Part shown: positions 1 to 23,918 of the stretch, in pieces
Position numbering within the stretch: the first letter of the stretch is position 1
Layout: each line of letters opens with the position of its first letter
Program-made: the position numbers and the translations under genes
Notes under the pieces: generated by a model
Told to the model about the DNA's origin: nothing
The model's database searches: none
Seen by the model: the letters and a program-made list of their open reading frames with translations, nothing else
DNA from: a virus
Reading direction: 5' to 3' (one strand)
Virus record (IMG/VR): IMGVR_UViG_3300034159_000078
Coordinates: 1 to 23,918 of that record
Length of the DNA stretch: 23,918 nucleotides

Positions 1-1
1 T

Positions 2-3000
2 ACTTCAACTGAAGTTGATGGAAGCATAACCAATGAACTTCAAACATTGGCCAATACTTCCAACGCCACAAGCCATACAACTACCCTTTCCAATTCCGGG
101 GGTTCAACGCAATTTGTTGAAGGCACGGGCATTGGCCTTGCAACAACAGGTACAACGCTGGACGGGGTTTTAACAATTACGAATACAGCCCCCGACCAAA
201 CGGTTTCCATAACAGGTGCAGGAATTTCAGTTGTTACAGGTACTTACCCAACGTTTACCATCACTTCAACTGAAGTTGATGGAAGCGTGACCAATGAAGC
301 GTGGACAATAGATGGCGATGATGCTGAAACAGAAGTTATTTCAAACCAAACCGTAAAATTTCAAGGTGCTGGAATTGCTGCAACCGATTATGATGCGGCA
401 ACAAATGTGCTTTTGATTACGGCAACTGAAGTTGATGGAAGCGTAACGAATGAAGGCGTTTTGGGTGTTGGTGCGGGGGGCGCAAGTTCTTCAGTGCTGC
501 TTTCAAACACTTCAGGCGCAACGGGTGTTACCATAAACGTTGCAGGGATAAACGCCATAACAGAAAGCACTTCTTCAAATGGCGGTTCAATAACCATTAC
601 GGCAACGGAGGTTGATGGTAGTGTGACCAACGAACTTCAGACGCTTGCAAATACTTCCAATGCAACAAGCCACACGGCAACATTGAGCAATTCCGGGGGA
701 AGCATGCAGTTGGTTGAAGGTTCTGGAATTACACTGACTACCACAGGCACAACACTGGACGGAATTGTAACCATTGCAGCCACAACGCAAGCAACGGATT
801 TGACTTTCACGGGTTCAGGGCCGTACACGTTGAACAGTTCGACGGGTACGGATGTGACCATAACACAGGGTTCAGGTATTGTAATAACCAGAACAAGCAA
901 CGACCTTTCTTTTGCCGCTTCTGATGCCAGTGCTACCAACGAACTTCAAACGTTGGCCAATACAAGCACAGGTACAACGCACACGGCAACGCTTTCAAAT
1001 TCCGGGGGTTCGCTGCAATTGGCTGAAGGTGCAAATGTTACGTTGACCACCACAGGTACAACGCTGGACGGAATTGTAACGGTTGCGGCGGCTGGAACGG
1101 ACTTGCAGTTTACGGGAATAAGCCCAACTTTTGACTTGACTTCAAGCACGGGTACAGATGTGCAATTTGAAGCAGGAACAAACATAACGATAACAAGGAC
1201 GGGTGGAACAAAACTGACCATTGCTTCTTCAACAGCGGCGGACGGCAATGGGTATTATTCCGGCAATGGGGGCAATGGGGGCAATGGAACAATACCTTCA
1301 TTAACCACTTCAACCATTACAAACCAATTCACATTTTCAAGGGCAACGGATGATGTTGGCGGGCTTGTACCCGTTCGCATAAGCGTTGCAGCGGGGAATG
1401 AACCCGATTTCATGTCCTTTGTAAATGGTTCAGACAGCATACTTATTTCAAAAGGCGACCAAGAATTTGAAATTGATGCGAACAAAACGCTTGTTGTAAG
1501 AAGTACGGAATTGCTTTATTTGATTGCGGATAGCATAAACATTTCAACCGTTCCAACAGGGTTCGACAATGAAGCAACATTGCTGTTTGTTTCACCCGCT
1601 GGAACTATTGTAAAGGCGGAAGGGCTTGACCCGGATATCATACGCCAAAACGGTGCAGCAACAAACGATGTGCTGAAATGGAACGGCTCAAAATGGGCTC
1701 CCGCTGCCGGGGGCGGTGGTGGAACACCTGCCGGGTCTTCCTTCGAGGTTCAGTACAACAATGCCGGGGCTTTTGGTTCAGAAACCGTTTTTCAGTATGA
1801 CCCAACAGATAATGAATTGGTGGTTGGAACAACAACGGCGAATGCCGCCATTCATGGAAGGGCAAGGAATGATACAGGGGCTTCAATTTTCTTGGCTGAA
1901 AATAACAGCGCAAACGATGTTCTAAAGGTGAATTCAGATGGGTACACGCAGTTTGGGGACAATGCTTCGCTTCCAAGAATTTACCAAACCGCTTCAGCCG
2001 GGGCCGCTGTAAGTTACACGGCACAGGGCTTGACTTTTGAGGGCATACCAACGGCAACAACGGGGCTTGATTTGTTTTCATTTTTGGAGGCAACGGCAGC
2101 ACCAACAGCCGGGGATTTCAATGTTGTTCGACAAACGGGGACATTCAACCCAACATCGGGTTCAGCTTCAATTGATGGTTTTGTGACTGACCCAACCATA
2201 AACATTGCAACAAGTGCTTCAGGCTTGGCGCGTGGTTTTGTTGCAACGCCAACGCTTACTTCTGCGCTTGGTGGATACCATGCGTTTGCTACAAACATAA
2301 ATTCAGGAACAAACCGTTGGGCTTTTTATGGGGCTGGAACGGCAGATTCAAGAATAAACGGGCGTTTGGGCATTGGGGGCGACCCGGTTTCAGGGTTCAA
2401 TTTGTACAGCAATGCGGCAATAAGGATTGACGGGGCGGTTGTTTCAAGGGGTACAGGAACAAACCCGGCTTCTGATTTGGTTACGCCACAAATGCGGCTT
2501 TGGAATACAACAGCTACAACGGGGGATATATGGTACTTTGCTTCACTGAACAACGGTGATTTTGTTGTGCGTTCAGATAATGCCGGGGCAAACCAATTGG
2601 TAATAAAGGATGCGGCAAGCGGCGGGCAGGTACAGGTTACAAATACCTTGCGAATTGGAACATTTACGGGAACGCCTACGCAATTAAATGGAACGGATGG
2701 TTCAGGAAACGTTGGTGTTGTAAACCTTGGCAGTGGTGTTACACTTCAGGGCATTGGTGAACTTCCGCTTTGGAATAGCAACGATGCGGGAAGCGTAACT
2801 TCTTTGACGGCAACGGCATTGGCTGATGTTACGGGGCTTTCTTTTGCGGTGACGGCAAATGTGAAATATGAGTTTTGGGCCGCCATAAAATACAGCGCAA
2901 ACAACACCACAACAGGCAGTGCATGGTCAATTGACTGCCCTGCCGGGACGGTTGCTTTGCAAGTAGAATCCGCAACGGCCAACAACGCAAAGTTCTTTCA

Positions 3001-3193
3001 TGCGCAAAACGCAGAAAACACCCTTTTGGCAAGTGCAAGTTCTGCTTACACTTCAGGCAACCTTGCCTATGTTCGAGGGATTGTTGAACCTACTTCCGGG
3101 GGAACGTGCATTTTGCGCGGCGCAACTGAAGTGGCTTCAAACGCAATAACTGTTCAGGGAACTTCAAATGTGAATTGGCGGGAAATAAAATAA
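2..3193 (+). CDS. Tail-fibre-like repetitive structural protein, 5' partial
   Basis: The frame is open to the left edge, so the true start lies outside; about 1063 codons are visible. The N-terminal third is built from degenerate Ser/Thr/Gly-rich repeats with four TEVDGS(V/I)TNE motifs and three longer units containing LQTLANTS, TLSNSGGS and TTGTTLDG. This low-complexity, beta-rich composition with no Cys until near the end is typical of phage tail fibres. A Gly-rich hinge (GGNGGNG) and a GGGGG stretch separate segments. The last 150 residues are non-repetitive and contain the only two cysteines I see, consistent with a C-terminal receptor-binding head. No endosialidase chaperone motif was seen. 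The position just before lysis-like genes fits a late tail module. A surface adhesin of a prophage host is the alternative. Tail-fibre role is inferred from composition and context, not from a recognised domain. Confidence 0.7.
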   Translation, partial: TSTEVDGSITNELQTLANTSNATSHTTTLSNSGGSTQFVEGTGIGLATTGTTLDGVLTITNTAPDQTVSITGAGISVVTGTYPTFTITSTEVDGSVTNEAWTIDGDDAETEVISNQTVKFQGAGIAATDYDAATNVLLITATEVDGSVTNEGVLGVGAGGASSSVLLSNTSGATGVTINVAGINAITESTSSNGGSITITATEVDGSVTNELQTLANTSNATSHTATLSNSGGSMQLVEGSGITLTTTGTTLDGIVTIAATTQATDLTFTGSGPYTLNSSTGTDVTITQGSGIVITRTSNDLSFAASDASATNELQTLANTSTGTTHTATLSNSGGSLQLAEGANVTLTTTGTTLDGIVTVAAAGTDLQFTGISPTFDLTSSTGTDVQFEAGTNITITRTGGTKLTIASSTAADGNGYYSGNGGNGGNGTIPSLTTSTITNQFTFSRATDDVGGLVPVRISVAAGNEPDFMSFVNGSDSILISKGDQEFEIDANKTLVVRSTELLYLIADSINISTVPTGFDNEATLLFVSPAGTIVKAEGLDPDIIRQNGAATNDVLKWNGSKWAPAAGGGGGTPAGSSFEVQYNNAGAFGSETVFQYDPTDNELVVGTTTANAAIHGRARNDTGASIFLAENNSANDVLKVNSDGYTQFGDNASLPRIYQTASAGAAVSYTAQGLTFEGIPTATTGLDLFSFLEATAAPTAGDFNVVRQTGTFNPTSGSASIDGFVTDPTINIATSASGLARGFVATPTLTSALGGYHAFATNINSGTNRWAFYGAGTADSRINGRLGIGGDPVSGFNLYSNAAIRIDGAVVSRGTGTNPASDLVTPQMRLWNTTATTGDIWYFASLNNGDFVVRSDNAGANQLVIKDAASGGQVQVTNTLRIGTFTGTPTQLNGTDGSGNVGVVNLGSGVTLQGIGELPLWNSNDAGSVTSLTATALADVTGLSFAVTANVKYEFWAAIKYSANNTTTGSAWSIDCPAGTVALQVESATANNAKFFHAQNAENTLLASASSAYTSGNLAYVRGIVEPTSGGTCILRGATEVASNAITVQGTSNVNWREIK
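8..1090 (+). repeat. Degenerate in-gene repeats of the tail protein
   Basis: Copies encoding TEVDGS(V/I)TNE lie at 8-37, 269-298, 425-454 and 605-634. Longer units that begin with NELQTLANTS and end at TTLDG recur three times (about 32-165, 632-765 and 938-1075). The copies differ at many third positions, so they are old protein-level repeats rather than recent DNA duplications. Confidence 0.75.
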
Positions 3194-3249
3194 GCCCCGC
3201 CTACTTTTTCCATTTAATAAAAACGCTTCACTATTTTAAGCCATGAACT

Positions 3250-3567
3250 ATGCTTACAGACCTTCGCATACTTATTGCGGAATTGAAGAACAACCCAATG
3301 CCAACGATTTGCGGCCTTTTGATTGCCTGCATAATTGCACTTGGCATGCACTTTCTTTCAGAACAAAAAAGGCATGAAACAAAGGAAGAAAGGCTTTCCG
3401 CACAAGTTCAGGAACTTAATTTGAAGATTTTGACAAATGACAGGGAATGGGCAAAGAAGTTTGATGAAGTACGGATGGAGCAAATTGGGGAAATGAAGGA
3501 AGCATTGGCAAGGCAAAGCAAAATTGAAAGTGAACAAAAACGAATTCTAAAAAAAGTAAATCAATGA
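3250..3567 (+). CDS. Small membrane-anchored coiled-coil protein (possible i-spanin)
   Basis: The protein has 105 aa with one membrane segment at about residues 18-36 and a charged, heptad-like helix from about residue 38 to the end. This N-in topology with a periplasmic coiled coil is what inner-membrane spanins look like, and the next gene overlaps it by ATGA, as spanin pairs often do. There is no sequence match I can name, and holins or tail-assembly membrane proteins could look similar. No Shine-Dalgarno is present upstream, as usual in Bacteroidota. Spanin is an inference from topology and position after the tail gene. Confidence 0.6.
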   Translation: MLTDLRILIAELKNNPMPTICGLLIACIIALGMHFLSEQKRHETKEERLSAQVQELNLKILTNDREWAKKFDEVRMEQIGEMKEALARQSKIESEQKRILKKVNQ

Positions 3568-3866
3568 AGTACATTTTTGTAATTGTAACAGCAATTTGGT
3601 TCATTGCACAGGAACAATGCCGAAACGCAAACTTGCCAAAGTGCGATGAAACGGCAAAAACAGCGCAGGTTGTAAACAACAAATCTCAGCCTGAAGAAAC
3701 GGTTGTTGGCAATGACAGCATTCAGGCGGTTTATGACAGCCTGAACACAGAACTTTTTTGCCGAATAACTTGCGCAGAAAATGGGTTGGGAAAACTAAAA
3801 AAAAAACTGTACCCGAGTGAAGCCCTGCACCTTATAAGCGCAAGTGACCCGATTTATTGTAAATAA
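3564..3866 (+). CDS. Small exported Cys-containing protein (possible o-spanin partner)
   Basis: This 100-aa protein starts inside the stop of the previous gene (ATGA, 3564-3567), which suggests translational coupling. Residues 4-15 are hydrophobic and followed by Cys19, giving a signal peptide with only a weak lipobox (IAQEQC). Several further cysteines (for example in PKCDE, FCRITC and YCK) suggest a disulphide-bonded periplasmic product. If the upstream gene is an inner-membrane spanin, this would be its outer-membrane partner, but the lipobox is not canonical. Otherwise it is an exported protein of unknown role. Confidence 0.55.
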   Translation: MKYIFVIVTAIWFIAQEQCRNANLPKCDETAKTAQVVNNKSQPEETVVGNDSIQAVYDSLNTELFCRITCAENGLGKLKKKLYPSEALHLISASDPIYCK

Positions 3867-3887
3867 TTCAACATTCTTTTTCTAAAC

Positions 3888-4772
3888 ATGAAAAAATCAA
3901 CCACACTGCTTGCGGTTCTTGCTGCAATTTGGGCTTTTTCAGCCCTTGGTTTTGGCCTCTTGTTCCAATCCTGTACAGAAGCAAAGCAACCACCACCACC
4001 ACCTTCAGAAACACAGGCGAACGCCCCGGCATTTTATGTTGACCCGATACCCAATGACCATTTTTGCGCAGCGATTGCGCCTGTTCAAAAAACAAGCCGG
4101 GCGGTTACGGTGAACGGAAGGCTTTGGCCGAATGGTTCAACCCTGAAAATAAAGCTGCTTGGCGGCACAGAACAACAAAGGCGGTATTTCACGGATGCTG
4201 TTCTGGAATGGAAGAAAGTAGTAAACCTTGAATTTTCTTATGTTACAACAGGGAATGCAGATTTGAGGGTTTCTTTTGTTGCTGGAAGCGGTTCATGGAG
4301 TTACATTGGAACGGATGCGAAGGGAATACAACAGGCACAGGCAACCATAAATATTGGGTGGCTTGGAAGTGACGTGTGCTTGCATGAATTTGGGCATGCT
4401 TTGGGCATGGCACATGAACAGGCAAGCCCGAATTCCACGATTTGTTGGAACAAAGAAGCGGTTTATGCAGCATTGGGCGGGCCGCCGAACAATTGGAGCA
4501 GGGAAACGGTTGATTTCAATGTGTTCAGGAAAATGACGGCACAGGAAGCAAGCGCAACGGTATTTGACCCGCTTTCAATAATGCAATACAGCGTTCCGGC
4601 TTCATGGCTTTGCCCCCCTTCCAACGGCATCCCCGGTGGCAAAGTGCTTTCTGCGCTGGACAAGAGGTTCATGGGCGAAAAATACCCAAAACCGCCCAAC
4701 CCAAATACCACCGTTTGCTTGAAGCCTTACCAAAGGGATTCCATTGCAAAATGGATGAGTGAAGCAAAATAA
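3888..4772 (+). CDS. Exported astacin-like zinc metalloprotease (lipoprotein)
   Basis: The 294-aa product begins with a lipoprotein signal (LLFQSC, Cys29) and a Pro-rich linker (PPPPP). The metzincin zinc site HEFGHALGMAHE starts at His166: His166, His170 and His176 would bind zinc and Glu167 is the catalytic base. The Met-turn SIMQY (Met232) resembles the SxMHY of astacins (peptidase family M12A). Together these define a complete metzincin catalytic domain of about 200 residues, with no propeptide visible. It is predicted to be exported and lipid-anchored, hydrolysing peptide bonds outside the cytoplasm. Its place after the tail and spanin-like genes suggests a role in lysis, host-surface degradation or lysogenic conversion; the sequence does not decide. 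Start ATG 3888 is supported by the signal peptide. Confidence 0.85.
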   Translation: MKKSTTLLAVLAAIWAFSALGFGLLFQSCTEAKQPPPPPSETQANAPAFYVDPIPNDHFCAAIAPVQKTSRAVTVNGRLWPNGSTLKIKLLGGTEQQRRYFTDAVLEWKKVVNLEFSYVTTGNADLRVSFVAGSGSWSYIGTDAKGIQQAQATINIGWLGSDVCLHEFGHALGMAHEQASPNSTICWNKEAVYAALGGPPNNWSRETVDFNVFRKMTAQEASATVFDPLSIMQYSVPASWLCPPSNGIPGGKVLSALDKRFMGEKYPKPPNPNTTVCLKPYQRDSIAKWMSEAK

Positions 4773-4779
4773 AACGTGT

Positions 4780-4787
4780 TATCTTTG
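4780..4787 (+). promoter_or_regulatory. Candidate Bacteroidetes -7 box TATCTTTG
   Basis: The octamer matches TAnnTTTG exactly and lies 52 nt before the next ATG. No TTTG is found at the expected -33 position, so the call is weaker than for the other promoters. Confidence 0.45.
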
Positions 4788-4838
4788 GCACACTAAAACA
4801 AAATTCAATTTTTCAATCACACAAACTTTTCACAAATC

Positions 4839-5366
4839 ATGACCAAAATTAATTCTTGGGTCGCTCGCTTAGTTGTTGCCGCCCTTTCCAGCGTTGAAGC
4901 CTTCTTTATCTCCAAAATCAAAAGCACCGTTGTACGCGAAGGGCTGCGCAAGTTGTTGCGCCCAATCCAAGACAGTGCTTTGGCTTTTGCCGATGACAAC
5001 CCGCGAAATGATGAACAGTTGGAAGCCATTTGGAAAGGCTTTGCACACATTGAATTGCCGGATTATGCTGAAGGGCAAATTGAAGGGGCAATTGCAAAAA
5101 TTGGCGATGAAAACGTGCGAACCGTGCTTTCAACCCTTTCGCACCCAATCGTCAACATGCTCCGCCTTGTAACGGATGAAGACCCGAACAATGAAGTTCA
5201 GTTGAAAATCATGCTGAAGGCGTTTGTTTCAGACCCGCAAAACCAAAAGGTTTTGATTGAGAACGTTATTGTTCCGTTGATTGAAGCCAAAGTGAAGGAC
5301 GAATCCTTGCGGGCTTGGCTTATTGACCTAATCCGCAACGGCTTGTTTGCGGACGGACAGGTTTAA
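4839..5366 (+). CDS. Helical protein with internal duplication, unknown function
   Basis: I do not recognise this 175-aa protein. It looks almost fully helical. Two segments resemble each other: about residues 52-97, with NPRNDEQLEAIWKGF, and about 113-161, with DPNNEVQLKIMLKAF. Each ends in a DE(N/S)(V/L)R block. Residues 1-30 form an amphipathic helix (WVARLVVAALSSVEAFF) that might contact membrane, but no clear signal peptide is present. It has its own candidate promoter upstream and a terminator directly after, so it may be a monocistronic unit in the late region. Confidence 0.7.
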   Translation: MTKINSWVARLVVAALSSVEAFFISKIKSTVVREGLRKLLRPIQDSALAFADDNPRNDEQLEAIWKGFAHIELPDYAEGQIEGAIAKIGDENVRTVLSTLSHPIVNMLRLVTDEDPNNEVQLKIMLKAFVSDPQNQKVLIENVIVPLIEAKVKDESLRAWLIDLIRNGLFADGQV

Positions 5367-5400
5367 TTGCCGCCCAATAGTACCAATTCAAGGTTTACAA

Positions 5401-5440
5401 AATAAGCCGCCCCGCTTTCTTGGCGGTGCGGCTTATTTCA
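5401..5440 (+). terminator. Intrinsic terminator after 4839-5366
   Basis: A perfect 10-bp outer stem pairs AATAAGCCGC (5401-5410) with GCGGCTTATT (5428-5437), with further GC-rich inner pairing, followed by TTTCATTTT. The symmetric AT flanks could let it work in both directions. Confidence 0.75.
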
Positions 5441-5457
5441 TTTTAAAACAACTTTTT

Positions 5458-5919
5458 ATGAAAAAAGCAATTTTATCAACAGCCCTATTCCTTGCCTGCC
5501 TTTCGGTTTTCGGGCAGGGGGATTCAACCAATTTTACCATAACATTCACTTCAGGCAAAGGTGTTGATATTATAGAAGCCACTACAAGCACCACAGGCAC
5601 GGGTGTTATTACAATAACCGGGGCGGCTTATGATTGTGTACCATTTACGCGGTACACGGCTTGGAATGTTGGTTTTGAAGGGGATACGCTTTGCGAACAT
5701 GATTGGGTTTATGCGAATGAAGAAGATGTGAATGAAGAAAGGAATTACACAACCTTGGAATACTGCCAATGCGGTTGCACAAGTTCAACCAATGAAGCCC
5801 GGCTTTGTGAAAAATGTTACAGGGGTGAAGTTCGGGTTAGGTTTGATGGTTGGGACGTGGTTGTAAAGGAAGAATCCGCTTACAGCAAACTTCATAAAAA
5901 GGCACAAAAAAAGCATTGA
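5458..5919 (+). CDS. Secreted Cys-rich protein, unknown function
   Basis: ATG 5458 was chosen because it gives a clean signal peptide (MKKAILSTALFLACLSVFGQ, cleavage near residue 20); the frame stays open upstream, but that part lies in the terminator. The mature protein (about 133 aa) has a Thr/Gly-rich beta-like start and a compact cysteine cluster, CQCGC at 103-107 and CEKC at 117-120, which could bind a metal or form disulphides. The C-terminus is basic. The family is not recognised. It sits between an exported protease and an exported glycosidase, so all three may act at the cell surface. Confidence 0.7.
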   Translation: MKKAILSTALFLACLSVFGQGDSTNFTITFTSGKGVDIIEATTSTTGTGVITITGAAYDCVPFTRYTAWNVGFEGDTLCEHDWVYANEEDVNEERNYTTLEYCQCGCTSSTNEARLCEKCYRGEVRVRFDGWDVVVKEESAYSKLHKKAQKKH

Positions 5920-5922
5920 ATT

Positions 5923-5984
5923 TGTGGCCACAAAAGGCACACGTTCAAACAAATTTCCAAACAGTGTGGCCACAAAAGGCACAC
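5923..5984 (+). promoter_or_regulatory. Twin 20-bp direct repeats with palindromic core
   Basis: TGTGGCCACAAAAGGCACAC occurs at 5923-5942 and again at 5965-5984. Each copy starts with the perfect 10-bp palindrome TGTGGCCACA. The 42-bp spacing is four helical turns, so a regulator could bind both on one DNA face. The pair lies between the stop at 5919 and the glycosidase start at 6002. Confidence 0.55.
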
Positions 5985-6001
5985 AAACAATTCAACTCAC
6001 C

Positions 6002-7567
6002 ATGAAAAATTTAACAGGCTTACTTTCCCTTATTTGGGTTCTTTTTTCGGCATGCGATACGCAAACGCCAACACCTTGCCCATGCCCCTGCCCTCCCCCG
6101 CCCGAAGGCGGCACACTATTGGCGAACCCTTCAGGCGCGATTGGAAGTTGTTGCTTCCCTTGGACACCTGTTGAAAAGATGGGTGCGTTCGCAACGGTTC
6201 GGGCGTATGTTTCAGCGGAATTCATTTCAACACCACAGGGGCTTTTTGTAGAACCTATTTGGAAGGCACGGACAGACCCGGCAGCGGGTTTGGATTCTTG
6301 GATTGCTGCGCTGAATGCGAAAGGGTGCAGCCCAATTATTTGCGTAAACCAGACACCCGAATGGTTTTGGGGGCAAAACCCGGCATTTATAAACAGGGAA
6401 TACCGTGAAGCGGCTGCGCTGGAATATGACCCGCACGGGGATTTTAAAGACTGCATGGCTACGGGCGGCAAACGGGCGGTGAAGCATTCAAGCAGTGAAC
6501 AATTGGTTGCAGAACACCCGCCAATAAAACCGGGGCTTTCAAGAACAGACCCGGCAAATTATGCAACCTATGCCCGCATTTTTGGGGAACTGGCAAAAAG
6601 GTATGGGAAGAACAAATTCCCTGAAGGAAGCCTTTGGGTGAACAGCAACCCGAGGTGGACGAATGACCCGCCAAACAAGAAGGTTTCAGGGCTTGGCTAC
6701 AAAGTAGGGCTTGAATGCTGGAATGAGCCGGACAAGTGGTGGAGGAAGGGGGATGGAAGCGGGGTTTACATGGAAGCCAACGAATATGCTGCCTTTTTTA
6801 AGGCATGCAGGGACGCGGTGAAGCAGGTGGATGCGGACATGGCGGTTTACAACGGTGGTTTCACGGGCTTTGATTTTGCGTACACAAAGCAGTTTATTGA
6901 AACGCTGAAGGCTTTGGGTTCTGGAATGCCTTCAGCCCTTACCGTTCACCATTACAGCCATGCAGGGAACAAGTTGGGGCAATGGCCGCCTACATGGTGG
7001 GACGGCGGTGCATGCGCCCCGGAATTGGATGCGGATTTTCAGGGGGTGTTGCCAATGGTGCAACTTGCGAAGGAAAACGGCATGGAATTATGGGTGACGG
7101 AATTTGGGGTTGATACGCGCCCGCCTTCTTGGATGTACGCAAAACCGTTTGCCGGGAAAAGTTCAGAACAGTTGCAGGCTGAATGGGTATTGCGCACGGC
7201 AATGGAGTACATGCGGTTGGGCGTTGCACGGGTGATGGTGTTCAACGGCAATGATGAAGCCGGGGCGGTGAACGGCGGTTTGTATGTAAACAGCGGCATT
7301 CTGTATGGGGAAGGGGAAGCGGGCAAAATATTCGCGCCAAAGCCCGCTTTTACAGCATTGGTTGCAGCGGTTGAACATTTGAAGGGGTTGGCGTACAAAA
7401 AGGATGAAAGCACGGCACAGGCGCGAATTATGCGCTTTGAAGGGGGTGGAAAAACCAAGTGGGCGTATTGGCTGCCAACGGCTGAAGGAAAAGTTGCTGA
7501 AATAACTATTGCAGGGAAAGCACTTCAGGCAATGGAATCCGTTCAATTTTATACTTCCGGGCAATAG
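6002..7567 (+). CDS. Lipoprotein glycoside hydrolase, clan GH-A (GH39/GH5-like)
   Basis: ATG 6002 gives a lipoprotein signal (WVLFSAC) and a CPCPCPPPP linker; a longer in-frame start exists, but it runs through the twin repeats and lacks a signal. The 522-aa protein carries the two clan GH-A catalytic motifs: WNEP with acid/base Glu242 (strand 4) and VTEFG with nucleophile Glu367 (strand 7), about 125 residues apart as expected for this TIM barrel. A small beta-like C-terminal part follows, as in GH39-type enzymes. It should be a retaining glycosidase acting on an extracellular polysaccharide; the substrate cannot be read. Possible jobs are capsule or exopolysaccharide breakdown at infection or release, or host benefit. 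It ends in TAG, with TGA two codons later. Confidence 0.8.
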   Translation: MKNLTGLLSLIWVLFSACDTQTPTPCPCPCPPPPEGGTLLANPSGAIGSCCFPWTPVEKMGAFATVRAYVSAEFISTPQGLFVEPIWKARTDPAAGLDSWIAALNAKGCSPIICVNQTPEWFWGQNPAFINREYREAAALEYDPHGDFKDCMATGGKRAVKHSSSEQLVAEHPPIKPGLSRTDPANYATYARIFGELAKRYGKNKFPEGSLWVNSNPRWTNDPPNKKVSGLGYKVGLECWNEPDKWWRKGDGSGVYMEANEYAAFFKACRDAVKQVDADMAVYNGGFTGFDFAYTKQFIETLKALGSGMPSALTVHHYSHAGNKLGQWPPTWWDGGACAPELDADFQGVLPMVQLAKENGMELWVTEFGVDTRPPSWMYAKPFAGKSSEQLQAEWVLRTAMEYMRLGVARVMVFNGNDEAGAVNGGLYVNSGILYGEGEAGKIFAPKPAFTALVAAVEHLKGLAYKKDESTAQARIMRFEGGGKTKWAYWLPTAEGKVAEITIAGKALQAMESVQFYTSGQ

Positions 7568-7628
7568 TTGGCCTGAATATTGCAACAAAGTAATTTGGAA
7601 AAAGGCTCTTTGAAGGGAGCTGAAAAGC
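7568..7628 (+). other. Gene-free leader to terminator with small hairpin
   Basis: This stretch holds a near promoter-like TAATTTGG (7591-7598), one base short of the TAnnTTTG rule, and a small hairpin pairing GCTC with GAGC just before the terminator. No ORF is supported. Confidence 0.4.
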
Positions 7629-7666
7629 AGCCGTTCCCGCCATAAGTTGGCGGGGGCGGCTTTTTT
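7629..7666 (+). terminator. Strong intrinsic terminator closing the late block
   Basis: AGCCG-tt-CCCGCC (7629-7641) pairs with GGCGGG-gg-CGGCT (7649-7661) around a 7-nt loop and a 2x2 internal bulge, followed by T6. It separates the late/accessory block from the next promoter. Confidence 0.9.
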
Positions 7667-7728
7667 ATTTGAAAAAAAGTTTGCGTTGCAAGCCGTTGGT
7701 TTTCAGTGTTTTGCAAATAAATTAAAAC

Positions 7729-7758
7729 AAGCCTGAAAATAATTATTCAAAAAGGCTT
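7729..7758 (+). promoter_or_regulatory. Dyad overlapping the -33 box (operator candidate)
   Basis: AAGCCT (7729-7734) and AGGCTT (7753-7758) form an inverted repeat around an AT-rich, partly symmetric 18-bp core. The right arm overlaps the TTG of the -33 box at 7757-7759. Confidence 0.4.
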
Positions 7759-7786
7759 GGTGAATTGGTTTGTGTAGTTACCTTTG
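7757..7786 (+). promoter_or_regulatory. Bacteroidetes-type promoter, early block
   Basis: The -7 box TACCTTTG (7779-7786) matches TAnnTTTG, and a TTG (7757-7759) lies 19 bp upstream. The box sits inside GTTAC-cttt-GTAAC (7777-7790), a dyad that a repressor could use. An 18-bp block around it, 7775-7792, recurs exactly at 13483-13500. Confidence 0.85.
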
Positions 7787-7815
7787 TAACCACAAGCGAA
7801 GGGAATAACACTAAA

Positions 7816-7826
7816 TTCAACACATT
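7816..7826 (+). promoter_or_regulatory. Shared leader motif TTCAACACATT
   Basis: The 11-mer lies 14 nt before the ATG at 7841. The same 11-mer lies 13 nt before the ATG at 13545, at nearly the same distance from the matching promoter. It may serve translation initiation where Shine-Dalgarno is absent. Confidence 0.45.
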
Positions 7827-7840
7827 GAAAAAATAACAAC

Positions 7841-8071
7841 ATGAACAACGCACGGCGCAAGAAAATTGCAGAATTGGTTTCTAAACTTGAAGCCCTGAAA
7901 GAAGAACTTGAAATGCTGAAGGACGAAGAAAGCGAAGCGTTTGAAAACATGCCTGAAGGTTTGCAGGAAAGCGAACGCGGCCAACAAAGCCAAGAAGCAA
8001 TCGAAAACCTTGAAAGCGCATTTGGAAGCCTTGAAGAAGTTGTTGAATACTTGGAAACCGCTGCACAATAA
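7841..8071 (+). CDS. Small acidic coiled-coil protein
   Basis: This 76-aa protein is Glu-rich and almost entirely helical, with heptad-like LEALKEELEMLKDEE and LEEVVEYLE stretches separated by a Pro/Gly break (ENMPEGLQ). It is the first gene after the promoter at 7779, with a leader of about 50 nt. Small acidic coiled coils of this kind are common first genes of early phage operons and may bind host proteins, but no family is recognised. Start ATG is supported by the A-rich leader just before it. Confidence 0.7.
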   Translation: MNNARRKKIAELVSKLEALKEELEMLKDEESEAFENMPEGLQESERGQQSQEAIENLESAFGSLEEVVEYLETAAQ

Positions 8072-8099
8072 ACCATTCATCTGCTAAAATTCACACACA

Positions 8100-8444
8100 A
8101 TGCAACGTTCAGAAATAAATTGGCTGCCATTCCTTAACCACCTTGAAACACAGATTGGCGTTCCCGTTGAACTTCTTCTTGAAGGTGGGCGCAAAACCCC
8201 TGAATTAAAGTGCCAAAACTTACGGCAGTACGTTGGCTTCCTGCAACGCGGGCTGAAAAGCGTTCACCCACACTTCTTCAATTTCAACTTTCAAGAAGAA
8301 CCCGCCAAAGAAGGGGAAGCAAACCTTTGGGCAACGGTTTACATTGTTCTTGAACACAAAGAAGGCGGGAACAACCAAGTAAAATTGTTTTCCTGTTGGT
8401 ACTACGAAGAAGAAGGTTGGATTTTCGCAACCCCGGCAGATTAG
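8100..8444 (+). CDS. Hypothetical phage protein
   Basis: This 114-aa soluble protein has no motif I recognise. It contains a helical N-terminal half (residues 1-60) and a strand-rich, aromatic C-terminal half (VYIVLEHKEG, LFSCWYYEEEGWIF). It lies 28 nt after the previous gene in the same operon. It ends with TAG and a TAA follows five codons later, so amber here behaves as a real stop. Confidence 0.7.
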   Translation: MQRSEINWLPFLNHLETQIGVPVELLLEGGRKTPELKCQNLRQYVGFLQRGLKSVHPHFFNFNFQEEPAKEGEANLWATVYIVLEHKEGGNNQVKLFSCWYYEEEGWIFATPAD

Positions 8445-8481
8445 TTCACCACACACTTTTAACTTTCAACTTTTCAGCAAA

Positions 8482-8865
8482 ATGTTACGCAAAACAGAAT
8501 CACTCACCACTTCAGAATGTGTTTTGAACATTCTTTTGAACAGCGAAAATTTCTACATTCGACACATTGACGGGCTTATTGAAGCCTACCAAAACGGAAG
8601 GGAACACGGGCATATAATTTTTGGCCTTTCTTCAACTGCACCTGAATACAAGGTTGTATCAACTGCATTTTACATCTGTACAGCCCGCCGTTCTGACAAA
8701 ATTTGCATTTACAAAGGGGCTTATGCAATGCAGGGAATAAGTGATGATGCATATTCAAACCCAAAATACTTTGAACGCGGGCAGTTTTATGAAGCCGCTG
8801 CATGGCTTGCAAGTGAACTGAACATGCTTCTTCCACAATACATCGCAACAACCAATGAAAAATAA
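8482..8865 (+). CDS. Hypothetical phage protein
   Basis: The 127-aa product is unrecognised. It is soluble and mixed alpha/beta, with a central strand pair (EYKVVSTAFYICTARRSDKICIYKG) and a C-terminal helix. It belongs to the 7841-9001 early operon; its last codons overlap the next small gene by 11 nt. Confidence 0.7.
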   Translation: MLRKTESLTTSECVLNILLNSENFYIRHIDGLIEAYQNGREHGHIIFGLSSTAPEYKVVSTAFYICTARRSDKICIYKGAYAMQGISDDAYSNPKYFERGQFYEAAAWLASELNMLLPQYIATTNEK

Positions 8866-9001
8866 AGTAAACCCGCTTCCAAACATGCCTGAAGGAACGT
8901 ACTACAAACGGCGGAAAACAGGCGAATTGAAGTTTTGGCGCAACCTTGAATTTCGGTATTTATGGCGGCTTCAAAGAACCATAAAAGCGACCATTCAATA
9001 A
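8855..9001 (+). CDS. 48-aa basic hypothetical protein
   Basis: A short frame overlaps the previous gene by 11 nt. It begins MKNKVNPLPNMPEGTYYKRR and is rich in Arg, Lys and aromatics (pI clearly basic). It fills a gap that would otherwise be empty in a dense operon, and its codon use (GAA, AAA, CTT) matches its neighbours. The basic aromatic composition could suit nucleic-acid binding, but that is a guess. Confidence 0.5.
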   Translation: MKNKVNPLPNMPEGTYYKRRKTGELKFWRNLEFRYLWRLQRTIKATIQ

Positions 9002-9052
9002 CCACTTCACCACTCACACAAATTCACCCACACATTCAAACATTCAACAATT

Positions 9053-10141
9053 ATGGCACACCAATTGGATTTTCAAAAAGGCAGCGCAGGTTTCGTTTCT
9101 TATAAAACCCCGGCTTGGCACGGGCTTGGGAAGGTTATTGAAACAGAAATGAGCGTTGAACAGGCAATCAAATTTGCAAACCTTGACTTCACGGTTGGCA
9201 AACTTCCAAACATTCACCGCATTCAGACCGGGCAATATGACGCAGAAGGCAAAGCGGAGGTTTTGGACATTCAAACGGGCAAAAGTTTCTTCACATACAG
9301 AACCGACACCAACCTTGTTCTTGGTGACCGTTTGGGCGCGACTTATCAAGTTATTCAAAATGAAGAAGCCCTTTCTGTTTGCGATACGTTGGTTCAACAA
9401 GGCGGGTTGGTTATTGAAACAGCGGGCAGTTTGTTTGACGGCCGGACGGTTTTCATGTGCTGCCGTTTGCCCGAGCCTATGTAGGTTTCAGGAACGGACA
9501 AGGTGAACCAATATGTGATGATTGCAGCCGGGCATGATGGGGGAACGCCTATTTTGGCTTATTTCACTTCAGTAAGGGTTGTTTGCAACAATACGCTTCA
9601 AATGAGCCTGAACGGTGCTGTTCAAAAGCACAGCATTCGCCACACACGCAGCGCAAAAAGCCGCTTGGATGAAGCGTTGAAAATCATGGGGCTTGTGGCC
9701 AAAAACCAAGCCGTTGCAGGTGAAGTGTTTGACCAGATGGCGCAAACAAAGTTGGCACAAAACGATTTTTGGAACTATTTGGGCAACGTGTTCTTCAGCG
9801 GCGAAGAAGTAAAAGCATTGCGTGAAGGTGGAAGGCCAACGGACATTATTTCAACGCGCAAAACAAACGTGATGAACGAGGTTCTTGCGTTCGCACAAAA
9901 CGGGGTTGGGCAGGCTGAAGCAAACCCCGGAAGTGCTTGGTGGGCGTACAATGCCGTGACGGGGTACTTCAGCAACAAAAAGGCGGATGACCCGAATGAC
10001 CGCATGCAAAGCCTTCTTTGGGGTTCTGCTTCCGTAACAATGGAACGCGCATTGCAGTTGGCTTCAAAGCCTGAAAGCATAGTTGCGCTGAAGAACAAAA
10101 GCCTTGCAGGAAATATGGATTACCAATTCAATCAGAATTAA
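9053..10141 (+). pseudogene. DUF932 (TIGR03299-like) phage protein interrupted by in-frame amber
   Basis: Two ORFs in the same frame, 9053-9484 (143 aa) and 9485-10141 (about 218 aa, first internal ATG/GTG near 9503), read as one continuous DUF932 / phage-plasmid TIGR03299-like protein of about 362 residues, a usual length for that family. The first part has the typical N-terminal KTPAWHGLG motif; the second has VRVVCNNTLQ, also typical. The only break is TAG at 9482-9484, between PEPM and VSGTDKVNQYV, within the conserved core. A one-base change from TAT or TAC would restore Tyr. No frameshift exists. Explanations are a real nonsense mutation, readthrough, suppression in the host, or an assembly error. 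The family is widespread in phages and plasmids and its biochemical role is unclear. Confidence 0.8.
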
Positions 10142-10153
10142 CCGAAGCGTGTT

Positions 10154-10189
10154 GGCGGCCTCTCGCAAAGGCGGGGGGCTGCCTTTTTT
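10154..10189 (+). terminator. Intrinsic terminator after the DUF932 gene
   Basis: GGCGGCC (10154-10160) pairs with GGCTGCC (10177-10183) with one G-T wobble, followed directly by T6. It separates the 7841-10141 operon from the next genes. Confidence 0.8.
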
Positions 10190-10221
10190 CAAACAAAAAC
10201 TATTCAAACAATTCATAAAAA

Positions 10222-10605
10222 ATGGCACACAACGATTCAAACGATAAAACGAATGCTGCACAGTTGGAGCAAGCATTGCGGTTTTGCCTTTCAGTAATTC
10301 GCAACGGTGGGGTGTGGGATTTATCCGAAAAAATCGCCGTTGAAAAGGCTGAAAAAGCCCTTGGCATAGAACCGGGGGAAGATTTAAACAACGCTGAAAC
10401 CGTGCTTGCCTACGTTAGCGATTCGGGTGATGAAAGCGTTGGGATTTTTGGCGCAAAATGGGCTGTTGAATGCCCTTGGTGTGTGGGTGAAGCCGATGAA
10501 GAAGCGGAGGCACATTTCAGGGCGAAGTTGGCGGAATTGTATGCTGAATTTTCTGATTTCAAAATTCAGGTTCACTTCAGCACCGACCGCTTCACAGAAG
10601 AATAA
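10222..10605 (+). CDS. Acidic hypothetical protein
   Basis: This 127-aa acidic protein is unrecognised. A helical N-terminus (AQLEQALRFCLSVIRNGG) is followed by a region with WAVECPWCVGE, a single CPWC pair that could be redox-active or bind metal, and a C-terminal amphipathic helix and strand. It begins 32 nt after the terminator T-tract, with no clear promoter, so it may depend on readthrough. Confidence 0.65.
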   Translation: MAHNDSNDKTNAAQLEQALRFCLSVIRNGGVWDLSEKIAVEKAEKALGIEPGEDLNNAETVLAYVSDSGDESVGIFGAKWAVECPWCVGEADEEAEAHFRAKLAELYAEFSDFKIQVHFSTDRFTEE

Positions 10606-10658
10606 ACGGGCATTCACCTTGAATTTCTTAAACACTAATTTCTAAATTTAAAACAGCG

Positions 10659-11189
10659 ATGAAAAAAGCATTGGCAAGGAAACTGTTTCAATATTGGGTG
10701 TTTGACTGGCACGGCACGTTTTATTGCAGCCTTGAATTAAGTTCTGATGAAGCCTTTGAAAAGTGGAAGAATGAGGTGGACAAACCGGGCTTGAAAACCC
10801 TGCATTTCATGGCGTTTACAAACAACCCACAAAGTATATGCGCACGGGCTGAAACGCAGGCTGAAGCGGTTCAAAAAGCCGCCATTGAACCTTTTGAAAG
10901 AAGCATTCGCGGCCTTACGAACATTCTGGACATAATTTTTTCACATGAAGCCGGGCAGCACAGAATTACGCTTTCCCTTGATGATTCACCCAATGTTTTT
11001 CTTGGGAAGGCTTTTTTTGAAAGCCGCCTGAAGTGGCTTTGGGTTGTTGCAAATTCGCTTCGAGAACCATGCGCAGAAATTAAGCATGTGCCAACACTGA
11101 TGAAAATTTCCTGTAAAGTAATTGAACCGACCCACACCATGCCGGATTGGTTCAACGAATGGGACGGCAAATTTTATTACAACCAATAA
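10659..11189 (+). CDS. Hypothetical phage protein
   Basis: The 176-aa product has no recognisable domain. It starts with a basic helix, has WHGTFYCSLELSSDEAF and near its end WNEWDGKFYYNQ-like aromatic stretches (the C-terminus reads WFNEWDGKFYYNQ), so the two ends share a W-(x)-G-(T/K)-FY theme that may pair in the fold. It is soluble. It lies 10 nt before the next gene. Confidence 0.65.
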   Translation: MKKALARKLFQYWVFDWHGTFYCSLELSSDEAFEKWKNEVDKPGLKTLHFMAFTNNPQSICARAETQAEAVQKAAIEPFERSIRGLTNILDIIFSHEAGQHRITLSLDDSPNVFLGKAFFESRLKWLWVVANSLREPCAEIKHVPTLMKISCKVIEPTHTMPDWFNEWDGKFYYNQ

Positions 11190-11199
11190 TTTGAACAAT

Positions 11200-12927
11200 A
11201 TGCAAAAGCAAATTGAACAAAAAAGCGCAGAAGTACAGGCCGGACAGGTGTACACTGATAAACGGTTTGAAGCAATTGTGAAGGTGGAAAAAGTGGAAGC
11301 GGGGCGGGTGTATTTTGCACAGGTTATTGGGTTTGATGAAGCAAGGTTGCGTAAGGAGTACGGAAGCGAAGCAACTGAACAATTTCTTCAGCGATACCAA
11401 CTACTTGAAAAGCCGCTGGATGAATTGGTTGCCTTGGGGGAAAAAATCATAAGCGGTGAAATTCCGTACACTTTTGAAAATGTGGGGGCTGAATTTGAAG
11501 GGGAAAGCGCAATGGTTTCGGCGGATGCAAAAACGGGACTTCTTGCAAAGGTTGCAGGGCTTGAACAGGTAAGCGCACAAATGGAAAGCATGCGGCAATG
11601 TTTTTCATTTGCAATGAACAAAAAGAAGGCTGAATTGGAAGCCATAAACCAAGCAATGAAGGCACAGTTGGAGCTGGTGTACAAAACAATGCGGCGAATT
11701 GTAAAAGTTATTGAAAGCATTGAATTGTACCTTGGAATAAATGAAGAAATGGTTCAGTTCCAAGCAGGGGAATTTGCTGAAGAAGGCGAACCAATTGTTT
11801 TCAGGCAATTGGTTTTGTTCATGGATGAAGAAGTTGCTGAAACTTCCGGGGGCGGTTTGGATGTGAACGATTTGGACAAGTTTGAAGAATGGTTGCGCAA
11901 CCCTGAAAACCTTCAACTTGTGCTTCCTGAAAAAAAGGGCATGGTTGCCTTCAAACCAAGAAGGTACAGAAAGGAATATGGAAACCCAATGACAGATGCG
12001 CAAATGCAGCAAGTGAACGCAATGACTTTCTTTTTGATACGGAACGGGGACAACCTTACACGGATTTTCACCAACAACCTTCAGGTTTCAAAAACAATGT
12101 TCCCCGGAAGTTCTGGCATGGCTGAACTGCAAAAACGTGCTGAAAAAGCATGGGCTGAACGCGAAAAGGAGGAAATAAAAGATGAACTGCAAGACCATGC
12201 AAGGTTGGCAATGTTCTTTCAGGGCTTGATTGACCGTTCAGATGTATTCAAGCCGCATGCGCAGGGAATAAATATTTTCACGGACGGAGCGGAAGGAAGC
12301 GTTGTGTTCCTGTATGATGCTGAAGCATTGTTGCCAGATGGAAGAAAGCCGTTCAGGCAATGGCAAGCAGAAATAAATGAAAAATTGGTTCGTGGAAGCC
12401 GGGTTGTTATTGCCGGGGCTGAAGGGTTTAAGGATATGTGGCCAAATAGATTTGCGCGGTATTACAACAGCCAATACATCGCACCTTCAAAGCCTGAAGA
12501 TGGGGTTTACAACTTGGAAGAAAAGGAAGGCAAGTTTATTTTCTTCTACCTGCCAAAATCACACGGCTGGAAAGAACATGTAACAAGGCAAGTTTCATAC
12601 ATGGTGCAGCCAAGTGATTCTTTTGTACTGAATTATGACCAAATAAGCCTTGAAGATGTGGAGTTTTATTTGAAGAACCGGGTTGAACGCCCGAACTACT
12701 TGAAAATGATGCCCGTGTTGCGTACAATACGGAAGGAACGGTTGGAAGAAACACGGGTTGAACTTGAATTTGCAAGGGCAATGGCGCACACCTGCAAAGT
12801 TCCTGAAGAAACGGTTCTTCAGGCTGTGCAATGGTGGAAGATGAAAGTTATTTCAAAACGCCCGCTTGGTGCAGATGATGCAAAGGCATGGCGAATGATA
12901 AAGGCTAAAATTCAACGCGAAAAATGA
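11200..12927 (+). CDS. Large 575-aa phage protein of unknown function
   Basis: ATG 11200 was chosen because it follows the previous stop and an A-rich leader; an in-frame start at 11122 would overlap the previous gene by 68 nt. The protein has a beta-rich start (residues 1-60), a long helical coiled-coil section about residues 110-180 (AMNKKKAELEAINQAMKAQL), a Glu/Lys-rich helix near residues 315-345, and an alpha/beta C-terminal half. No ATPase, nuclease or helicase motif is visible. It is the largest protein of the early region and lies upstream of the recombination genes, so a role in DNA metabolism is possible but not shown. It overlaps the next gene by ATGA. Confidence 0.7.
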   Translation: MQKQIEQKSAEVQAGQVYTDKRFEAIVKVEKVEAGRVYFAQVIGFDEARLRKEYGSEATEQFLQRYQLLEKPLDELVALGEKIISGEIPYTFENVGAEFEGESAMVSADAKTGLLAKVAGLEQVSAQMESMRQCFSFAMNKKKAELEAINQAMKAQLELVYKTMRRIVKVIESIELYLGINEEMVQFQAGEFAEEGEPIVFRQLVLFMDEEVAETSGGGLDVNDLDKFEEWLRNPENLQLVLPEKKGMVAFKPRRYRKEYGNPMTDAQMQQVNAMTFFLIRNGDNLTRIFTNNLQVSKTMFPGSSGMAELQKRAEKAWAEREKEEIKDELQDHARLAMFFQGLIDRSDVFKPHAQGINIFTDGAEGSVVFLYDAEALLPDGRKPFRQWQAEINEKLVRGSRVVIAGAEGFKDMWPNRFARYYNSQYIAPSKPEDGVYNLEEKEGKFIFFYLPKSHGWKEHVTRQVSYMVQPSDSFVLNYDQISLEDVEFYLKNRVERPNYLKMMPVLRTIRKERLEETRVELEFARAMAHTCKVPEETVLQAVQWWKMKVISKRPLGADDAKAWRMIKAKIQREK

Positions 12928-13163
12928 AATACACTGTAACTGAAATCCGGGTTCGCTTCTTTTGTTTCCCATCGTTTACCTATGAATTGTGGGGCTATTC
13001 AGACGATGATTTTTTCAAAACAGAAACAAAAGAAGGTGAAAAAAGGCCAATCGTTTTTCTTGGCTCAAATGAATTTTATTATCCAACACCTGTTGAAGCA
13101 TTTGAAAATGGTGTTAGGCATGTAAACGAATTCCCAAATACCTACCAATGGCCAAAAAACTAA
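12924..13163 (+). CDS. Small hypothetical protein
   Basis: This 79-aa protein starts within the ATGA overlap at 12924-12927, implying translational coupling with the 575-aa protein. It is aromatic-rich (RFFCFPSFTYELWGYSDDDFF) and probably a small soluble alpha/beta fold. The family is not recognised. Its 3' end overlaps the next gene by 16 nt. Confidence 0.65.
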   Translation: MKYTVTEIRVRFFCFPSFTYELWGYSDDDFFKTETKEGEKRPIVFLGSNEFYYPTPVEAFENGVRHVNEFPNTYQWPKN

Positions 13164-13459
13164 GCCTTCCAAACATGAAAACCCCATGCGCAAACTGCCC
13201 GTTCAGGAAGGATTGCAAACCGGGTTGGCTTGGGAAAGAACGCATGGAAGAAATTGTTGCAGCACAAACTTTTGTTTGCCATAAAACAACCGGGAAAGGG
13301 AAGAAAAGAATGCAGTGCGCAGGCCACATGCTTTTAATGAAGGAAGGAAACCAGTTTTTTGCAATGGCAACCCGTATGCGGTTGCCATTGTGCTTGAAGG
13401 GGGAAGAACTTGTGTTTGAAACGCCTGAAGCCTGCATTGAACACCATGAAAAACAATAA
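13148..13459 (+). CDS. Cys-rich DUF6283-like protein
   Basis: The 103-aa product carries CANCPFRKDC (Cys14, Cys17, Cys23), FVCHKT (Cys44) and QCAGH (Cys57, His60). The CPFRKD block followed by a CHKT and a CAG motif is typical of the DUF6283-type family seen in phages, likely binding zinc or an iron-sulphur cluster. Function is unknown. It overlaps the preceding gene by 16 nt and closes this operon: a new promoter follows at once. Confidence 0.7.
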   Translation: MAKKLSLPNMKTPCANCPFRKDCKPGWLGKERMEEIVAAQTFVCHKTTGKGKKRMQCAGHMLLMKEGNQFFAMATRMRLPLCLKGEELVFETPEACIEHHEKQ

Positions 13460-13464
13460 AAAAT

Positions 13465-13494
13465 TTTGGTGAATTAAATAATTAGTTACCTTTG
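13465..13494 (+). promoter_or_regulatory. Bacteroidetes-type promoter, recombination block
   Basis: TTTG (13465-13468) and TACCTTTG (13487-13494) are separated by 18 bp. The block 13483-13500 is identical to 7775-7792, including GTTAC-N4-GTAAC over the -7 box, and TTGGTGAATT (13466-13475) is also shared. It should drive 13545 onward, including recT. Confidence 0.85.
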
Positions 13495-13520
13495 TAACCA
13501 GTTCAGAAAAAAGGAAAATT

Positions 13521-13531
13521 TTCAACACATT
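13521..13531 (+). promoter_or_regulatory. Second copy of leader motif TTCAACACATT
   Basis: Identical to 7816-7826 and at a matching place in the leader, 13 nt before the start codon. Confidence 0.45.
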
Positions 13532-13544
13532 AAAGGCAATTCAC

Positions 13545-13922
13545 ATGGCAACCAAAACAGTAAAATTCAGAATTGAATTAGAACAGCCACTTCCACACCC
13601 GGAAGAAATGGCTGTTGTGACATTCATTGGGCGGGCAACTGTAAAAACAGGGCGGTTTTCAGGGGTAAGCACCCTTGAACCGCAAATCACGCACTTATGG
13701 ATGGGCATTGACATCCCATCGCAAGAACAATTTCCTTGGCACGTTCGCCCCGTTTCACTTCCAACGGCAACGGGAAGTGGTTGGAAGCGGTTACGGACAG
13801 AACTTGAACAGGCGGCATTGGATGCGTTTGACAGCCCGGTTGCAATAACGCTGCCGGATGAAGTTTCAAAGCCTTTCACGGCATTTGTTTGGGGGCTTCA
13901 GCCTTCAGGAATATTTCAATAA
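13545..13922 (+). CDS. Hypothetical protein, first gene of recombination operon
   Basis: This 125-aa protein is strand-rich at the N-terminus (KTVKFRIELEQPL, MAVVTFIGRATVKTG) and ends with FVWGLQPSGIFQ. No domain is recognised. It is the first gene behind the promoter at 13487 and is followed 11 nt later by the next gene, so it belongs with recT and the exonuclease. Confidence 0.65.
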   Translation: MATKTVKFRIELEQPLPHPEEMAVVTFIGRATVKTGRFSGVSTLEPQITHLWMGIDIPSQEQFPWHVRPVSLPTATGSGWKRLRTELEQAALDAFDSPVAITLPDEVSKPFTAFVWGLQPSGIFQ

Positions 13923-13933
13923 AATAAAAGCAC

Positions 13934-14317
13934 ATGGATTTCAAAAGGATTGAACCGAAAAAGTACAAAATTCGCAGGCTTCAGGTTTCGGAAGAAATAA
14001 GGTATTGGGCTAAAATAAAAATCATGGAGGACACGCGCCCATACGGGCAAAAGGCACGGATTCAGGATGTTTGGCTTCACCTTGTTTCTGAAGGTTTGAA
14101 ATTGAAGAACGAAATTGTGTTTTCAAACAAGTACGTTCAAACAAAACTGAAAACTGCAACCAACAGAACAAATTTCCCAGTTGAATTACATGGGAAAATT
14201 GAAAGGGTGCGCAAAGCAGTTGAAGCCGGGAAGTTGAAAAGAGAAGGGGCGGTTGCGGTTGATTCCTACAACATAATCATGTGCTTAATTGAAGCGGCCT
14301 TTAACAACATCAAATAA
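13934..14317 (+). CDS. Basic hypothetical protein, possibly DNA-binding
   Basis: The 127-aa basic protein has two halves with a similar strand-helix-helix pattern: KIRRLQVSEEI followed by two helices (to about residue 55), and RTNFPVELHGKIERVRKAV followed by IIMCLIEAAF. That layout resembles ribbon-helix-helix folds, but the match is by eye and weak. It lies 17 nt upstream of recT. A transcriptional or recombination accessory role is possible. Confidence 0.55.
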   Translation: MDFKRIEPKKYKIRRLQVSEEIRYWAKIKIMEDTRPYGQKARIQDVWLHLVSEGLKLKNEIVFSNKYVQTKLKTATNRTNFPVELHGKIERVRKAVEAGKLKREGAVAVDSYNIIMCLIEAAFNNIK

Positions 14318-14334
14318 TAAAATTTACAAGCAAA

Positions 14335-15483
14335 ATGGCAACACAGGCAATTGAAAAAGTGGTTACACCTTCCATCCGTTCCATGCAGGCAGAAGACCGC
14401 CTTTTGGCACTGAAGCAAAGCAGGCTGAAGGTTCTGTTGAAGGAGGATGTAAAATTCCAAAAAATGTGCGAAGCTGCAACGCTTTTGCTGAACAGCGAAA
14501 AATTACGGCAGTGCGATGAAGCAAGCATTTACGGCGCACTGTACAAGGCGGTGACTTTGGGGTGCAGGCTTGAACCTGAATTTGGGGAGTGCTACCTAAT
14601 ACCCCGGAAAATAAACGTTGGAACGCGGGAACGCGCTGAATGGGTTTCTGTGTGCTGCTTTCAACTTGGGTACAAGTATTGGAAAAACAAAGCCCTTGAA
14701 AGTGGCCACATTAAGTACATGGAGACGCGGGAAGTTTATGCTGAAGACCAATTTAGTTTCAAGTATGGAAGCGGGGCATATTGGGAACACATGCCAGCAC
14801 AGGAAAACAGGGGTGTGACGATTTGGTTTTATGCCGCTGCACCGCTTACAACCGGGGGTGAAGTTTTCCAAGCCATAAACAAGCAGGAAGCCGAAAAGTA
14901 CAGGCGCATGTCCGAAAGCCAATGGGAAACCACAGGAACAGGCCAAAACAGAATGCGCAAATTCAGGGAAAAGCCCACAGACATTTGGGCTGCGCATTAT
15001 GCAAGCATGGCACTGCGCTTGCCAGTAAAAAAACTGTGTTCCATGTTGCCGCTTACTGAAGCCATTGAATCCGCCATGCGCGAAGATGGGGCGGTGACGT
15101 ATATTCAGCAGAACGGCGAAATGACGCGGCTTTCTTCCGGGGAAATAGAAGCACTTGCTGAAGCCGTCGAAGTGAAGGAACTGCCCGTTCCTGAAGAACA
15201 AAAGGAAGTGTTTGAACAGTGGCAAGATGCAATTTCGGTATGTGCGGACTTTGATGCGGTTTGGAAACTTTACGAGCAGTTCAAGCAATCCGACCTGTAC
15301 CAAAGGAAAGCGTTTGTTTCCATGTTCTTTGAAAAGTTTGCAGCCGTTGCAACTGAAACGGATGAACAGTTGGGCAAGGTGTTCCATGCTTCCAAAGAAT
15401 GGCAAAAAACGCCCGAATTGGTTAAAATCCTCACCACCAAGAAGGAACAACTTGAACAGCAAAAACAAGCAGCGGCAAAATGA
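14335..15483 (+). CDS. recT: RecT-family single-strand annealing protein
   Basis: The 382-aa protein matches RecT layout: a helical N-terminus, then a core with ALYKAVTLGCRLEPEFGECYLIPR, VCCFQLGYKYW, VYAEDQF, and the C-terminal conserved helix WAAHYASMALRLPVKKL followed by MLPL. RecT proteins bind single-stranded ends and anneal them, working with a 5'-3' exonuclease. The core ends near residue 245; the remaining 135 residues form an acidic, helical extension that may bind SSB or the nuclease. The stop overlaps the start of the next gene (ATGA, 15480-15483), coupling it to the exonuclease. Such pairs repair or circularise phage DNA and can start recombination-dependent replication. Confidence 0.85.
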   Translation: MATQAIEKVVTPSIRSMQAEDRLLALKQSRLKVLLKEDVKFQKMCEAATLLLNSEKLRQCDEASIYGALYKAVTLGCRLEPEFGECYLIPRKINVGTRERAEWVSVCCFQLGYKYWKNKALESGHIKYMETREVYAEDQFSFKYGSGAYWEHMPAQENRGVTIWFYAAAPLTTGGEVFQAINKQEAEKYRRMSESQWETTGTGQNRMRKFREKPTDIWAAHYASMALRLPVKKLCSMLPLTEAIESAMREDGAVTYIQQNGEMTRLSSGEIEALAEAVEVKELPVPEEQKEVFEQWQDAISVCADFDAVWKLYEQFKQSDLYQRKAFVSMFFEKFAAVATETDEQLGKVFHASKEWQKTPELVKILTTKKEQLEQQKQAAAK

Positions 15484-16355
15484 ACACAATACCTGAATTC
15501 AAAATCCGTGCTTCAGCCATTGGAACAATAATGACTGAACCAAAGGGCAAATCAATTGCTACCAAAATAAAGGAACTGGAAGCAAAAATTGAAGAAGTTG
15601 CCCTGAAGTTGGCGGGCATTCGTGACGGCCTGAAATCTAAAATCACAACAGCCGAACGCCTTGAAAAACTGAAAGCAGAACGGGAACGCCTGCTTCCGTA
15701 CAAGGATGCGCCGCACCTTTCGCAAAGCTGCATTTCCTACCTTGAAAAGTGGTGCAATGAGTGGATTTATGGCAGGCGCATTGAATTCACAAGCAAAATG
15801 ACGGACAAGGGGAATTTGGTGGAAGAAGATTCAATAATTTATGCAAGCGGGCATATTGCAGAAATGGGGCTTTCTTCCAAAAACGTGGTTTCATTCCGGG
15901 GGGATGAATGGATTGAAGGAACGCCCGATGTTTTGACGGGGGAATATGTGTTTGATGTGAAAAGCAGTTGGACACACGACACGTTCCCTTTGTATTACAG
16001 TGAAATCCCGACAACGGACTATGATTGGCAGGTGAAGGGGTACATGTATTTGACAGGAAGGCGAAAGGGGCGGGTGCTGTATGTGCTTATGAGCATGCCT
16101 GAAGAAATGTTGCGCAAGGAAGCCCGTTGGAAGTTGGGGCAAGAATTTACAGAAATAGAATTCAATGAATTGGCAGCGCAGTACCAATATGACAACTTGC
16201 CGCCATGCTTGCGCCTGAAGGAATTTGAAGTTGATTGGGATGAAGAAGCAATTGAAGCAGTGAAGCGGCGAATTCTGGAATGCCGCAAATACATTGAAAC
16301 TTCCATTATTCCTGCCCTTGAAATCAATGCCGCCAAGTACGGCGATGATGAATAA
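15480..16355 (+). CDS. PD-(D/E)XK exonuclease, RecE/YqaJ type
   Basis: The 291-aa protein has the RecB/YqaJ-type nuclease motifs in order: Glu115 in GNLVEE, Asp150 in GTPDV, FDVKSS with Asp159 and Lys161, and Gln184/Tyr188 in DWQVKGY (QxxxY). These residues bind two metal ions and cut DNA. A coiled coil at about residues 30-75 precedes the domain. It should resect double-stranded ends 5'-3' to give 3' tails for RecT. The 4-nt overlap with recT and the family pairing make the function well supported. It lacks the long N-terminus of E. coli RecE, so it is closer in size to lambda Exo or YqaJ enzymes. Confidence 0.85.
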   Translation: MNTIPEFKIRASAIGTIMTEPKGKSIATKIKELEAKIEEVALKLAGIRDGLKSKITTAERLEKLKAERERLLPYKDAPHLSQSCISYLEKWCNEWIYGRRIEFTSKMTDKGNLVEEDSIIYASGHIAEMGLSSKNVVSFRGDEWIEGTPDVLTGEYVFDVKSSWTHDTFPLYYSEIPTTDYDWQVKGYMYLTGRRKGRVLYVLMSMPEEMLRKEARWKLGQEFTEIEFNELAAQYQYDNLPPCLRLKEFEVDWDEEAIEAVKRRILECRKYIETSIIPALEINAAKYGDDE

Positions 16356-16374
16356 CTTTTTGCTAAGTTCAACC

Positions 16375-16409
16375 GGGGGCGGCAAGTAGTGTGGGATGAA
16401 AGCCGCCCC
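16375..16409 (+). terminator. GC-rich hairpin after the exonuclease gene
   Basis: GGGGCGGC (16376-16383) pairs perfectly with GCCGCCCC (16402-16409) around an 18-nt loop. No T tract follows, so it may be an attenuator, an RNA-stability hairpin or a weak terminator rather than a full stop. Confidence 0.5.
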
Positions 16410-16432
16410 TGAATTTCAAACTAAAATTTACC

Positions 16433-17179
16433 ATGAAAGAAACAGGCGTAATTTTCAGCACACCAATGGCATTGGCTGCAATCGAATTAAGGAAAACAAT
16501 TACCCGCCGAATGCGCGGCCTTGAACATTTGAATGAAAACCCAAACCAATGGGCGGTTTGTAGGCAGCTTGATTGGTTGGAAAATGTAAAAGGTGGGGGC
16601 GTTCAGGAATTCCCCGGAAGAACAGGTTCTTCATGGATAGCACTGAAAGACAACTTGGGGCTGACCGATGGGGGGTATTATGTTTTTTCATGCCCATTTG
16701 GTGAAGTTGGCGACCGCATTTGGATGCGTGAAACGTACTACCCAACAGATTCACCAATAAATGGGCCGATTTACAAAGCGGATTTTCACCAAGTAGAAAG
16801 CCCGGATAAAAGTATTTCAAAAACAGCTTGGCTTTCTGATGGAAAAAATGGGTCTTGGAATGGGTATTTTTTAGGAAAATGGAAGCCTTCAATTCACATG
16901 CCCCGCGTTGCATGCCGTTTTGTTGCCGAACTTATTGAAATACGGCTTGAACGGCTGCAAAGCATTACTGAAGAAGAAGCCGAATTGGAAGGGGTTCATT
17001 GCTACGGCGAACCAACACCGGGGCAAAAGGTGTTCAAAAACTACCTTCTTGCAGAAAGTGAAGACATTGGGGTTTTGAGTGCAACCTATTCATTCATGAC
17101 GCTTTTTGCAATGCTTCATTCACAAGAATTGGTGGACTTGAACCCTTGGGTTTGGGTTCTTAAATTCAAACAGGTTTAA
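16433..17179 (+). CDS. ASCH-domain phage protein
   Basis: The 248-aa protein has the layout of the phage ASCH-like family (often labelled morphogenetic protein): IFSTPMALAAIELRKTITRR at the start, GDRIWMRETYY, WKPSIHMPRVACR, then IRLERLQSITEEEAELEGV and a final NPWVWVLKF. ASCH domains are PUA-like RNA-binding folds; the phage members have no proven activity. It lies in the early region, not near structural genes, which agrees with a regulatory or RNA-related role rather than morphogenesis. Length is usual for the family. Confidence 0.8.
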   Translation: MKETGVIFSTPMALAAIELRKTITRRMRGLEHLNENPNQWAVCRQLDWLENVKGGGVQEFPGRTGSSWIALKDNLGLTDGGYYVFSCPFGEVGDRIWMRETYYPTDSPINGPIYKADFHQVESPDKSISKTAWLSDGKNGSWNGYFLGKWKPSIHMPRVACRFVAELIEIRLERLQSITEEEAELEGVHCYGEPTPGQKVFKNYLLAESEDIGVLSATYSFMTLFAMLHSQELVDLNPWVWVLKFKQV

Positions 17180-17182
17180 AAC

Positions 17183-18100
17183 ATGGAACGCAGCAATTCA
17201 ATGGAAAACCCCGGCATAACATTGCAAGGAATACGGCAGGCATGTGGCTACTCAAATTTTGATGCCATGCGCCAACTTTGGTACAGCATGTTTGGAAAGG
17301 AAAACGGCTTTCCAGAAAAAGAAGAACCGCTTGAATATGGAAGTGCTGAAGCCTATTTGGTTCGCCTTTCTTCACCAAAAGCAAACAAGCCTGAACAGGT
17401 TGTTCAAGGGGCTTTGGTTTTGCTTGAAGGTTTAAGGAAGGGGGTAGTTCCAGAAGTTGCGCAGGATGCTTCAGCGGAAGTGAAAGCAGCAAAGCCAATT
17501 CAACCAACAGCAAGTAAACCAACAGTGAAAACACCCACACCAAAACGGCAAGAACCCAAAGAAGTGGCGTTTGTGAACCCGCTGGATTTATTGCGGGCTG
17601 AAAGCATAAGGCTGCGGGATGAAGAAGACAGGCAGGCCCGTGCTGAATCAAGGGCAAATGAACAAAAGCAACTCGAAGCGGCTGAAAAACTAAATGCCCG
17701 GCTTTCGCCTTGGATAAACGGTTTGACGTGGACTTTGAACGGGCTTGAAATGGTTTTCCTTATTGGCGGCCTGTTCGTTATTGCCGGGGCAATGGGCTTG
17801 GTTGTTGGCCTGTTTTTGGCAGTGCTTGGGACTATTGTTTTGCTTATGGTGCAGTTGCAGGGGAATGGCGGGGGCTATGCTGTTTTTGCTTGGTTCATGG
17901 TTTGTTCCATTGGGGGTTGGTTGGTTGAATACCCGGCTATGTTCCAAGCCATTGAACAAAGTGGAAGCATAGTTTCAGAAAGCGGGGAAACCTATGCCGG
18001 AATTTCAGTAAGTTCCTATGCAAGCATAGTCACATTTTTAATGTCCGGAAGTTCCTTCGCAGGAATGTTTTTCAGGTATAAAAAAGCACAAAGCCAATAA
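17183..18100 (+). CDS. Membrane protein with helical N-terminal half
   Basis: This 305-aa protein starts with about 175 residues of soluble sequence: a small helical region (QGIRQACGYSNFDAMRQL, reminiscent of a DNA-binding helix pair), a Pro/Lys/Thr linker (about 108-130) and a charged coiled coil (about 140-178). Four hydrophobic segments follow at about 188-208, 209-228, 233-253 and 278-298. No family is recognised. It begins 3 nt after the previous stop. It is the first of a run of membrane or exported proteins in the early region. Confidence 0.7.
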   Translation: MERSNSMENPGITLQGIRQACGYSNFDAMRQLWYSMFGKENGFPEKEEPLEYGSAEAYLVRLSSPKANKPEQVVQGALVLLEGLRKGVVPEVAQDASAEVKAAKPIQPTASKPTVKTPTPKRQEPKEVAFVNPLDLLRAESIRLRDEEDRQARAESRANEQKQLEAAEKLNARLSPWINGLTWTLNGLEMVFLIGGLFVIAGAMGLVVGLFLAVLGTIVLLMVQLQGNGGGYAVFAWFMVCSIGGWLVEYPAMFQAIEQSGSIVSESGETYAGISVSSYASIVTFLMSGSSFAGMFFRYKKAQSQ

Positions 18101-18102
18101 GT

Positions 18103-18603
18103 ATGAGAAGTTTTTTGACGCAGTTTTTCCCGGACTTGGCAATGTTCGACATTGCGCCTGCACCAAAGAAGCGGGAAGAAGTGAAGGAAGCTGAAATTCC
18201 AGTTGAACAGGGTGAAGTTGTGGTTGGCAAAAAATGGAAAACGGATTTCCATGAAGGCGGTTTTGAATCCGACCACATTGTTTCAAGCAAACCGGGATTC
18301 AGGGTTAAAACGTTGACGGGTTGGGATGTTGGGTATTTGAACGAATACCACAGGAACGAAACGGAAGGACACCCGACTTGGAAGCAGGCTTTGGCTGAAA
18401 AGTTGAAAGTGGAATGGGCAACGGAGGATGAAAGTGGGGAATACCCTTCAGCAGAAAGGGTGGTGCGAAACCATACAGCACCGGGCGAAAGCGAACCGCA
18501 AAGCGGGTACGGGCTTTCAAACGTGAAGAAATATTTCAAGGCTTTCAACCATGCTGTAAAAAGGGAACTTGAAGAAGCAAAGGTCAAACAGGGTCAAAAA
18601 TAG
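18103..18603 (+). CDS. Hypothetical soluble protein
   Basis: The 166-aa charged protein is unrecognised. It contains a charged linker (APKKREEVKEAEIP), a central block GFRVKTLTGWDVGYLNEYH and a helical basic C-terminus. It starts 2 nt after the preceding gene. Its last codons contain two GGTCAAA copies (18582 and 18592) that belong to a repeat cluster. It stops with TAG, followed by TGA three codons later. Confidence 0.65.
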   Translation: MRSFLTQFFPDLAMFDIAPAPKKREEVKEAEIPVEQGEVVVGKKWKTDFHEGGFESDHIVSSKPGFRVKTLTGWDVGYLNEYHRNETEGHPTWKQALAEKLKVEWATEDESGEYPSAERVVRNHTAPGESEPQSGYGLSNVKKYFKAFNHAVKRELEEAKVKQGQK

Positions 18604-18684
18604 TTGGACTTCTGATTTTCAAACAGTTAACCTACATTGTTTTGACCCAAACGCGGTTTAAACGCGGTTCAAGAAAGGTCAAAA
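18582..18684 (+). repeat. Repeat cluster: GGTCAAA and AAACGCGGTT
   Basis: GGTCAAA occurs at 18582, 18592 and 18678, and inverted as TTTGACC at 18641-18647; GGGTCAAAA (18591-18599) and TTTTGACCC (18640-18648) form a 9-bp inverted repeat. AAACGCGGTT occurs at 18649-18658 and 18660-18669, exactly one helical turn apart. The cluster fills the 100-bp gap between two genes. A weak TACATTG (18633-18639) is the only promoter-like string. Confidence 0.55.
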
Positions 18685-18703
18685 AAACTAAAAATCGGTT
18701 CAA

Positions 18704-18904
18704 ATGTATTACGAACACATTGTAAAAAAGGGAGCGGTGACGCATGTTCACAAAGTAATTGTTGTTGGGGATTCAGGGAAAAGGGTGGTTTTTGATTTCC
18801 TGAATAAAGAAACGGAGCCAATGCACGAAGGGCTTCCAATTCCACAACAATACAGGAAAATGCAAAAAGGAGAATTTGAAATATTGTTTGCAAAATCAAT
18901 TTGA
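18704..18904 (+). CDS. Small hypothetical protein
   Basis: This 66-aa protein is strand-rich (THVHKVIVVGDSGKRVVFDF) with a basic, helical C-terminus. The family is not recognised. It directly follows the repeat cluster, so its expression may be controlled there. The next gene starts 3 nt after its TGA. Confidence 0.6.
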   Translation: MYYEHIVKKGAVTHVHKVIVVGDSGKRVVFDFLNKETEPMHEGLPIPQQYRKMQKGEFEILFAKSI

Positions 18905-18907
18905 ATC

Positions 18908-19393
18908 ATGGGCGAATTTCCTGAAGTACAGTTGCCGAATGGCCAAAAGGCAACGTTTGATGAAAAGGCCGGGGCATACACAATTGAAAATTCCGGGCTG
19001 AAGCAAATGGAAGCAGAACATTTAACTGCCCTGTACCTGCTTTCTGTGAAGCGTTTGCGCCAACTTGTACAGGTTGTTTTTTGGGCTGTTGTTTGCCTTG
19101 TTGTGAAAGCAAGCATTTCGATTGCTGATGAATTTGACAATTATGCAGCCAAGCCAGCAGCGCAGAATATTGCAGAAACATTTGGCTTTGCTTCCTCAAT
19201 ATTCATCATGGTTCTTGTGCTGTTCATAATTGGCTGCCTTCTTTGGGTGTTTTTTGGCGACTTCTGGAACGGGGTGAAACAATGGCAAAAGGGTTCAGAA
19301 CTTCCAGCAGTGCAACAAAAGAAAAAGGGCATAGGGAAGGCGTTGAAACCTATTGCTTCAAGTGCGCAGAACATTCTAAAATCAAAAAAATAG
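18908..19393 (+). CDS. Membrane protein with two membrane segments
   Basis: The 161-aa product has hydrophobic segments at about residues 52-72 and 92-117, a soluble N-terminus (about 50 residues) and a basic C-terminal tail rich in Lys. By the positive-inside rule both ends would be cytoplasmic. No family is recognised. The stop TAG is in frame with the next gene, only one codon before its ATG, so rare amber readthrough would fuse the two membrane proteins. Confidence 0.65.
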   Translation: MGEFPEVQLPNGQKATFDEKAGAYTIENSGLKQMEAEHLTALYLLSVKRLRQLVQVVFWAVVCLVVKASISIADEFDNYAAKPAAQNIAETFGFASSIFIMVLVLFIIGCLLWVFFGDFWNGVKQWQKGSELPAVQQKKKGIGKALKPIASSAQNILKSKK

Positions 19394-19396
19394 GCT

Positions 19397-19999
19397 ATGC
19401 AACCAAAGTATATTGATGAAGACATAGCAGCATACGAGGCTATGATATTCCAAAGTGCTATGCTATGCCTTGGGGCTATACTTGGCGGCATAGCCCTGAT
19501 TGACAACGGTTGGATTTTATTTGGGTGGCTACTTGGCGGGGGCGGCCTTGCCTTTGGGCTATGCGGTTTTGATGGGCTGAAGAAGTGGATGAATGAAAGG
19601 GCTTTGGTTGCGGCCTACAAAATGCAAACCCGTTCACTGTTTGTTTTTTCCAATGGGGTAAGCGAACATGAAGAAGATGATGAAACCATAATTGAGCGCA
19701 AGGATTTTGCGCTTGAAATGCTTGCCCGAGTGAAGAACCCGCATGAAGTTACCGTGTGGGTTTTGATATTCAGGGATGCTTGTTGCATGGGGTACAAGAC
19801 GGGGAAGAACGGTGAATTTGTGCGCGTTGTTCGGGAATTCAGGGAAGGGTTGACGGTTCGTGAAACACGGGAAGAATACAACCTTTTTTGTGAAAAATTC
19901 CAAGCAGAAATGGAACAACAAGAATTGAACGCGAAGCGGGAAAACGCAAACGCTGATGAATGGGTTTCAGCGCATTGGTTTGGACAAAACGTGAAGTGA
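19397..19999 (+). CDS. Membrane protein with cytoplasmic C-terminal domain
   Basis: The 200-aa protein has two adjacent membrane segments (about residues 16-36 and 38-58, Gly-rich) and a soluble, charged C-terminal domain of about 135 residues. That domain has strand-like VTVWVLIFRDACCMGYK and a long terminal helix (EEYNLFCEKFQAEMEQQ). It is not recognised. It lies 3 nt after its neighbour in the same frame, and together the two look like partners of one membrane complex. Confidence 0.65.
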   Translation: MQPKYIDEDIAAYEAMIFQSAMLCLGAILGGIALIDNGWILFGWLLGGGGLAFGLCGFDGLKKWMNERALVAAYKMQTRSLFVFSNGVSEHEEDDETIIERKDFALEMLARVKNPHEVTVWVLIFRDACCMGYKTGKNGEFVRVVREFREGLTVRETREEYNLFCEKFQAEMEQQELNAKRENANADEWVSAHWFGQNVK

Positions 20000-20000
20000 A

Positions 20001-20282
20001 ATGGTTTTTAAGTTGACAAAGCATGCGAAGAAAAGGATGTTGGAACGGGGCATTGAACTGCCGGATGAAACCATGAACATGAAGGCGGCAGGAAGGAAAA
20101 CCCGTAGGAAAACCCGTAGGAGAATCCGTGAAGCATGCAAGAAGAAAGGGCTTCAGGGCGGGACAATTTATTGGACAAGGCGGGATGGAACTGTATATGT
20201 GTGCGCACAGGAAGATATTGGTGTTTACTGTGTAATAACAGCCTTCAACCTAAACGAACATGAAAAGAAAGAAGAAAAGTAA
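20001..20282 (+). CDS. DUF4258-like small basic protein
   Basis: The 93-aa product begins KLTKHAKKRMLERGI, the hallmark H-x(2-3)-RMxxRGI start of DUF4258-type proteins, and ends with a strand pair (TVYVCAQEDIGVYCVITAF) as in that small fold, which is related to RelE-like toxins. A middle insert of three RKTR-like repeats, encoded by a 12-bp tandem repeat, makes it very basic. RNA binding or cleavage is possible, but catalytic residues cannot be assigned and no antitoxin gene is seen. It starts one base after the previous TGA and overlaps the next gene by 23 nt. Confidence 0.6.
   Translation: MVFKLTKHAKKRMLERGIELPDETMNMKAAGRKTRRKTRRRIREACKKKGLQGGTIYWTRRDGTVYVCAQEDIGVYCVITAFNLNEHEKKEEK
20094..20129 (+). 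repeat. Three 12-bp tandem repeats in coding sequence
   Basis: AGGAAAACCCGT at 20094-20105 and 20106-20117 is followed by AGGAGAATCCGT at 20118-20129. They encode RKTR-RKTR-RRIR. The copies keep frame, so changes in copy number would alter only the basic stretch. Confidence 0.8.
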
Positions 20283-20814
20283 GGGGTTCAGGCTTTCCCC
20301 CGCACATGCTTCACAAGGCAGGTTATTTGGCCAAACGGGGGCATACCTTATGGGAAGCATTATTTACCCATTCCGCAACAAATGGGGCATTTCAGACCGG
20401 GCAGACTTGCGCCGTGCGCAGGTGGACAAGGATGTTACAGGCCCGGTTTACACGGTATTTTGCAGGGAAGTGTTTTTTGGGTGGACTTGTGAACAGTTTG
20501 TTCACTTTGCCTACCAATGGGCGAACGCACCCATAAAGAAAACAACCGGGGGAACTGAATGGTACTACAATCTAAACCCCGTTTTTGGCGGCTTTGTGTT
20601 GTGGTTGACGTGGAATTATGGGATACAGATACGGGGGGCAATTGGGGTTGACTTAAAAACGCAATGGTGCATAAATGCGCTTGCCTTCCTGTGTCCTTTC
20701 GTGTGGATTGACGGGCTTTTGTGGCTTGTTTTTTTCAGGCTTTTGGGGTGGGGGTTGTGCGCGGGCGTTGGGTACATGCTTTGGGTATTCATAACAACAA
20801 ACCATATTTTATGA
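20260..20814 (+). CDS. Membrane protein with basic N-terminus
   Basis: The 184-aa protein starts MKRKKKSKGF, has a soluble first half of about 100 residues, and three hydrophobic segments at about 107-125, 136-158 and 160-179, rich in Trp and Phe. The family is not recognised. It overlaps the previous gene by 23 nt and the next by ATGA (20811-20814), so the three are translationally linked. Confidence 0.6.
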   Translation: MKRKKKSKGFRLSPAHASQGRLFGQTGAYLMGSIIYPFRNKWGISDRADLRRAQVDKDVTGPVYTVFCREVFFGWTCEQFVHFAYQWANAPIKKTTGGTEWYYNLNPVFGGFVLWLTWNYGIQIRGAIGVDLKTQWCINALAFLCPFVWIDGLLWLVFFRLLGWGLCAGVGYMLWVFITTNHIL

Positions 20815-21158
20815 ACAAGATTCTGACTTTTTTGGGGCTTCTGCTTTGCTTTGGCGTTTCGGCACAAAGCGAAGGAAGCGAACGCGCCTACCTTTCCAAG
20901 CAGGGAATTTGGGGGACTTCATTGGATGTTGAAGAAACGTTGATTTCAGTGCGCTTTATTGAAGCAGAAGAAGGGTTGTATTTGGTGATTCAAAATTGGG
21001 CAATGCAGGATGAATGCTTTAATGAACTGGATGAAGAAGAATACTTTCTAAGCATTGGAATGATGCCAAAAGGTTTGGATGCGGGCAAAAAGATTGTATT
21101 CAGGGTGAAAGAATGTATTTCACTTGATGCGATTTTTTATTTTGATTTTATAAGGTAA
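20811..21158 (+). CDS. Small secreted acidic protein
   Basis: ATG 20811 overlaps the stop of the previous gene and gives a signal peptide (MNKILTFLGLLLCFGVSAQ, cleavage about residue 19); a longer in-frame frame upstream has no signal. The mature protein of about 96 residues is acidic and strand-rich with two cysteines. It is not recognised. It is the last gene before the RNA-rich gap, and a promoter follows 4 nt after its stop. Confidence 0.65.
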   Translation: MNKILTFLGLLLCFGVSAQSEGSERAYLSKQGIWGTSLDVEETLISVRFIEAEEGLYLVIQNWAMQDECFNELDEEEYFLSIGMMPKGLDAGKKIVFRVKECISLDAIFYFDFIR

Positions 21159-21170
21159 AACATACCTTTG
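21141..21170 (+). promoter_or_regulatory. Bacteroidetes-type promoter P1 (short RNA)
   Basis: TTTG (21141-21144) and TACCTTTG (21163-21170) are 18 bp apart. The -33 box lies inside the end of the preceding gene. It would produce a transcript of roughly 60 nt that ends at the terminator 21198-21235. It lacks the TAGT extension of the other three TACCTTTG promoters. Confidence 0.75.
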
Positions 21171-21197
21171 TAAAAGTTTTTCATAGGGAGAAACCTT

Positions 21198-21235
21198 AGT
21201 TTGGGCGGAGGTTCAGAAGCCGCCCAAACTTTTTT
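21198..21235 (+). terminator. Intrinsic terminator T1
   Basis: AGTTTGGGCGG (21198-21208) pairs perfectly over 11 bp with CCGCCCAAACT (21220-21230), followed by a T tract. It lies about 28 nt after the P1 -7 box, so P1 either makes a very short RNA or this is an attenuator. Confidence 0.9.
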
Positions 21236-21243
21236 GAATGGTT

Positions 21244-21257
21244 CAGGCTTTTGCCTG
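21244..21257 (+). other. Small perfect hairpin
   Basis: CAGGC-tttt-GCCTG forms a 5-bp stem with a UUUU loop between T1 and RNA B. It has no T tract, so it is not a terminator. Confidence 0.5.
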
Positions 21258-21281
21258 TTGAAGATAAAAACACACAATAAA

Positions 21282-21379
21282 GCCCGGTTGCGGCTTTTCC
21301 AGAAGTACAATGGAATAACTGATGGGCGATTGCAACGCTTGTTGGTGAAAGGTTGCAACCGGGCAAAAGAGACTGTACT
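21282..21379 (+). ncRNA. Candidate structured RNA B with possible pseudoknot
   Basis: A perfect 10-bp closing stem pairs GCCCGGTTGC (21282-21291) with GCAACCGGGC (21355-21364). Inside are hairpins TTCCA/TGGAA (21297-21301 with 21311-21315) and GCG/CGC (21326-21328 with 21336-21338), giving a three-way junction. The loop of the first hairpin contains AGTACA (21304-21309), complementary to TGTACT (21374-21379) just after the closing stem: a 6-bp pseudoknot. Terminator T2 follows 36 nt later. No promoter of the usual type lies directly before it, so it may come from readthrough of T1 or an unseen promoter. No known RNA family is recognised. Confidence 0.5.
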
Positions 21380-21414
21380 CGAAAGATTGTTTTCATTTGG
21401 TTTTTTAGGGTTTG

Positions 21415-21448
21415 CCGTTGAAGTAGCAATGCTTCAGCGGTTTTTTTT
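21415..21448 (+). terminator. Intrinsic terminator T2
   Basis: CCGTTGAAG (21415-21423) pairs with CTTCAGCGG (21432-21440), 9 bp with one G-T wobble and an 8-nt loop, followed by T8. Promoter P3 begins 12 nt further on. Confidence 0.9.
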
Positions 21449-21459
21449 GCATAAAAAGT

Positions 21460-21489
21460 TTTGCGGTTTCGTTTTTGTAGTTACCTTTG
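21460..21489 (+). promoter_or_regulatory. Bacteroidetes-type promoter P3, replication block
   Basis: TTTG (21460-21463) and TACCTTTG (21482-21489) are 18 bp apart. TAGTTACCTTTGT (21478-21490) is identical to the promoters at 7775 and 13483. The right half of the dyad is lost here (GTTCC instead of GTAAC). Confidence 0.8.
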
Positions 21490-21495
21490 TTCCTG

Positions 21496-21654
21496 TCAAG
21501 AAGTTGGCCCGGATTGGAAACCCGGAAGAAAAGGCTGAACATACTGTTTTTTTCATTTGCGCTTTTAAAGGCGCGGGCTACAATGGGGTTTTACAGCCTC
21601 CCCGTTTGAAGGACTTCCAACCCTTCCCCGCACCTTTAGAGGCGCATTTTTTTT
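21496..21654 (+). ncRNA. Structured leader RNA A / attenuator of the replication operon
   Basis: Starting about 7 nt after the P3 -7 box, this leader of about 160 nt ends in a T8 tract. Its main stem pairs 21558-21577 with 21627-21646: 19 of 20 positions pair, two as G-U, with one C-A mismatch. The 49-nt loop holds GGGG/CCCC (21585-21588 with 21600-21603) and GAAGG/CCTTC (21608-21612 with 21622-21626), making a three-way junction. The second hairpin stacks directly on the 3' arm. Upstream GCCCG (near 21507) could pair with CGGGC (near 21574) and break the stem base, a possible antiterminator. It ends 19 nt before the zinc-ribbon gene. No known riboswitch is recognised. Confidence 0.6.
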
Positions 21655-21673
21655 GGGCAAAAACGAAAATATC

Positions 21674-21895
21674 ATGACTGTAACAATTCCAGACCGCGAA
21701 CAACATGAAGGCATTTTTTCTGTGACACTTGAAATTCCAGACAAATGCCCAAAATGCGGCGCAAAACGTGGAACTAAGGTTTGGCAAGGGCTTTCTTATG
21801 ATGGAAGCAGAAGATTGCATGTAACGCAATGGGAAAACGAATGCGGCCACATTGACAAATATGCTGAAGTAAGAAAGGAAATGAAATTGAATTAG
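21674..21895 (+). CDS. Small zinc-ribbon protein
   Basis: ATG 21674 was chosen because an upstream TTG start would lie inside the T8 tract of the leader. The 73-aa product has CPKCG (Cys25, Cys28) and ECGH (Cys57, His59), a single zinc-ribbon-like site with a strand-rich spacer. It is the first gene after leader RNA A and precedes the replication initiator by 18 nt. Its TAG stop is in frame with the initiator. A regulatory or replication-accessory role is likely from position only. Confidence 0.65.
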   Translation: MTVTIPDREQHEGIFSVTLEIPDKCPKCGAKRGTKVWQGLSYDGSRRLHVTQWENECGHIDKYAEVRKEMKLN

Positions 21896-21913
21896 TTTTT
21901 AATCCCTGCAAAA

Positions 21914-22750
21914 ATGGCTGACCTTACATTCACAACTATTGAAGAAAGCGCACGGGCTGAACTTGCAATAAGCCGTGATGAATATGCGCTTTGCAACTAT
22001 GTTCAAACATGGGCTTCACACCCGCAAAACAGAAGGCCGGGGTGGTGCAATAGAACAAAGGAACAAACGGCTGCATTTGTAGGCATTACGCCGAGGGGGG
22101 TGCAATTGATGCTGAAGAAAATGCAAAAAATTGGCCTTATTGAAAGGTATTCCACCACACTTTTCCTGCACCGAATTACTGAAAAATGGTTTGATACGGT
22201 AACGCTTGCAAAGCAATGCCGAAAGGGTGAAGAAAGTTCACCTTTTGGGGTGAAGAAAGTTCACCCTTCAGGTGAAGAAAGTTCACCTCTCAGGGTGAAG
22301 AAAGTTCACCCACATAAGGAATTTAATAACTCCCCTATTAAGAGTGGGGAAAACGCACCCACACAACCGGGGGCTTTTGTTCTTCAGAAGAAAGTTGAAA
22401 CGGCAGATGAAGCGGAGGGGTTGATAATGGCATGGGCAGAAGGTGAAGGCCGGGAAACGGTGCGTTCATGGTATTCAAACGCATACAGGAAATGCACGGT
22501 TGCTGATGTGAAGAAAATGGTGCAAGAATTCGTGCATGCTTATTTGACAATTGGGGATGCCGGGAAGCGTGAACGAATGGAACGCGACCCATTGCAGTGC
22601 TTCAAGTATTCCTTCAAGGTGTTTCTTACAAGGCAGGCGGGTTTTGAAAGGCAGGCTGAAGAAAAGAAAACAGCACAAAACGGGCAAAACAAAGAAGCCA
22701 TTTATGAAAGCCCTGTAATTCCAGTTTTCACAAGTAAAAGCGGCAACTAA
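21914..22750 (+). CDS. Winged-helix replication initiator carrying the origin
   Basis: The 278-aa protein has a helix-turn-helix / winged-helix N-terminal domain (about residues 20-95; TKEQTAAFVGITPRGVQLMLKKMQKIGLIERYS looks like recognition helix plus wing, here residues 48-80). A linker at 105-135 is encoded by the four iterons, and a helical C-terminal part (about 155-255) follows. This matches the plan of phage initiators such as lambda O: DNA-binding domain, linker encoded by ori, then helicase-recruiting domain. DnaB follows 2 nt after the stop. It should bind the iterons, open the AT-rich DNA beside them and load the helicase. Family membership is by architecture, not by a named motif; a DnaD-like primosome protein is the alternative. 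Confidence 0.75.
   Translation: MADLTFTTIEESARAELAISRDEYALCNYVQTWASHPQNRRPGWCNRTKEQTAAFVGITPRGVQLMLKKMQKIGLIERYSTTLFLHRITEKWFDTVTLAKQCRKGEESSPFGVKKVHPSGEESSPLRVKKVHPHKEFNNSPIKSGENAPTQPGAFVLQKKVETADEAEGLIMAWAEGEGRETVRSWYSNAYRKCTVADVKKMVQEFVHAYLTIGDAGKRERMERDPLQCFKYSFKVFLTRQAGFERQAEEKKTAQNGQNKEAIYESPVIPVFTSKSGN
22226..22310 (+). repeat. Four palindromic iterons, candidate replication origin
   Basis: GGTGAAGAAAGTTCACC occurs exactly at 22226-22242, 22249-22265, 22271-22287 and 22294-22310. Each unit is a 6-bp inverted repeat (GGTGAA/TTCACC) around GAAAG. Start-to-start steps are 23, 22 and 23 bp. Copies 2 and 4 extend by one more G/C pair. They lie in the initiator gene and are read in alternating frames. 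Confidence 0.85.
22311..22350 (+). other. AT-rich segment and hairpin beside the iterons
   Basis: The DNA after the fourth iteron is richer in A and T (ATAAGGAATTTAATAA) and contains TCCCC/GGGGA (22331-22335 with 22346-22350). In lambda-type origins the strand opening occurs in an AT-rich segment next to the iterons, so this is the candidate unwinding site. Confidence 0.45.
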
Positions 22751-22752
22751 AA

Positions 22753-23918
22753 ATGGAAAGTTCTACACAGCAAAACAGGCAACAACCAAACAGGAATTCA
22801 AAAAGAAGAAATGAAGTTGAAAACGATTCACTTTCAAACTTTGTATTTGGAAAAGTTCAACCACAGGCTTTGCCACTTGAAGAAGCTGTATTGGGCGCAC
22901 TTATGTTGGACAGGGAGGTTTTACCAAACATCATTGAAATCCTGAAGGTTGAAAGTTTTTACAAAGAAGCGCACCAAAAAATCTATCAGGCAATCATAAA
23001 CCTGTACAACAAAAGCGATGCAATTGATTTGCTTACTGTTACGGAAAGGATTGCTTTTGAAGGAAACCTTGAAGCCGTTGGGGGCGGTTACTACCTTGTT
23101 GAACTTTCAAACCGTGTTGCTTCAGCGGCAAATGTTGAATACCATGCACGGATAATTCAACAGAAGTACATTCAGCGGCAAATTATTTCAATAAGCACCC
23201 AAAACATACGGGAAGCGTATGAAGATACAACGGATGCGCTTGAACTGCTTGAAAGGGCAGAAGTTGAAATTCTTGGAATCAGGGATGCACAGGTTGGGCA
23301 GGAACACAAGATGCCTGAATTGGCAGTTAGGGTTTTGAAAGACCTTGAAATGCGTTCTTCAAAGACGGGGTTGATTGGTGTTCCTTCAGGGTTTAGGGAT
23401 TTGGACGCAAAAACAAGCGGGTTTCAAAATTCTGACTTGATTATTGTTGCCGGAAGGCCCGGTTCAGGAAAAACGGGTTGGGCTTTATCCGTTGCCCTGA
23501 ATGCCGCTGTTTACCAAAAAAAGCCCATTGGCTTCTTTTCGCTTGAAATGAGTGCTGACCAACTGTTCATGCGGCTTGTAAGCATGGTTGCAGAAGTGAA
23601 CAGTGAAAAATTGAAGTGTGGAACGCTGGAAGATTGGGAATGGGAAAAGGTTGGCCGGGCAATAGAACTTCTTTCAAATGCGCCGATTCACATTGACGAC
23701 ACGGCAGCTTTGAACATTATGGATTTGCGGGCAAGGGCAAGAAGAATGAAACAGCAGTTTGGAATTGAAACGGTTATTGTGGATTATTTGCAGTTGATGA
23801 CGGGAACAAGGGAATTTGGTGGAAACCGGGAACAAGAAATTGCTTCAATTTCAAGGGGGTTGAAAGCCCTTGCTAAACAATTGAACGTTCCAGTAATTGC
23901 GCTTGCACAACTAAGCCG
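22753..23918 (+). CDS. dnaB: Replicative DNA helicase DnaB, 3' partial
   Basis: The frame starts at ATG 22753, two bases after the initiator stop, and runs off the window after 388 codons. The N-terminal domain (LPLEEAVLGALMLD, about residues 40-150) is typical for DnaB. The RecA-like motor has Walker A GRPGSGKT at 234-241, FFSLEMS, and Walker B-like VIVDYLQLM with Asp344. DnaB is the hexameric 5'-3' helicase that opens the fork and recruits primase. The missing part should hold only the last 60-100 residues. A phage-coded DnaB next to its initiator may remove the need for a separate helicase loader; none is visible. Confidence 0.95.
   Translation, partial: MESSTQQNRQQPNRNSKRRNEVENDSLSNFVFGKVQPQALPLEEAVLGALMLDREVLPNIIEILKVESFYKEAHQKIYQAIINLYNKSDAIDLLTVTERIAFEGNLEAVGGGYYLVELSNRVASAANVEYHARIIQQKYIQRQIISISTQNIREAYEDTTDALELLERAEVEILGIRDAQVGQEHKMPELAVRVLKDLEMRSSKTGLIGVPSGFRDLDAKTSGFQNSDLIIVAGRPGSGKTGWALSVALNAAVYQKKPIGFFSLEMSADQLFMRLVSMVAEVNSEKLKCGTLEDWEWEKVGRAIELLSNAPIHIDDTAALNIMDLRARARRMKQQFGIETVIVDYLQLMTGTREFGGNREQEIASISRGLKALAKQLNVPVIALAQLS

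Follow-up and report, generated by a model that had tools for sequence, protein, structure and literature searches.

What lies between the replication genes of an uncultivated virus and the genes that precede them, and does it act on their expression as RNA? The question arises from the IMG/VR virus record IMGVR_UViG_3300034159_000078, a sequence of 23,918 bases that was analysed over its whole length (hereafter, the window) and whose largest gap without genes (21159-21673, 515 bases) divides the upstream gene run from a replication operon. At the downstream end of this gap, before the operon, sits a segment that a preliminary description took for a structured leader RNA controlling the replication genes. 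The expression signals of the record are of the Bacteroidota type and, judged by them, the host looks like a Bacteroidota-type bacterium. We find that the leader structure, referred to below as leader B or RNA B, is real, strongly structured and unusual in form, and that it stands at a place where it ought to matter; that it acts as a switch is a conjecture.

The replication operon

Three genes follow the gap:

21674-21895, + strand: zinc-ribbon-like protein, 73 aa, first gene past the leader (phrog_9089, E 5.5e-9)
21914-22750, + strand: O-like replication initiator, with four iterons (phrog_345, E 1.4e-4)
22753-23916, + strand: DnaB-type replicative helicase, running past the record end (Pfam DnaB_C, E 8.7e-66)

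The genes 3' of the leader had been described as replication genes, and the profile matches of the O-like initiator and of DnaB bear this out. The zinc-ribbon-like protein also gave a weak match to Pfam RUBY_RBDX, under the cut-off; its ATG at 21674 has A at -3 and -6 and lies in open, A-rich surroundings directly past a T8 tract. Inside the initiator gene, the iteron GGTGAAGAAAGTTCACC occurs in four perfect 17-bp copies, at 22226, 22249, 22271 and 22294 (22226-22310), and the iterons make up a lambda-like origin; the same repeats give the strongest fold of the whole record. Elsewhere in the record, two consecutive ORFs, 9053-9484 and 9503-10141, resemble one gene split in two (9053-10141), the second of them matching phrog_1221 only from profile position 161 onward.

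The promoter and the predicted leader RNA

Between the upstream genes and the operon, the following features make up what we call unit B:

21460-21489, + strand: promoter of unit B, with TTTG at 21460-21463, N18, and TACCTTTG at 21482-21489 (consensus match)
21495-21654, + strand: predicted leader RNA B, ~160 nt (placed by the promoter and the T8 tract)
21508-21525, + strand: small hairpin P0, with a CCGG stem and its loop at 21513-21521 (the hairpin itself is weak)
21558-21577, + strand: 5' arm of the closing stem P1, containing the near-palindrome GCGCTTTTAAAGGCGC at 21559-21574 (from the fold)
21582-21606, + strand: hairpin P2 of a three-way junction, 7 bp with an 11-nt loop (from the fold)
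21608-21626, + strand: hairpin P3 of the three-way junction, 5 bp with a 9-nt loop (from the fold)
21627-21646, + strand: 3' arm of the closing stem P1, containing the near-palindrome GCACCTTTAGAGGCGC at 21630-21645 (from the fold)
21647-21654, + strand: T8 tract, where RNA B is predicted to stop (from the sequence)

The consensus of the Bacteroidota primary sigma factor, in the sections of the sources that we draw on, consists of -33/-7 elements of the form TTTG/TAnnTTTG (PMC7366714, PMC6847099; also PMC9723704), and the promoter that had been proposed ahead of the RNA fits it well, with TTTG, an 18-nt spacer and TACCTTTG. From this motif, RNA B would start at about 21494-21496. Over the record, TACCTTTG is found in four copies on the + strand and in none on the - strand, where 0.33 are expected per strand. 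From 21490 as far as the first ATG (21674), neither strand matches the promoter consensus TANNTTTG, which leaves read-through as the way into the replication genes, provided that the scan has missed no promoter; nor does the minus strand hold a match from 18708 to the record end, in a scan that covers this promoter type only. At 7777-7790 and 13485-13498, a perfect palindrome, GTTACCTTTGTAAC, overlaps the -7 element of two promoters (two of the TACCTTTG copies), where it is possibly an operator for a repressor; at the two promoters of the gap (21480 and 21161) this palindrome is degenerate.

The fold itself was recovered much as first described. The main stem, P1, pairs 19 of its 20 positions (two of them as G-U) around a C.A mismatch at 21572/21632, and it encloses two hairpins, P2, which has one further G-U pair, and P3, so that the core (21558-21646) is a three-way junction. 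The T8 tract abuts the stem without a gap and leaves 19 nt to the ATG, and RNA B would be expected to end there, at 21654. The G+C-rich base of P1 (TGCGC/GCGCA) followed by T8 is the arrangement of an intrinsic terminator; a scan for terminators of the usual hairpin form (loop of 3-8 nt) did not list 21558-21654, because its loop is far larger than that of ordinary terminators. The loop of P0 (UUGGAA) is complementary to that of P3 (UUCCAA) over 6 bp, which is no more than suggestive of a kissing or docking contact; when 20,000 sets of loops were drawn at random, 1.2% showed a complementarity of this kind in at least one of the three loop pairs. Unit B is also flanked by a perfect 11-bp inverted repeat, TTTCGTTTTTG at 21467-21477 and CAAAAACGAAA at 21658-21668, which is T-rich and may be due to chance.

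How unusual the fold is

Folded as 21495-21655, RNA B reaches -57.2 kcal/mol (z -3.31, with 1 of 200 shuffles as stable). The core alone reaches -44.9 kcal/mol (z -5.26, with none of 200 dinucleotide shuffles as stable) and, in an independent repeat, -44.1 kcal/mol (z -5.83, again 0/200). Taken by itself, the 5' part (21495-21557) has no unusual structure (z -0.19, 79/200), and a wider stretch, 21490-21680, gives a z of only -2.86 (2/200 shuffles). Ranked over 15,886 windows of 90 nt, taken from both strands of the record, the core is the second-best locus, behind the origin repeats.

For a broader comparison, the 110 bases 5' of every run of at least seven T were folded in 192 sequences, comprising the window and the loci used for comparison (4.93 Mb, both strands, with some loci overlapping). 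A helix ended at the run in 854 of 1,349 cases, and in 17 of these 854 the closing helix had at least 12 bp and enclosed at least two hairpins; leader B is the extreme of these 17 branched folds, both in energy (-45.1 kcal/mol, the next being -29.5) and in the length of its helix (19 versus 17). T8 tracts are themselves depleted in the record, with two on the + strand where 100 shuffles lead one to expect 7.75; each of the two ends a structured unit in the gap. At 7618-7707, ahead of a promoter at 7757, another intergenic stretch with a T-run also folds very stably (-43.0).

Predicted order of folding and a possible read-through mechanism

A competing pairing upstream had been put forward as a sign of attenuation, and the one that may have been meant is this:

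21506-21579, + strand: candidate competing pairing of GGCCC (21506-21510) with GGGCU (21575-21579), seen in partial transcripts only

In folds of partial transcripts it is predicted only for ends near 21609-21619; the 5' arm forms its own hairpin first, and the closing stem, growing from the junction outward from about 21634, prevails. At full length, structures with the upstream pairing forced reach -37.9 to -40.1 kcal/mol, compared with -57.2, i.e., they are 17-19 kcal/mol worse. The proposed competition is predicted for partial transcripts and is lost in the complete RNA. As in an attenuator or riboswitch, a terminator-like structure does lie between promoter and gene, but the folds contain no mutually exclusive antiterminator of comparable stability. 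This disfavours a simple two-state switch and makes termination the predicted default when no helper acts. The claim that the leader controls the replication operon went further than the evidence, given that we found neither a sensor or ligand nor a leader ORF with a coding signal.

The reading that we favour, at about even chances, is that leader B is a cis-acting leader ending in an unusually large, branched intrinsic terminator, and that the replication genes depend on read-through. To judge by its motif, the promoter at 21460-21489 would set RNA polymerase going at about 21495; the 5' arm would make a small hairpin first, and the emerging 3' arm would, according to the partial-transcript folds, zip outward from the junction until the complete 20-position stem formed against T8 and most transcripts stopped at 21654. 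The zinc-ribbon gene, the O-like initiator and DnaB would be expressed from the fraction that reads through, as suggested by the finding that no further promoter match precedes the ATG; antitermination by the phage or its host might increase this fraction, as might the competing upstream pairing, or the terminator might simply be leaky.

Searches for relatives

No known riboswitch or leader had been recognised in the segment, and Rfam 15 agrees: the window has no match at gathering scores, and a relaxed E-value brings up seven weak matches in 21140-21700, of at most 17.3 bits and all far under their own thresholds. A phi29-type packaging RNA (pRNA) and a 6S-like RNA were both dropped as candidates, neither having an Rfam match. 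Blastn with 21150-23918 in phages and with 21159-21673 in plasmids returned nothing usable, and neither an exact 30-mer of the core nor a gapped 20-base core pattern led to anything usable when scanned in IMG/VR. A keyword search of titles and abstract beginnings in one open-access library likewise brought up no paper on such a leader in Bacteroidota phages.

A covariance model built from one sequence, an insensitive tool whose negatives are weak, was applied to the window together with 38 loci, the remaining 65 of 103 relatives, all of them genome contigs, being left out. It recovered the window itself, with the window's own minus strand as the second match; four matches at 11.9-12.8 bits were taken as chance. 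The same model found nothing in 83 loci, and in overlapping sets of Bacteroidota genomes it matched 0 of 6, 1 of 395, 1 of 390 and 0 of 400. The match in the set of 395 (L107, 26 bits) lies antisense within a gene, presumably grpE, and was rejected as unrelated; that in the set of 390 (L195) is a plain long hairpin between convergent genes, with no two inner hairpins, and is unrelated too. With no homolog, and hence no covariation, there is no sign of conservation for leader B; we regard this lack of homologs as weak evidence.

Searches by gene gave a similar picture. The initiator, searched in IMG/VR viral contigs, in 395 Bacteroidota genomes and, by tblastn, in phages, and a RecT-like protein, searched in IMG/VR viral contigs, yielded nothing usable, and the zinc-ribbon protein led to two distant loci, both without the RNA. 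The iterons had no match in 296 Bacteroidota genomes and no blastn match in phages; a paired iteron 15-mer is present in three other IMG/VR records (L108, L109 and L110). Two of these three records (G401 and G402) encode a related initiator (E 8e-9 and 6e-9), and in both the replication operon is tightly packed, with no gap and no leader of this kind; as they span similar genes, the two may be near-copies and may count as one case. RNA B is therefore not a fixed part of the replication module, and for these two records, whose replication genes are packed gap-free, the idea of a general leader of that module was ruled out. Relatives of DnaB otherwise had no synteny around the replication genes.

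A second unit upstream and the small-RNA alternative

Directly 5' of unit B lies a second unit, A, absent from the preliminary description, with the same layout of promoter, structured RNA and T8:

21141-21170, + strand: promoter of unit A, with TTTG at 21141-21144, N18, and TACCTTTG at 21163-21170 (consensus match)
21198-21235, + strand: perfect 11-bp hairpin and T6, a simple terminator of the preceding genes or an early part of unit A
21282-21364, + strand: long stem-loop of unit A, rich in G-U pairs when read on the + strand (from the fold)
21414-21448, + strand: 12-bp hairpin and T8, end of unit A (terminator scan)

An origin of unit B from A by duplication and divergence was considered and rejected: 18 of 500 shuffle pairs align as well, and against the rest of the record the alignment is not significant, with 6, 104 and 112 of 1,138 stretches scoring at least as high under three scoring schemes.

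The main rival to the terminator leader is that RNA B, and perhaps RNA A too, is a free-standing, trans-acting small RNA that has a promoter and a terminator to itself and whose position ahead of the replication genes is incidental or reflects a second role as leader. A promoter together with an intrinsic end is the signature of high-confidence intergenic small RNAs in Bacteroides, according to those parts of the published account that we use (PMC7366714), and the tandem of two promoter-RNA-T8 units as well as the possible 6-bp contact between the loops of P0 and P3 would suit such RNAs. An absolute terminator, however, would leave the replication genes without any promoter match; conservation was not found, and the two units are not demonstrably related, other parts of the record also aligning to B. 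We thus consider a small RNA of this kind possible, if rather unlikely.

RNA stem or paired DNA palindromes

The G-U pairs of the main stem had been taken to favour an RNA role over a DNA palindrome. This argument proved weak, since the minus strand of the core folds almost equally well (-41.8 kcal/mol, z -3.48) and, with DNA parameters, both strands come out alike (-21.2 and -21.3). The preliminary description also does not mention that the arms of P1 are two copies, 71 bp apart, of a 16-bp near-palindrome with the consensus GCGCCTTTAAAGGCGC, from which they deviate at one and two positions; at up to three mismatches these are its only two matches in the record, with 0.18 expected, a figure that flatters the match because the pattern was picked after the arms had been seen. 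Two palindromes alike in sequence will pair with one another in any case, which makes paired DNA operators a serious rival, next after the small RNA: the arms would be the binding sites of a dimeric regulator, encoded by phage or host, and the RNA stem would be a by-product of the palindromes pairing. The confinement of GCGCCTTTAAAGGCGC to the two arms and the equal DNA-parameter folds speak for such a pair, but the pairing keeps its register past the palindromes, with T-A on the outer side and GGG-CCC on the inner, and abuts T8, P2 and P3 are left unaccounted for, and no more copies of GCGCCTTTAAAGGCGC lie near the record's other promoters, all of which makes it an unlikely explanation.

A better argument for selection at the level of RNA comes from unit A, whose stem-loop is strand-asymmetric (-39.5 on the + strand and -26.4, i.e., 13 kcal/mol weaker, on the - strand). 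It outranks the argument from the G-U pairs of unit B, where the strands lie close together (-44.1 versus -41.8).

Remaining alternatives

Marginally less probable than an operator pair is a new class of phage RNA, in which P1 would be the terminator, kissing between the loops of P3 and P0 would decide on read-through and unit A would be the partner; the docking of the loops might then be driven by an ion, a ligand, a protein or a copy-number-dependent RNA pairing.

We give still less weight to plain insulation, i.e., to a strong terminator that shields the replication operon and the origin with no regulated read-through, the promoter of the replication genes having been missed by the scan. 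Other intergenic gaps do carry large terminator-like hairpins, such as those at 7618-7707 and 5350-5439, and a simple hairpin with T6 is also present at 21198-21235, yet an insulator would have no need of a promoter of its own just ~160 nt upstream.

An overlooked protein gene is hardly credible: a 158-codon open frame does span the gap from TTG 21201 to TGA 21677, with an ATGA overlap with the next start and within an open run of 166 codons that was matched in only 5 of 1,000 shuffles, but it begins with TTG, holds two hairpin-T8 structures and a promoter motif, and scores -0.051 per codon, below all 33 genes tested (-0.027 to 0.197) and inside the spread that wrong frames show (mean -0.105), so that it was dismissed on codon statistics despite its unusual length and the region was treated as non-coding.

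Comparison with known systems

Control of replication by RNA read-through is well known from plasmids and lambdoid phages; in phages of Bacteroidota it has, to our knowledge, been little explored. If leader B, at present a prediction from a single sequence, really stops most transcripts, the timing of phage replication would be set by RNA read-through and not by a repressor alone, and a branched stem set directly against a T-tract would test the limits of size and complexity of terminator hairpins.

With an ordinary Rho-independent terminator, leader B shares the G+C-rich stem base directly before the T-tract (here T8); an ordinary terminator has a short loop, whereas the stem of leader B encloses an interior of 49 nt with two hairpins, which made it an outlier in the survey of T-runs. 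Intergenic small RNAs of Bacteroides, such as GibS, have the same class of promoter and the same end in a hairpin plus T-tract as RNA B. In the part of its description that we rely on, the 5' region of GibS is open and its terminator comes after two meta-stable hairpins, while RNA B is dominated by one branched stem (PMC7366714).

In lambdoid phages, terminators stand before the early genes and are overcome by RNA- or protein-based antitermination and, as with the put RNA of HK022, a structured nascent RNA near an early promoter is combined with terminators ahead of early genes, at least in the excerpts of the source used here (PMC9378689). The put RNA, by the same excerpts, is ~70 nt long, has two stem-loops and suppresses terminators further downstream, whereas leader B itself ends in a T-tract, and the likeness may be read as a functional analogy only.

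The initiator gene repR of the theta plasmid pIP501 is, in those passages of the source on which we draw, preceded by a promoter ~300 bp 5' of it and by a structured leader in which premature termination limits the initiator (PMC4981023). Leader B resembles this attenuation system in its sequence of promoter, structured leader and terminator ahead of a replication initiator. In pIP501, as described there, termination is driven by an antisense RNA (RNAIII); an antisense promoter in leader B, as attenuation of the pIP501/pT181 type would have it, was not found, the minus strand lacking a TANNTTTG match in a scan for this promoter type only. With these differences in mind, leader B would appear, by analogy, to work most like the attenuation leaders of theta-plasmid initiators, such as that of pIP501.

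Follow-up and report, generated by a model that had tools for sequence, protein, structure and literature searches.

A lambda/P22-style candidate replication origin within a phage initiator gene, and the recurrence of its palindrome in distantly related phages

Known in-gene origins and the locus analysed

In lambda and Stx phages, the replication origin lies mid-gene in O and is made up of iterons plus an AT-rich tract; the O protein is dimeric, and in the lambdoid phage P27, iteron changes that spare it abolish transformation and plasmid establishment (PMC7466680). The lambda O gene carries four palindromic iterons 20–24 bp apart at mid-gene (TCCCTC-N5-GAGGGA), followed by an AT-rich stretch, and lambda pairs this origin with the helicase loader P and the host DnaB, having no DnaB of its own. 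In P22, an origin is annotated inside gene 18, and the adjoining gene 12 encodes a DnaB homologue (PMC8022706). In this gp18-gp12 module (NC_002371), too, the palindromes fall within the linker of the O-like initiator, and the phage DnaB comes directly after it; the copies are imperfect, with the arms TTTACC/GGTAAA. Iterons of both phages show a 6-N5-6 format and 20/24/23 spacing; the original prediction had cited the four palindromic iterons in lambda O. A third system, gp41-gp42 of the cultured Bacteroidota phage Cellulophaga phi39:1 (NC_021804), combines a helix-turn-helix initiator, three in-gene palindromic repeats 21–22 bp apart and a DnaB gene downstream.

Here, we analysed a virus record of 23,918 bases (hereafter the window; numbering starts at its first letter). 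The features of the locus are as follows.

21914–22750, plus strand: initiator gene, encoding an O-like winged-helix replication protein of 278 aa (open reading frame; phrog_345; HTH_Crp_2)
22043–22153, plus strand: helix-turn-helix core, residues 44–80; Arg61 of the recognition helix is codon 22094–22096
22226–22242, plus strand: iteron 1, GGTGAA-GAAAG-TTCACC, read GEESSP
22249–22265, plus strand: iteron 2, 17 bp identical to iteron 1, read VKKVHP
22271–22287, plus strand: iteron 3, 17 bp identical to iteron 1, read GEESSP
22294–22310, plus strand: iteron 4, 17 bp identical to iteron 1, read VKKVHP
22314–22343, no strand assigned: putative unwinding element, 73% AT; related genes are also AT-rich after the last iteron
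22753–23918, plus strand: replicative helicase gene dnaB, truncated by the contig end

The initiator is a distant member of its class. Its match to phrog_345 (“replication initiation O-like”), which places it in that group, is weak (E=1.4e-4, residues 18–158), and its Pfam match to HTH_Crp_2 (E=4.7e-4) lies under the curated cut-off. Pfam gave no match to Phage_rep_O (PF04492) at E≤1, so that the protein does not fall in this family. In profile comparisons, to which the repeat-encoded peptides contribute, an O alignment containing lambda and P22 matched a set whose lead sequence was the window protein with 99.6% probability (E=7e-25) and the window protein alone with 52% (E=1.4e-4). The P22 initiator and the window protein are not closely similar in sequence, no close homologue appeared in viral, phage or plasmid collections, and no solved structure was found by sequence.

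Only 2 bp separate the initiator stop codon from the ATG of dnaB, whose product matches PF03796 (8.7e-66), PF00772 (3.8e-31) and phrog_19 (7.8e-89), as expected from the helicase gene predicted here. Thus, the window holds a P22-type module: an O-like initiator with an in-gene array, directly followed by a phage DnaB. In the original prediction, the point of interest was an in-gene origin paired with a phage DnaB in a Bacteroidota phage, but this pairing is not new, because P22 and the Bacteroidota phage phi39:1 already have it; the candidate origin described here is one more of the lambda/P22 style, an arrangement already known. It differs from phi39:1 in having four copies instead of three, and GGTGAA-N5-TTCACC instead of the repeat core GACAAAATTGTC. 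The proposed Bacteroidota host is plausible, as in the plasmid collection the top five matches to DnaB all came from Bacteroidota. The best DnaB matches among fecal contigs labelled “Bacteriophage sp.” were set aside: no initiator precedes DnaB in them, and they are possibly bacterial.

Elsewhere in the window, ∼500 bp without a clear gene (21163–21660) lie upstream of the initiator operon. A TACCTTTG box precedes each of the two blocks in this region, which have many long hairpins ending in T-runs and folding z-scores of −5.0 and −3.9. Rfam gave no match above threshold for this region; the blocks are possibly phage small RNAs or structured leaders. A RecT-like annealing protein (phrog_148, 1.8e-37) followed by an exonuclease (phrog_5715, 2.5e-38) is encoded at 14335–16355, and a protein with a HEFGHALGMAHE motif, resembling zinc metalloproteases, at 3888–4772.

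The iteron array of the window

A pattern scan of the window recovered four exact copies of GGTGAAGAAAGTTCACC, a 17-bp palindrome built as 6+5+6, at spacings of 23/22/23. All four lie after the winged-helix region, in the linker part of the initiator gene, as originally described. No exact GGTGAA-N5-TTCACC occurs elsewhere in the whole window. Allowing up to two mismatches, the window contains ten sites compared to a mean of 1.2 in shuffled sequences; the largest number in any shuffle was four, and ten were reached in none of 100. The reading frame alternates from copy to copy, giving GEESSP and VKKVHP in turn, and as the third frame contains TGA, only these two frames are possible for the iteron. 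The conserved unit of the array is the 17 bp of DNA and not the peptide.

The most AT-rich 30 bp, 22314–22343, lie after the array on the dnaB side and reach 73% AT compared to 54% for the gene, so the AT-rich stretch predicted after the iterons is present, although short. GC skew was positive on either side of 22.3 kb, with the contig ending only 1.6 kb beyond. Together, the palindromic iterons in the initiator linker, their format and spacing, and the putative unwinding region next to them resemble a lambda-O-like origin. Origin function has good support from the comparisons below, and we consider it very probable that the phage replicates from this array, as lambda and P22 do from theirs. 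In the model we favour, each palindrome is probably occupied by an initiator dimer, which makes contact by way of the winged helix, and the four dimers, spaced by ∼2 helical turns, would form an O-some-like complex. This complex would melt the AT-rich DNA at 22314–22343 and load the DnaB that the phage itself encodes immediately downstream, and replication would start at the array.

Recurrence of the array in other initiator genes

The original prediction had proposed searching related phages for the same palindrome. We searched viral contigs by DNA pattern alone, counting as a locus at least two exact copies of GGTGAA-N5-TTCACC. In all 28 viral loci, the array lay within a single open frame, and a helix-turn-helix was visible before it in 27; the remaining locus (L003) is cut by the contig start. 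Among three genome contigs with exact palindromes, two carried them in an initiator (an alphaproteobacterium and a Thermoflexales MAG), and the third, from a Terriglobia MAG, had its strict-pattern array outside an initiator gene. This last locus (L011; G003:C47 near 133503 and 139349) holds three exact copies and a second array ∼5.8 kb from the first, neither of them in any initiator gene. The relaxed pattern GTGAA-N5-TTCAC yielded at least 120 stretches compared to 18 for a control pattern of the same composition, and none of the 18 lay in an initiator gene. Among the matches listed, the relaxed-pattern stretches were mostly initiators, with some collagen-like repeats or non-coding DNA. The phylum to which the alphaproteobacterium belongs was sampled with 398 genomes; apart from the seed, only a single genome matched, and the match was an initiator.

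The 59 repeat-bearing proteins matched phrog_270 (“replication initiation protein”; 52/59), HTH_36 (46/59) and Phage_rep_O (7/59), and the other repeat-bearing initiators are only 12–28% identical to the window protein. Dozens of phages whose relationship is very distant have this palindrome at the corresponding place in the gene. We found no description, in the open-access literature, of one palindrome recurring in initiators this divergent. For example, the IMG/VR viral contigs L002 and L006 carry exactly the 17-bp iteron of the window at the same place in a helix-turn-helix initiator, adjoining a DnaB-like protein that is 33% identical; however, their initiator is only 24% identical, and they have five copies with a spacing of 34/23/22/72.

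The partner gene varies. DnaB was the commonest recognised partner at the repeat-bearing loci found (13 of 48 neighbouring proteins), followed by DnaC/IstB-like (8) and lambda-P-like (5) proteins. Relatives identified through DnaB (L024–L046) lacked GGTGAA sites, and several had other linker repeats. In L030 (2922–3683) and its relatives L025, L031 and L035, initiators adjoining DnaB carry linker repeats of another kind, with 12- or 24-bp steps and GTAAA in place of 22-bp palindromes.

Array geometry was compared across 57 initiator genes: a single representative of each 70%-identity cluster, together with L021 and L023 as additional members of the L012 cluster. Of the 154 spacings up to 60 bp, 111 measured 21–24 bp, ∼2 helical turns (21, 22, 23 and 24 bp in 20, 35, 32 and 24 cases), 13 measured 33–34 bp and 11 measured 17 bp. 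All codon phases were present in this main cluster of spacings. This bears on the reading that the repeats serve as a linker peptide and that repetition of the DNA is incidental. The linker is indeed repetitive as peptide, and it could stem from duplication of 45 bp (15 codons), but identical 17-bp units encode unrelated peptides in two frames, every codon phase is used across the 57 genes, and the iteron changes in P27, with the O protein unchanged, abolish transformation (PMC7466680); a peptide function is thus very improbable. Instead, the comparison supports the original proposal of a lambda-O-like in-gene origin in which selection would act on the DNA.

In 51 of the 57 genes, AT content was higher over the 60 bp that follow the array than over the remainder of the gene (p=5e-10, as with all our p-values a guide only, since the genes are related to an unknown degree). 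In 30-bp bins, the first bin after the array averaged 68% AT compared to 53–55% before it. These data also weigh on the possibility that the palindromes are operators, through which the initiator only represses its own operon while the origin lies elsewhere. A winged-helix dimer on palindromes is a repressor mode too, roadblocks inside genes exist, and origin binding often also represses. Nonetheless, the array begins ∼310 bp into the gene with no promoter-like site found near it, its in-gene position followed by AT-rich DNA recurs across the 57 initiator genes, and the layout is that of the proven lambda origin (PMC7466680). An operator-only role is therefore improbable, and an origin remains the preferred reading of the array.

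Arm sequence and residue 61 of the initiator

Agreement of the central 5 bp came to 0.75 among the sites of one gene compared to 0.34 across genes, and 2000 permutations never exceeded 0.41. In the closely related initiators L012, L021 and L023, the centres are ATAAC, GTAAC and CCTGG, each uniform within its own gene. As centres are alike within a gene yet differ among such close relatives, this points to repeat homogenisation, instead of base reading, as what shapes the centre of the palindrome.

On the protein side, a single alignment column was conserved at 90% or more in the 59 initiators: Arg61, which is residue three of the recognition helix. Arginine was present in 56 of the 59 aligned palindrome-bearing initiators, compared to 1 of 11 initiators with other in-gene repeats (Fisher 8e-9, uncorrected for phylogeny). 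In a second set, seven named phages related to L097, palindrome-type sites (GTG[A/C]A-N5-TTCAC or GTGA-N7-TCAC) were present in all three with Arg and in none of the four without it, which keep repeats at 21–24 bp but with other sequences. The known systems differ at the same position: lambda has Lys and P22 has Thr. Likewise, the “replication protein O” phages Ab1656-2, Pm86 and vB_EcoM_APEC (Acinetobacter, Pasteurella, Escherichia) have in-gene palindromic repeats in an O-like protein gene with P or a helicase downstream, but their arms are TGTCGG-N5-CCGACA and others, and they lack Arg at position 61. These alignments suggest a correspondence between the palindrome and a single residue of the initiator, Arg61.

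Such a match also speaks to the idea that the palindromes function by folding into hairpins, as RNA or as a single strand, in translation control or priming. The 6-bp arms and 5-base loop can fold, and terminator-like calls were made on the minus strand. In opposition to this, the arm sequence follows a probable DNA-contact residue of the protein, Rfam gave no match over the initiator gene, and in degenerate sites beside the arrays, changes were compensated in the opposite arm in 1 of 13 cases against 0.5 expected. A hairpin role is hence scarcely credible, and we retain the reading of the palindromes as iterons bound by the initiator as DNA.

A broader proposal, which in our judgement has an even chance of being right, is that a GTGAA...TTCAC half-site is common to O-like initiators, otherwise near-unrecognisable as relatives, from phages of several bacterial phyla; position 61 would largely set this half-site, and the central five positions would be free and homogenised per gene. 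A link between half-site and recognition-helix Arg was not found described in the open-access literature. If it holds, the origin specificity of O-like initiators would be readable from sequence. With DNA as its only input, the survey offers a cheap route to phage origins and initiators, and the residue-to-arm rule is a testable specificity rule for initiator and iterons. Such a rule is relevant to the question of which phages, satellites and plasmids are able to activate one another's origins.
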